The notes under the pieces were generated by a model, which was not told the origin of the DNA, searched no databases, and saw nothing but the letters and a program-made list of their open reading frames with translations. The position numbers and the translations under genes are program-made. Of a stretch of DNA of 52,383 bases, positions 1-52,383 are shown in pieces (positions within the stretch are counted from its first letter, which is position 1; every line of letters starts with the position of its first letter). This stretch comes from Chloroflexota bacterium (GTDB taxonomy: Bacteria; Chloroflexota; UBA6077; SHYK01): assembly GCA_035652535.1 (NCBI GenBank), contig DASRDP010000082.1, positions 1 through 52,383 on the forward strand, read 5' to 3'.

Positions 1-1
1 C

Positions 2-1615
2 CTTTCAGTATCCCTTTAACGGATCGAATGTGTGCAACGTCTATCTGGTATCAGATCGATACCACATCCAAAGGCTTTCAGTATCCCTTTAACGGATCGA
101 ATGTGTGCAACGCATCAGCAGGTGGCGACCACCATTGAGCAGGTTGGGCTTTCAGTATCCCTTTAACGGATCGAATGTGTGCAACGCCGCGCGACGCCGA
201 ACGGCAGTGCGGCGCTGGGAGAGCTTTCAGTATCCCTTTAACGGATCGAATGTGTGCAACGTTGGGGGCAACGCCGGCGAATTGTTCTACCAAGATTACC
301 TTTCAGTATCCCTTTAACGGATCGAATGTGTGCAACGCTCCCTGCCGAGTACGCTAGCTAACCATGAGCCGCCCTTTCAGTATCCCTTTAACGGATCGAA
401 TGTGTGCAACGCGCGACGATTTCTCGCCGCGGCAGCCGGGCACCCATTGGCTTTCAGTATCCCTTTAACGGATCGAATGTGTGCAACGCTCAAGAGCACA
501 AGCATCCAGCTCTCTGCCTTCCAGCCTTTCAGTATCCCTTTAACGGATCGAATGTGTGCAACTCGACCGGGTGACGGTGACGGTGCGGCTGGACCATCTT
601 TCAGTATCCCTTTAACGGATCGAATGTGTGCAACGCCCGACGTGGCGACGAAACTGTCGCGCGCAGCCAAGCTTTCAGTATCCCTTTAACGGATCGAATG
701 TGTGCAACCTGGAGTGGGAAGTGGTGATGGGGGGATGGGCGAGTGGGCTTTCAGTATCCCTTTAACGGATCGAATGTGTGCAACTGAGCGGCGATAGTGC
801 CGGAGGATATGTCGTTGAGCAACCTTTCAGTATCCCTTTAACGGATCGAATGTGTGCAACCCACGCTGCCTACCCGACCGCTCACGTCAGTTAATCGCCT
901 TTCAGTATCCCTTTAACGGATCGAATGTGTGCAACCCCTGGAGACCAGCGCGGCCCCGTATGCGATGAGCAGACCTTTCAGTATCCCTTTAACGGATCGA
1001 ATGTGTGCAACCGTCCATCTTGGCGGCCAGGTCTCGCCGCCGCTCAACATAGCTTTCAGTATCCCTTTAACGGATCGAATGTGTGCAACGCAAATGAGCC
1101 AGAAGCCAGCGGAGCTGATCCGATCGGCTTTCAGTATCCCTTTAACGGATCGAATGTGTGCAACTTCCAGAGTGGGCATCGGGCACCACCGGCCCATCCC
1201 GCCTTTCAGTATCCCTTTAACGGATCGAATGTGTGCAACGAGATGGAGCTGTTCACCGGGACGGAACGACCGGGGGAACCTTTCAGTATCCCTTTAACGG
1301 ATCGAATGTGTGCAACTCTGTGGGTGCTGGAGCGACGCTGGAGGTCAGTTTGCCTTTCAGTATCCCTTTAACGGATCGAATGTGTGCAACCCGGTGGAGC
1401 AAGGGATGGTGTTGATCCAGCTCCTCGCTTTCAGTATCCCTTTAACGGATCGAATGTGTGCAACGGAGGTTGATCCGGATGGGACGATGGATCCGGCTGA
1501 GCCTTTCAGTATCCCTTTAACGGATCGAATGTGTGCAACACCCATCCCGTCCTGGCGCATCCAGCGCAAACGGCACCTCTTTCAGTATCCCTTTAACGGA
1601 TCGAATGTGTGCAAC
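2..1615 (-). CRISPR. CRISPR array, 22 identical 37-nt repeats, 21 complete spacers
   Basis: Twenty-two copies of a 37-nt repeat start at 2, 75, 149, 224, 300, 374, 451, 526, 598, 672, 748, 824, 899, 975, 1053, 1128, 1203, 1280, 1354, 1428, 1503 and 1579. The plus strand begins CTTTCAGTATCCCTTT and ends ATGTGTGCAAC. I saw no mismatch between copies. Spacers are 35-41 nt and all differ. On the minus strand the repeat ends in ACTGAAAG, which resembles the 8-nt crRNA 5' handle (ATTGAAAC-like) of type I-A/I-B and III systems, so I infer transcription from right to left, in the same direction as the cas genes. A short inverted repeat (ATCC, 7-nt loop, GGAT) lies inside the repeat. The first repeat sits at the window edge, so the array probably continues to the left. 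The lack of degenerate repeats suggests the distal end is not in view. Confidence 0.99.
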
Positions 1616-1830
1616 CCACCGGGTCCAGCCGCCCGGCGACGCTTCCAGTAGCCTCCGCCTACCCAAATCGAGCGCTCCGGGCCCCACAGCACGAGGCGAT
1701 GCCCCCGCCAATCATGCCGAAAGAGCGTCGTCGTCGCAAGTCCCCAGCCTGCAGGCTGACCGCGGGGCTTTGCGGGCTGATCGTACGCGCCATTACGCCT
1801 GAGCACGGCTGGTCCATTCGTCGGGGTGGC
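1616..1830 (-). promoter_or_regulatory. Putative CRISPR leader between csa1 and the array
   Basis: This non-coding stretch lies between the csa1 stop and the rightmost repeat, the place a leader should occupy if the array is read on the minus strand. It is GC-rich, unlike the AT-rich leaders often described. It holds a perfect 14-bp palindrome, CAGCCTGCAGGCTG, at 1745-1758. No convincing -10/-35 pair was seen. Assignment as a leader rests on position and repeat orientation only. Confidence 0.5.
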
Positions 1831-2814
1831 CTATTCGCTGCCGATGGCGCGGCGAGTTGCGGCGATAGGCCGCTCAAGGCGCGCCGGCACCGCTGTAAGG
1901 GCCGGGCGGCAGGTCAAAAGGTATGGACACACGGTCGGGCACTCTGACGGCATGCCGGGATCGGCGCCCAGCTCAAGCATTCGCATGCGGTCATCGCGTT
2001 CCTCAACGAAGGTTTGCCGCAGCTCGTCGCCAATAACGTGAAAGTCGCGGCGAAGCTCGACGTGGCGCTCGTTGACCACAAGGTACACGACGCAGCCCAG
2101 ATCCATCGGTCGCTCGAACACGCTTTCCGCAACCAGCGCCACACCCGTTGTCACGAGCCGATGCCGCTCGTTCGGCGGGCCAACCCGGACCGAAAATACG
2201 GTGCCGTCGCGAAATGAGATGGCATCCGCGACCACGCGGTCCGAGAGGCCCAGAAAACCCCCATTCAACGGCAGATCGACGTGAATCGGCACGGCGAGGG
2301 CCGCGAGCGCATCCCCGCCGATTTGCCCAAGCGTCAGCACTGCATCCGCAACGCGCTCCAGGATTCGGCGCGCCTCGAATGCCCGAATCCGCCACAGGCA
2401 CGCGCGGATTTGATCGTCCTCATGTGACCGTCCCCAGGTATGGTTGGTCTCGGCAAACGCGCGCTGCGCGAGCCGTTCGAGCTGGTCCAACGAATCGGGC
2501 CCGTAGCGCCCGATCAGCGCCTTCGCCTCGATCACGACCCTCGCCAGCGCCGCCTTCAGCATGTCCCCGTCTGCTTCCGCAGCCGGAACACGGCGTGGCT
2601 CGCCAAACTCCTCGCTTAGGTACAGATCGCGGCCGGTTGGGCATGTCCCGCTGGCCACGTCCTCAGCCTCCAGCGGTCTCGCATAGATCGCCCGCAGCGG
2701 CGGGCGTGCCCAGCTCCAGCCGCGCAGCTCATTGGCGACCGGATGCTCGCGCGCCTCAGCCAGCAGCCCTCGGTGGACATATCTCAACTCTTCACCGGAC
2801 GGGAAATACACCAT
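1831..2814 (-). CDS. csa1: Csa1, Cas4-related adaptation protein (type I-A)
   Basis: About 327 residues. The segment ELRGWSWARPPL followed by CPTGRDLYL is characteristic of Csa1, the Cas4-like protein of type I-A loci. A C-terminal cysteine cluster (CPTVCPYLLTC, near residue 300) together with the upstream CPTGRD cysteine would supply an iron-sulfur site, as known for the Cas4 superfamily. The family is thought to help process or select prespacers with Cas1-Cas2. It follows cas4 directly, and the GTG at 2817 abuts the cas4 stop. I chose the ATG at 2814, although the GTG is possible. It is the last gene before the array. Having both Csa1 and a classical Cas4 in one locus is typical of archaeal I-A systems and less common in bacteria. 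Confidence 0.85.
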   Translation of the reverse strand: MVYFPSGEELRYVHRGLLAEAREHPVANELRGWSWARPPLRAIYARPLEAEDVASGTCPTGRDLYLSEEFGEPRRVPAAEADGDMLKAALARVVIEAKALIGRYGPDSLDQLERLAQRAFAETNHTWGRSHEDDQIRACLWRIRAFEARRILERVADAVLTLGQIGGDALAALAVPIHVDLPLNGGFLGLSDRVVADAISFRDGTVFSVRVGPPNERHRLVTTGVALVAESVFERPMDLGCVVYLVVNERHVELRRDFHVIGDELRQTFVEERDDRMRMLELGADPGMPSECPTVCPYLLTCRPALTAVPARLERPIAATRRAIGSE

Positions 2815-2817
2815 CAC

Positions 2818-3420
2818 TCACCACCGGTCGTTGCAGTAGGGCAGAAACTCGCACACGCGGCACCTGCCCAGAACACGCGTGCCATCTGGCATCCGCTCCA
2901 TCCCAACCGCTGCGCGGATCGCATGCAGGGCTCGCCGCGCATAGGCGCGCATGGCTGGCGTGATCTCTTGCGGCAGAGCCTGCTTGAGCGGGATGAAGTA
3001 CACGAACGCGCGTCTGACCGGCTTGCCGAAGTGGCCCTCGGCGAGCATGGCGTACGCCGCAAGTTGGCAGCGGTGGTTGACCCCAATGCCCGCCTGCGAG
3101 TTCTTGAACTCCACCGGAATCGCCTCTCGCTGCCGCAGGATGACCATATCCACGCGTCCGGAGAGCGCAACCTGGGGCGCGTGCATCTGGACATCGAAGT
3201 AGCGCACCCCATCCTCTATGCCGTAGGCGCGCAGTGTGCGCCGCTGCTCCAGGTCCGACGTGCGCTGGTGCTCGATGATGCCCTCCTGCATCGCGCCAGT
3301 GATGAAACGGTGTGGCAGCCTGAGGCCCAGGCGGAAGTACGGGATGCGGGGACAATACACCTGCTGGCGGAGGTCGCTCACCGTCAGTGGCAACAGCTCG
3401 CCCGCGGAAGGGAGCGTCAC
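2818..3420 (-). CDS. cas4: CRISPR-associated exonuclease Cas4
   Basis: This 200-residue protein has the full Cas4 pattern. An N-terminal cysteine (C23 in YCPRIPYF) and C-terminal C187-x2-C190-x5-C196 would bind a 4Fe-4S cluster. A RecB-type nuclease core is present with D91 (GRVDMVI), E104-x-K106 (PVEFKNS) and Q119. Cas4 trims prespacer ends and helps choose PAM-bearing spacers with Cas1-Cas2. The start is GTG, and GTGA overlaps the cas2 stop by 4 nt, so the two are translationally coupled. The length matches ordinary stand-alone Cas4. Confidence 0.95.
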   Translation of the reverse strand: MTLPSAGELLPLTVSDLRQQVYCPRIPYFRLGLRLPHRFITGAMQEGIIEHQRTSDLEQRRTLRAYGIEDGVRYFDVQMHAPQVALSGRVDMVILRQREAIPVEFKNSQAGIGVNHRCQLAAYAMLAEGHFGKPVRRAFVYFIPLKQALPQEITPAMRAYARRALHAIRAAVGMERMPDGTRVLGRCRVCEFLPYCNDRW

Positions 3421-3665
3421 GGGGTCTGAACCTCGCGACGCCCTTTGAAATCGGCATCGCAGATGGGGAAGATGGCTACGTGCCCAGCCGACCGGCCCAG
3501 CCGTCGCTTCGCCTTCTGTAACAGCTCAGCCTGGTGCGCAACGTTGAGGTTCCCCAAATAGGCGGAGTACTGAATTCGACTCAGGCCGTAGTCAAGGCAG
3601 AGATCGGCGATCTTCGTGCGGATCCGGTCCTCCACAATGTCATAGACAACCAGGCAACGTCCCAC
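3417..3665 (-). CDS. cas2: CRISPR-associated Cas2
   Basis: An 82-residue protein with a ferredoxin-like fold pattern: the first strand CLVVYDIVEDRIR contains the conserved aspartate (D9) and is followed by DYGLSRIQYSAYLGNL. Cas2 forms the dimer bridging the two Cas1 dimers in the integration complex. The start is GTG, preceded by GGAGG about 10 nt upstream. It lies in a cas2-cas4-csa1 cassette separated from cas1 by the whole effector gene set. Its ribosome binding site can pair with an upstream sequence (see the hairpin at 3672-3712). Confidence 0.95.
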   Translation of the reverse strand: MGRCLVVYDIVEDRIRTKIADLCLDYGLSRIQYSAYLGNLNVAHQAELLQKAKRRLGRSAGHVAIFPICDADFKGRREVQTP

Positions 3666-3671
3666 AGCGCG

Positions 3672-3712
3672 CTTTCCTCCCCAGATAGATCTTCCGCCTC
3701 GGTGGAGGAAAG
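3672..3712 (-). promoter_or_regulatory. Hairpin covering the cas2 Shine-Dalgarno
   Basis: On the minus strand CTTTCCTCC is followed, after 23 nt, by its exact complement GGAGGAAAG. The second arm contains the only good Shine-Dalgarno for cas2, ending 6 nt before the GTG start. Folding would hide the ribosome binding site. It sits in the 148-nt gap between cas5 and cas2. Regulation is inferred from the sequence alone. Confidence 0.5.
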
Positions 3713-3813
3713 TTCGACACGGCGGGAAGTGTGGCGCTATCGCCGGTCAGCCCAGGTCCGGTACGCCAGATGGCGCCAGGCGGTGCGAGCCACCATGCCA
3801 CCCGGGTGATCCG

Positions 3814-4626
3814 CTACTCTCGGGCGTACTCGGTAAAGCCCGGGCCCGAGTTCACGATGCCGAGCGGGACGATTGTCTGGACGTAGCGCCGATGCCGATC
3901 CCTTCGAGCCTGTTTTGCCGAGTAGGTGCTCAGCACATCGAGCGATGCGTCAGGCCCAAAGTCATCGAGCATCGCCACGTGCCAGCGCTCGGGCAGCACA
4001 AAGCCACGCTCAGCGTCTGGTTGGGTGAACTCCCCACCGAGTTCCCGCCGACGTTCGACGCCGACGAACTGCACGAACGAGCCTCGCTGACCGATATACG
4101 ATACGTGCGCCAGCAGCTCGGCCAACACCGACAGGAGCCGGTCGTCGCACGTGGCCAGGTCGAACGCCCAGACCCACTCACCTCCAAGGTACGCAACTTC
4201 TCGATAGGCAATGCTGGACCCGTATGGGTGAAGTGGGTTTCGTGTTTTGGGCTCCTGCCGGATTTTGACGAACGTGTGGGTCACGACGGCCCGCGAAGGC
4301 GGAGCCACCCGAACATCGACCGGGACCAGCCAGCGAAGCACGTCGGCGCATCGCTCGTCCGGCATGCCCATTCGGAAAGCCGCATCCACGAGCGCCATCT
4401 TGATCGCATACATGGTGGGCACGAGCAATGTCTTCCCCACGGAGCTGGTCGCCTGGCTCAACTTCAGCGCGAATGGGGTGGTGGGAGCGTAGCGACTCGC
4501 GAGCCATCGGCCAGGTCCCTGCACCCCGGCAACGGCCGCCGCGCTCTCGTTCAGGGCCGTCACGCGCATCACGCCCGACCCACCATCGGCCGGAGGATCC
4601 TGGGTCGTTCTCTGCTCGTCACGCAT
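3814..4626 (-). CDS. cas5: Cas5-like Cascade subunit
   Basis: A 270-residue protein between cas7 and cas2. Its first half (LALKLSQATSSVGK-like region followed by PTMYAIKMALVDAAF) and the later YIGQRGSFVQF stretch resemble Cas5 proteins of type I-A-like loci, which cap the 5' handle of crRNA in Cascade. Identification rests on these segments and on its slot in the operon. Sequence divergence of Cas5 is high, so the call is less sure than for cas1 to cas4. The ATG overlaps the cas7 stop by 8 nt (ATGCGTGA), which supports this start. Residues 1-20 are polar and poorly conserved-looking, so an internal ATG (MRVTALNE) is an alternative. Confidence 0.7.
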   Translation of the reverse strand: MRDEQRTTQDPPADGGSGVMRVTALNESAAAVAGVQGPGRWLASRYAPTTPFALKLSQATSSVGKTLLVPTMYAIKMALVDAAFRMGMPDERCADVLRWLVPVDVRVAPPSRAVVTHTFVKIRQEPKTRNPLHPYGSSIAYREVAYLGGEWVWAFDLATCDDRLLSVLAELLAHVSYIGQRGSFVQFVGVERRRELGGEFTQPDAERGFVLPERWHVAMLDDFGPDASLDVLSTYSAKQARRDRHRRYVQTIVPLGIVNSGPGFTEYARE

Positions 4627-5587
4627 GGTTCGGAACGTCCGGCAACTCCATGCTTTCGGCTACGTCCGCCAGCACGCCCACCCCATCAGCGAGTGAGTCG
4701 AACGGTCGAATCTCAATCGTGCCGGGTCGCAACCGATTTGATGCGGCCGCGGCAGCTCGGATCTGGTCCCGATAGCTGCTGACCAGCGGGCTGACGGTGG
4801 GTGCCGGCAGCGAATTCGAAGAAAGGGAGACCACACCTTCACAGCCCATGATGTGGGGCGCCTGCGTGTTCCGCTGCGCTCCACTTGGCTTCATGAGTAT
4901 GGCGGCCAGGGCCCGGATCAGCATCCGCGCGCGGGCGGTCCGGTCACTGTCAGCAAGTACGAGATCGCGTGTGATGTCGTTCAAGCCTATACGCCAGAGG
5001 TCAAGACTGCAGATCAGCGCATACTCGCCCGAAGAGGCCGGGCGGTGAAAGATCGCCTGCTGTCCCGCTACGGTGTCTCCGCCGGCAGCCTGACCTCGCC
5101 CCTCGGGCGCGTACTTCACATGAAAATACTGCTCGGTGACCGTGCTATCGGGCAGGCCAACGACCCATCCGATCTCTGCGACGGACTTCCGACCGACCGC
5201 GCGGCCCCGCGTGACGAGCGCGCCGGCCAGATCGGTCACGCTGCAGTCCTGGAGCATCTTGGTCATCACCGCGGAGTCCGAGTTCTTCTTGTCCTCACAA
5301 AATTTCACGAATTCAAGATTGTTCGCGTTTATGCGGTCGGGATCATGGATCGCCGCGCCCGGCGACAGCGGCTGCCCAGCCTCTCGGAGAAGCGGGGTCA
5401 GCTCATCCACCAGCATGTGCTTGAACATGTCGCCGCTTATCGCATTTACAACCTGTCGCTGGCCATTTTCATCCAAGATATGGACCATGCGTGTCTGCTG
5501 CTGGTTCCCTTCCGTGCCTTCGTTGTTCAGATTGTGGAGATTCAGCGTCACCCGGGCGCTGAGCGCAAGGGACGAGACGACCACCAT
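4619..5587 (-). CDS. cas7: Cas7 backbone protein, DevR/Cst2/Csa2 family
   Basis: About 322 residues. The N-terminus VVSSLALSARVTLNLHNLNNEG followed by an ISGDMFKHML segment is the hallmark of DevR-type Cas7, which binds crRNA as repeated copies along the Cascade backbone. The reading frame stays open upstream, but the ATG at 5587 with GGAGG 6 nt before it is the credible start; it lies 1 nt after the cas8 stop. A polar insertion of QQQ type near residue 28 and an alanine-rich C-terminal part are visible. The length agrees with the family. Confidence 0.9.
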   Translation of the reverse strand: MVVVSSLALSARVTLNLHNLNNEGTEGNQQQTRMVHILDENGQRQVVNAISGDMFKHMLVDELTPLLREAGQPLSPGAAIHDPDRINANNLEFVKFCEDKKNSDSAVMTKMLQDCSVTDLAGALVTRGRAVGRKSVAEIGWVVGLPDSTVTEQYFHVKYAPEGRGQAAGGDTVAGQQAIFHRPASSGEYALICSLDLWRIGLNDITRDLVLADSDRTARARMLIRALAAILMKPSGAQRNTQAPHIMGCEGVVSLSSNSLPAPTVSPLVSSYRDQIRAAAAASNRLRPGTIEIRPFDSLADGVGVLADVAESMELPDVPNHA

Positions 5588-5588
5588 T

Positions 5589-6065
5589 TCATTCCTCCCC
5601 GTCTTCAACATCATCCGGTGAGCTGGGCCCAGCGAGGTCGCCGGCATCGTCCTGAACATCGCCAGGCGCATCCTCCGCAGGTCCTTCGGAGTCCCTCGGC
5701 TCACGACAGGAGCCATACGCGGCCAACAGGGCCCCCACGAGCGGTGCCCCCCGCTGCTCGATGAGCCCAACCAGCTCCTGAAATTCGTCGGTCGTGACGT
5801 TTCCCGGAGCAAGCTTCTTCATTTCGCGTCGGCGAGCGTTCTCCGAGTTGTAGCTCACAACGAAATCCGCAAGCGCTTCGATCAGGGATTCAGGTTTCGG
5901 GAGCGCGCGCTTCCGTCGAATCTCGGGGAGCAGATCGTACCGGATCTCGCGGTAGTCCCTGGCCCCGATCGCCTTGAGGGCCTGAGCGCTCACCGTGGAC
6001 CGCCGGATCGCCCGTGCGACTGCTTGAAAACCGGGGGCATCGAGGATGTCGACATATTCCGCCAT
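5589..6065 (-). CDS. cas11: Probable internal cas11 (small subunit) within cas8
   Basis: Inside cas8 and in the same frame, GGAGGTCTAATG (ATG at 6065) forms a near-ideal ribosome binding site and start. Translation from it would give a 158-residue, mostly helical protein identical to the cas8 C-terminus. Other type I systems (I-B, I-C, I-D) are known to make their Cas11 small subunit by internal initiation within the large-subunit gene. This locus has no separate small-subunit gene such as csa5, so the internal start fits a real need. The evidence is the site, the frame, the size and the helical content; expression is not shown. Confidence 0.65.
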   Translation of the reverse strand: MAEYVDILDAPGFQAVARAIRRSTVSAQALKAIGARDYREIRYDLLPEIRRKRALPKPESLIEALADFVVSYNSENARRREMKKLAPGNVTTDEFQELVGLIEQRGAPLVGALLAAYGSCREPRDSEGPAEDAPGDVQDDAGDLAGPSSPDDVEDGEE

Positions 6066-7385
6066 TAGACCTCCAATTACTCGATGGGCATGTTGCGTCG
6101 AAAAGGATGGCAGGCGCCGGCGCCGATCACGATCCCGAGCGGGGACGAGGAAGGAGCCGTACGCCCCCATGAAATCGATGAAAGCGTCCGCTGCTCTGCC
6201 ACCTCGTTGCTCGAGAAATCGACGGTAGCGAATCAGCAGTCCCACCTCGTCCGAGCGCTCGTCGCGCAGCGAGCCGATGATTCGCTGTTGCTCGTCCAGG
6301 ATTCCCAGCCAGTCCGCCGCGTCTTGTTGACTGTGGATTTCAAACCAGTCGGGCACCGCAAGCAGCGAGAGGTCGGACACTGCCCGAGCCTGCCCAAGCG
6401 ATTGATAGTTGGTAATCGCCAACCCCGAGATGATGCGCGCGGGGGTCTTGCCGAGCAGGTTGATGCCGAGCATCGATATGGCGGACGACGGCTGGTCGCC
6501 GAACTGGGAGCGCTCGATCAGAATTCGGGCCATGTGGAGGACTGCAAGGGCGTCCACCTTCGGCGCGTTGCCGTAGATCGGGGCGGCGCGCAGCTCCGCG
6601 GACACGTGGCGCAATCCCGCAAGGGAGATATCCGCAGGCACCGGGCAAAGCACGCGGATGTGCTCGCCCTTACTCCCCGTGAAGAACGGGCACGCGCAAG
6701 CAAAGTACCCGCGATACCTCAGCCACTCCACCAGCGAGTCAGTCCATTGCTCCTTGGTTCGATCGTTCCTGTCCGTTCCCCTGGGCTTGAGCGCCCCGTA
6801 GCCTTTGGCAGCATTCGGATTAAACAGCTGCACGGACGAGACGTCCCAACCCAGGCCGGACGGTTTGCCAGCTTGGAAATTGGCAAGCGCTTCAACGAGC
6901 TGGAGCCGCAGATCTTCAGGTTTGCTCGACACGATGAGGCCGTGAACGTGGTTCGTGTTGTTGAAACCCTGGAGGGCGTTCAGAACCTGAAGTAGACGCC
7001 AATCCGGCCGAGGCTGGTTGAGCTGAAGGAGCTGCGCCACGTCTGGATCGCTCTCGCTTGCCTTTTTCTCGCGGATCGCTTTCCGCGTCTGGTTGTACAC
7101 GTCGACACGTTGTCGTTCCGCAGGATAGGACACCACATCGTGAACCTGAACAGGCGTCCCGTCGGTTTTCACTTGCAGGTACGGGTAGCCCGGGGCTGGG
7201 ACAAGGTCTTCCACGAGATCGGCGGGCTGAGCTAATTCGACGCGAAATCGCGGCCCCTCCTCAACTAGGCGGACTGATGAAGCCCCGACAGCCGAAGCGA
7301 GCAAGTCAGCGAGACCGGCCGCCGTTAGCACGTCGGCATGAGTCCCGGTTGACTTCGCTGCCGTGAAGATCAGCTCAAGAGACAC
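5589..7385 (-). CDS. cas8: Cas8-like large subunit of Cascade
   Basis: About 598 residues, between cas3 and cas7 as expected for the large subunit that recognises the PAM and recruits Cas3. The sequence is not a close match to any Cas8 subtype I can name; type I-A Cas8a1/Csx13-like is the best guess. Helical C-terminal segments (QAVARAIRRSTV, then REIRYDLLPEIR and LIEALADFVVSYNSENARR) look like the small-subunit-like domain of Cas8. The last 40 residues are acidic and probably disordered. I prefer the GTG at 7385, which has a purine-rich AGAGGGGGG upstream and overlaps the cas3 stop by 11 nt; a further GTG at 7409 is possible. An internal start at 6065 is described separately. Confidence 0.75.
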   Translation of the reverse strand: MSLELIFTAAKSTGTHADVLTAAGLADLLASAVGASSVRLVEEGPRFRVELAQPADLVEDLVPAPGYPYLQVKTDGTPVQVHDVVSYPAERQRVDVYNQTRKAIREKKASESDPDVAQLLQLNQPRPDWRLLQVLNALQGFNNTNHVHGLIVSSKPEDLRLQLVEALANFQAGKPSGLGWDVSSVQLFNPNAAKGYGALKPRGTDRNDRTKEQWTDSLVEWLRYRGYFACACPFFTGSKGEHIRVLCPVPADISLAGLRHVSAELRAAPIYGNAPKVDALAVLHMARILIERSQFGDQPSSAISMLGINLLGKTPARIISGLAITNYQSLGQARAVSDLSLLAVPDWFEIHSQQDAADWLGILDEQQRIIGSLRDERSDEVGLLIRYRRFLEQRGGRAADAFIDFMGAYGSFLVPARDRDRRRRLPSFSTQHAHRVIGGLMAEYVDILDAPGFQAVARAIRRSTVSAQALKAIGARDYREIRYDLLPEIRRKRALPKPESLIEALADFVVSYNSENARRREMKKLAPGNVTTDEFQELVGLIEQRGAPLVGALLAAYGSCREPRDSEGPAEDAPGDVQDDAGDLAGPSSPDDVEDGEE

Positions 7386-9801
7386 CTTCGCCCCCCTCTG
7401 CGGTCGCACGTTGGTCAGCTAGCCGCAGGGTTCGACTCAGGTACGCGACGAGCGGCCAGCTGTCTTCAAGCTCATCCGGATTGATCGCGATTTCAAGGAG
7501 ACTACGGACCACTGCGCCCCGGTCCGGGCGCTGATAGAGCTGCTCAATGACTGCCGCATTGAGGCGGGCAATCCCTGCTCCGGCGAGATCGCGCTGCCAC
7601 CGTTCCCAGAGTTGATCAACCCCCATGTCTACCCCGTCCGGCAGCCAACCGCCGTGGTGCGCAAGGATGCTGGCCAGCGAAGCGGAGACGAGCAGCCCCT
7701 GTCGCTCGTCCGCCACCGCCAAATGCTCACCGAGAAGACCGCACGCAACAAGTGCGCTCGCGGGCGCGTGCGGTGGACGCGGAGGTCGAAAGCGGCGGTT
7801 GGCCTCCCGGTCTGCGGGGTTCTCCGGGTCAAAGTCCGTGTGTGCGAGCCCGTCCACATGGACATAGTCGACCTCCTTGGTCCGTTGCCATGCCTCTGCC
7901 CAGCGCTGCCAGGACCGTTGGAGCTTCCCCAAATCGTGAAACAGGCCGACTGTCCGGGCGGCCGAGCGGACCTCCGGAACATTGAGCCCGTAGCGCGCGC
8001 CGAGCCCTGCCCCCAGGAAACCAGCAAGTCCGTCCACCTCCATCGCGCGACGCTCGGCTTCGCGCGCGACCGCCTGCGCATGAGCTGCCCACGTCTCGCG
8101 ATGTAGCGGCTTGTACCCAGGTCTTTTCGGCAGGCTGCGCGGTGGGCTCGTTGTCTCACCGGCCGGTCCAACTTCCAGCCCGACGTCGCTCGTGTACCGT
8201 GCCACCTCTGGAGACAGACAGACCATCAACGCCCGTCTGAGCTGCGCCTCGTCACGCAAGGGCTCCCAACGGTCGGCACGGCCCTCGTCCGGCGCGCCAA
8301 AGGCCCACACCCATGCCCGGGGCAGGAACCCCGTTCCGCTTTCGGGCTGTGCCAGCGCGCGGAGCTGCCACCGGGATATCGTCACTGACTCTCGCGTGCC
8401 GGGCGGATCGGGGAGCTCTCGCTCCCGAGCGACGACGACGGGAACCTCGTCGACGCTCTCCTCGCGGATGAGGTCTGCTATACGGATCGGCTGGCGAAGC
8501 ACGGACTTCGTGTAAATGCGGCGGAGGATCTCGTCGAGGCGCGGGCGCCAGCCGCCGCCAAGGGCGTGCGAGTCGGCTTCGCCGTGTACCCGCTCGATCC
8601 AGCCCGCCACCGTCGCGGGAGTAACCTGCGCCCCCGCGTGCGTGTGCTCGCGGAGCACGTCCGCTGTCGCGGCGAGGGCCGGGTCCGGTTTGTCCAGCTC
8701 ACCATAGGGCAGCCACCACCGCTCGACTGTCGCGGGCTGGTACACGTGCACGGTCCCCACCTCGTTCGCATAGCGAGCGCAGCGGCCCGCCCGCTGGATC
8801 AGTGCGTTCATGGGGCACAATTCCGTGTGGAGGTCGTCACACGAGATGTCCACGCCGGCCTCGATGACCTGAGTGGCGACCAGCACCGCGCGACCCGTGC
8901 AGCCCTTCCCGAAGAGTCTTGGAAGTTGCGCCACCTTGTCCGCGCGGTCGGGTTTGAAGAATCGAGAGTGGACCAGAAGCATCGGTACATCGTCGGGCAG
9001 CAGCCGGCGCAGATCCCGATACATCGCCTGGGCACGCGGCACCGTATTGCAGATGACAATCGTCCGCCCCTCGCTGGCCTTCAGGACCGCGCCTGCCGAG
9101 AGTGGCTCGTTCAGCGACTGGAGGGAGCGGAAAACGCCGGCTACGGTGGGCAGGTCCACAATCTCCCCAGCTGAAGGGCTCGCGTCGACGGCGCCGGTAG
9201 CGCTTCGAAGGACCTCAACGAGGGGGCTGGTCGCTGTCGCAGTCATCCAGACGCATTGCGACAGGTCACGGAAGAGATGGAGCCCCGCCGCGCCCGTGAG
9301 GAACGCTCGGACCGGCTCCATGAGGTGGAACTCGTCGAAAACAACGAGCGCCCCGGCGATCGCGGCGGAGTTGATGTTGTGAAGGCTGCTCGACAACCCA
9401 TAGGGCCCCGAGAGCAGACCACTCAACACTTGGTCATACGTAGTCACAATAATGCGCCCGAGGGCAAAGAACGGGTCGTCAGGCTGCTCGCCCGTCTGGA
9501 GCTTCACGAACCCGTCCGGATCGTGGCCGAGTCTCGCTGCGAGCGTGCGGGCCTCGCCATGAATCCCCTGCGCGAGGGTGCGAAGCGGTACAGCGTAGAT
9601 GAGCCGCATCGGGCGGTCCACCCACCCATCGAAGAAGAATGGCGCGAGGACGGTGAGCGTCTTGCCGGCGCCGGTGGGAGCGGCGACGACGAGGTTCTTT
9701 CGCTGCGCCAGCATCTCCGCCGCCCGCACCTGATACGCGTACGGGCGGCACCCAGTATGACGTGCAAAGAACTCGCGGTACGCGCTGGTGTCGAGAGTCA
9801 C
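7375..9801 (-). CDS. cas3: Cas3 helicase-nuclease with C-terminal HD domain
   Basis: About 808 residues. The N-terminal half is a superfamily 2 helicase: Walker A APTGAGKT at 41-48, DEFH at 156-159, TATAT near 185, and QRAGRCAR of motif VI. The HD nuclease is at the C-terminus: a histidine near 574 (AAHAQA), HDLGK near 622, then HAPAS near 683 and LAHHGG near 718. Most Cas3 proteins have HD first, so the order is reversed here. The protein unwinds and degrades target DNA recruited by Cascade. I chose the GTG at 9801, which has GGAGG 5 nt upstream; an earlier GTG at 9822 has a poorer site. It overlaps cas8 by 11 nt. Confidence 0.93.
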   Translation of the reverse strand: MTLDTSAYREFFARHTGCRPYAYQVRAAEMLAQRKNLVVAAPTGAGKTLTVLAPFFFDGWVDRPMRLIYAVPLRTLAQGIHGEARTLAARLGHDPDGFVKLQTGEQPDDPFFALGRIIVTTYDQVLSGLLSGPYGLSSSLHNINSAAIAGALVVFDEFHLMEPVRAFLTGAAGLHLFRDLSQCVWMTATATSPLVEVLRSATGAVDASPSAGEIVDLPTVAGVFRSLQSLNEPLSAGAVLKASEGRTIVICNTVPRAQAMYRDLRRLLPDDVPMLLVHSRFFKPDRADKVAQLPRLFGKGCTGRAVLVATQVIEAGVDISCDDLHTELCPMNALIQRAGRCARYANEVGTVHVYQPATVERWWLPYGELDKPDPALAATADVLREHTHAGAQVTPATVAGWIERVHGEADSHALGGGWRPRLDEILRRIYTKSVLRQPIRIADLIREESVDEVPVVVARERELPDPPGTRESVTISRWQLRALAQPESGTGFLPRAWVWAFGAPDEGRADRWEPLRDEAQLRRALMVCLSPEVARYTSDVGLEVGPAGETTSPPRSLPKRPGYKPLHRETWAAHAQAVAREAERRAMEVDGLAGFLGAGLGARYGLNVPEVRSAARTVGLFHDLGKLQRSWQRWAEAWQRTKEVDYVHVDGLAHTDFDPENPADREANRRFRPPRPPHAPASALVACGLLGEHLAVADERQGLLVSASLASILAHHGGWLPDGVDMGVDQLWERWQRDLAGAGIARLNAAVIEQLYQRPDRGAVVRSLLEIAINPDELEDSWPLVAYLSRTLRLADQRATAEGGEGVS

Positions 9802-10065
9802 CGATACCTCCAGTCGAGCCACTATCCGCCACCGCGTTGAGCGCTACGTTCCATTCAAGGCCGCCACGCGCCCATCCAAGTCGAAGCCGCGCGCCCTTGG
9901 CGTACGGTGCATGCGCAGGGGGCGATCTCAGAACCGCGACGGAGATCGGTCTGATCGAGGCCGCCCGCCCGATCGTCCAGGCAATGAACCAGACCGGTGG
10001 CTCCCTCGGCCGAAACGCAATGCAGGCGACCCTGCGAGCTGCGGGCGAGGATTAGCCGCGGCACG
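9802..10065. other. Gap between cas1 and cas3
   Basis: This 264-nt GC-rich stretch separates cas1 from cas3 in an otherwise tight minus-strand series. I see no credible gene in it and no clear promoter or terminator. It may hold a promoter for the effector genes, but nothing in the sequence proves that. Confidence 0.5.
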
Positions 10066-11157
10066 TCACCATCTCCCCAGCCACGGCTGATACGTCGCCT
10101 CGCCTCGAACATACGTCGCTACCCGGCGCGCCTGGGATTGAATGATGGTGCGAAGCCGGCGCCGCCGCCCCTCGTGGAACTCCTCGCCCTCCAGGCGCTC
10201 ATTGATTCGCTCGGCCAACGTCCGGCGCGTCCCATCATCGAGCCGGCCGCTGGCATCTTGCGCCAGCCCTACCCGCTGGTTCAGCAGCGCGAACACGCAC
10301 CGGTCGACCGCAAACGCGCGAAACTCTTCCACCAGATCGAGCACGAGGCTCGGCTTCCCCGGACGATCCTCGTGGAGGAACCCGGCGTACGGGTCCAACC
10401 CGGCCAACAGCACCGCCCGCTCCACCTGCGCGTACAGGATGCCGTAGCCGTAGTTGAGGCATTGATTCACAAGGTCGGTGGCGCCTCGGGTCTCTCGGCT
10501 CGTCCATTCGACGCCGTCATCGAGCCGCACCAGGCGGCGCGCGGCCTCCCAGTAGTGCCGGGCGCCTTGCGCCTCGATATTCATCACCGGGCCGCGCACC
10601 GCGTCGGCGGTTTCTCCGGCCACCGCGCCCGCCCGATTGGCCAGGTGCTCCAGGCGGAAGGCGGCGTCGCGCGCCATCTCATGGCTTTCCAGGTCCACCC
10701 GCGCTCGATACTTCGCCATGTATTTGAGCAAGGCGGCCTGGTTCAGCAGCTTTCCCCGGGCAAAGGCCCGCACCAGCCCGGCGCCCCGCCCGTCGTCGAA
10801 TGCGAGGAGCTGCTGCCGGCGCGTCTGCACCGTCCCCGTCAGCTCCGGAGCCACGAGCTTTGCATAGGGCGCGCCGCTGCGGGAGATGAACGAGATCGGA
10901 ATGCCACGTTCCGCGCATGCACGGATGGCGTCCGCGCTCACGCTCACGCCTCCGCCCAGGACCAGCACGTGCTCCAGGCCCAAGAGCGGCCGCTCGCCGA
11001 TGGCCGTGCCCTTCACGCTCACGGTCAGCCGTTCGCTGTGCTTACCCAGAAAGGCGCCGGCCGTTTCGATGAGGAGACAATCGTCCGGCGCCTCGGCCGC
11101 CTCAGCAATCGAACGGACGCGCGCTCTAGCCCCTCGCCGGGTTACGGACTCGGTCAC
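10066..11157 (-). CDS. cas1: CRISPR integrase Cas1
   Basis: A 363-residue Cas1 with the metal-binding set E195 (NIEAQGARHYW), H262 (LHEDRPGKPS) and D274/E277 (LVLDLVEEFR). It integrates new spacers with Cas2. The N-terminal beta domain begins near residue 27, so the first 25 residues are an extension or the real start is later. The GTG start overlaps the cas6 stop (GTGA, 4 nt). Unusually, cas1 pairs with cas6 here rather than with cas2 and cas4, which are some 6.4 kb away on the far side of the effector genes. Confidence 0.96.
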   Translation of the reverse strand: MTESVTRRGARARVRSIAEAAEAPDDCLLIETAGAFLGKHSERLTVSVKGTAIGERPLLGLEHVLVLGGGVSVSADAIRACAERGIPISFISRSGAPYAKLVAPELTGTVQTRRQQLLAFDDGRGAGLVRAFARGKLLNQAALLKYMAKYRARVDLESHEMARDAAFRLEHLANRAGAVAGETADAVRGPVMNIEAQGARHYWEAARRLVRLDDGVEWTSRETRGATDLVNQCLNYGYGILYAQVERAVLLAGLDPYAGFLHEDRPGKPSLVLDLVEEFRAFAVDRCVFALLNQRVGLAQDASGRLDDGTRRTLAERINERLEGEEFHEGRRRRLRTIIQSQARRVATYVRGEATYQPWLGRW

Positions 11158-12125
11158 CCCTCCAGCTCCACGCGGTAGCGCCCGTTACCCATCGCCGCGT
11201 CCTTCCCGACGTGCGTCAACGTGCCCCACACGAGCCACGGCAGGAATGGTGTCAGCTCCCCGCGGATGGTCACGTCGCCGCCGAGGCCGCCCATCGGAAG
11301 CGCGCGCTGATGGCGAGCCGAACCGCGGAAGACCTCCACCCAGGCGAGCCGCCGCTCGACAATCTGCACAGCTGCGGCCATCGACAGCAGCTGTGGCACG
11401 TCAGCCGGCGGCGGGCACCCGCCGTAGCGCCCAGCCAGCGCCGTGACCCGCTCGAGCAGGCGCGCAAAGAACGTCCGGAATGTAAAGGTCTCCGGCTTTA
11501 CCAGCTTGCCGGCCTCCACGAGGCGGGTGGGCGAATCCAGCGCCAAACGGAGTGAGCTGGCGCCCCCACTGGCTGCCAGCGTTGCCGCGGCCCCCAGCAC
11601 GTCGGCCTCACTGATGGGGAGATTGGGCGGGCGCACCGTCGCATCACCGCTTCGCTGGTACACGGACTCTGAGCGTCCCTGCACCGGATTGATGGCCCAA
11701 ACCTCGTCGAGGCGAAAGCTGCCCTGCCGCGTCTCGCCCATTCCTGCTCGGCCCATCTCCTCCACGCCCAGCAGCGCATACGGAAAGTGGCTGAGCGCAC
11801 GGCCGAATGTGGCCATCTCGAACTCGAACGTCTGGCCTGATGCATAGCTCGTGGGCCCGCGCAGCGGCGGGCGCAGCACGTATGGTCGGGGCACGTCTCG
11901 ACCGCGACGGTCGGCCTCATCCACGGGCGCGAGCAGGAAGCAGACCGGACAGTCGGCCACGACGTCGGGCCGCCCGCACCCGGCGCCACGCCCCGCCATG
12001 CAGAACTGGCGCCGAAGCGTTCCGAAGAGGGCGCCGCGAATCGCCGCGCCCGCTGCGAATGGCAACCGAAGCGGCGACACGACCTCCCCGCGATAGCGGA
12101 GCAGATGGATACGAAACGCGTCCAT
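11154..12125 (-). CDS. cas6: Cas6 pre-crRNA endoribonuclease
   Basis: About 323 residues from the ATG at 12125. A cysteine-containing CPVCFLLAP segment followed by RPYVLRPPLRG, and a glycine-rich GKDAAMGNGRYRVE loop at the C-terminus, match the Cas6 RAMP family in which the loop contacts RNA. It would cut the repeat to leave the ACTGAAAG handle. The frame is open further upstream, but that part overlaps herA and looks like low-complexity shadow sequence. ATG at 12125 shares bases with the herA stop (TGATG), which supports it. Histidines at several places could be catalytic, but I cannot tell which. Confidence 0.85.
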   Translation of the reverse strand: MDAFRIHLLRYRGEVVSPLRLPFAAGAAIRGALFGTLRRQFCMAGRGAGCGRPDVVADCPVCFLLAPVDEADRRGRDVPRPYVLRPPLRGPTSYASGQTFEFEMATFGRALSHFPYALLGVEEMGRAGMGETRQGSFRLDEVWAINPVQGRSESVYQRSGDATVRPPNLPISEADVLGAAATLAASGGASSLRLALDSPTRLVEAGKLVKPETFTFRTFFARLLERVTALAGRYGGCPPPADVPQLLSMAAAVQIVERRLAWVEVFRGSARHQRALPMGGLGGDVTIRGELTPFLPWLVWGTLTHVGKDAAMGNGRYRVELEG

Positions 12126-14011
12126 CAGTCCACCAGCCGCAGCCTGGCGGGCGCCGGATCGATGGCCACGAGCAGCGGGCGCGCCAGGTGCGGAAAGGCG
12201 ACGATCGCCTGTCCCGGCGCGAGGCCCGGCAGACGGCGCCACAGCGATTCGTCGATGCCGCTCACCGTCCGCTGGAGCGTGCTGACCACGGCGGGGTCCG
12301 CGATCTTATGCAGCACGTAACTGTTGACGAGGCCAAAGAGCTGCCGCGGCAAGTGTTGCGGGAGCTGGGTGACGAAGACCAGGCCGAGCCAGCGCTTGCG
12401 TCCTCGGCGCGAGATCCGCGCCACCTGCTCGAACAGGACGGGCATCTTGTCCGCGCGCTCGCCGCTCAAGAATTCGTGCGCCTCCTCGATGACGATGAGT
12501 GCCCGCGCGGGCTGCTCCGCCGCCTCACCCGAGCGCTGCGCCCGCTCATATGCCTCGTAGGCTGCGTCTTGCGCTTCCTGGATGCCGCGCAGAAGGTCCG
12601 CAATCACGATGTTGTTCAGCACGGGCGATCCCGAGTCCGAGAGGTCTACGATCGTGACTCGGCCCGGCCGCAACAGCTCGGCGTAGCTCAGCGGTCGCGC
12701 ATCTCGGTCTGGGCGGTCGAACACCCGCAGCCGATTGAGAGACGCGAGCCGCCCGAGAAGCGCCCGCCACGAGATGGGACTGGCCGAGAGCTGCGCCGCC
12801 CCGATGCGTCGCACCAGCGCGTCCTTGTGCTCAGAAAGGGCTGGGTGACGCGGTGACAACTTTGCAGGATCTTCCTTTTCGACTTTAGCCAGCGCTGCGG
12901 CGACCACGTCCATCAGGAAGTGCAGCTCCATCCGCGGGTATCCCCGCTCGAACTCGTCGATCTCAAGGGCGAGCTGCTCCTGCTCGGCGTTGCCCTGCTT
13001 CGGGAAGATGTTCAGCTCCCGCAGGAGCGCCTGGGCGACCTCGTAGGCCTGCATAAAGCGCTCGTGCTGCGCCTCGCTGAGCTGCATCATCTCCGCAAGC
13101 GCGTAGGGCGACGGGCGCGCGAACTGCAATGAGAAGGCTGCGCTGGCCGGGTGCGCGGGATTTGCCGTCTCGCGACCCACCAGATGCAGTAAGCGAATGT
13201 TCGGGACACCCTCGGGCGCGATGCCCCGGCGGTCGAGCGCCGCTCGCATCGCCGGGTCCTCGGTCGGCTCGTGGAGGAAGGTGTACTCGCCCTCAACGTC
13301 CAGCAGAATGACAGCGCAGCCCGCGGCTTGCGCCTGATGGATCAGGCCGGCCACGGTTGTGGACTTTCCACCGCCCGTCGTGCCCAGGATCGCCAGGTGA
13401 CGCGGGAGCACGTCTTTGCGCCACGATGGCACGGCAACGGCGAGGTCTTCCTGACCGATGACCTGGCCGAGGCGAATGTCGCCCTCGATGCGCAAGGCCG
13501 CGGCCATTTCGTGCTGATCGAGGAGAAAGACCGGACTGTTGGGCAGCGGGCGGAATCTCGGCGGCACCAGTCCACCCTCCCGCTCCTCACCCATGATTTC
13601 CACCTGCACCCGTCCGTGATACGGTGGGACGAAGATGCCGCCCCGCGTGACGACCGTTACCAGCACACTGGAGTCGGCGCGAAGTCCGTCCGGCTCGGCA
13701 AAGGGCCCGGCGACGACCGTGCCGACATAGCTGCGCGCGTCGTCACTGCGAATGCGGACCAGAGCCTGGGAGGGCGCGCGGCTGATCCGATCGGCGTTCA
13801 GCAGCACCGTCACGAGGTTATCCTGGCTGTTGGGCGCGTCGAACATGGTGAATCCGAGCGCGCCGGCGCGAGATGGGTCTGACGGGCCACCGGCCGCAGC
13901 CTCAGCTGTCGCCCGAAGCCGTTGGAGCGCGTCCGCCGGCACCTCACGAATCGCGGCGACGTCGATCGGCAGAGCGTCCTGACCATTCCATGACGGATCG
14001 TGCATCACCAT
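12125..14011 (-). CDS. herA: HerA-like DNA-translocating ATPase
   Basis: About 628 residues of the HerA/FtsK superfamily. Walker A GTTGGGKST lies near residues 210-218, Walker B ALIVIEEAHEF near 490, and a LAILGTTGGGKS context is typical of HerA/DUF87. An N-terminal beta-rich HAS-barrel-like region precedes the ATPase. HerA rings pump DNA and work with NurA in end resection, and HerA homologues are also used in antiviral systems. The stop overlaps the cas6 start (TGATG). The start is uncertain: GTG at 14059 directly follows the nurA stop, while ATG at 14011 or 14005 lies behind a GGGGG tract; I chose 14011. Linkage to cas genes is the notable point. Confidence 0.85.
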   Translation of the reverse strand: MVMHDPSWNGQDALPIDVAAIREVPADALQRLRATAEAAAGGPSDPSRAGALGFTMFDAPNSQDNLVTVLLNADRISRAPSQALVRIRSDDARSYVGTVVAGPFAEPDGLRADSSVLVTVVTRGGIFVPPYHGRVQVEIMGEEREGGLVPPRFRPLPNSPVFLLDQHEMAAALRIEGDIRLGQVIGQEDLAVAVPSWRKDVLPRHLAILGTTGGGKSTTVAGLIHQAQAAGCAVILLDVEGEYTFLHEPTEDPAMRAALDRRGIAPEGVPNIRLLHLVGRETANPAHPASAAFSLQFARPSPYALAEMMQLSEAQHERFMQAYEVAQALLRELNIFPKQGNAEQEQLALEIDEFERGYPRMELHFLMDVVAAALAKVEKEDPAKLSPRHPALSEHKDALVRRIGAAQLSASPISWRALLGRLASLNRLRVFDRPDRDARPLSYAELLRPGRVTIVDLSDSGSPVLNNIVIADLLRGIQEAQDAAYEAYERAQRSGEAAEQPARALIVIEEAHEFLSGERADKMPVLFEQVARISRRGRKRWLGLVFVTQLPQHLPRQLFGLVNSYVLHKIADPAVVSTLQRTVSGIDESLWRRLPGLAPGQAIVAFPHLARPLLVAIDPAPARLRLVD

Positions 14012-14059
14012 TCCCCCACACCCTCGGCTGGATCTGACTGACACGCCATCGCATCGCAC

Positions 14060-15322
14060 TCAGTGCCGGCCGCCGCTCATGCGGCCGGCGAAATATCGCA
14101 AGGGGTCGCCTGCGCGCGTGTACCCGAGCTGGAGGGCGCCGGCGAGGCTGTCCGGGCCGAAGGTCGCTTCGCATACCTGGGCCGCGAGATCTAACAGCAT
14201 CGGAACGCCGCGATGGGGCAGCAGCACGCTGTCGGCAAGAGCGACGAGCGCCGCCTCATGGGCGTGGGCGAGATGGGCGTAGAAGACTCGCGCGGTCGCC
14301 AGCTCGCTCGCCCGGTACACGCCGACGATGACCTGCGTGGCCACCTCGTCGCAGAAGCGCCGGATCCACTCGCGGGGCTGGAGCAGTCGGCCTCCAACCG
14401 ACGTGTCACTGGACGTCGGCAGGCTGTAGTGGCTCGCTTCCACCACAGGCTCGATGGTGTCGGCCAGCGTGCCGACGATGGCGTATTCCAGCGGTTGAAG
14501 CGCAGCCCCAATCGTACTGAGCATCCGGTGGCCCAAGCCGTCCTGCACGTAGAGGAATGTCTGGTGGCCGCAGATCAGCTCCTCCAGCAGCCTGGTTGCC
14601 TCGACCATGATGTCGAGCGTGCCGGCGGATCCGGTCAGGAGCTCATACGGGGCGGGGCTGCCTCGGCCGATGCGCCACGTCGCCGCGGAGCGGCGCAGCA
14701 GGATTGCGCGCTCGGCGTACGCCCGGATGGCCCGTCGCGCCAGCTCGCTGAGGTCTGCCTTGCGTCGGCTCGCCTCCTCATCCGCCCAGCTGCGCCGTTC
14801 AAGGAGGGCCAAAGCCTCATCCGCAGGGTCCGCCTGCGTCGCACGCAGATCTCGGCGAAAGAGGCGGTGGACCCACGTGCCCTGGGCGCCGTTGTACGTG
14901 ACCAGGCTCACGCCGATCTGCGTGACGCTGAGAGGAAGCGTTGCGTGGGTATACGCTGTTGCATCACAAGCTTCGACCCCGCCAGTGAAGAGCACTCTCT
15001 CGTGGACGGCGGTCAGATCCTCGATCGTCGCGCGGTAGACTCCCGCACCAACCGGCGCCGATGCGCGCGCCGCGATGCGCGGGAACAATCGAGTGCGGAT
15101 TGGGTCCCGCACGCGGGCCTCGAGAGCGACGGCCGCCGCGACTTCGTTTGCTGTTCGCTCGTAGATCTCCGCGAGATTCTCGCCCGTCCGCCACGACTCG
15201 AGGGCAAGGATGTCCCGGAGCTCTTCGCCGAACGCCTCTCCGAAGGCGCTTTCCTCGTCACGCGGCCCGCGTAGTTCTGTCGCATCTGCCACGGCGGCAC
15301 CTATTCGTCCTACCTCGTCCAT
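14060..15322 (-). CDS. nurA: NurA-like nuclease partner of HerA
   Basis: A 420-residue protein directly upstream of herA. An acidic residue in EACDATAYTH followed by strand-rich LPLSVTQIGVSLVTY, and the C-terminal RGVPMLLDLAAQV...GYTRAGDPL segment, resemble the NurA fold, whose conserved aspartates bind metal. Bacterial NurA sequences are very divergent, so the call leans on these segments and on the HerA neighbour. Together they would form a DNA translocase-nuclease. No clear Shine-Dalgarno precedes the ATG at 15322; the start could be later. It lies 45 nt after the ImmA/IrrE gene, so it may share that transcript. Confidence 0.65.
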   Translation of the reverse strand: MDEVGRIGAAVADATELRGPRDEESAFGEAFGEELRDILALESWRTGENLAEIYERTANEVAAAVALEARVRDPIRTRLFPRIAARASAPVGAGVYRATIEDLTAVHERVLFTGGVEACDATAYTHATLPLSVTQIGVSLVTYNGAQGTWVHRLFRRDLRATQADPADEALALLERRSWADEEASRRKADLSELARRAIRAYAERAILLRRSAATWRIGRGSPAPYELLTGSAGTLDIMVEATRLLEELICGHQTFLYVQDGLGHRMLSTIGAALQPLEYAIVGTLADTIEPVVEASHYSLPTSSDTSVGGRLLQPREWIRRFCDEVATQVIVGVYRASELATARVFYAHLAHAHEAALVALADSVLLPHRGVPMLLDLAAQVCEATFGPDSLAGALQLGYTRAGDPLRYFAGRMSGGRH

Positions 15323-15367
15323 ACGCTGAATTCCGCCTGCGCGGTCGGAAGTTCGACGCGACGAGCA

Positions 15368-16105
15368 TCATTCGACAGCCTCGTGCACCGGAAGCAGGTG
15401 CCGGAAGCGGGGATTCTTCGCGGGCGCCAACTCCCGTGCATGCGCAGTGGCGACGTCCGCTGGTAGTCCGAACGTTTCCGAAAGACGCAAAGCAGCCTGC
15501 TGTGCCGGGACGCCGGCCGGGCACACGTGTTGGACTACGTCGACTGGCGCGAGCAGCTCGATCGCCAGCACGTCGGCTTGCGCTTCAGCATGGCTCGCAG
15601 CAGGCGTGCGCGGTAATCCCGAAGCCGCCCGCTCAAATAGATGGAGATGAGGCCGAAGATCGAATCCGGCGAGGGCGGCGTTCATCCGCTCGGCGGCGGT
15701 GGGGGCACGGGTCCCGTCTATCGCGTCCAGGACCGAGCGTCCAACGCGAGCCGCCGCGCGCCGCCGGCGCTCAACGAATTCGATAAGGAAATGCGCCACC
15801 TCGTGCGCCAGGCTGTAGCGCTGCTCATCGGTGGGATCTTCGCTGTCAAGAAAAACAAAGCCGCCATGCGCGCTCGCGTAGAGGGCCGCTCGCAGAGGCC
15901 GTTGCTTGCTGGGACCGGAGAGGGGCAGGCCCATTGCCGATGTCCAGCGGGCAATGGCTGCCGTATCGAGCTTCGGCAGGTCCGCGACAGCCAGGGGCGT
16001 GGCAATGGCCACGGAATGGCGCAAGTCCCGGGGAAAGCCAGGCGGCCTACCGCCAGCGGCCTCCCAGAAGCGCGCCCCCGCCTCCACCGCCCAAAGAGGG
16101 GTCAT
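15368..16105 (-). CDS. ImmA/IrrE family metallopeptidase
   Basis: 245 residues. The zinc site HEVAH is at 101-105 in YSLAHEVAHFLIEF, and the third ligand is probably E174 in AEAQADVLAIELLAP, a pattern typical of the ImmA/IrrE (DUF955) family. These gluzincin-type peptidases cleave repressors or anti-sigma-like proteins, in mobile elements (ImmA) or after DNA damage (IrrE). The ATG overlaps the preceding small gene by 4 nt. It lies in a sigma factor-small protein-peptidase trio upstream of nurA-herA-cas. A natural guess is that the peptidase removes an inhibitor to switch on the sigma factor or the downstream genes, but this is inference. Confidence 0.85.
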   Translation of the reverse strand: MTPLWAVEAGARFWEAAGGRPPGFPRDLRHSVAIATPLAVADLPKLDTAAIARWTSAMGLPLSGPSKQRPLRAALYASAHGGFVFLDSEDPTDEQRYSLAHEVAHFLIEFVERRRRAAARVGRSVLDAIDGTRAPTAAERMNAALAGFDLRPHLHLFERAASGLPRTPAASHAEAQADVLAIELLAPVDVVQHVCPAGVPAQQAALRLSETFGLPADVATAHARELAPAKNPRFRHLLPVHEAVE

Positions 16106-16500
16106 GGCACGTCCTCGGCTGGGTCTTGGTGGCTGCCGTCGCGGGCGGGATCTGGAGCCTCATCGCGATCACGGGCCGCCAAGAGCAGCGAGCTGGCTGA
16201 ATGCGGACGCATCGCATCCAGGGCATTCCCGAGGCGAATCGCTTCTGCCAATCGTGTCGCATCCATACCAAACCGGCCAGCGATCCCCGTCACATCGCGG
16301 AGAAATTCGGGCCCGGTGCCCGTCGGGCGGCGGCACAAGAGCACAGAGGAGAGATCCGCGATGGCGCAGCCAAGCCAGGCTGCAAGGTCAGCGTTATCGT
16401 AACCTGCGCGATCAGCCCACGGTAACAGGGAAGAGGCGACGAAGAACGGATGACGCCGCGCCCGCTCGACGGCTCTCCACAACAATTCGTCATCAGCCAT
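16102..16500 (-). CDS. Small helical protein of unknown function
   Basis: A 132-residue protein that I do not recognise. It is helical, with LLPWADRAGYDNADLAAWLGCA and a later FGMDATRLAEAIRLGNALDAM that resembles a helix-turn-helix arrangement without a convincing family match. The last 25 residues are acidic and proline-rich. The ATG at 16500 overlaps the sigma-factor stop by 8 nt, and its stop overlaps the peptidase start by 4 nt, so all three genes are translationally coupled. Position between a sigma factor and an ImmA/IrrE peptidase makes an inhibitor or adaptor role possible. Confidence 0.7.
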   Translation of the reverse strand: MADDELLWRAVERARRHPFFVASSLLPWADRAGYDNADLAAWLGCAIADLSSVLLCRRPTGTGPEFLRDVTGIAGRFGMDATRLAEAIRLGNALDAMRPHSASSLLLAARDRDEAPDPARDGSHQDPAEDVP

Positions 16501-17130
16501 TTTTCGGAATCTCAGCACCCATCCGCGCGAGTTTCGCCTTGACGCGATCTTTCGCTCGCTTCACGGCGCGCCGCTGCTGTTCCCTCGGTTCTGCGTCTAA
16601 CCCCAGGACGTGCGCATAGACCTCCGTGCGTCGCTCGCCGGCGAACATCAGCCACACGACCTCACGGTCGCTTCCGACAAAACGGGAGTCGACCCATGCG
16701 CTCGCCATGTCCGCATCCTCCTGCCTCGCGAGCTGCTCCGCCGAATCCAACTCGTCGCTCGCTATCACATTCCGCGCCGGCGCGGAATGTTCGACGGCTT
16801 CGAGCGAGATCTCGCGCGAGCGGCTCCGGCGAAAACGCTGGAACAGGTTTCGGGCATCGCCCGCGGCGTCCATATGGAGGTAGGTGTCAAGGCTCGCGCG
16901 GTCCGGATCGTAGCGCTGCGGCTCCTGAGCCAAGCGCGCCAACGTATCGAAGGCGATCTCCTCCAGATCCCGGGGATCCATGCCAGCAAAGCGCCGGTTC
17001 AGCCACTGCGTGAGGGGCTCGAGAAATCGGCAGACGAGGTCCGACGGCGCGGTCGGATCGCGTTCGACGAGGCGCCGGTGCAGGACGCGATCCACATGCC
17101 GCGGAAACGCGGTCTGTGCATCCTCTCGCA
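16493..17130 (-). CDS. RNA polymerase sigma factor, ECF-like
   Basis: About 212 residues. A region 2-like part (LEEIAFDTLARLAQEPQRYDP and the following DTYLHMDAAGDARNLF) and a region 4-like part near the C-terminus (REVVWLMFAGERRTEVYAHVLG, then a basic RRAVKRAKDRVKAKLARM helix) give a two-domain sigma-70 family protein of ECF size. I use the ATG at 17130. The frame opens further to a TTG at 17176, but that segment is AT-rich and may be promoter. It heads the trio with the unknown small protein and the ImmA/IrrE peptidase. What it transcribes is not visible; the downstream nurA-herA-cas genes are candidates. Confidence 0.75.
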
Positions 17131-17444
17131 TCGTAACCGGGAGTGAAACGAAATGTAAATCATCATTTTGACACAAATCCCGCCGGAATGTGCCCTCCCG
17201 TATCGCCGTTGCTGTGCGCCGTGCAATTCCAAAGGACCCAGTTGACGCTGGGCGGCCCCAAAAACTTCAGTGCCCACCGCCATTCGCCGCTTCGCCGCAG
17301 GGTACGGCGTTGGCGGGTTCCAGCAATGGCGGTCCGGTCTCGCCCGACCGGTGCTTTTGCGTCGATCTCTGGCCGAGGTTTATCATGTCACTGACGCTCG
17401 CAAACCCCTAGTATCTCTGCGTGCGTCGCGAGGAGGCGTTCCCC
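17131..17444. promoter_or_regulatory. Divergent intergenic region, sigma factor / korA
   Basis: This 314-nt region separates the minus-strand defence block from the plus-strand catabolic genes. An AT-rich patch at about 17145-17178 stands out from the GC-rich surroundings and contains TTGACA (17168-17173, plus strand) but no well-placed -10. TAGTAT at 17409-17414 could serve as a -10 for korA, with only a weak -35 before it. AGGAGG at 17431-17436 is the korA ribosome binding site. No gene was found. Confidence 0.5.
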
Positions 17445-19328
17445 GTGCACGACGGCGACCTTATCTGGATGATCGGCGGGCCCCAGGGCGGCGGCATCAA
17501 CGTCTCCGCCGAGGTGTTCGCCCGCGCAGCCGCGCACGGCGGCCAACGCGTGTTCGCCAACATCGAGTACCACTCGAACATCATGGGCGAGCACTCCTAC
17601 TACAAGGTTCGCCTCTCCCGGGAGGATCGCCATTCCCTCCTCGACGGCGTCCACGTCCTCGTCGCCCTCGACGAAGAGACGCTCCTCGGCGAGCCGCACC
17701 CGGAGTTCACCTCCCACCCCGGGCACCTGCGCGAGCTGGTGGCCGGCGGCGTGGCCGTCTATGACTCCGCCGGCCGCTTCTCGCCCCAGAAGTCCAGCCG
17801 CACCGACATCACCTTCGTCGGCGTCCCCTATATGGAGGTGCTTCGCCAGGCGCTCAAGGAGTTCGGCCGCGAGGCCGACGCCAACCGCCTGCGCGTGATG
17901 ACGAACACGGTGGCTGTCGGCGCATCCGTCTTCGCCGTCGGCGGCGACATCGAGGGGCTCTGCCAGACGCTCAGGGAGGACTTCAAGGGCCCGCGCGCAC
18001 AGATCGGGGAGATGAACGCCCGGGCGGCGACCCTCGGCTACGAACACGCGGCCCAGCAGCTTGGCGGGCGGTCGCCCTTCGACGCGCGCTCTTTGTCGGC
18101 GCCGAATGGGCACGCGAAGCTGCCGATGTTGATTCGTGGGATGCACGCGTGCGCCATGGGCAAGCTCAAAGCCGGGCTGCACCTGCAGACCTATTATCCC
18201 ATCAGCCCCGCCACCGACGAGAGCGTGTACCTCGAGGCAATCCAGCGCGACCAGAATTTGCTCGTGGTGCAGTGCGAGGACGAGATCGCGTCGATCCAGA
18301 TGGCGGTTGGAGCCGCCAACGCCGGCGCGCGCGCCTCCACCTCGACGTCTGGCCCCGGGTTCGCGCTGATGGTCGAGGGCATCGGCTACGCCTCAATGAC
18401 GGAGGTGGGCGGCCCGGTCGTGTTTCTCTGGCAGCGCGGCGGGCCCAGCACGGGGCTTCCCACGCGCCAGGACCAGAGCGACCTCCAGTTCGCCCTCCAT
18501 CCGGCCCACGGGGAGTTCCCGCACATGGTCGTCGCCCCGGCCGACTGCCAGCAGATCTTCGAGGACTCCTTCGAGGCGTTCAACTGGGCGGACCGCTACC
18601 AGCTCCCGGTGGTGGTCTTGGTGGACAAGTACCTCTCCACCCAGTACACGACCCTCCAGGACCTCAAGATGGAGAACCTCGTCATCGACCGTGGGCCCCG
18701 CTTCAATCCCAATGGCCACGCGAACGGACACGACGGCGCGGGCGGATACCTGCGCTTCGGCTTCACCGAGTCGGGCGTGTCGCCGCGCTCGTTCCCGGGC
18801 GATGAAGGGGGGATCTTCTGGGCCACCAGCGACGAGCACGACCCGCGGGGCCACATCACCGAAGACGCGGAGAACCGCATCCGCATGATGGAAAAGCGGA
18901 TGGGGAAGCTGGATGTTGCCGCGCGCGAGATCCCGACCGAGCGAAAGCTGGTCGTCCACGGCCCGCGGGACGCGGACGTCACACTCGTCGGCTGGGGGTC
19001 TGTGCTGGGAAGCGTCCTCGACGCCATGGACACCCTGGCGCGCGAGGACAACCTTCGCGCCAACTTCGTCCAGGTCCGTTTGATGCGGCCCTTCCCGGCC
19101 GCGGAAGTGACGAGCGCGCTGTCCCGTGCCAAACGCCTGATCCTGGTGGAGAACAACTATTCCGGCCAGCTCGGCTCCCTCGTCCGCGAGATGACGGGCA
19201 TCGATATTCCGCAGAAGGTGCTGAAATACGACGGCCGTCCGTTTTCGGAAGAGGAGCTGGTCGAGGCCCTCAGAGCCGCGCTCGCGGGATCCGAGGCACG
19301 GGTCCACGTCTCCCATCGCTCCGCTTGA
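17445..19328 (+). CDS. korA: 2-oxoacid:ferredoxin oxidoreductase, fused gamma-alpha subunit
   Basis: About 627 residues. Residues roughly 5-190 are the gamma-type domain (IGGPQGGGINVSAEVFARA), followed by the alpha domain from about 220 (TYYPISPATDES, TSTSGPGFALMVEGIGYASM) and the C-terminal transketolase-like part (VTLVGWGSVLGSVLDAM). The enzyme converts 2-oxoacids to acyl-CoA and CO2 with ferredoxin as acceptor; 2-oxoglutarate is the most likely substrate from the gamma-alpha layout, but pyruvate or branched-chain acids cannot be excluded. GTG at 17445 has AGGAGG 8 nt before it; a GTG at 17421 lies upstream of that site and is unlikely. It forms an operon with korB. Confidence 0.92.
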   Translation: MHDGDLIWMIGGPQGGGINVSAEVFARAAAHGGQRVFANIEYHSNIMGEHSYYKVRLSREDRHSLLDGVHVLVALDEETLLGEPHPEFTSHPGHLRELVAGGVAVYDSAGRFSPQKSSRTDITFVGVPYMEVLRQALKEFGREADANRLRVMTNTVAVGASVFAVGGDIEGLCQTLREDFKGPRAQIGEMNARAATLGYEHAAQQLGGRSPFDARSLSAPNGHAKLPMLIRGMHACAMGKLKAGLHLQTYYPISPATDESVYLEAIQRDQNLLVVQCEDEIASIQMAVGAANAGARASTSTSGPGFALMVEGIGYASMTEVGGPVVFLWQRGGPSTGLPTRQDQSDLQFALHPAHGEFPHMVVAPADCQQIFEDSFEAFNWADRYQLPVVVLVDKYLSTQYTTLQDLKMENLVIDRGPRFNPNGHANGHDGAGGYLRFGFTESGVSPRSFPGDEGGIFWATSDEHDPRGHITEDAENRIRMMEKRMGKLDVAAREIPTERKLVVHGPRDADVTLVGWGSVLGSVLDAMDTLAREDNLRANFVQVRLMRPFPAAEVTSALSRAKRLILVENNYSGQLGSLVREMTGIDIPQKVLKYDGRPFSEEELVEALRAALAGSEARVHVSHRSA

Positions 19329-19417
19329 TTCGCCATGCTGGCCTTTGGCGCAGTCGGCGGCGATCATGACCGACGCCGAACCGCTGCGACCGCGCGCCAC
19401 GCAACCCGGAGGACTCA

Positions 19418-20356
19418 TTGATCGCTGAACAGACCCTGACCCCCAAAGATTTCAAAACCCCCGTTCACATCAACTGGTGTCCCGGATGTGGCGACTTCGG
19501 CATCGTCGTTGCCATCCAGGAGGCCCTCGCGCAGCTTCAGATTCCACCGCACAAAGTCGCCGTGTATTCGGGCATCGGCTGCTCCGGCAAGACGCCCCAT
19601 TATGTCAATGCATATGGGTTCCACACCCTTCACGGACGCGTGCTGCCCAACGCCACCGGCGCCAAGCTGGCCAATCGCGAGCTGACGGTCATCGCCGTGG
19701 GAGGGGACGGCGATGGCTTCGGCATCGGCGCGGGCTATTTCGTGAACTCCGGCCGGCGCAACGTTGACTTCACGTACCTCGTCTTCGACAACGAGGTCTA
19801 CGGCCTCACCAAGGGCCAGGGCGCACCCACGCTCTCTCGCGGCCAGCGGACGAAGTCCATGCCCGAGCCGGCGATTCAGGACAGCTTAAACCCCATCGCC
19901 CTGGCCATCGGCTCCGGCTACACCTTCGTCGCGCGGGGCTACGCCCTCGACCGAAAGGGGCTCCCCTCCCTCATCGCCGCGGCGATTCGACACCCGGGCA
20001 GCTCGTTCGTGGACATCTTGCAGACGTGCCCGACGTACAACGATCTGATGACCAAGGACTGGCTCGAAGCACAGATCGGCGGTCAGCCGCGCATGTATCG
20101 ACTCGAAGACGAGGGCTATGACGGCGTCGTCGCGAATCCCTCCAGCGTGCACGAGCTGGTGGCGAAGAAGGCCCAGGCAGTGGAGAAGAGCTACGAGTGG
20201 GGCGATCGCATCCCGACCGGCGTCTTCTATCAGGCGCGCCTCCGGACCTATGAGGAGGAGCTGGAGGAGCGGCTGCCACAGTATCGAACGACGCCGCTCG
20301 TTCACTGGGACGTTGAGCACCGCGATGTGACCAAGCTGGCAGACGCATTGCGGTAG
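19418..20356 (+). CDS. korB: 2-oxoacid:ferredoxin oxidoreductase, beta subunit
   Basis: 312 residues. CPGCGDF (C21, C24) and C55 in SGIGCSGK are cysteines that hold the 4Fe-4S cluster, and GDGDGFGIG at 96-104 binds thiamine diphosphate magnesium. It pairs with the gamma-alpha subunit 90 nt upstream. The start is TTG, with GGAGG 5 nt before it. The length fits the family (about 280-340). Electrons would pass to ferredoxin and could serve the nearby oxygenases or central metabolism. The 90-nt spacer holds no gene. Confidence 0.93.
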   Translation: MIAEQTLTPKDFKTPVHINWCPGCGDFGIVVAIQEALAQLQIPPHKVAVYSGIGCSGKTPHYVNAYGFHTLHGRVLPNATGAKLANRELTVIAVGGDGDGFGIGAGYFVNSGRRNVDFTYLVFDNEVYGLTKGQGAPTLSRGQRTKSMPEPAIQDSLNPIALAIGSGYTFVARGYALDRKGLPSLIAAAIRHPGSSFVDILQTCPTYNDLMTKDWLEAQIGGQPRMYRLEDEGYDGVVANPSSVHELVAKKAQAVEKSYEWGDRIPTGVFYQARLRTYEEELEERLPQYRTTPLVHWDVEHRDVTKLADALR

Positions 20357-20395
20357 AGCGCTACGCTGGGTTCGCCTCCCCGTCCGGAGGTCGCT

Positions 20396-20671
20396 GTGAG
20401 CCAGTACGAGGTCGCGAGGTTCCTGTTTCACTTCAACCGCGAGCGGTCGGCGCGGGACGCCTACGCCGCGAACCCGCGCGCGGCGCTGGACGGCTACGAT
20501 TTATCCGCTGAGGAGCGCGAGGCCCTCGTGCAGCACGACTTCACCGCGCTCTACCGCATGGGCACACACCCCTTGCTCCTCATCTACATGGCGAACAACC
20601 TCGACGTGGCCCCGCCGGACTACGTCGCAGCCGTGCGCCGGGCGGTCGACAGCAGTCCCGTCGCGCAGTGA
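20396..20671 (+). CDS. LigA-like small subunit of extradiol dioxygenase
   Basis: A 91-residue helical protein: VARFLFHFNRERSARDAYAANP and later LDGYDLSAEEREALVQHDFTALYRMG, a pattern typical of the alpha subunit of protocatechuate 4,5-dioxygenase (LigA). In that family the small subunit covers the active site of the LigB-type catalytic subunit. GTG start with GGAGG upstream. The catalytic partner follows after 39 nt. A role in ring opening of a catechol-like acid is inferred from the pair. Confidence 0.8.
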   Translation: MSQYEVARFLFHFNRERSARDAYAANPRAALDGYDLSAEEREALVQHDFTALYRMGTHPLLLIYMANNLDVAPPDYVAAVRRAVDSSPVAQ

Positions 20672-20710
20672 AGATGAGCGCGCCCCGCTGCGGACGCTAA
20701 GGAGGAAGTG

Positions 20711-21526
20711 ATGGGCGAGATCGTCGGCGCCTTCGGCGTCTCCCATGCGCCAGCGATGACCGCGCGACCGGAGGCTGCGCCCCCGGAGCAGATCGCCGCC
20801 CTGCGCGCTGGCTTCGCCGAAGCCCGCGACCGCCTCGCCGCGCTGCACCCGGACGTCGTCGTCCTCATCGCCGCCGAGCACTGGGCAAATTTCTTTCTCG
20901 ATAACTTCCCCGCCTTCTGCGTCGGGACCGCCGAGCGATTCGAGGGTCCGCTGGAGGAGTGGCTGCGCGTCGATCGCGTGGAGATCGCCGGCGCGCCGGC
21001 GCTCGCCCGCGCCATCGTGGAGGACGCGATCGACGCCGGCATCGAGCCCGCTTGGTCCGAGCGGCTTGCGCTCGACCACGGCTGCATGGTGCCGCTCCAC
21101 TTCCTCACGCCCCGGATGAACGTCCCCGTCGTGCCCGTCATTCAGAACTGCCTCCAGCCGCCCATGCCTCGCGCCCACCGGTGCTACGCCTTTGGCCGGG
21201 CCATCGGCCAGACGATCGAGCGCAGCCACGAGCGCGCCGTCATCGTCGCGAGCGGCGGGCTTTCTCACTGGCCCGGCCACGCCAAGCACGGCACCATCAA
21301 CATCGAGTGGGACAGCGAGGTCCTCGAGCTGATAACGCACGGGCGCGGTGAGGCGCTGAGCTGCTACACGGACGCGCAGATCGACGAGGGCGGGACGGGC
21401 GCGGCGGAGATTCGCAACTGGATCGCGATGCTGGGCGCATTCGGCCCGTCCACGGCCGAGGTGCTGGCGTACCAACCCGTTACCCAGTTCGCGACCGGCT
21501 GCGCCGTGGTCCAGCTCCACCGCTGA
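20711..21526 (+). CDS. LigB-like extradiol ring-cleavage dioxygenase
   Basis: About 271 residues. GVSHAPAM near the N-terminus provides an iron-binding histidine (H12), and AAEHWANFFLDN, DHGCMVPLHFL and SGGLSHWPGH hold further conserved His/Glu positions of the class III (LigB) extradiol dioxygenases. It would open an aromatic ring next to two hydroxyls using Fe(II) and O2. The ATG at 20711 has GGAGGA at 20701-20706; a GTG at 20708 is too close to that site. The LigA-like subunit is directly upstream. The likely substrate type is a protocatechuate- or gallate-like acid, judging from LigI-like and UbiD neighbours. Confidence 0.88.
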   Translation: MGEIVGAFGVSHAPAMTARPEAAPPEQIAALRAGFAEARDRLAALHPDVVVLIAAEHWANFFLDNFPAFCVGTAERFEGPLEEWLRVDRVEIAGAPALARAIVEDAIDAGIEPAWSERLALDHGCMVPLHFLTPRMNVPVVPVIQNCLQPPMPRAHRCYAFGRAIGQTIERSHERAVIVASGGLSHWPGHAKHGTINIEWDSEVLELITHGRGEALSCYTDAQIDEGGTGAAEIRNWIAMLGAFGPSTAEVLAYQPVTQFATGCAVVQLHR

Positions 21527-21650
21527 CTCGTCCCTCCGTCGCGGCAGCGCGCTACCCGCCAGTCGGTCACTTGCCATGTCGGTGCTATAGTGGCTCGTCA
21601 GCCCCGCGCGCATTCGCCGCGCCGGGCACCACGTCGAGGAGGAGGACGTC

Positions 21651-21980
21651 ATGGCCCAGACCACACGAGCCCTCGGACCGGTCGACCGCGTGCGAGACGT
21701 ATCATCGAGCGCCGCCGAAGCCTTCACTGCCTTGCGTCGGGCCATCGATGAGGCGGGGCCCCTCGAGGCCAAGTACCGCGAGCTGATCAACCTGGGCGCC
21801 TTCGCCACGGCGCGCATCGAGGGCGCCTTCAAAACGCACTGCGGCCGCGCGCTCGACGCCGGCGCCACACCTGAGGAGGTTCGCCAGGCCGCGCTGCTGC
21901 CCCTCGCCGCGACGTCGGGCATCGGGCCTGTGGCCGATGCGCTCCGCTGGGCCGAGGAGGTCATCGCCTCCCGTCGCTAA
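21651..21980 (+). CDS. Carboxymuconolactone decarboxylase-like protein
   Basis: A 109-residue single-domain protein of the CMD/AhpD fold: GPLEAKYRELINLGAFATARIEGAFKTHCGRALDAGATPEEVRQAALL. AhpD peroxidases have a CxxC pair; only one cysteine (THCG) is present here, so a decarboxylase-like or uncharacterised activity is more likely than disulfide reduction. ATG with a strong GAGGAGGAGG upstream. It is followed by a terminator-type hairpin and sits among aromatic ring-cleavage genes, which suits a role in the lower pathway. Confidence 0.8.
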   Translation: MAQTTRALGPVDRVRDVSSSAAEAFTALRRAIDEAGPLEAKYRELINLGAFATARIEGAFKTHCGRALDAGATPEEVRQAALLPLAATSGIGPVADALRWAEEVIASRR

Positions 21981-21998
21981 CCAGACCACCGAATCGAC

Positions 21999-22034
21999 CG
22001 CGAGCGCTCCCGGATTGAACCGGGGGCGCTCGCG
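21999..22034. terminator. Bidirectional terminator hairpin
   Basis: Two 15-nt arms (21999-22013 and 22020-22034) pair with one G-T wobble around a 6-nt loop ATTGAA. It lies between two convergent genes, the CMD-like gene and the LigI-like gene, so it may stop transcription from both sides. No long T-run follows. Confidence 0.75.
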
Positions 22035-22067
22035 CTGGACCTGGACCCGTCGAGGCCCGTAGCCCGC

Positions 22068-22985
22068 TCAGGAAGGCGGGAAGCCAAACAGGCGCGACGG
22101 ATTGTCGACGAGGATGCGCTGGCGGGTCGCCGGGTCCGGTGCGATCTCGATCAGCAGGTCGAGGAGGTCACCCTCGTTCGGCGTGCGACCCGGCGTAAAG
22201 GTGTTGCCGTGCGGCCAATCCGAGCCCCAGAGCACCCGATCCGGGGCCGCGGCGATCACCGCCTGGGCGAACGGGATCATGTCCCGGAACGGCAGGCCGT
22301 CGTCGACGTGCGCCTTCGGGACGGCGCTCAGCTTGTCCAGACTGCAGATCTTCACCCAGAAGCGGTCGTCCTTCAGCAGATCGAGGAGCACGCGAAAAGC
22401 CGGCTGGTCCAGCCCCTGCATTGGGCGCACGCGCGCCATGTGGTCGACGACGATCGTGAGGGGGATGGCGCGGATGAACTGCTCGTGCTCCAGAAGGTCG
22501 TCGGGGTCGACGTGCAGGTCCAGGATCCAGTCGCGCGCCCGCATGCGTGGGAGCTGCGACGCGATGTCGTCCGGGCTCCCCTCCCGGTCGCCCATGAGGG
22601 AGAATCGAGCGCCCATCACGCCCCGCGCGGCAAGCTCGTCGAGCTGGGCGTCGCTGATCGAATCATCGATGTTCGCGATCCCACGCATCGTCCCGGCGGA
22701 GCGCGTCACGGCGTTCACGATCGCCCGATTGTCCACGCCGTGGGCGGTGGGTTGCACGACGACGGCTCGGGTGAGCCCGGTGATCTGCTGGACGTTTCGG
22801 TAGTGCTCGATGGGCGCTGCCGGCGGCGTGTAGCGGCGGCTCTCCGCATAGGGAAAGACGTCCGGCGGGCCGAACACGTGGATGTGGCTGTCGCAGGCGT
22901 TCGCGGGCAAGCGCCAGTGCGGCGGCCGCGTGTTCGGGTCCGGTGGCAGGGCCACCGGGTACGTGCGTTCGGTCGCTTCAGACAC
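22068..22985 (-). CDS. Amidohydrolase, 2-pyrone-4,6-dicarboxylate lactonase (LigI)-like
   Basis: About 305 residues. It has the metal-binding DSHIHVFGP near the N-terminus, a conserved VVDHMAR, and LWGSDWPHGN near the C-terminus, matching the LigI-like branch of the amidohydrolase-2 TIM barrels. LigI opens 2-pyrone-4,6-dicarboxylate in the protocatechuate 4,5-cleavage pathway. The frame is open to 23072, but that part runs into the divergent promoter region. GTG at 22985 gives the family's usual length, though its ribosome binding site (GGGAGGGAG) is 16 nt away, so the start is uncertain. It is divergent from the Rieske gene. Confidence 0.8.
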   Translation of the reverse strand: MSEATERTYPVALPPDPNTRPPHWRLPANACDSHIHVFGPPDVFPYAESRRYTPPAAPIEHYRNVQQITGLTRAVVVQPTAHGVDNRAIVNAVTRSAGTMRGIANIDDSISDAQLDELAARGVMGARFSLMGDREGSPDDIASQLPRMRARDWILDLHVDPDDLLEHEQFIRAIPLTIVVDHMARVRPMQGLDQPAFRVLLDLLKDDRFWVKICSLDKLSAVPKAHVDDGLPFRDMIPFAQAVIAAAPDRVLWGSDWPHGNTFTPGRTPNEGDLLDLLIEIAPDPATRQRILVDNPSRLFGFPPS

Positions 22986-23092
22986 GTCGCGCCATCCGAG
23001 GCTCCCTCCCTGCAAGAAAAGGACCGCCGCGATTGTAACCCCGCCTCGAGATTCGAGCCTATAATCGCGCAACTGTCCGAGCGAGATGGCCG

Positions 23093-24310
23093 ATGCTCAG
23101 CCAAGAGGAGAACGAGCTGCTCACGCGCGTCGGGCCCGGAACGCCGATGGGCAATGTGCTTCGGCGCTACTGGGTTCCGGCCCTCATCTCCGACGAGCTA
23201 CCGGAGCCGGATTGCGCGCCAATCCGGGTCAAGCTCCTCGGGGAAGAGCTGGTCGCGTTTCGCGACTCCCAGGGCCGTGTGGGGATACTCGGCGCGTATT
23301 GTCCTCACCGAGGCGCCTCGCTCTCGTACGGCCGGAACGAGGCCGGTGGCCTTCGATGCATTTACCACGGTTGGAAGTTCGACGTTGCCGGCATGACCCT
23401 CGAGACCCCCAACGAGTCCGGGGTTCGCATCTGGGAGGGCAAGAAGCTCGTCGCCGCGTACCCAACGCGCGAGGCGTGCGGCGTGGTCTGGGCGTATCTG
23501 GGCCCGCCCGAGAAGACTCCGCCATTCCCCCATTATGAATGGAACGTTCGAACGAACACCTTCGCCAAGAAGGTGCTCATCGAGTGCAACTACCTCCAGA
23601 GCATTGAGGGTGGCATCGACTCCTCCCACCTCTCCTGGCTGCACCGACGGACGATCACACCCGAGGAGACCGATCTGGCCGCCCGCGACGCCGCTCCGCG
23701 CATCGAGCTGCAGGACATGCCGTACGGCTTCCGCTACGGCGCGCTCCGCCAAGCGGACGCCGGCAAACAGTACGTCCGGATCACGCCGTTCATCATGCCG
23801 TGGTACACCATCGTGCCCTTCGTCGCGGACCAGGTCCAGGCGGCGCACGCCTGGGTCCCCATCGACGACACCCACAACTGGGTGTTCACCTTTAACTTCA
23901 CCCACGCCGACGATCGCCCGATCACCGAGGGCACGCACCCCTACGACATGGTCGACCGCTTCCACAAGCTCCGCACCCGGGAGAACGGTCACCTCCAGGA
24001 CCGAGCGGCAATGCGCGTCGATAGCTGGTCCGGCATCCCGAAGATTCCCGATCAGGACGCCGGCGTTCAGGAGAGCATGACGCGCATCTTCGACCGCAGC
24101 ACGGAGCACATCGGCCAGGCAGACCTCGCCATCGTCCACATGCGCGCCCTCCTGCTCGCGTCCATCAAGGCCGTCCAGAATGGCGGCGACCCCGTCGGTG
24201 TCGGGTCGGATTTTCCCGCCGACGAGATCCGCTGCGTGGTCGAAGTCGTCCCGGCCGACGTGCGCTGGACCGAGCTGGGGCTGCCGGCCGGAGCGCGCGC
24301 CAAGCGCTGA
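23093..24310 (+). CDS. Rieske non-heme iron oxygenase, phthalate 4,5-dioxygenase-like
   Basis: 405 residues. The Rieske 2Fe-2S site is C70-x-H72 (CPHRGASL) and C89-x2-H92 (CIYHGWKF). The catalytic iron site is in IEGGIDSSHLSWLH (D176, H179, H184). The architecture and the loop resemble oxygenase subunits of the phthalate 4,5-dioxygenase and O-demethylase group. No reductase or ferredoxin gene lies near, so it probably borrows an electron donor encoded elsewhere. The substrate is unknown. It is divergent from the LigI-like gene, with only about 100 nt between starts. Confidence 0.92.
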   Translation: MLSQEENELLTRVGPGTPMGNVLRRYWVPALISDELPEPDCAPIRVKLLGEELVAFRDSQGRVGILGAYCPHRGASLSYGRNEAGGLRCIYHGWKFDVAGMTLETPNESGVRIWEGKKLVAAYPTREACGVVWAYLGPPEKTPPFPHYEWNVRTNTFAKKVLIECNYLQSIEGGIDSSHLSWLHRRTITPEETDLAARDAAPRIELQDMPYGFRYGALRQADAGKQYVRITPFIMPWYTIVPFVADQVQAAHAWVPIDDTHNWVFTFNFTHADDRPITEGTHPYDMVDRFHKLRTRENGHLQDRAAMRVDSWSGIPKIPDQDAGVQESMTRIFDRSTEHIGQADLAIVHMRALLLASIKAVQNGGDPVGVGSDFPADEIRCVVEVVPADVRWTELGLPAGARAKR

Positions 24311-24447
24311 GCCGACCCGATCAAATGGAGGCGCGTGCTCGCGCGCTTCCTCGCTTGCCGACAGCCTCGGACACACCGTGGTGCCGCGTGAGTTGCTTGC
24401 CTGTCCTCGCCTGGCTAGACTGGGCGCAGGAAGCGGGAGGTGTCGCC

Positions 24448-25515
24448 ATGCACGCGATCGACGCGGACGCGCACGTCGACGAAAACGACCAGACCTGGGA
24501 ATACCTCGACGAAGCCGATCGCCGATACAAACCGTTGAGCTTCGAGCTGTCGGCCCATGAGACGAGCGGTCCGTCGGATGGTAGACGCCACAACGTCTGG
24601 CTCGTCGGCGGCAACGCGCGCCTGCATCGTTTCCGCAGCGACGAGGCGACCGGTACGACCCGCGCGACCCGCGAGCTGCTCGATGTTGGGGAGCGCCTCC
24701 GGCACATGGATCAGCTGGGGATCGAGGTGCAGGCGCTCTATCCGACCACGTTCCTCCACGCGGTGACCGACCGCCCCGAAGTCGATGTGGCGCTCTGCAA
24801 AGCGTACAACCGCTGGATCGCCGATCGAACGGCGAGCTCAGGCGGACGGCTGCGCTGGGTCGCACAGGCTCCGATGCTCTCGATCAAAGACGCGGTGGAG
24901 GAGCTGCGCTTCGCCCGGGACCACGGCGCGTGCGGCGTGATGAAGAAGGGCGTGGAGGCAGGAAACAGACCGGCTGGCGACCCCTACTTTTACCCCCTCT
25001 ACGCGGAGGCGGAGCGCCTCGACCTCCCCATCTGCGTCCATCAGGGCACCGGAGACGCGGACATCTCGAACACCGCGAGCGTGACCGATACCGCCAATAT
25101 GTCCGTCTTCAACGTGCTCTCCGCGTTCAAATCGCTCGCAACGACCGGCGTACCGGATCTGTTCCCGCGTCTGCGATTCGGCTTCATCGAGGCCGGCGCA
25201 TCGTGGATTCCGTACCTCATCAAAGACATCGGCATGCGGGGAAAGGCGGCGAAAGCCCCGTACAACTTCAAGACCGAGTTCCTCGCCCACAACCGCTTCT
25301 ACGTGACGTGTGACACCGAAGATGACATTCCCACGCTCCTCAGTTATGGCGCCGAGGATTACCTCATGATCGGCACCGACTACGCGCATTCGGACCCGTC
25401 GTCCGAGATGCTCGCGCACCGAGTGCTCGTGCAGATGGCGGAGCGGGGCGCGTTCAGCACGGCGGTCGCGACAAAGATCGTGAACGACAACGGGCGGCGG
25501 TTCTACGGTTTTTGA
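24448..25515 (+). CDS. ACMSD-like amidohydrolase (decarboxylase/hydratase)
   Basis: About 355 residues. MHAIDADAHVDEND has the metal-binding DxH motif, VHQG and the late IGTDYAHSDP complete the amidohydrolase-2 pattern that includes aminocarboxymuconate-semialdehyde decarboxylase, 5-carboxyvanillate decarboxylase and oxalomesaconate hydratase. The usual second His (H-x-H) of the first motif appears as DAHVD, so the metal set should be checked. The ATG at 24448 has GGGAGG 7 nt before it; the upstream open frame is low-quality sequence. It fits a step after ring cleavage or a decarboxylation, given the surrounding genes. Confidence 0.85.
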   Translation: MHAIDADAHVDENDQTWEYLDEADRRYKPLSFELSAHETSGPSDGRRHNVWLVGGNARLHRFRSDEATGTTRATRELLDVGERLRHMDQLGIEVQALYPTTFLHAVTDRPEVDVALCKAYNRWIADRTASSGGRLRWVAQAPMLSIKDAVEELRFARDHGACGVMKKGVEAGNRPAGDPYFYPLYAEAERLDLPICVHQGTGDADISNTASVTDTANMSVFNVLSAFKSLATTGVPDLFPRLRFGFIEAGASWIPYLIKDIGMRGKAAKAPYNFKTEFLAHNRFYVTCDTEDDIPTLLSYGAEDYLMIGTDYAHSDPSSEMLAHRVLVQMAERGAFSTAVATKIVNDNGRRFYGF

Positions 25516-25524
25516 GGTGGCACG

Positions 25525-25806
25525 ATGACCCGAACGGTCCGCGCGCTCTGGGAGATCGCACCCGTTTTCAGCCTGGTAAGCCGCGCCGGACCCGGTCGGG
25601 CTGGATCGCGATCGGGCGAAATCCCGGCGGGCACCGTTCAGGCGACCGGGCCCAAAGTCCTCGTGGCGGCCGCGCCGGCCAACCCGGTGGGCTTTTCCGA
25701 GCGAGTCTCGCGCGCCGTCGTCCAGGGCCCATACCGCGGCGGCGTGGACCTCGAGTGGCTCCTCAACGGTACACCTGAGGCGCCACGGCGGCCTCGGTCG
25801 CCATGA
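25525..25806 (+). CDS. Possible small ORF of unknown function
   Basis: A 93-codon frame starts 10 nt after the amidohydrolase, with GGTGG before the ATG. The translation is alanine- and proline-rich and shows no family that I recognise. It could be a real small protein or a chance frame in GC-rich DNA. The following 225 nt to the cupin gene hold nothing I can support. Confidence 0.3.
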   Translation: MTRTVRALWEIAPVFSLVSRAGPGRAGSRSGEIPAGTVQATGPKVLVAAAPANPVGFSERVSRAVVQGPYRGGVDLEWLLNGTPEAPRRPRSP

Positions 25807-26031
25807 ACAATCGCATCGAAAACGTCACGAGCGGCGCCGTCATGGGATCGAACCAGACCTGAAATGCGCACGAATGGAGCGTGAAGTGAGCGCTGCCCCC
25901 GCGCCCTCCGGATATAGAAGCGGCGTTGGTCGCGGCCCTGCGCCGGTTCCCGTTCAGCCGCGTAATTGACACCGCACCACGACGCGAACATAATCCGACC
26001 ATCGCGTCGATGCGTGCAGAAGGGGGCAGCC

Positions 26032-26535
26032 ATGGCGGAAACCGACGTTCAGCCGCTGGACACCAGCAACGTGCTGATGGACGACAACACCCACGGCGAT
26101 CGCGACTACCAGAACAAGCAGAAGCTCCGCACCAAGGGCTGGCAGGTCGTCAGCATTCCGGACAACATTACGCCGAACCCGAAGGGTGGCGGCTATGTGC
26201 GCCTCACCGAGAACCGCTATGCCCAGGCGGTCATCAACATCTACCGCCCGGGCCAGCGCGACGAGATGCACTGCCACCCGGGATCGGAGCACATCTTCAT
26301 GGTGTTCCAGGGCGAGCTGCACATCCGCGGGGTCAACGAGGACGAGGACGTCGTGCTGAAGCCAGGCGAGCTGGTCCACATCAACCAGAGCTACTACTAC
26401 CAGCTCGCCAACGAAACCGATGACCTCACCGTGCTGTACCAGGTCGCGACGAAGCCGCCGAAACCGCCCAAGATCGGCCGCTACAGCTATCGCGGCGCGA
26501 ATGGCGTCGACCCGCGCACCCTCGAGGGCGAATAG
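26032..26535 (+). CDS. Cupin-domain protein
   Basis: 167 residues with a single cupin: GQRDEMHCHPGSEHIFMVFQGELHIRG supplies HxH, Glu and Gly positions, and LVHINQSYYYQLANE is the second cupin motif. This may be a metal-binding dioxygenase, isomerase or storage-type protein. The ATG at 26032 follows AGGGGGCAGC. It lies between the ACMSD-like amidohydrolase and a solute-binding lipoprotein, so a role in the same catabolic pathway is likely but not specific. Confidence 0.85.
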   Translation: MAETDVQPLDTSNVLMDDNTHGDRDYQNKQKLRTKGWQVVSIPDNITPNPKGGGYVRLTENRYAQAVINIYRPGQRDEMHCHPGSEHIFMVFQGELHIRGVNEDEDVVLKPGELVHINQSYYYQLANETDDLTVLYQVATKPPKPPKIGRYSYRGANGVDPRTLEGE

Positions 26536-26577
26536 CCGACGGGACGGCGCAACGGCGGCGGCTGGACTCGTGCGGTG

Positions 26578-28266
26578 ATGCGCCCCCAGCCTCACGTCAT
26601 GGCGCTCGCCGCGCTCCTCGTCGTCGCATGCGCGGCCCCGCAGCCCGGCTCCCAGGCGCCGCGCTCGGCGCCCAGTGAGGAGCCACCGGCCCGCACGCTC
26701 GTCGTCGCGACTGACGCGAACGTCGACGGGTTCGGCGAGATGTTCGCGGGCGGCAAGAGCGGACCCGAAGAGCTGCAGGCGATGGTCCATCGCGTCCTCG
26801 CCGAGGCGGACGCCCAGGGCACGTACGTCCCCGGAATCGCGACCAAGCTGCCGTCCCTGGACGACGGGACGTGGAAGCTCCGTTCGGACGGCGGATCGGA
26901 AACGATCTGGAGCCTCCAGCCGAACGCGCGCTGGCACGACGGCACGCCGCTCACCGCCGACGACATCGTCTTCAGCTGGCAGGTGGCCATCGCGCCAGAT
27001 GTTCCATACAAGTCCCGGCAGGCGGTGAACCGCATCGAGGACGTCGAGACCGTCGATGCCCACACGGTATCCATTCGGTGGAAGTCGGTGTTCGTGGGCG
27101 CCGGGCGGCTCACCGAGCGTGATCTCTTCGTCCTGCCGAAGCACATCCTCGATCCGCTATTCACCGGCGACCGGAATGCCTTCGTCAACGCGACGTACTG
27201 GTCGAGCGCCTTCGTCGGGCTGGGGCCCTTCCGGATCGTGGATTGGGTGCCCGGGAGCCAGGTGCAGCTTCAGGCCTTCGACGGCTTCTTCAGTGGGCGG
27301 CCCCCGATCTCGAGCATCCTGTTCAAGACGGTCCCCGACGTGAACACAGCCGTCGCCAACATCCGCGCGGGCGACATCGACGTTTGGCTCGGCAGCTCTT
27401 TTGGTCTCGAGCATGCACGGACGCTGAAGGACGATTGGGAAAGCACCGGCGCCGGCCGGGTGATGACCTACCCCCGGCTCATCTTCGAAATTCGCCTCAG
27501 GCCGGAGGACGCCAAGGTCAGCGACGTGCGTATGCGCAAAGCCCTGTACCAGACCATCGATCGGGAGTCGATCGTCCGCGACCTTTACTTCGGCTTGCTC
27601 CAGGTCGCAAACTCGTACATCGCGCCCGGCACAACGGGCTTTGAGCGAATCGAGGCCGGCCTCGTGAAGTATCCCTTCGATCCGACGGGAGCCCAGGCTC
27701 TGCTCGCCGACCTGGGATGGCGCAAGGGCGCGGATGGACTCCTGCGCAACGACCGGGGCGAGCGCTTTGCGCTCCCCTTCTCCACAACGTCCGGAAACCG
27801 TGAGCGCGAGGAGCTGCAGGCCGTCATCGCGGACATGTGGAAAGCGGCGGGGTTCGACGTGGCCTTCGAGAACGTGCCCCTCAGCGTCCAGTCCGACCCG
27901 ACGTACGTCTTTTCGACGACGGATCTCTCGGGCATCAGCACCGATTTCGAGGCGAACATCCCCCGCATCGACGGGCGCAACCGCCGCACGCCGCAGAATC
28001 CCCGGGGCGCAAACGTCTGGGGCTACGCCAATGACGACGTCGACCAGCTTCTCGACGAGTGGGGGCGTACCCTGGAGCGCGAACGCCAGATCGAGATCGA
28101 AGCTGCTGTGATGCGCCACGTGAGCGAGGACCTTCCGATCCTCCCCATCAACTACCGCATCGAGGCGATCACCGTGGCGAACGGCGTGAGCGGCGTGCCG
28201 CCGCGCAGCTCCGTTCAGTCGGCCACGAACACCTGGAACGTCGAGACCTGGCAGCGCACGCGCTGA
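26578..28266 (+). CDS. Family-5 solute-binding lipoprotein (ABC transporter)
   Basis: About 562 residues. A short signal peptide ends in a lipobox (LVVAC), and the mature part carries WHDGTPLTADDIVFSW and RMRKALYQTIDRE, typical of the DppA/OppA (SBP_bac_5) family. It would sit on the outer face of the cytoplasmic membrane and deliver a ligand to a permease. No permease or ATPase gene is close. Two further paralogue-type proteins (31747 and 35935) are in the same island. Ligand unknown; the surrounding catabolic genes suggest an organic acid rather than a peptide. GTG at 26575 is an alternative start. Confidence 0.9.
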   Translation: MRPQPHVMALAALLVVACAAPQPGSQAPRSAPSEEPPARTLVVATDANVDGFGEMFAGGKSGPEELQAMVHRVLAEADAQGTYVPGIATKLPSLDDGTWKLRSDGGSETIWSLQPNARWHDGTPLTADDIVFSWQVAIAPDVPYKSRQAVNRIEDVETVDAHTVSIRWKSVFVGAGRLTERDLFVLPKHILDPLFTGDRNAFVNATYWSSAFVGLGPFRIVDWVPGSQVQLQAFDGFFSGRPPISSILFKTVPDVNTAVANIRAGDIDVWLGSSFGLEHARTLKDDWESTGAGRVMTYPRLIFEIRLRPEDAKVSDVRMRKALYQTIDRESIVRDLYFGLLQVANSYIAPGTTGFERIEAGLVKYPFDPTGAQALLADLGWRKGADGLLRNDRGERFALPFSTTSGNREREELQAVIADMWKAAGFDVAFENVPLSVQSDPTYVFSTTDLSGISTDFEANIPRIDGRNRRTPQNPRGANVWGYANDDVDQLLDEWGRTLERERQIEIEAAVMRHVSEDLPILPINYRIEAITVANGVSGVPPRSSVQSATNTWNVETWQRTR

Positions 28267-28300
28267 CTGAGGAGCGAACTTCCAGGCCCGCTCCTCAGTC
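28264..28300. terminator. Bidirectional terminator hairpin
   Basis: A perfect 12-bp stem, GACTGAGGAGCG (28264-28275) with CGCTCCTCAGTC (28289-28300), and a 13-nt loop lie between the convergent solute-binding protein and isochorismatase-family genes. It starts inside the last codon of the upstream gene. Confidence 0.75.
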
Positions 28301-28308
28301 GCCGAACC

Positions 28309-29046
28309 TCAGCGGTTGGTGAGGGTCACTCCCGTGTCTTTCCCGTCCTCGAAGCGGCTGAGGTAGCTCACCGCCTCATCGACGGGGATGACCGACGCGT
28401 ACTTCTGGTTCATCGTGAACAGCTCGACGGCGTGGCACGCCTCGTGCCGATCGAAGACGCAGTCCTCCACGACGAACATCTTGAAACGGTTGGTGCACCC
28501 GTCGACGACAGAGGCCCGCACGCAACCGCTCGTGCTCTCCCCGCCGACCAGGATCGTGTCCACGCCCTGGCTCACCAGGTGGCCGATGAGCGGCGTGCCC
28601 CAGAAGGCGCTGGGCGAGCTTTTGCGGATCACCAGCTCGCCGTCGATCGGCGCAACCTCGGGAAGGATGTCGTTCTTCCGTCGCGCGCGGTCGGACATTT
28701 CGGCGTCTTCCTCGCGCTCGGTTCGATTGGCCCAGTGGCGCATCTCCAGCTCGGCACCGGTCGTGTGGATCACCGGCACGCCGGCGGCGCGCGCCGCGCT
28801 GAGCAGCCGTTGGATGGCGGGGATGGCGTTCCAGCCGGCGAGCCCGCAGCTCCCCGGCCACTTCTCGACCGACCTGAGCAGGGGCTCAGGCTCGTCGCCG
28901 AAGACCCAGCGGTAGAGGTCGATGAGGAGCAGCGCCGGGCGCGATCCGAATTCGCGCTTGCGCTTTTCGCCGACGATTTCAAGGTGCGCCTTGTCCTGCT
29001 CAGTGAGGAACTTATCCCATACCCGCTCGCCGGTCTCTTGAGCCAC
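28309..29046 (-). CDS. Isochorismatase-family (cysteine) hydrolase
   Basis: 245 residues. The triad is D43 (LLIDLYRW), K142 (VIRKSSPSAFWGT) and C175 (STSGCVRASV), as in N-carbamoylsarcosine amidase, maleamate amidohydrolase and nicotinamidase relatives. It probably hydrolyses an amide or a similar bond. GTG start with AAGGAGG upstream. Sits 25 nt after the Asp-box protein on the same strand, so both may be in one operon. The substrate cannot be inferred from the sequence alone. Confidence 0.9.
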   Translation of the reverse strand: MAQETGERVWDKFLTEQDKAHLEIVGEKRKREFGSRPALLLIDLYRWVFGDEPEPLLRSVEKWPGSCGLAGWNAIPAIQRLLSAARAAGVPVIHTTGAELEMRHWANRTEREEDAEMSDRARRKNDILPEVAPIDGELVIRKSSPSAFWGTPLIGHLVSQGVDTILVGGESTSGCVRASVVDGCTNRFKMFVVEDCVFDRHEACHAVELFTMNQKYASVIPVDEAVSYLSRFEDGKDTGVTLTNR

Positions 29047-29070
29047 CGCTGTGTCCTCCTTTCAGTACGA

Positions 29071-30078
29071 TTAAGCTGCCGCGAGGGCCAGGCTATGAAC
29101 CGACGGAAGATCGGAGAGGACCTCCGCGAACGACGCTCCGCCATCACGGCTCATCCACACCGTGCCGTCGGTCATCCCCGCGAACATCGTGTCCGGCTCC
29201 TTGGGATCCGCGATGAGGGCCCGGGGCACCGCCCGCGTGCTCTCCGCCACGCTGGGCAACAGCTCCCAGCTCACGCCAGCGTCGACGCTGCGCGCGTATG
29301 CGACGCCGATGGTACCACGCTGCCACCCGCCCGGCCCCTGCGTCGAGAGCGCCGTGACGAGCACGCCCGGATTGGCCGGATGCTGCACGATGTCCGCCGG
29401 TGTGTATCGATACGGTAGGAGGTTCTCGCTCACCTTGGCCCAGCTTTCGCCGGCGTCGGCGCTGCGGTAGATCCCCTTGCCGCCCGTCGCCACGACCGTG
29501 CGCGCGTTGCCCCGAATGGGCGCGATGGCGTGGCCATCGTGGTCCATGCCCTGGGCGATCTGCTGCCAGGTCGATCCGCCATCGCTGCTGCGAACGGCCC
29601 AGCCCTCCTCGATCGCTCCATAGATATACGGTGCGTCGTCCGCCAGGGCAAGGGTCTTCATTCGGCTGACGTGGGGCGGCAATGGGCCCGTCCAACCTTT
29701 CGTGGAGGGGAGCTGCTGAAGCGCGGCACACTCGGTCCAGGACTCGCCGCCGTCGTCGCTCCAGAAGACGTCCGCCGGGCTCGTCCCGACGTAAATCCTG
29801 CCCGTGGTCGGATGCTGGACGATCGACCACACGTCCTTGTACACGATCCCCGCGTTGGCCTCCTGCCACGTGGCTCCGGCGTCGGCGCTGCGGAAAACGC
29901 CCCCGCGCGTCGTGCCGGCGTACAGGCGCCGCGGGTCGGACACGTCGGCGACGACGCGAGCGCGCAGCACGCCCAGCCCCTCGAGGCCGAGCAGCCGCGC
30001 CCGATACCCCGCCGGTGATGGCTCGCCACGATACAGTCCGTTCTCGGTGCCAATATAAAGCGCAGGCCCGGCCGCCAC
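29071..30078 (-). CDS. Asp-box (BNR) beta-propeller protein
   Basis: 335 residues with six Asp-box motifs (S-x-D-x-G-x-[ST]-[WF]): FRSADAGATW, FWSDDGGESW, VRSSDGGSTW, YRSADAGESW, ARSVDAGVSW and WMSRDGGASF. These are found in sialidase-like and Ycf48-like propellers. No signal peptide is visible, so it is probably cytoplasmic, and the usual sialidase arginine triad is not evident. GTG start with GGGAGGTGA upstream. It is the first gene of the small minus-strand pair with the isochorismatase-family hydrolase. Function unknown. Confidence 0.85.
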   Translation of the reverse strand: MAAGPALYIGTENGLYRGEPSPAGYRARLLGLEGLGVLRARVVADVSDPRRLYAGTTRGGVFRSADAGATWQEANAGIVYKDVWSIVQHPTTGRIYVGTSPADVFWSDDGGESWTECAALQQLPSTKGWTGPLPPHVSRMKTLALADDAPYIYGAIEEGWAVRSSDGGSTWQQIAQGMDHDGHAIAPIRGNARTVVATGGKGIYRSADAGESWAKVSENLLPYRYTPADIVQHPANPGVLVTALSTQGPGGWQRGTIGVAYARSVDAGVSWELLPSVAESTRAVPRALIADPKEPDTMFAGMTDGTVWMSRDGGASFAEVLSDLPSVHSLALAAA

Positions 30079-30271
30079 CGTTCACCTCCCTGCTCGCACG
30101 GGGTCGCCCCCGCAGATCATGCACAGCATACACCCTTCGGAACCGATCAGCCGCGAACGGCGCGTCAGAACCATTCCCGTCGGTTGACCCAGCCGCGCCC
30201 GCAGCGCAAAATGGCCCCGCACCGTTGATTCGCCAAACGAACACGGCCCCGGACTGATGGAGGAGCGATAG

Positions 30272-31747
30272 ATGACCGCGACAGGCCCCGCGGGCCCGAA
30301 GTCGGGCGGCTACAAGGACATCCGCACGTACATCGATGACCTCGAGGCCGCCGGGATGCTGCGGCGGGTGGCCGCCGAGGTCGACCTGAAGCACGAGATC
30401 GGCGCGATCTGCGCCCGCGCCCTGGAGCGCGGGGGCCCCGCAATCTTGTTCGAGAACGTCAAAGGGTACCCGGGGCTTCCCCTCGCAGCCAATCTCCTCA
30501 CGACCGACGAGCGGGTCGCGTTCTCCCTGGGCGTACCGCCCGACCACGACCGCATTTACGAGAAGATCCTGGTCGGGCTGGAGAACCGGCTGGCGTCCGT
30601 GGAGCGGCCCACGGGCCCCTGCAAAGACGTGGTCCTCACCGGTGACAAGGTCGATGTCTACGCCTTTCCTACTCCCTGGTGGCACGAAGGCGACGCCGGC
30701 CAGTACATCGGCACGACCCACGCCTTCATCACCGCCGACCCCGATACCGGCGTTCACAATATGGGCTCGTATCGGGTGATGATCCACGATAAGGACACGC
30801 TGTCGGTCCAGATTCGCGGATCGCACCCGGTGGGCGAGCAGCCGAACCCGGGCGATCGGAGCGGCGCCCGCGCGGACGGCCTCGAGCACATCCTCAAGAA
30901 CGAGATCAAGGGCCTGCCGACGCCCTGCGCCATCGCCCTCAGCATGGATCCGCTGCTCACGATGGCGGCCGGCAGCCCCGTTCCGGCCGATGCCGAGGGC
31001 ATGAGCGAGTACGAAGCCGCCGCCGCGTGGCGCGGCAGCCCCACCGAGCTGGTCAAGTGCGAGACCAACGATCTGCGGGTACCCGCCAACGCGGAGATCA
31101 TCATCGAAGGCGAGGTCGTCCCCAACGTTCGCGTTCCGGAGGGTCCGCACGGGGAGTCGAATGGCTTCTACGTCGCCCACCAGGAGACGTTCCTGATCAA
31201 GGTCACGTGCATCACCCATCGGGCGCAGCCGGTCAGCTACGGCCTGTATTGCTGGATGGTCGAGGACTACCCGCGCGACCTGTTCCGGGGCGCCTCGTTC
31301 CAGCGCCGCCTCATCGAGCACACCGGGATGACCAACATCAAGCGCGTCCAGGTGGCGAAAGTCGGGCGCAACGGGATGGTCATCATATCGGCCAAGATCA
31401 GCAGCGCCGACGAGCCACGCCGGATCATGGAGGGGGCCTGGGCCGTCGCCGGCGAGCGCTGGGTCATCGTCGTGGATGACGACTGCGACGTGCGGAGCTG
31501 GACCGACGTGCTCTGGCGCGTGACGTACTTCGCCCAGCCCGGTAAGCACATCGTCCAGGGCCCGGAAAAGCCCGTGCGCGGGCACGCCACCGAGAACCCG
31601 GATGATCCGTTCGAGCCCCCGTCCTGCGGCCTCGGCATCGACGCGACGATGCACTTCAAGGGTTACCGGTTCAACCAGGTGAACCGCGTCAGCAGCGAGC
31701 TGGCCGCGCGCGTGGCCGCCCGTTGGGGCGAATACGGCTTGCCGTGA
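30272..31747 (+). CDS. UbiD-family (de)carboxylase
   Basis: 491 residues. NMGSYRVMIHDKDTLSVQI and PEGPHGESNGFYVAH are the conserved UbiD segments that hold the arginine and glutamates acting with prenylated FMN. Family members decarboxylate aromatic or unsaturated acids such as 4-hydroxybenzoate, ferulate or pyrrole-2-carboxylate. No UbiX (the cofactor-making partner) is in the window. The ATG follows GGAGG. TGATG joins it to the next solute-binding lipoprotein, so they share a transcript. It is about 500 residues, as expected. Confidence 0.92.
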   Translation: MTATGPAGPKSGGYKDIRTYIDDLEAAGMLRRVAAEVDLKHEIGAICARALERGGPAILFENVKGYPGLPLAANLLTTDERVAFSLGVPPDHDRIYEKILVGLENRLASVERPTGPCKDVVLTGDKVDVYAFPTPWWHEGDAGQYIGTTHAFITADPDTGVHNMGSYRVMIHDKDTLSVQIRGSHPVGEQPNPGDRSGARADGLEHILKNEIKGLPTPCAIALSMDPLLTMAAGSPVPADAEGMSEYEAAAAWRGSPTELVKCETNDLRVPANAEIIIEGEVVPNVRVPEGPHGESNGFYVAHQETFLIKVTCITHRAQPVSYGLYCWMVEDYPRDLFRGASFQRRLIEHTGMTNIKRVQVAKVGRNGMVIISAKISSADEPRRIMEGAWAVAGERWVIVVDDDCDVRSWTDVLWRVTYFAQPGKHIVQGPEKPVRGHATENPDDPFEPPSCGLGIDATMHFKGYRFNQVNRVSSELAARVAARWGEYGLP

Positions 31748-33468
31748 TGCCACCCCTCGGGCTGCGTCACCGCTCACTGATCGCGATCCTTCTGCTGGCA
31801 TCCGTCGCGTGCACCACGCCGAACACCGGGGTGCGCGGGAGCGAATCGACCGACGCGCGCGCGGTTGGCTCCACCGGGCAAAAGCGGATCATCGCGGCCG
31901 TTCTCAGCGATCCGCCGACCATTAGCTCCGAGTTCATCGGCATAGGCTCCGGCACCATTCAGGGCGGCGGCGCTCTCGAGGAGCTGACCAATCGCGGCCT
32001 CAGCGTGCAAGACAACCGCGGCACCCTTGTCGCGCAGCTCGCCGAGGCGGTTCCATCAGTCGAGAACGGCCTCTGGCAGCTCCTTCCCGACGGAAGGATG
32101 GAGACGACCTGGAAGATCAAGGATCGCGTGAGCTGGCACGACGGGACCCCGTTCACCTCGTCGGACCTGGTCTTCACCATCCAGCTCGGCCAGGACCGGG
32201 ACCTTCCCGTCTTCGGCCACAACGGATTCGATTCGATTGCATCGGTGGACGCGCCCGACGCGCGGACGATCGTCATCCGGTGGAAGCGCCCGTACGTGGA
32301 CGCGGACTCGCTTTTCACCCGGCGCTTCGGATTCCCTCGGCCGCGCCACGTCCTGGAGCAGGTCTATCTCGACAACAAGGATGCGATCGGCCAGCAGCCC
32401 TATTGGACCGAGGCCTATGTGGGGACCGGCCCGTTTCGCGTCAAGCAGTGGGTGGCGGACAGCCACGTCGTCCTCCGGGCCAACGACGCGTACGTCCTGG
32501 GGCGGCCAAAGATCGACGAGATCGAGGTTCGGTTCATCCCCAACCCCAACACCCTCGTCGCCAACATCCTGGCCGGAGAGGTCGAGCTGACCCTTGGCCG
32601 CAGCCTCCAGATGTCCGAGACGAGCGCGCTGAGGGACTCGTGGACGAAGGGCGCCGTCGCGGTGGGCATCACCGACTGGATCGCCCTCTGGGTCCAGTTC
32701 GTCAACCCGGGGCAGCCGCTCCTGCTGGATGCGAGCTTCCGAAAGGCGCTCGTTCAAGCCATCGATCGACAGCAGATGGTGGAGGTCCTGGAGTCCGGCG
32801 CGGTCCCCGTCGCTCACTCGTTCATCAGCCCGCGGGAGGCCGTCTATCCCGAGATCGAGCCCAGCATCGTGAAGTACGACTTCGATCCGCGACGATCGGG
32901 CCAGCTCATCGAGCAGCTCGGCTTCACGCGGGGCGGAGACGGGATGTATCAGCGGCCGAGCGGCGAGCGGCTGACGCTGGACGTCTGGACGAATCCGGGG
33001 CACGAGGAGCGGATCCTCGCCATCACCGATTACTTCAAGCAGGCCGGCATCGCCGCCGAGTCGTTCGTGATCCCCGACGCGCGGCGTCGGGATCGCGAGT
33101 ACAACACGTCGTATCCGGGCGTCCGTCTCTGGCGGCTCCCGAACTCCGAAGATGACATCGCCCACCTGCACAGCCGCGAGGCGCCGATGCCCGAGAATCG
33201 GTTCAGCGGGGGCAATCGCTCGCGCTACATGAACCCGACCTTCGATGCGCTGATCGACCAGTTCATGACGACCATCCCCCACACGGAGCGCGTGGCGATC
33301 CTGGGCCAGATCGTTCACCATATGACGGATCAACTCCCGGTGATCGGGATCTACTACAACGCCCAGCCGACGATGATCGGGGCGCGGCTGAAGAACGTGA
33401 TGCCGGCGGACTCTGGGAACAGCACCGAAGCATGGAACGCCCAGGACTGGGACGTCGTGGGGTCGTGA
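31747..33468 (+). CDS. Family-5 solute-binding lipoprotein, coupled to UbiD
   Basis: About 573 residues. The signal peptide ends in a lipobox (LASVAC), and WHDGTPFTSSDLVFTI plus ASFRKALVQAIDRQQ match SBP_bac_5 proteins. The ATG shares its A with the UbiD stop codon (TGATG), which means translational coupling between a decarboxylase and a binding lipoprotein. This suggests the ligand is a substrate of that decarboxylase, though it is inference. No permease genes are nearby. Confidence 0.9.
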   Translation: MPPLGLRHRSLIAILLLASVACTTPNTGVRGSESTDARAVGSTGQKRIIAAVLSDPPTISSEFIGIGSGTIQGGGALEELTNRGLSVQDNRGTLVAQLAEAVPSVENGLWQLLPDGRMETTWKIKDRVSWHDGTPFTSSDLVFTIQLGQDRDLPVFGHNGFDSIASVDAPDARTIVIRWKRPYVDADSLFTRRFGFPRPRHVLEQVYLDNKDAIGQQPYWTEAYVGTGPFRVKQWVADSHVVLRANDAYVLGRPKIDEIEVRFIPNPNTLVANILAGEVELTLGRSLQMSETSALRDSWTKGAVAVGITDWIALWVQFVNPGQPLLLDASFRKALVQAIDRQQMVEVLESGAVPVAHSFISPREAVYPEIEPSIVKYDFDPRRSGQLIEQLGFTRGGDGMYQRPSGERLTLDVWTNPGHEERILAITDYFKQAGIAAESFVIPDARRRDREYNTSYPGVRLWRLPNSEDDIAHLHSREAPMPENRFSGGNRSRYMNPTFDALIDQFMTTIPHTERVAILGQIVHHMTDQLPVIGIYYNAQPTMIGARLKNVMPADSGNSTEAWNAQDWDVVGS

Positions 33469-33602
33469 TCGCGCCATCGGACGCCCGGCCGCGCGGCCCG
33501 GCGCGTTCCGGCTCGCGGGCCGGCGCTCTGGCCCATCGCCGTGAGCCCCGGGAGGATTGTTCGCATCAGAATCGAACGGTAAGCTGAATCGACGGAGGCA
33601 TG

Positions 33603-35912
33603 ATGACGGAGCACCACGACGGCCACCACCTCCCGCACGGCGGCGCGCTTCGCACCGAGGACGTGGCCCGCGCGCTCGAGAAGCCGGAATACCGGTTGGA
33701 CGGCCCATTCAAGGTCACCGGTCGCGCCCGGTACGTTGGGGACGTCCAGCTTCCCGGCACGCTCTTCGCCCGGTTCCTGCTCAGTCCACATCCACACGCC
33801 CGCATCGCATCCATCGACACGTCCGCCGCCCGGGCGGTCCCGGGCGTACACGCCGTGATCACCGGGAAGGACATCGGACTCCGATACTTCGGGCGGGTCC
33901 TCTACGACTGGCCGGTCCTCGCCTACGACCGCGTCCTCTTCGTGGGAGAGCGGGTCGCGGCGGTAGCGGCGGAGACGCGGGAGGCGGCCGAGGAAGCCGT
34001 GGGTCGGATCGAGGTCCAGTACGAGGAGCTGCCGGCGGTGTTCGACGCGGAAGAGGCGCTCGCCGATGGGGCTCCGATCTTCCATCCGGACGGCGCGAGC
34101 TACTTCTTCACCGGCAAGCGCCCCCCGATGCCCCACCCGAACCTTCAGGGGTACGCCTTCGCGCAGAAGGGCGAGGAGGAGATCGAGCGCGTCTTCGCCC
34201 AGGCGTACCGCGTCGTCGAAGACGTCTATACGGGCCCGCGCCAGCACCAGGGCTATATCGAGCCGCACGGCTGCGTCGTATGGATCGATGCCGAGGGGAT
34301 CTTGCAGGTCGTGACGACGAACAAGGCGCCCTTTGGTCTGCGCGCGCAGCTCGCCAAGACGCTCGACCTGCCGACGGACCGCATCGTCGTGGACAGCATG
34401 TTCATCGGCGGCGACTTCGGTGGCAAGGGTCACTCCATCGAGGAGTTCGCCTGCTACTACCTGGCGAAGGCGACGGGGCGCCCCATTCGCTCGGTCATGT
34501 CCTACACGGACGAGCTGGGCGCTGCCGCGCCCCAGCACTCGGCGAAGTACTACCTGCGCACCGCCGTGAATCGAGAGGGCAAGATCATCGCCCACGAAGC
34601 GCGAGCGTACCTGAACGGGGGCGCTTACGGAGGGGGGCGCCCGAACCCGCAGCAGACGGCGAGCGGCGGTCTCGACTCGATGGAGGTCTACAACATCCCC
34701 AACGCCCGGCTGGAGTCGTTCTTCGTGTACACCAACCTCCAGCCCACCGGAAACATGCGCGCGCCCGGCTCGTTCCATCGAGGCCTGGCCGGCGAGGGAC
34801 ACGTGGACCACATCGCGCGCGCGATCGACATGGACCCGCTGGAGTTCCGCCTGCGCAATGCGCTGCGCGAGGGAGATACGGACCTGACCGGCGGGAAGGT
34901 GCGCAAGCCGCGCGCGGTCGAGGTGCTGGAGACGTTGAAGCGCGAGACCGGGTGGGGTGCTCCGCTCCCGCCGGGCCGCGGCCGGGGCCTCGCCATTCGA
35001 AATCGGCACGTCGGTCAGGGCAGGACGGAGATGCTCCTTCGCCTCATGCCGGACGGCACCATCGAGGCCCTCTACGGCGCGCCCGACCAGGGCGGCGGCT
35101 CGGCCACCGTGCTGGTGCGGGTCGCCGCGGCGACGCTCTCCGTCCCCGAGGAGCGGATCCACGTACGCTTCGGCTCAACGCGCGAAGCGCCCTTCGACGG
35201 CGGCGTGGGTGGGAGCCGTACGACGCACGTGGTCGGTCGGGCGGCCCTGGCCGGCGCGCAGACGCTCAAGGAGAAGCTGGAAGAGCTGGCCGCCGAAGTG
35301 ATGGGGTGGCCCGCGGGCCAGGTGCGGCTCGAAAACGACCGCTTCGTGGCCGACGGGGGACGCGAGTCCGCGCCGTACCTGGAGGTGGCCCGGCGAATCG
35401 CGGCGGGACCGGCCGTCGAGGTGGTCGGCGCGTACGACGCCGCCGAGCACCATAGCGATGAAGGCGGTGACTACAACTTCTTCGCCTACATGGTCGAGGT
35501 GGAGGTTGATCGCGACACCGGCCAGGTCCGCACCCGCGACGCTGTGGCGGTGGTGGACGTGGGCACGGTGATCAATCCCGTCGCCCATCAGGGCCAGCTC
35601 GACGGCGGCTTCGTCTATGGCTATGGCCAGGCCATGACCGAGGAGCTGGTCATTCAGGACGGCCGCGTGACGACGCTGAGCCTCGGCGAGTACAAGCTAC
35701 CCACCGAGATGGATGCGCCGCCCTTCCGCTCCATCATCCTCCCCAGCGACGAGGGGCCGGGACCGTACGGGGCCAAAGCGGCCGGGGAGACGACGAACAC
35801 GGGGGTCGGCGGGGCGATCGTCAACGCCGTGTATGACGCGGTGGGCGTGCGCATTATGACGGCGCCGATCACGGCCGAGCGGGTCTATGAGGCGCTCCAC
35901 GGTCAGCCGTAG
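33603..35912 (+). CDS. Molybdenum hydroxylase large subunit (xanthine dehydrogenase family)
   Basis: About 769 residues. RYVGDVQLPGTLFARFLLSPHPHARI starts the family's first domain; GGDFGGKGHSIEEF and NMRAPGSFHRGLAGE bind the molybdopterin, and GPYGAKAAGET near the C-terminus carries the catalytic Glu. The family hydroxylates aldehydes, purines, N-heterocycles or aromatic acids. The iron-sulfur and FAD subunits, normally encoded next to it, are not in this window. The start is ATG at 33603, 4 nt after GGAGG; ATG at 33600 is possible. Its substrate is unknown. Confidence 0.9.
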   Translation: MTEHHDGHHLPHGGALRTEDVARALEKPEYRLDGPFKVTGRARYVGDVQLPGTLFARFLLSPHPHARIASIDTSAARAVPGVHAVITGKDIGLRYFGRVLYDWPVLAYDRVLFVGERVAAVAAETREAAEEAVGRIEVQYEELPAVFDAEEALADGAPIFHPDGASYFFTGKRPPMPHPNLQGYAFAQKGEEEIERVFAQAYRVVEDVYTGPRQHQGYIEPHGCVVWIDAEGILQVVTTNKAPFGLRAQLAKTLDLPTDRIVVDSMFIGGDFGGKGHSIEEFACYYLAKATGRPIRSVMSYTDELGAAAPQHSAKYYLRTAVNREGKIIAHEARAYLNGGAYGGGRPNPQQTASGGLDSMEVYNIPNARLESFFVYTNLQPTGNMRAPGSFHRGLAGEGHVDHIARAIDMDPLEFRLRNALREGDTDLTGGKVRKPRAVEVLETLKRETGWGAPLPPGRGRGLAIRNRHVGQGRTEMLLRLMPDGTIEALYGAPDQGGGSATVLVRVAAATLSVPEERIHVRFGSTREAPFDGGVGGSRTTHVVGRAALAGAQTLKEKLEELAAEVMGWPAGQVRLENDRFVADGGRESAPYLEVARRIAAGPAVEVVGAYDAAEHHSDEGGDYNFFAYMVEVEVDRDTGQVRTRDAVAVVDVGTVINPVAHQGQLDGGFVYGYGQAMTEELVIQDGRVTTLSLGEYKLPTEMDAPPFRSIILPSDEGPGPYGAKAAGETTNTGVGGAIVNAVYDAVGVRIMTAPITAERVYEALHGQP

Positions 35913-35934
35913 CGGGCCGCCACGTCAGGGTTCG

Positions 35935-37713
35935 ATGACGAGCGCATCCCCCATGTCGACGAGACACGCCCCCTCACCCACCCCCTCTCCCAGGAGGGGC
36001 GCGGGGCGTCCAGATCGGCCCCGGTTTGATCGGTGGCTGGGGCTCGTCCTTCTCGGCACGCTCCTCCTGGGCTGCTCCACGACCGGCGCGCCGACGAAGC
36101 CTCCCAGCCCTGACGCCGACGCCGGAAGCGCCGTTGTCGTGAAGCCCCTCAACATCGGGCTCTTCGACGAGCCTCCGGCTCTGGGAAGCAAGTTCAGTGG
36201 CGGCGGAACGGGACGGGCCGACTACAGCTTCCTCTTCGCGGCGAAGCTCATTCAGTACGACAGCCACGGGAGTCCGATGGCAGTCCTCGCCACCGAGCCA
36301 CCCTCGCTGGAGAAGGGCACGTGGCGGTTACTCGACGACCAGCGCATGGAGACGACCTATACCCTTCGGAAGGCGACCTTCCAGGACGGCTCTCCGTTCA
36401 CGGCCGACGACGTGGCCTTCACCTGGCGTCTCATCATGAACCCGGATCTCCCCGCGGAGGACCACGAGCCCGAGAAGTTCATCGATTCGATCGAGGTGCT
36501 CGATCCCCAGACCTTCGTCGTGCACTGGAGGGAGACGTACGTCTTTGCCAACGCCTGGGACCTGGAGCCGCTCCCAAAGGCGATCTTTGGTCCCCTCGTG
36601 GACCGCGACGTGCAGGCCTTCACCAACACGTCCGCCTGGACGCGCGACTGGGTCGGCCTCGGGCCGTACAGAGTCACCGATTGGGTCCAGGGCACGTATC
36701 TCAAGGGGCAGGCGTTCGACGGGTTCGTCCTGGGAAAACCGAAGATCCGGGACATCGTCGTCAATTTCGTCCAGGACGCCAATCAGGCCGTGTCCCGAAT
36801 GCTCGCCGGCACCCTCGACATCACCCTCGGGAACCTGATCCGCGGCGACGAGGGGCTCGTGCTGAAAGAGCAGATGGAGGCGCGCGGTGACGGCAGCGTG
36901 CTCACGATCCCCACAAAGATCCGCTACGGCGAGCTGCAGTACCGCGAGCCGCGCCCGCCGCCCTCGCGCGACGTACGCGTTCGGCAGTCGCTCCTCCATG
37001 CGCTCGATCGCGCCCAGCTCGTCGAGGCGCTGCTCCACGGCCTCAGCACGATGGCGGACATGTACCTGGCCCCGAACGACGCGGCGTTTCCCGCGGCGGA
37101 CAAGGTGATCGCGAAGTACCCCTACGACCCGAACCGCGCCGCCACGCTCCTCCAGGACGCCGGCTGGACACGAGGCGACGAGGGCGTCCTCCGGAACAGT
37201 ACCGGGGAGCGCTTCGACCTCGAGCTCCGAACGACGGAAGAGACGCAAAACCAGAAGGAAGTGCAGATCATCGCGGACGCGTGGAAGGCCGTCGGCATCA
37301 ATCCAAGCGTGGAGATCGTCCCCAAGGCGAAGCAGAACGACCAGGAGTATCGGGCGAAGTACCCCGGCATCGGCTTCTCGGCGACGTCCATCCAGGCCGA
37401 TTGGCTCTCGAAATGGCAGACCGAGCTGATCGCATCCGAGGCGAACCGGTGGCGGGGCGGCAACCGCGGCGCGTACAGCCGCCCGGAGTTCGATGCCATG
37501 TACCGGCAGTACATCACGACGGTGGACCCAGTCGAGCGCCAAGCCGTGCTGGTCGCGCTCGTCAAGTTCGCGTCGGAGGACGTGACGTACTTACCGCTCT
37601 ACTACCAGATCGACGTGCACGCGATCCGCGCCGGCTTGAAGGGCGTGGAGCCGCGCTGGCCGGGCCAACCGGGCATGGCCTTCAACGCCTATCAGTGGTA
37701 CTGGGCTGGCTAG
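35935..37713 (+). CDS. Family-5 solute-binding lipoprotein with extended N-terminus
   Basis: About 592 residues. The mature part has TFQDGSPFTADDVAFTW and RVRQSLLHALDRAQL, again SBP_bac_5. The lipobox is LLLGC. The n-region is unusually long (about 30 residues, Pro/Ser/Arg-rich) and is encoded by a CCCCTCTCCC-type repeat (35968-36007). A later ATG at 35953 may be the true start. It follows the molybdenum hydroxylase gene by 22 nt. Third such protein in the island, again without a permease. Confidence 0.88.
   Translation: MTSASPMSTRHAPSPTPSPRRGAGRPDRPRFDRWLGLVLLGTLLLGCSTTGAPTKPPSPDADAGSAVVVKPLNIGLFDEPPALGSKFSGGGTGRADYSFLFAAKLIQYDSHGSPMAVLATEPPSLEKGTWRLLDDQRMETTYTLRKATFQDGSPFTADDVAFTWRLIMNPDLPAEDHEPEKFIDSIEVLDPQTFVVHWRETYVFANAWDLEPLPKAIFGPLVDRDVQAFTNTSAWTRDWVGLGPYRVTDWVQGTYLKGQAFDGFVLGKPKIRDIVVNFVQDANQAVSRMLAGTLDITLGNLIRGDEGLVLKEQMEARGDGSVLTIPTKIRYGELQYREPRPPPSRDVRVRQSLLHALDRAQLVEALLHGLSTMADMYLAPNDAAFPAADKVIAKYPYDPNRAATLLQDAGWTRGDEGVLRNSTGERFDLELRTTEETQNQKEVQIIADAWKAVGINPSVEIVPKAKQNDQEYRAKYPGIGFSATSIQADWLSKWQTELIASEANRWRGGNRGAYSRPEFDAMYRQYITTVDPVERQAVLVALVKFASEDVTYLPLYYQIDVHAIRAGLKGVEPRWPGQPGMAFNAYQWYWAG
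35968..36007. repeat. C-rich low-complexity repeat in a signal-peptide region
   Basis: A run of CCCTCACCCACCCCCTCTC followed by a hairpin of CCCTCTCCC...GGAGGGG type resembles C-rich dispersed repeats of GC-rich genomes. It is read through as Pro/Ser/Arg codons at the start of the solute-binding protein. A related C-rich stretch lies at about 40036-40085. Confidence 0.45.
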
Positions 37714-37743
37714 TACGCACATCCGGTGCATCGGACGCGACGC

Positions 37744-37860
37744 GCCGTCATGCTGAGCCCGCAGGCGAAGCACCTCGCGATGGGCCGTCATGCTGAGCCC
37801 GCAGGCGAAGCATCTCGCGATGGGCCGTCATGCTGAGCCCGCAGGCGAAGCACCTCGCGA
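37744..37860 (+). repeat. Three tandem copies of a 40-nt GTCAT-CTGAG repeat
   Basis: Units start at 37744, 37784 and 37824. Each reads GCCGTCATGCTGAGCCCGCA, then GGCGAAGCA, then CTCGCGATGG, with one T/C difference. The 40-nt period is exact; the last unit is cut short by a few bases. Similar sequences in inverted order occur at 51462-51530, so this is a dispersed REP-like family. No transposase gene is in the window. Confidence 0.9.
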
Positions 37861-37978
37861 TTGACAGCGGTCCCTCGCGGGCGCGCGGGATGACCGCTCG
37901 AATTGCACGCGGCTCCGCTGGGGAACGAGCCTGCGAGCGACGCGGCGTTTGAAGCGATCCGACCGGCTACAATGACCC

Positions 37979-38707
37979 GTGCGATTCACGACGGTCCTTT
38001 TCGACGTGGGCGACACCCTGGTCAACGTTCCGCGGCCGGCCCCAACCTACCAGCGCTTGCTCGCCGAACACGGCTGCGTGCTCGCCATGCCAGAGGTCGA
38101 GCGCATCGTGCAGGAGTCGCGGCGCGTGGTGGACGAGCTGGTGCCGACGTGGCTCGGCGACGATCTCAGCCTCGACGCCGCCGCGACGGCCCGCAGGCGC
38201 GAGCTTCACGTCGAAACGATCCTCTCCCTCGCCGGGGTCGCGGACGCGAGCGCCGCGCGCTCGGCGTTCTTTGACCTCTACGTGGGGACCCGGTTCTTCA
38301 CCCTCTTCCCGGACGTGCCCGACGCGCTTCGGGCACTCCAGGAGCGCGGCTACCGAATGGGGATCGTGTCGAACTGGGAGTCGCGCCTCATGTCGCTTTG
38401 CGCCGCGCACGGAATCGCGGACGCCTTCGACTTCGCCGTCGTGTCCGAGCTGGAAGGGTACGTCAAGCCGCACGCGCGGCTCTACCGACGCGCGCTCGAG
38501 CTTGCAGGCGTTCCTCCCGAGCGGGTCGTGCACGTCGGGGACAAAGTGCGCGAGGACGTCGGAGGCGCGGCGAGCGTCGGGATCGCGGCCGTGCTTCTGG
38601 ATCGCCAGGGCCAGAGCACAGGGGACTACCAGCCTCGGATCAGCTCCCTCGCGGAGCTCCCATCGCTCCTGGATTCCTTCGCCGCCGCCTCCTCGTCCGA
38701 TGGCTGA
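37979..38707 (+). CDS. HAD-superfamily hydrolase
   Basis: 242 residues. The DVGDTL nucleophile motif is at residues 9-14, IVSNWESR is motif II, a lysine in EGYVKPHARLY is motif III, and VHVGDKVREDV is motif IV, so all HAD motifs are present. Similar phosphatases act on small phospho-metabolites. GTG start; no strong Shine-Dalgarno. The stop overlaps the next gene by 8 nt. The gene belongs to a plus-strand trio with a DUF2203 protein and an LLM-class oxidoreductase. Confidence 0.9.
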   Translation: MRFTTVLFDVGDTLVNVPRPAPTYQRLLAEHGCVLAMPEVERIVQESRRVVDELVPTWLGDDLSLDAAATARRRELHVETILSLAGVADASAARSAFFDLYVGTRFFTLFPDVPDALRALQERGYRMGIVSNWESRLMSLCAAHGIADAFDFAVVSELEGYVKPHARLYRRALELAGVPPERVVHVGDKVREDVGGAASVGIAAVLLDRQGQSTGDYQPRISSLAELPSLLDSFAAASSSDG

Positions 38708-39113
38708 ACGGGGCGCGCCGCGGCTATTCACGGTCGCCGAGGCGAACGCACTGCTGCCCCGCCTCCGCGACATCCTTGCCGAGCTTCGCGCCGCGCGGGA
38801 GCGCCTTCTCCACATCCAGGAGCAGCTCGCCGAGCGGATCCACGGCGGCGCTCGATCCAACGGCCACATCGAGCCAGGTGGTGAGACCGCTCAGCTCACC
38901 GCCGCCTCCGAGGCGGCGCAGCGTGACATGACTCGTGCAGTCCGCGCCATTGCGGAGCTGGGGTGCGAGCTGAAGGACCCTGATCGTGGGATGGTGGATT
39001 TTCGCACGATGCGTGATGGCCGCGTCGTCTACCTGTGCTGGCTCATGGACGAGCCGGAGGTTCAATTCTGGCACGAGCTGGACGCCGGCTATCGCGGCCG
39101 TCAGCGGCTGTAG
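38700..39113 (+). CDS. DUF2203 family protein
   Basis: 137 residues. RLFTVAEANALLPRLRDILAELRAARERL at the start and DFRTMRDGRVVYLCWLMDEPEVQFWHELDAGYRGR at the end match DUF2203, a family of unknown function. The ATG overlaps the HAD stop (ATGGCTGA), so the two genes are coupled. The coiled-coil-like middle part is visible. Confidence 0.85.
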   Translation: MAERGAPRLFTVAEANALLPRLRDILAELRAARERLLHIQEQLAERIHGGARSNGHIEPGGETAQLTAASEAAQRDMTRAVRAIAELGCELKDPDRGMVDFRTMRDGRVVYLCWLMDEPEVQFWHELDAGYRGRQRL

Positions 39114-39129
39114 CAGAAGGAGGTCTGGA

Positions 39130-40026
39130 ATGGCGCGCGTCGAGCTGGGCGTTCATATCGGCCCGCAAGACATCGATCTGGACGAGCTTCGCCTCCTCTG
39201 GCGGCGTTGCGACGCCGCTGGCTTCGACCTGATCACCGTGTGGGACCACTTCTACGAGTCGCCTCCCGTCGACGGCAGCCATCCCGTTTTCGAATCCATT
39301 GCCAGCCTCGCCGCGCTCGCCCTGGAGACCCGGCGCTGTCGGATCGGATGCCTGTGTTTCGGGATGGGCTACCGAAACCCGGCGCTCCTCGCCAAGTCGC
39401 TCACCACCATCGACCATCTCAGTAAGGGACGACTGACCGTGGGCCTTGGCGCGGGCTGGCACGAGCCCGAGCACGACGGCTACGGCTTTCGGTTTCCGCC
39501 GGTCAAGGAGCGTATGGACCGACTCTCGGAGGGGGTGCGCATCGTGCGAGCCCTCTTCACCCAGGAGCGAAGCACGTTCGTCGGCGAGTATTACCAGGTC
39601 AAGGACGCGCCAAATGCGCCGCGCCCTGTCCAGGAACGGATCCCCATCATCGTCGGGGGTGGCGGCGAGCGCCGCACGCTGCGGATCGCGGCCCGGTGGG
39701 CCGACGGGTCGAATCAGGCATACATCTCCCCCGAGGAGTATCGGCACAAGAACGCTGTGCTCGACCAGTGGTGCGAACAGCTTGGCCGTGACCCGCGAAC
39801 TCTCGAGCGCAGCGTCAACGTGCACTTCCGTATGTCCTCGCGGGGAACGCCCCCCGCCGGGGCACAGCCCGACGGAGCCATCTCAGGCTCTCCGCTGGAG
39901 GTCGTGGACCGACTCGGCCAGTACGTCGACGCCGGCGCGCAGCGCATCAGCCTCGCGATCCGCCCGCCGGTGGATCTTGACGCCCTGGAGACGTTCGTCG
40001 ACCGTGTCATGCCCGCGTTTCGCTGA
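39130..40026 (+). CDS. LLM-class F420-dependent oxidoreductase
   Basis: 298 residues in a TIM-barrel of the luciferase-like type: FDLITVWDHFYESP, then LTTIDHLSKGRLTVGLGAGWHEPEHDGYG, and IPIIVGGGGERRTLRIAARWADG. These are typical of F420-dependent members rather than FMN luciferases, but cofactor choice is inference. ATG preceded by AAGGAGGT. Ends the HAD/DUF2203 trio. Confidence 0.88.
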   Translation: MARVELGVHIGPQDIDLDELRLLWRRCDAAGFDLITVWDHFYESPPVDGSHPVFESIASLAALALETRRCRIGCLCFGMGYRNPALLAKSLTTIDHLSKGRLTVGLGAGWHEPEHDGYGFRFPPVKERMDRLSEGVRIVRALFTQERSTFVGEYYQVKDAPNAPRPVQERIPIIVGGGGERRTLRIAARWADGSNQAYISPEEYRHKNAVLDQWCEQLGRDPRTLERSVNVHFRMSSRGTPPAGAQPDGAISGSPLEVVDRLGQYVDAGAQRISLAIRPPVDLDALETFVDRVMPAFR

Positions 40027-40211
40027 CCGATCTCTCTCACCCTCTTGACCCCTCTCCCGGCCGCCCCGTCGGGTGGTCGGGGCTACCCTCGGGCGCAACG
40101 AAAACCACCCTGCCAACGGTGGGACGTCGGTTCGACCAATGCCTATAAGGAAATCAGGTCGGGATCGAGGGCGATGCGTGAGACGTCGCGGCCTGCCGGG
40201 AGGAGGACAGT

Positions 40212-40610
40212 ATGCGTTCTATCAGCGTACTTTTCGCAATCATCGCGGGAGTTTTCGTGGTCAGTCTGCTGGCGATGTCCGCTGGAGCAACGATGATGGG
40301 ACCGGGATTCATGGGCCCCGGCTGGATGGGACCGGGCATGATGTGGGGCTATGGAAACGCCGCGGCCAACGGCGTCGACGGTTGGCGTTGGGGGCTGGGA
40401 ATGGCGCTCGGCTGGATCGGGATGGTTGCCTTCTGGGCCGTCATCGTGGTGGGCGCGATCGTGCTGGTGCGGTGGCTCGGGAGCGGCATGCGATCGACCG
40501 AGGGCCCGTCGGCGCGCGACGAGCCTCTGGAGATCCTGCGGCGGCGCTACGCGGCGGGCGAGATCGACGATGCGACCTATGAGCGAATGAAGCGCGAGCT
40601 GGCGGCATGA
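40212..40610 (+). CDS. SHOCT-domain membrane protein
   Basis: 132 residues with an N-terminal hydrophobic segment (7-27), a Met/Gly/Pro-rich stretch ([21 protein letters not shown]), a second membrane helix (about 66-90) and a C-terminal SHOCT domain ([24 protein letters not shown]). The methionine-rich stretch could bind soft metals such as copper, which fits the P-type ATPase 40 nt downstream. ATG with GGGAGGAGG upstream. Probably the first gene of a metal-related operon. Confidence 0.85.
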
Positions 40611-40650
40611 CCATGCTGTATTTGCCCCAGGTCCAGAGACTGGTGTACGC

Positions 40651-42807
40651 GTGACCGCGCAGCCGATACGCGCTCCGAGCCCTGCAGAGCGACCGCGTCT
40701 CCACGAGCTGGCCAAAGATCCGATTTGCGGAATGGTTGTCGACAAAAACACCGCTCTCAAGACGGAGCGCGGCGCGCGAACGTACTACTTCTGCAGCGTC
40801 AACTGCCTGCGGACGTTCGAATCGCCCGAGGCAGAGCTCAAGACGATGCGGAGGCGGGTGAGCGTCGCGCTCACCGGCGTCCTGATACTGGCCGTCCTGC
40901 GCGCGGCAGCCTTCATTGCGCTCGCGGCCGGCGCGACGATCGTCACCTGGGCACCCATTCCCGCCCTGCCGTGGTTCACGTGGGGGAAGTGGCTCTTCAT
41001 CATCGTCACCCCCGTTCAATTCATTGGGGGGTGGGGATTCTACAAAGGCGCCTGGAGCGCGCTACGGACCCGCTCCATCAACATGGACGTTCTCGTGGCG
41101 CTCGGGACCAGCACAGCGTACCTCTACAGCACGGCCGTCGTGTTCTTCCCATGGATCTTGCCGGTCGCCGCTGAAAAGCGAGACGTTTACTTCGAGGTGT
41201 CAGCGGTCATCATCGCCTTCGTCCTCGTCGGCAAGTATATGGAGGAGGCCATCAAGACCCGTTCGTCGGCGGCCGTGCGACGGCTGATGGACCTGCGGCC
41301 CGCCACCGCGTCGGTTGTTCGGGACGGCCGAGAGATGGAAGTGCCCGCCGAGTCTGTCATGGTCGGCGACGTGGTTCTCATTCGGCCTGGCGGGAAGATC
41401 CCGGCCGACGGCACCGTGATCGATGGCTTTTCCAGCGTGGACGAGTCGATGTTGACAGGCGAGTCGATGCCGGTCGAGAAAGGCCCCGGTGACGGCGTTC
41501 TCGGCGGAACGCTGAATCGAACGGGCTCGTTCCGGTTCTCTGCAACCCGCGTGGGCGCGGAGACGGCGCTTGCGCAAATCGTGCAGATCGTCGAGGAGGC
41601 CCAGGCCACGAGCGCGCCGATTCAACGCATTGCCGACCAGGCCACGCGCATCTTCGTCCCATCCGTGGTCGGCGCGGCCGTCCTCGCCTTCGTCGGGTGG
41701 TCGCTCGTCGGGAATTTCCCCCAGGGCCTTCTCTCATTTATCGCCGTGCTCATCATTGCATGCCCGTGCGCGCTGGGAATCGCCACGCCCGCCGCGCTCA
41801 TGGTGGGGGTCGGAAAGGGAGCGGAGCGAGGCATCCTGATCCGAAGCGGTGAGGTGCTCGAGCGCGCGGAGCGCCTCAGCATGGTGGTCTTTGACAAGAC
41901 GGGCACCCTGACTCGAGGCGAGCCGAACGTCACCGACGTCGCGACGTTTGGCGGACTCTCATCCGAGGAGATCATCGCGCTCGCGGCAGCGGCCGAGCGG
42001 TCTTCGGAGCACCCGATCGCCCAGGCGATCGTTCGTGATGCGCGCCATCGGTCCCTCGAGATTCCGGATGGCGAAGCCTTCCAGGCGATCCCCGGCGAAG
42101 GCGTCCGCGTGCGTGTTGGCGGCCGAAAGCTCCTCTTTGGAAATCGGCGATTGATGGTCGGCAACGGGGTTGAAATCGACGCCGCGGAACCCACCATGCT
42201 CCGTATGGAGGCGGAGGGGAAGACGGCGATGCTGCTGGCGGTAGACGGCGCCCTGGTTGGAATCGTCGCGGTGGCCGACACGCTGAAGACCGAGGCCCGG
42301 GAGGCGATCCAACTCCTGCGGCAGAAAGGCGTCGCCCTCGCCCTTCTGAGCGGGGACAACCGACGCACGGCGGAAGCGATCGGCCGCCAGCTCGGCATCG
42401 AGCGCATCATCGCGGAGGTCCTGCCCGCGGACAAGGCCGGCGTCATCAGGGAGCTGCAGGCCCAGGGGAACGTCGTGGCGATGGTGGGGGACGGCGTGAA
42501 CGACGCGCCCGCGCTGGCCGCCGCGGACATCGGAATCGCCATCGGGTCCGGGTCCGACGTGGCAAAGGAGACAGGCGGGATCGTGCTCATTCGAGACGAC
42601 GTGCGCGACGTCGCGACCGCCATATCGCTCTCGCAAGCGACCATGCGGAAGATCAAACAGAACCTGTTCTGGGCCTTCATCTATAACACGATCGGGATTC
42701 CCATCGCGGCGTTCGGGCTGCTGAATCCGATCATCGCGGCCGCTGCAATGGCGCTCAGCTCCCTATCGGTGATCACGAATAGCTCGCTTCTGAGTCGCAT
42801 GCACTAG
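40651..42807 (+). CDS. Heavy-metal P1B-type ATPase with N-terminal YHS domain
   Basis: 718 residues. An N-terminal YHS domain ([17 protein letters not shown]...FCSVNC, 23-58) replaces the usual HMA domains. Then come TGESMPV (actuator), [13 protein letters not shown] (about residue 371, CPC metal site), DKTGTL (D about 414) and [18 protein letters not shown]. The CPC and C-terminal motifs point to Cu+/Ag+ export, by family knowledge. GTG start at 40651. Follows the Met-rich SHOCT protein. Confidence 0.95.
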
Positions 42808-42860
42808 GGTTCCCGGTCACGTCAGCGCAAATCTACCACCGCGCCGAATCGAGTCGAACC

Positions 42861-44537
42861 ATGATCGCGACGAAACGGAAAGAGTCCCACCGCGCTCGGT
42901 ATGCTCAATTTGCTGATGCGCTGGCGCGGCATGGGCTGGGTTACCTCGTCGGTGTTTTCGGCCTCGATCGGTTCTTGCCGTTTCATCGTGGCTTCCTGGG
43001 ACATCCGCGCCGGCCGGTGCCGTATACGCAAGCCGAGCACGTTCGTATGGCGCTCGAGGAATTGGGCGCGACGTTCATCAAACTCGGGCAGATCGCCTCA
43101 ACTCGCGCCGACCTCCTCCCACCGGACTATCAAGCTGAGCTGGCGAAGCTCCAGGACCAAGCTCCGCCCGTGCCGACGGACCAGATCGAAGAGGTGATCG
43201 CTGCAGAGCTTGGGCAGGCCCCGGACGCGCTGTTCGCCGCGTTTGACCGGGCTCCCCTCGCGGCGGCATCCATCGGCCAAGCCCACGCGGCCACGCTCCA
43301 CGATGGCACCGAGGTTGTTGTCAAGGTCCGCCGCCCCGGAGTCGTCGAGCAGATCGACGAGGACCTCGAAATCTTGCGTAACGTGGCAGCCGCCGCCGCG
43401 CGGCGATGGGAGGTCGCCGACCGATACGACGTGGTCGGCCTGGTGGAGGAGTTCGCCCAGACCCTACGCGCCGAGCTCGACTACATCCGCGAGGGCCGCA
43501 GCGCCGAGCGCATCGCGGCCAATTTCGCCGGCGACGGCGCCGTTCACACGCCCCGCGTGTTCTGGGACATGACAACGTCCCGAGTACTCGTGATCGAGCG
43601 CATCCGCGGCATCAAGATCGATGACGTCGCGGCGCTTGACGCGGCGCACATCGAGCGCCGTGCATTGGCCGAGCGGGCGGCGCACATCCTGCTCAAAATG
43701 GTGTTCGAGGATGGCTTCTTCCACGCCGATCCGCACCCGGGCAACTTCTTCGTCGAGCGAGATGGTCGCATCGGTCTCATCGACTTTGGCATGGTGGGCA
43801 CGGTTGATGACCACACGCAGGAGCTGCTGGTGAACGTGCTCTTCGCCGTGACCAGCGAGGACTCGAACAGGCTGGTCGACGCCCTGCTGGAGCTCGGGGT
43901 CGCTGGCAGGCGGATCGACCGCGACCTTCTGCGCCGAGATCTGGAGCACCATATCTCCCGATACTACGGGCAACCGCTGAGCGAACTGGCTGTCGGGCCA
44001 GTCCTCGGTGAGGCGCTCGGTATCGTCCGGCGCCACTCCCTGCGTCTGCCTCCCAATCTGGCGCTCCTGTTCAAGACGATCATCATGGCCGAAGCCCTCG
44101 CGGCGAGACTCGACCCATCGTTCCACCTCATCGATGTGCTCGTTCCATACGCACGACGGCTCATGCTCCGCCAGTACTCGCCCACCCTTTGGATGCGCCG
44201 ACTTGGGCGGACGAGCCTCGATGCGGCCCGCCTTGGAGTCGATCTGCCACAACACGTGCGGCGCGTGATCGGGGAGCTGGAACGGGGCGGAATCGAAGTT
44301 GGGATGCGGCCGGCGGGATTCGAACCCGTGCTTCGCCGCCTCGAAAAGCTGCTGAACCGCCTCATCCTCTGCATCCTCATCGCCTCCTTCGTCAATGGTC
44401 TGGCGGTCCTCATGTCCATCTACCACCCCCTCGGATGGGAGCGCTGGATCGGACTCACGTTCACCATCGGCTTCGCCGCGGCCGGTGTGCTCGGCCTGTA
44501 TCTCGTCTTGACAATCTTCCGATCGGGCCGTTCATAA
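42861..44537 (+). CDS. ABC1/UbiB family atypical kinase
   Basis: 558 residues. FIKLGQIASTRADLLPPDY is the characteristic KxGQ motif, HADPHPGNFF and LIDFGMVG follow, and two C-terminal hydrophobic helices (about 490-515 and 525-552) anchor the protein. UbiB kinases support isoprenoid quinone or lipid metabolism. The ATG at 42861 lacks a strong Shine-Dalgarno. A tRNA T-arm-like string inside the gene (44312-44331) is a coincidence of codons. Confidence 0.92.
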   Translation: MIATKRKESHRARYAQFADALARHGLGYLVGVFGLDRFLPFHRGFLGHPRRPVPYTQAEHVRMALEELGATFIKLGQIASTRADLLPPDYQAELAKLQDQAPPVPTDQIEEVIAAELGQAPDALFAAFDRAPLAAASIGQAHAATLHDGTEVVVKVRRPGVVEQIDEDLEILRNVAAAAARRWEVADRYDVVGLVEEFAQTLRAELDYIREGRSAERIAANFAGDGAVHTPRVFWDMTTSRVLVIERIRGIKIDDVAALDAAHIERRALAERAAHILLKMVFEDGFFHADPHPGNFFVERDGRIGLIDFGMVGTVDDHTQELLVNVLFAVTSEDSNRLVDALLELGVAGRRIDRDLLRRDLEHHISRYYGQPLSELAVGPVLGEALGIVRRHSLRLPPNLALLFKTIIMAEALAARLDPSFHLIDVLVPYARRLMLRQYSPTLWMRRLGRTSLDAARLGVDLPQHVRRVIGELERGGIEVGMRPAGFEPVLRRLEKLLNRLILCILIASFVNGLAVLMSIYHPLGWERWIGLTFTIGFAAAGVLGLYLVLTIFRSGRS

Positions 44538-44541
44538 GCCG

Positions 44542-45197
44542 CCAAGTCAAGTCGATAAAGGGCCAGGCGACCAGGTCGTGGGCGGCTCGATCAATCGCCA
44601 GGGATCGATCATGATGGAGGCGACGAACGTCGGCGGCGAGACGGTCCTCGCACAGATCGTCGCCCTCGTGGAGCAGGCGCAAAGCTCGAAAGCGCCCGGG
44701 CAGCGGCTGGCCGACAGGGCAGCGGGTTACCTCGTCGTCGTGGCGGTCGGAGCTGGCCTGCTGACGTTCGCGGCCGGGGTGCCGCCGGGCGGCGCGAATC
44801 TCAATGTCGCCCGAACGTTTGCGATTTCGGCGGTGGTGATCGCCTGTCCTGACGCCCGCGGCCTCGCGACGCCAGCGGCGGTGGCGGTGGGGACGGGTTT
44901 GGGCGCCCAGCACAACATCCTCATCAAGGACGCCGCGACGCTCGAAGCCATATCGAGCGTGCAGGCCGTCGTTCTCGATAAAACGGGACGGTCAGCAAGA
45001 TGAAGCAGAACCTGTTCTGAGCGAGCATCTACAGTCTGCTCGCCATTCCGGTCGCCGCCGGCGTGCTTTACCCGCGCTTCGGCGTCATGCTTCAGCCGGA
45101 GTGGGCGGCGCTGCTCATGAGCCTCAGCTCGATCATCGTCGCCAGTAACGCAGTGCTCCTCAAGCGAATCGAGGGTGAGCTGACCCGGATCGCGTGA
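44542..45197 (+). pseudogene. Decayed heavy-metal P-type ATPase remnant
   Basis: From 44542 the frame reads VDKGPGDQVVGGSIN, which is the actuator region of a P1B ATPase without its TGES and without TM1-4. It continues through a transporter region ACPDARGLATP and ends at VVLDKTG, then runs out (stop at about 45001-45003). A second frame picks up the family's C-terminus, KMKQNLF, TGA, ASIYSLLAIPVAAGVLYP and LMSLSSIIVASNAVLLKR, ending with a TGA at 45195-45197. So the 5' part, the whole phosphorylation and nucleotide domain are missing, there is a frame change, and the expected Trp codon TGG reads TGA. It is CPD-type, unlike the intact CPC-type ATPase 3.9 kb upstream. Confidence 0.9.
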
Positions 45198-45210
45198 CCG
45201 ACGCGCTGAC

Positions 45211-46236
45211 CTACAACTCCTCGCGCACGCGACGCGTCCCCTCCACGAGCGCACGCAACTTCGCCTCGGCCACATCGCGCGGGAGGTACTTCATGCCACA
45301 ATCCGTAGAGGGAATGACTCGGTCTGGCGAAACGTACGCCAGTGCGGCGCGAATACGCGAGGCGACGATCTCCGGCGTCTCAATCTCGTGGCTCACGATG
45401 TCGATCACACCGAGGATGATCGTCTTGCTCGGCACGAGGAGCAGATCCTGGGGCCGAAGCTGGAGCTGCGCCGCTTCGAGCGAGAGCTGCCGGACCTGGC
45501 AATCGTTCAGCTCCGCGAGGAACGGGTAGCCATCGGGCCGGTCCGCGATGATGTGGCCGTAGCCAAAGCACGTGTGGAGCGCGGTCGGCACCTGAATCCC
45601 GTCGAGCGCGCGGTCGATGGCCGCGTTGGCGTAGGCGCGCGCGTCGTCGGGCCAGGCCTGGAGGAGCGGCTCGTCGATCTGGACCACGTCGGCGCCGGCA
45701 GCCTCCAGGGCGTGCAGCTCCGCGTTCACGGCGGCCGCCAGCGCGAGCGCGAGCCCCGCCCCGTCGCGGTAGTACTCGTCCTGAACCTGATGAGCCATGG
45801 TGAATGGCCCGGGCAGCGTGATCTTGATGGGATGGCTCGTGAGCGACCGAAGCACCTGCACGTCCCGCGCGAGCGCGGGCTCACCGTGCTCGATGGGTCC
45901 GACGACCCGAGGCACTGGATTCGGCCGGCCGGTCCGGCTCGGCGCGATCCCCGGGTGGTCGACGTCGAGCCCGCCGAGGGTCGTGGTGAATCGGTTGGCG
46001 TAGCTCTCCCGACGCTCCTCGCCGTCGGTGAGGATGTCGATTCCCGCCAGCTCCTGCATGCGGACGGCCAGCGCCGTCGCGTCGTCCTGCGCCTGCTCCA
46101 GGTAAGCCTCGGGCACGCGCCACAGCTCGCGCATCCGCGATCGGGGCGGGGAGATGGCGCTGAGGGCATTCCGGTCGATGAGCCAATCGGGCTGGGGAAG
46201 ACTGCCAACGATCGTCGTCGGCAGGAGCGTATTCAT
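45211..46236 (-). CDS. MetE-like cobalamin-independent methionine synthase C-terminal domain protein
   Basis: 341 residues. HTCFGYGH (H221, C223), QIDEPLL (D188, E189) and STDCGMKY provide the zinc-site pattern of the MetE catalytic barrel. It corresponds to the C-terminal half only, as in many stand-alone MetE-like proteins, whose substrates are often unknown methyl donors. The ATG at 46236 gives the standard N-terminus (TTIVGSLPQPDWL). The frame opens further upstream in shadow sequence. Convergent with the ATPase remnant. Confidence 0.88.
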   Translation of the reverse strand: MNTLLPTTIVGSLPQPDWLIDRNALSAISPPRSRMRELWRVPEAYLEQAQDDATALAVRMQELAGIDILTDGEERRESYANRFTTTLGGLDVDHPGIAPSRTGRPNPVPRVVGPIEHGEPALARDVQVLRSLTSHPIKITLPGPFTMAHQVQDEYYRDGAGLALALAAAVNAELHALEAAGADVVQIDEPLLQAWPDDARAYANAAIDRALDGIQVPTALHTCFGYGHIIADRPDGYPFLAELNDCQVRQLSLEAAQLQLRPQDLLLVPSKTIILGVIDIVSHEIETPEIVASRIRAALAYVSPDRVIPSTDCGMKYLPRDVAEAKLRALVEGTRRVREEL

Positions 46237-46283
46237 GCTCTCTGCACCCCAGGCGCCGCGGGCCGGCGATACGTCACCGGCTG

Positions 46284-47285
46284 TCAGGACGGACCGAGGG
46301 TGCGCTCGCGGACGCGCTCGATCACGCCGCGCTCGATGGGCCGGCCCTGGGCGTCCAGGATCCGCTGCGGCGAATATCCCTCGGGCCAGACGTTCTGCCA
46401 CCAATCACGGATCCCGTAGCGGATCTGGAGCTGCCAGTAGCTCTCCGTGCTGTTGTTGAAGTGCTCGTGCTCCCACATGCACGGCGGGACGTGAAGGACA
46501 TCGCCCGCTTCCCACTGCTCTTCCGAACCCTCCATCTCGCTCATCCCGCGCCCAGACCATGCGTAGATCATCGCCTCGAGGTGCTTGTGCCGCCCGCTGT
46601 GCGTGCCGGCCGGCTCTTCCCACATGGCGGTCACCGCGACGGTCTTAGCCCGGAACCCGTTCTGGGGCTGCACGAGGTATTTGATGCGGTGGTGCTGGTT
46701 CCGCGAGGCGTCGACGGCGTTGTGGCCGGGGAACTCGTCGTCCTCCGGGGCCTCCTCCATGTGGATCAGGGCGCGCGCGCCATCGGCGTAGTACTGGCCG
46801 TCCATGGCCGGAAAGCGGGCGAGCGCCGCTGGGTCGTTTGGGCCGCAGGTCTCGTACTGGTACAGCTTGGCCAGATTGAAGAAGCGCTCGAGGCTGAAGC
46901 ACATACCGGAGAGGTAGAGGGCCGGCGTGCCGCCCGTATTGAAGTGCTGATGCACCGCGCGATAGGGGATGTGGAGCGTGCTGCCCTGGTGCCAGTCGAA
47001 CCGTTGGCCATTTACGATGCTGAAGCCTTCCCCCTCGAGGAAGTGGATCGACTCCTCGCCGTGGGCGTGCTTCCCGGTGTGCCACCCGACGGGAATCTGG
47101 GCCTTGAGGACATCGCTTCCCATCGTTGCAAAGCCATTCGAGTTGCACACCATGAGCTTGACCATGGCGTCCTGCGGCGTCTCAACCCATGGGATGTCCC
47201 GGTCTCGCGCCACGTGTTTTGCCTGGCGGAACTCATGCTCACTGCGGGCGTCGGCCGCGAGCCAATCGTCGTAAAACGTCGCCAT
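46284..47285 (-). CDS. Bicupin protein, gentisate-dioxygenase-like
   Basis: 333 residues with two cupin domains: HTGKHAHGEESIHFLEGEGF in the first and SGRHKHLEAMIYAWSGRG in the second. Gentisate 1,2-dioxygenase and related ring-cleaving enzymes are bicupins that use an iron site in the first domain. A ring-cleavage role would fit the adjacent UbiD gene, but other bicupins have other roles. ATG at 47285, GAGGG upstream. The longer open frame (to 47927) overlaps the UbiD gene and is a shadow. Confidence 0.85.
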   Translation of the reverse strand: MATFYDDWLAADARSEHEFRQAKHVARDRDIPWVETPQDAMVKLMVCNSNGFATMGSDVLKAQIPVGWHTGKHAHGEESIHFLEGEGFSIVNGQRFDWHQGSTLHIPYRAVHQHFNTGGTPALYLSGMCFSLERFFNLAKLYQYETCGPNDPAALARFPAMDGQYYADGARALIHMEEAPEDDEFPGHNAVDASRNQHHRIKYLVQPQNGFRAKTVAVTAMWEEPAGTHSGRHKHLEAMIYAWSGRGMSEMEGSEEQWEAGDVLHVPPCMWEHEHFNNSTESYWQLQIRYGIRDWWQNVWPEGYSPQRILDAQGRPIERGVIERVRERTLGPS

Positions 47286-47293
47286 CGCCGCCC

Positions 47294-48769
47294 TCACCGA
47301 CTCGGCGGGGTGTCGCCGCGGAGGATCCACCCCCACTTCTCGCGCGTCTCCCGCTTGTAGGCGGGGTCTGGCCCGATGGCGTGGGGGAACTTGTCCATCC
47401 ACTCGTACGGCTTGCAGGCGTCGATCAAGAGCCGCGAGTTCAGTCCCTTCTGGTCGGGGTGGATCGCCGGGTCCAGCGGACCGCTCCAGGCCCGCTTGAT
47501 GATATCCAGCGAGCGCTCCGGGTCGGACCGCGTGCAGACCGCCCACATCACCTCGTCCAGGTCCGTCACGTCGATGTCGTCGTCCACCACGATGACCAGA
47601 CGCCCCAGGTACGCTCCGGCCCGGCACATCGCCGCCACATGAAGCGCCTGCCGAGCGTGGCCGGGATAGCGCTGCTTGATGGAGACGACGTTCAGCAGGC
47701 GCGTGCCACCCACGCCGTGGCACCAGACGGACACGACGTCCGGCACGCCGGCCTGGCGGATCTCGCGACGCAGCAGCGCCGAGCTGAGATAGACCCGGTA
47801 CTTGTGCGCCTCGTAGGGCGGCTTCTCGGGGGGAACACCCAGGATGACCGGATCGTCGCGGTAGTAGACGGCCTTGACGTCGACCACCGGCTCCTCGCGC
47901 GAGCCGCTGGCGTAGTAGCCCGTCCACTCGCCGAAAGGCCCTTCCATGAGCTTGGTGTTCGGATATGCGAAGCCCTCGAGGACGATCTCCGCGTGCGCGG
48001 GGATCGGGAGCCCCGTGTGGCGGCCGCGCACGACTTCCACGGGCTCGCCCCGAAGTCCGCCGACCCAGTCCATCTCGTTCACGCCCGGCGCGATCTCAAT
48101 ACCGGCGGCGAGGTAGAAGACCGGATCGCCGCCCACAACGATGGCGATGGGCATGGGCTCGCCGCGCGCGAAATACGTGTCGCGGTGGATCCGACCGTGC
48201 TTGCCCGGTGAGATGTAGAGCCCGACCTGCTTGGCATTGTGCACCATGACGCGGTACGTGCCCGTGTTCACCCAGTCGCTGTCCGGGTCCTTGGTAATGT
48301 CGACGCAGCCGGTCCCGATGTAGCGGCCCCCGTCCTCCGGGTGCCAGAAGGGCGCCGGGAACTTCAGCACGTCGACGGCGTCGCCCTCGTCCACGTTTTC
48401 GAAAATCGGGCCGCGCTCGACGTCGCGGATGGGGATGGGCGCCATCGAATCCATGCGGTTCTCGAACCAGTCCATCAGCCCCTCGGTGCTGATCCTGGGG
48501 TCGAGTCCCAGCGTAATGGCGAGCCGCTCGCGCTCGCCGTTGGAGTTGAGGAGCACACGAAACCCCTTGGGATAGCCGGGGATCTCGTCGCAGATCACCG
48601 CGGGCGCGCCATCGGTGTGGGTCAGCATCTCACCGATTCGGCCGATGTCCTCCTGCCACGTGGCCCCGGCCACGCGCCGCAGCTCGCCGATGGCGTCGAC
48701 ACGTTCGAGCCATTCCCGCAGGCCGCGGTAGTTGCTGACGCTTGTCGGCCGCGATGCGAGATCTACCAT
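47294..48769 (-). CDS. Second UbiD-family (de)carboxylase
   Basis: 491 residues. NTGTYRVMVHNAKQVGLYISPG and MEGPFGEWTGYYASG are the UbiD signatures with the arginine and glutamates used with prenylated FMN. It shares the size of the UbiD at 30272 but differs widely in sequence, so it is not a recent copy. ATG with GGGAGG just upstream. It is followed closely by the bicupin gene (8 nt), indicating an operon and suggesting that a decarboxylated product feeds ring cleavage. Confidence 0.92.
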   Translation of the reverse strand: MVDLASRPTSVSNYRGLREWLERVDAIGELRRVAGATWQEDIGRIGEMLTHTDGAPAVICDEIPGYPKGFRVLLNSNGERERLAITLGLDPRISTEGLMDWFENRMDSMAPIPIRDVERGPIFENVDEGDAVDVLKFPAPFWHPEDGGRYIGTGCVDITKDPDSDWVNTGTYRVMVHNAKQVGLYISPGKHGRIHRDTYFARGEPMPIAIVVGGDPVFYLAAGIEIAPGVNEMDWVGGLRGEPVEVVRGRHTGLPIPAHAEIVLEGFAYPNTKLMEGPFGEWTGYYASGSREEPVVDVKAVYYRDDPVILGVPPEKPPYEAHKYRVYLSSALLRREIRQAGVPDVVSVWCHGVGGTRLLNVVSIKQRYPGHARQALHVAAMCRAGAYLGRLVIVVDDDIDVTDLDEVMWAVCTRSDPERSLDIIKRAWSGPLDPAIHPDQKGLNSRLLIDACKPYEWMDKFPHAIGPDPAYKRETREKWGWILRGDTPPSR

Positions 48770-48841
48770 CAGGCCTCCCCACCAAACCTGCCACCCGGAG
48801 CGGCAATCTGCGCGACGACCGGGTCTGCGCGCCCGCGCGCG

Positions 48842-49552
48842 TCAGCGGCCGTCCGGCACCCGAATAGCGCCTTTGAACCCACCGAACAATGCGGTGCGGA
48901 GCTCGCGCCAGAAGCAGTCGGCCGGCGCGAAACCCGCCTCTGCAAGCCAGCCAAGATGCTCCCCGACCGTTCCCAGGTAGTCGCGATAACCGCGCACCGC
49001 CGCGAAACCCGACGCCTGATCGCTGCTCGCGAACCGGTACAGCTCGCCGAGAGCCGGGTGGGGCGCGCGCACGTAGTCGAAATTCATGAAGAACCCGCCC
49101 GGGGCAACGACGGAAGCGATCTCCCGATACAGCTCGCGCACGCGCGCTGGATCCTCGAGATTATGGATAGCGATTGTGGAGAGCGCCACGTCGACCGGTT
49201 CGCCAATCCCCTCGGTCCAGCGGCGATCGACCAGATCGGCCTCGACGAAGGCCGTGCGCGACGCGAATCGTCGGAGCCGAGCCCGGGCCTGGTCCAGCAT
49301 GGCCGGCGAGCCATCCAGCAGGACGGCTTCGGCGCGCGGGAACCGGTCGAGCAGTTCCTCGTCCAGCCAACCATCCCCGGCGCCGACGTTCAGATACCGA
49401 AACGTCTCGCTCGACTTCCGCGGTATGAGCGCCCGCACCATCGCGAATTGGCGCTCCCGCTCTGGCGCGCGCGCCTTCTGACGCTCGAGCCAGTCCGCCA
49501 CGAAGGCTTCGTCGAACCAGTTCTCTCGCTCCCGCGCTTCGCTCGCCTGCAT
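48842..49552 (-). CDS. Class I SAM-dependent methyltransferase
   Basis: 236 residues. YLNVGAGDGWLDEELL is the SAM-binding motif I, VLLDGS the acidic end of strand 2, and VDVALSTIAIHNLED motif post-II. The substrate is not evident. The ATG follows the aldolase stop without a gap (TAGATG), so the two genes are coupled. Located 72 nt upstream of the second UbiD gene in the same orientation. Confidence 0.88.
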   Translation of the reverse strand: MQASEARERENWFDEAFVADWLERQKARAPERERQFAMVRALIPRKSSETFRYLNVGAGDGWLDEELLDRFPRAEAVLLDGSPAMLDQARARLRRFASRTAFVEADLVDRRWTEGIGEPVDVALSTIAIHNLEDPARVRELYREIASVVAPGGFFMNFDYVRAPHPALGELYRFASSDQASGFAAVRGYRDYLGTVGEHLGWLAEAGFAPADCFWRELRTALFGGFKGAIRVPDGR

Positions 49553-50473
49553 CTAGCGGCGTCCAGCGCCCGCGAGCTGCCCCGCTTCCGTGCGCATGAT
49601 CTCGCGAATCCGATGCGTGAGGGCGAGCGCCTCGGCGAAGGGCCGCTGCCACACGTTTCGCCCGAAGATCAAGCCGGTGCACCCATTGCGCATCGAGAGA
49701 CGCGCTTTGGCAAGGACGTCTTCTTCGTCCTGCCGAGCGCCGCCGGAGACCAGCACGGGCGTCCGGCCCGCCGCGGCCACCACCCGCCGCACCGCCTCCT
49801 CCTCGGAGAACGTGGCGCTCTTGTACGGCGCGGGCGTCTGCGCGTTCTTCTCTGGGTCGTACTCCGGCAGATTGACCTTCACCACGTCCGCGCCCAGCTC
49901 CTGGGCCACGCGAGCCGCGTACTCGATAGCCCAGGATGTGAGCTGGCCGCCCTTCGCATTGATCGCCTTCCCCCGGGGATAGGACCATACGATCACCGGC
50001 ATCCCGAACCGCATGGCGTCTTTCCGAACTTCCGCGAACTGCTGGAAGTCCTTGTCTTGCGCCGGGGAGCCAACGTACAGCGTGTAGCCGACGGCGTCCG
50101 CGCCGAGCCGCACCGCGTCCTCCACCGACGCGTTGCAGGGGCTAAATGCCTCCTCGTCGGATGGAACCTCCGTCTTCCCGTTCAGCTTGAGCACGAGGGG
50201 AACGCGCCCGGCGTATCGGCCCATGTACTTCTCCGCGATGCCGATCTGGAACACGATGGCGGAGAAATTGCCTTCTTCTGCGAGGCGCAGCTGAAATTCT
50301 GGATCCTGCGAATCCGGATTGTCCCAGAAGTCCCGGGGACCGTGCTCCAGGCCCTGATCGATGGGCAAGAACATCCCCAGCCCGTTGCCCGGGCCGTGCT
50401 GATACAACATCCGATAGAGCCGAGCGCGCTTCCCGGGCGATAGCTCGAGATCATCGAGGGTGAACCGCGGCAT
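49553..50473 (-). CDS. Class I fructose-bisphosphate aldolase (FbaB/DeoC type)
   Basis: 306 residues. NGLGMFLPIDQGLEHG and DVVKVNLPEYDPE (with the Schiff-base lysine) are typical of class I FbaB-type aldolases; VLVSGGARQDEED and IFGRNVWQRP are the C-terminal phosphate-binding segments. It may act in glycolysis or gluconeogenesis, or on a related aldol substrate. GGAGG upstream of the ATG. It is coupled to the methyltransferase downstream. Confidence 0.88.
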   Translation of the reverse strand: MPRFTLDDLELSPGKRARLYRMLYQHGPGNGLGMFLPIDQGLEHGPRDFWDNPDSQDPEFQLRLAEEGNFSAIVFQIGIAEKYMGRYAGRVPLVLKLNGKTEVPSDEEAFSPCNASVEDAVRLGADAVGYTLYVGSPAQDKDFQQFAEVRKDAMRFGMPVIVWSYPRGKAINAKGGQLTSWAIEYAARVAQELGADVVKVNLPEYDPEKNAQTPAPYKSATFSEEEAVRRVVAAAGRTPVLVSGGARQDEEDVLAKARLSMRNGCTGLIFGRNVWQRPFAEALALTHRIREIMRTEAGQLAGAGRR

Positions 50474-50542
50474 ATTTCACCTCCTGGCGGCAATTATAGG
50501 TGGAGAAATGTGAAACGGCGGCCCTCCGTCGACAGCACGCGA

Positions 50543-50572
50543 AGCAGCCCGGGCGGTTTGGCCCGGGCTGCT
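50543..50572 (-). terminator. Rho-independent type terminator hairpin
   Basis: A perfect 12-bp GC-rich stem, AGCAGCCCGGGC / GCCCGGGCTGCT, has a 6-nt loop. It lies 22 nt past the stop of the membrane-protein gene (minus strand) and before the aldolase gene, so it should end the former transcript. No clear T-run follows. Confidence 0.7.
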
Positions 50573-50594
50573 CGATTATGCCGCTCGCCAGGAC

Positions 50595-51248
50595 TCAGCG
50601 GGTACGCTCAACCTCCACAGTCGGGTTGGCCCCCAAGTAGCCGCCGATGGCGGACGCGACCAGCGCAACGATCATCACGATAAGGCTCGCCCACGCCGCG
50701 TTCCGCACGCCCTCGGCAGCGCGCGCCACTTCGGTCGGCGATACGGTACCGCCGACGCTCGATGGGGGCGCGACGTTACCGGGGGCCATCGTCGCCGCGC
50801 CCGCCGCCAGTCCGCCGAGCCCACTCAGCAAACCGCTCATCCCCTGCGTCGCCACCAGCATCGTCACCGGAACCGAGAGCAGGAACACCATGGCGCCGTT
50901 GGCCATCCCGCGCGAGCGCGTAGCGCAATTCACGATGCGCGCAGCCGCGAAGCCGCCAATGAGGTAGGAGATTATGCCGCTGATGCCCGCCCACAGCGCC
51001 GAATTAATGCCCGCCTCCGTCGCCGGGGCGGTACCGGTCGCTGCTGCTGATCCAGCGTTGAACGCGCTGAGACCCGTGGCGATTCCCAACAAGCCCAGCA
51101 GCGCAAAGATCGTGAGACCGATAAGATAGCCACCGACGATCGATCCCCAGTGAAGGGGCGATGTCTCATACAGTCGCGCAGGGCTGACGCCCACCTCTCC
51201 AACAGGGGGAAACCGACTGGTTGTCGTGCGCACGGGTTCCGCTGCCAT
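50595..51248 (-). CDS. Multi-spanning membrane protein, unknown function
   Basis: 217 residues with about four hydrophobic segments (SIVGGYLIGLTIFALLGLLG, ALWAGISGIISYLIGGFAAA, MVFLLSVPVTMLVATQGM and LIVMIVALVASAIGGYLG). It is alanine- and glycine-rich. No conserved family recognised. ATG at 51248 with GGGAGG upstream; the terminator just downstream marks it as single-gene transcript. Confidence 0.75.
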   Translation of the reverse strand: MAAEPVRTTTSRFPPVGEVGVSPARLYETSPLHWGSIVGGYLIGLTIFALLGLLGIATGLSAFNAGSAAATGTAPATEAGINSALWAGISGIISYLIGGFAAARIVNCATRSRGMANGAMVFLLSVPVTMLVATQGMSGLLSGLGGLAAGAATMAPGNVAPPSSVGGTVSPTEVARAAEGVRNAAWASLIVMIVALVASAIGGYLGANPTVEVERTR

Positions 51249-51408
51249 ACCAACCTCCCTCCTCACACCTCTACCCAGATGGTCAACGGCGTGCGAGTAT
51301 CGGCACGTCAAGCAGGGTAATCGTTACGTCAACATTTTGAGGGAACCGCGGGAAGACGGATCCAACGGTGGCAGCGCGCCCGGCCAGACGCGCGGCCGAA
51401 ACATGACC

Positions 51409-51530
51409 GGTCATCCTGAGCAAAGCAAAGGTTCGACTAAAAAACGATCAACCATCGACAGATTCTTCGCCAGCGGGCTCAGAATGACACGTTCGGGCTC
51501 AGAATGACACGTTCGGGCTCAGAATGACCG
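51409..51530. repeat. Dispersed GTCAT-CTGAG repeat, mixed orientation
   Basis: GGTCATCCTGAGCAAAGCAAAG (51409-51430) is in plus orientation. From 51462 the family appears inverted, ending in GGGCTCAGAATGAC at 51475-51488, with two more copies of that end at 51495-51508 and 51515-51528 (20-nt period). The arms could fold on each other. Same family as the tandem repeats at 37744-37860, which read GTCATGCTGAGCCCGC. Confidence 0.8.
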
Positions 51531-51563
51531 TTTCCGTCCGGCCCTCCAGGGGCGCAACGGCGC

Positions 51564-51971
51564 TCAATAGGTGACGACGAGCACCGCGCCGGCGAGATGA
51601 TCTGCCAGAAAGGCGATCAGCCCGCGCCCGCCCGAGATCGCCGGACCGAGATCCGCGTCCGTGATTCCCCACACGTACATCGATGACGTGCACGCATACA
51701 GCTCGACGTCCCCGGATTGCCGCAACTCCTCGAGTCCAGCCTGCAGATCCCGGTTGGCGTCGATCTCAGCGGCGACGCTGGGCGCCAGGATCCGGCGTCT
51801 TGCGTCGGGGACGCAGACCATTGGGATGCTTTCATCGCGGAAGAGCACCCGAACTTGCATCCCCTGTCGCGCACGGACGGAGCAGTCCCGGATCACAGCG
51901 GCCATCGTTTCGACACCACCCGAGGCCACGATGGCAGCCAGGCGCCCCATCGTCGGCTTTTCGCCGGACAT
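51564..51971 (-). CDS. DsrE-like protein
   Basis: About 135 residues: LAAIVASGGVETMAAVIRDCSVRARQGMQVRVLFRD followed by ELYACTSSMYVWGI, with the conserved cysteine in YACTSSM, fits DsrE/peroxiredoxin-like proteins that take part in sulfur transfer or stress. The ATG shares bases with the upstream DsrE-like gene (TGATG). Two such genes in tandem are typical of this family. Confidence 0.75.
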   Translation of the reverse strand: MSGEKPTMGRLAAIVASGGVETMAAVIRDCSVRARQGMQVRVLFRDESIPMVCVPDARRRILAPSVAAEIDANRDLQAGLEELRQSGDVELYACTSSMYVWGITDADLGPAISGGRGLIAFLADHLAGAVLVVTY

Positions 51972-52297
51972 CAGTACCAAACGGTCCGGACGTCGTGGTC
52001 GAGGATTAGCCGCGCGAGATCATCCTCCGACGCGGTGAAGGCCGCCACGCTGGGCCAGAGACGGCGAAGCCGATGTGCGACGCGTGCCGTCGCCATGATC
52101 GGGACGCCGAGGCTCGCGAGCTGCCGGAGAATGATCGGTGTCGCCCGTTGACCGGTCTCGACCGCGCCGTCGATGAGAAAAACGCTCGCGGAGCCTCCAC
52201 GCCGATGTGCCCAGAGAGCCACCTTCAGCAGATGGGCGGCCGACGGATCGCCGTCAATGCATTTGCTGACGACGAAGAGGCATTGGGGAGCTGCCAT
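51971..52297 (-). CDS. DsrE/DsrF-like small protein
   Basis: 108 residues: LFVVSKCIDGDPSAAHLLKVALWAHRRGGSASVFLIDGAVETG matches DsrE/F-type small proteins, with one cysteine near the N-terminus. It is followed by the second DsrE-like gene through an overlapping TGATG. The 86 nt beyond it to the window edge hold nothing recognisable. Confidence 0.7.
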   Translation of the reverse strand: MAAPQCLFVVSKCIDGDPSAAHLLKVALWAHRRGGSASVFLIDGAVETGQRATPIILRQLASLGVPIMATARVAHRLRRLWPSVAAFTASEDDLARLILDHDVRTVWY

Positions 52298-52383
52298 CGC
52301 GCGTCAGCGGTCCCTCAGTCCCCTGTGTCCCCTGGCCCTTTGCGCTCCGCCGTAGACGCGGCGACGCCCACGCCATCGACGGT

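What the first reader, a model, noticed from the sequence alone, without database searches (positions are those of the whole stretch)
5589..6065. Internal start in cas8 likely makes a Cas11 small subunit
The sequence GGAGGTCTAATG lies in frame inside cas8 and would start a 158-residue helical protein equal to its C-terminus. The locus has no separate csa5/cas11. Internal translation of Cas11 is known in type I-B, I-C and I-D systems. An equivalent in a csa1-containing I-A-like locus would extend that rule.
Basis: partly seen in the sequence, partly recalled or inferred. Interest (0 to 1): 0.82.

Follow-up and report, generated by a model that had tools for sequence, protein, structure and literature searches.

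The report
Hidden Cas11 gene inside cas8a
Inside the cas8 gene of a bacterial type I-A-like CRISPR system there is a second, evolutionarily conserved translation start that very probably makes the small Cascade subunit Cas11, which extends to I-A a gene-within-a-gene trick so far reported for types I-B, I-C and I-D.

Summary
Inside cas8 (minus strand, 5589-7385), GGAGGTCTAATG puts an in-frame ATG at 6065, giving a 158-residue C-terminal product. In this one sequence it could be luck. Across 35 cas8a homologues (30 Chloroflexota, 4 cyanobacterial plasmids, 1 Deinococcus plasmid) it cannot: every one has an in-frame ATG at the same domain boundary. The Shine-Dalgarno (SD) signal there is far stronger than codon usage allows (non-redundant set z = -9.7, 0/300 shuffles; 198 other in-frame ATGs of the same genes z = +0.9), and it is spelled through different amino acids in different codon phases. 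The modelled product's best match among 350,542 PDB chains is a 107-residue chain of type I-A Cascade, almost certainly its Cas11a. A PADLOC Cas11a profile matches the same region in 16 of 24 homologues, though not in the window's own protein. No separate cas11/csa5 was found in the genome. The best reading is that cas8a makes both Cas8 and Cas11 by internal initiation. The literature read here gives I-A a separate Cas11 gene, so this is a new variant of a known kind. No protein has been detected; expression is inferred.

The parts
5589..6065 (-). Internal ORF: predicted Cas11 (158 aa), identical to the C-terminus of Cas8
   Evidence: In-frame ATG at 6065; six-helix AF2 model, best PDB match 7tr6_D of type I-A Cascade; PADLOC Cas11a profile matches 16/24 homologous products, not this one
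6070..6074 (-). Internal Shine-Dalgarno core GGAGG, 4 nt upstream of the ATG
   Evidence: Sequence; SD strength above codon-shuffle expectation across homologues
6063..6065 (-). Internal start codon ATG
   Evidence: In-frame ATG at the aligned boundary in all 35 homologues; in L012 and L017 the SD-bearing codon is a nearby GTG
5589..7385 (-). cas8a, large subunit (598 aa, GTG start 7385)
   Evidence: PADLOC Cas8a E=2e-45; strong SD at GTG 7385
4619..5587 (-). cas7 (Csa2/DevR family), ATG 5587
   Evidence: PF01905 2e-57; solved relatives are type I-A Cas7 chains
3814..4626 (-). cas5a
   Evidence: PADLOC Cas5a 1.4e-52
7375..9822 (-). cas3: helicase followed by C-terminal HD domain in one polypeptide
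   Evidence: cas3_core 44-364 and cas3_HD 580-807
3417..3665 (-). cas2
   Evidence: TIGR01573
2818..3420 (-). cas4
   Evidence: TIGR00372
1831..2817 (-). csa1 (Cas4-like, type I-A)
   Evidence: TIGR01896 8.6e-50, above cut-off; PF06023
10066..11157 (-). cas1
   Evidence: TIGR00287 4e-72
11154..12242 (-). cas6 (ORF coordinates; true start probably downstream, as the ORF overlaps its neighbour)
   Evidence: PADLOC Cas6 7.5e-74
1..1622 (.). CRISPR array, 22 repeat units (CTTTCAGTATCCCTTTAACGGATCGAATGTGTGCAAC on + strand), reaching the window's left end
   Evidence: the repeat finder

Best explanation
cas8a is a two-product gene. Ribosomes starting at GTG 7385 make the 598-residue large subunit Cas8a. 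Ribosomes starting at the internal SD-ATG (6074-6063) make a free 158-residue copy of its C-terminal helical domain, which is the Cas11 small subunit. Several Cas11 copies, together with the C-terminal domain of Cas8, would line the belly of Cascade and hold the displaced non-target strand, as in types I-B and I-D. Shown by computation: the site, its conservation, selection on the SD beyond the protein sequence, a Cas11-like predicted fold and the lack of a recognisable separate gene. Inferred: that the protein is made, its copy number, and its place and role in the complex.
For: 35/35 homologues have an in-frame ATG at the same boundary. SD duplex energy -7.51 vs codon-shuffle null -3.07 +/- 0.40 for 35 genes; 24 non-redundant genes -8.03 vs -3.61, z -9.7, 0/300, while 198 other in-frame ATGs of the same genes give z +0.9, with strong SDs at 2% against 54%. 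SD written through Gly-Gly, Arg-Arg or Glu-Val type residues in three codon phases. 22/30 Chloroflexota share an SD-start in one 16-column window; the next best cas8 window has 8, and other cas genes at most 2-6 of 15-20. Reduced mRNA folding at the site, mean z +1.19, SE 0.11, 33/35 positive. Foldseek top PDB hit 7tr6_D, type I-A Cascade, prob 0.98, next 0.63. Cas11a profile matches 16/24 homologous products, best 7.8e-6, at the C-terminus of the full proteins; across 400 genomes most of its best-scoring matches are 3' ends of cas8a ORFs. No separate Cas11a or Csa5 at E<=10 in the genome; 20 Chloroflexota loci show cas8-cas7-cas5 adjacent with no separate small-subunit gene recognised.
Against: No protein or ribosome data. 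The window's own product does not reach the Cas11a profile at E<=1; only relatives do. The fold model rests on two sequences (pLDDT 71.9; the other four models 38-49) and the Foldseek E-value is 0.34, so the fold match rests on rank and probability. Four cyanobacterial and about eight Chloroflexota homologues have weak or no SD. In several near relatives (L002, L005, L007) the SD-to-ATG gap is long (about 12 nt). The local fold of the window's own 60 nt is not unusual against shuffles.
Confidence: 0.9

Rival explanations
1. The C-terminal Cas11-like domain works only as a fused part of Cas8 (as reported for types I-F and I-G); the internal SD-ATG is not used.
For: The domain is fused to Cas8 in every homologue seen; I-F and I-G are described as fused (PMC13199841).
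Against: Does not explain selection on the SD beyond codon usage at this ATG only, the SD in three codon phases, or reduced mRNA structure.
Confidence: 0.06
2. The SD-like sequence is a translational pause or folding signal at the domain boundary, not a start site.
For: SD-like motifs inside genes have been proposed to slow ribosomes (general knowledge), and the site lies at a domain boundary (the C-terminal domain is the best-predicted part).
Against: A pause needs no start codon; an in-frame ATG is kept in all homologues, including those with weak SD.
Confidence: 0.02
3. Chance: GGAGG and ATG coincide because of codon usage and conserved residues such as Arg-Arg or Leu-Glu-Val and Met.
For: For the window sequence alone the shuffle test is only p = 0.074, and about 1.7% of in-frame ATGs have such an SD.
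Against: Non-redundant test z -9.7 against z +0.9 at control ATGs; other cas genes show no such shared site.
Confidence: 0.01
4. A separate, highly diverged cas11 gene lies elsewhere in the genome.
For: Cas11 proteins diverge beyond sequence recognition (PMC11899642); the genome is a 168-contig assembly.
Against: No hit to PADLOC Cas11a or Pfam Csa5 at E<=10; cas3, cas8, cas7 and cas5 abut or overlap in the window; related operons show no separate gene.
Confidence: 0.03

Closest known systems
Internally translated Cas11 of type I-B, I-C and I-D (McBride 2020 as cited in PMC10212523; Haloferax Cas11b PMC11899642; Synechocystis I-B PMC11096372)
   Same: In-frame start in the 3' part of the large-subunit gene, ribosome-binding site, helical product, no separate cas11 gene
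   Different: Large subunit is Cas8a of a type I-A-like system; not yet shown by experiment
Type I-A Cascade with separate Csa5/Cas11a (P. furiosus 7TR6 series, T. tenax)
   Same: Cas7 relatives, Cas5a, Csa1 and the predicted fold of the small subunit
   Different: Small subunit encoded inside cas8 rather than by csa5; Cas3 is one fused protein with C-terminal HD
Cas8a1 C-terminal 'small subunit' region noted by Makarova 2011 (PMC3150331)
   Same: That paper noted that Cas8a1 of I-A has a longer helical C-terminus where the small-subunit gene is missing
   Different: It proposed fusion, not independent translation; the conserved internal start is the new element here

Membership tests
Internally translated Cas11 (I-B/I-C/I-D kind) | In-frame start codon with ribosome-binding site in the 3' part of the large-subunit gene | tested here: met
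Internally translated Cas11 (I-B/I-C/I-D kind) | Start site conserved across homologues beyond protein constraint | tested here: met
Internally translated Cas11 (I-B/I-C/I-D kind) | Product has the Cas11 helical-bundle fold | tested here: met
   (top PDB hit, but E 0.34; chain 7tr6_D taken as Cas11a from its 107-residue length); Cas11a profile match in relatives
Internally translated Cas11 (I-B/I-C/I-D kind) | No separate cas11 gene | tested here: met
Internally translated Cas11 (I-B/I-C/I-D kind) | Free small subunit detected in cells or complex | not testable with these tools
   Needs expression and proteomics
Type I-A CRISPR-Cas | Signature Cas8a large subunit | tested here: met
   PADLOC Cas8a for 24/24 homologues, no other large-subunit profile at E<=1
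Type I-A CRISPR-Cas | Type I-A Cas7, Cas5a and Csa1 | tested here: met
Type I-A CRISPR-Cas | Separate csa5/cas11a gene (typical of archaeal I-A; Makarova 2011 says only some I-A systems have it) | tested here: not met
   hence called I-A-like
Type I-A CRISPR-Cas | Split cas3' and cas3'' genes (typical) | tested here: not met
   One polypeptide with helicase and C-terminal HD

The most novel reading that the evidence does not exclude
Internal translation of Cas11 from cas8a is general in bacterial type I-A-like systems (Chloroflexota, Cyanobacteria, Deinococcota), and the separate archaeal csa5 is an ancient split or duplication of this same domain, making one homologous small subunit with two modes of expression inside a single subtype.
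Probability: 0.5. Interest if true: 0.7.

Novelty: new variant of a known kind. Interest (0 to 1): 0.62.

Why it matters
A 2026 paper read here still sorts type I systems into separate Cas11 (I-A, I-E), fused (I-F, I-G) and internally translated (I-B, I-C, I-D) (PMC13199841). This finding moves a broad set of bacterial I-A-like systems into the third class and offers a sequence link between a Cas8 C-terminus and a stand-alone Cas11a profile, bearing on how small subunits were gained, fused or split. Practically, anyone moving such a system into another host or recoding cas8a would probably have to supply Cas11 separately.

Tried and rejected
Sequence profiles of Cas8 and of its C-terminus against PDB sequences found no relatives. 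Pfam and NCBIfam have no usable model for this Cas8 or its C-terminus. Full-length Cas8 model was too poor for a fold search (pLDDT 49), though its C-terminal domain is the best-predicted part. A class-level search added no new homologues. The local fold of the single window site is uninformative; the signal appears only across the family. McBride 2020 and Hu 2022 themselves are not held (for Hu); their content is taken from citing papers.

Full report
What is there. The left part of the window is a CRISPR array (1-1622) followed, all on the minus strand, by csa1, cas4, cas2, cas5, cas7, cas8, cas3, cas1 and cas6. The large subunit matches only PADLOC's Cas8a (E = 2e-45), Cas5 matches Cas5a, a Csa1 is present, and the credible solved relatives of Cas7 are Csa2/aCascade Cas7 and Cas7a of the type I-A complexes. 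Cas3 is one protein with a C-terminal HD domain, unlike the split Cas3 of typical I-A, so 'I-A-like' is the right label. The closest homologue with a named record is a Chloroflexi MAG, so the host is most likely a Chloroflexota bacterium.

The internal start. Of the in-frame ATGs in cas8 only this one has a strong SD. On its own this would be weak evidence: about 1.7% of in-frame ATGs in long window ORFs have such an SD, and codon shuffling of the window's own stretch gives p = 0.074.

Conservation. cas8a homologues were collected from Chloroflexota genomes (41 of 400 have one; 30 distinct sequences used, including the window's own) and from four cyanobacterial plasmids and one Deinococcus plasmid. 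All 35 have an in-frame ATG at the same boundary (within about 11 residues of the aligned column, or up to 26 in two cyanobacterial genes with a local insertion). In two (L012, L017) the SD sits before a GTG instead. The residues around it are not conserved: the SD is spelled by Gly-Gly (window), Arg-Arg (AGGAGG) or Glu-Val (GGAGGT) in three different codon phases, which points to selection on nucleotides. Codon shuffling that keeps the protein gives a mean duplex energy of -3.07 against -7.51 observed (35 genes). With 24 non-redundant genes and no choice by SD strength except in the two GTG genes (otherwise the last ATG in the stretch is taken), it is -8.03 against -3.61, z = -9.7. The same test at 198 other in-frame ATGs gives z = +0.9. 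No other cas gene tested has such a shared internal site. Local mRNA structure at the site is weaker than the gene average in 33 of 35.

The product. AlphaFold2 (two-sequence alignment) gives six helices with pLDDT 71.9; the acidic tail is predicted with low confidence. Foldseek's best match among 350,542 PDB chains is 7tr6_D, a 107-residue chain of the type I-A Cascade, probability 0.98, TM 0.66 normalised by the target; the next hit has probability 0.63. Its length fits the small subunit Cas11a; the chain's name was not shown by the tool. The E-value is 0.34, so this match is supportive rather than conclusive. Independently, PADLOC's stand-alone Cas11a model matches 16 of 24 homologous internal products (best 7.8e-6), in the full proteins mostly along model positions 42-104 of 105. 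Searched against 400 whole genomes, most of its best matches are 3' ends of cas8a ORFs; weaker hits include unrelated ORFs. The window's own protein does not reach this model.

No other source of Cas11. Neither PADLOC Cas11a nor Pfam Csa5 matches anywhere in the host genome at E <= 10. In 20 Chloroflexota loci the effector genes follow one another, usually cas3-cas8-cas7-cas5; a few have a gap of 0.3-1.2 kb between cas3 and cas8 that was not examined.

Mechanism. One mRNA gives Cas8a from GTG 7385 and Cas11 from ATG 6065. By analogy with I-B and I-D, several Cas11 copies join the Cas8 C-terminal domain in the belly of Cascade and hold the non-target strand (PMC11096372; PMC10212523). The expression and role are inferred.

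What is known. Internal Cas11 is documented for I-D, I-B and I-C. The literature assigns I-A a separate Cas11 gene (PMC13199841; PMC11899642). Makarova 2011 noted the longer helical C-terminus of Cas8a1 where the small-subunit gene is missing, and marked it as a possible fusion (PMC3150331). No paper found here reports an internal start in cas8a; subscription papers are largely not held, so this is not proof of absence. Subtype labels are partly conventional: the Synechocystis Cmx8 large subunit was renamed Cas8b in 2020.

Verdict. Observation confirmed, interpretation supported; a new variant of a known kind, ready for a simple experimental test.

Noticed in passing
window 12125-15322 (-): A HerA-type ATPase (DUF87) and a 420-residue protein without Pfam match lie just upstream of cas6; possibly a HerA-based repair or defence pair.
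   Followed up: partly
window 15368-16105 (-): ImmA/IrrE-like (Peptidase_M78) protein next to the HerA pair.
   Followed up: no
window 7375-9822 and 3814-4626 (-): Cas3 has helicase then C-terminal HD and its best NCBIfam model is the I-G Cas3 (TIGR02621, below cut-off); Cas5 also weakly matches I-G Csb2, hinting at a link between this I-A-like group and I-G.
   Followed up: no
L033, L034, L036, L037: This Cas8a family is annotated as 'hypothetical protein' in these plasmid records; Pfam and NCBIfam gave no model for the window's copy.
   Followed up: partly
L033-L036: Cyanobacterial homologues sit on plasmids beside split helicase/cas3 genes, at least two of them next to Csx19/RAMP genes of type III character; their internal ATG is kept but its SD is weak.
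   Followed up: partly
window 5589-5700 (-): Cas8 and the predicted Cas11 share a long acidic, low-confidence (probably disordered) tail (EDAPGDVQDDAG...DDVEDGEE), present with varied sequence in relatives.
   Followed up: no
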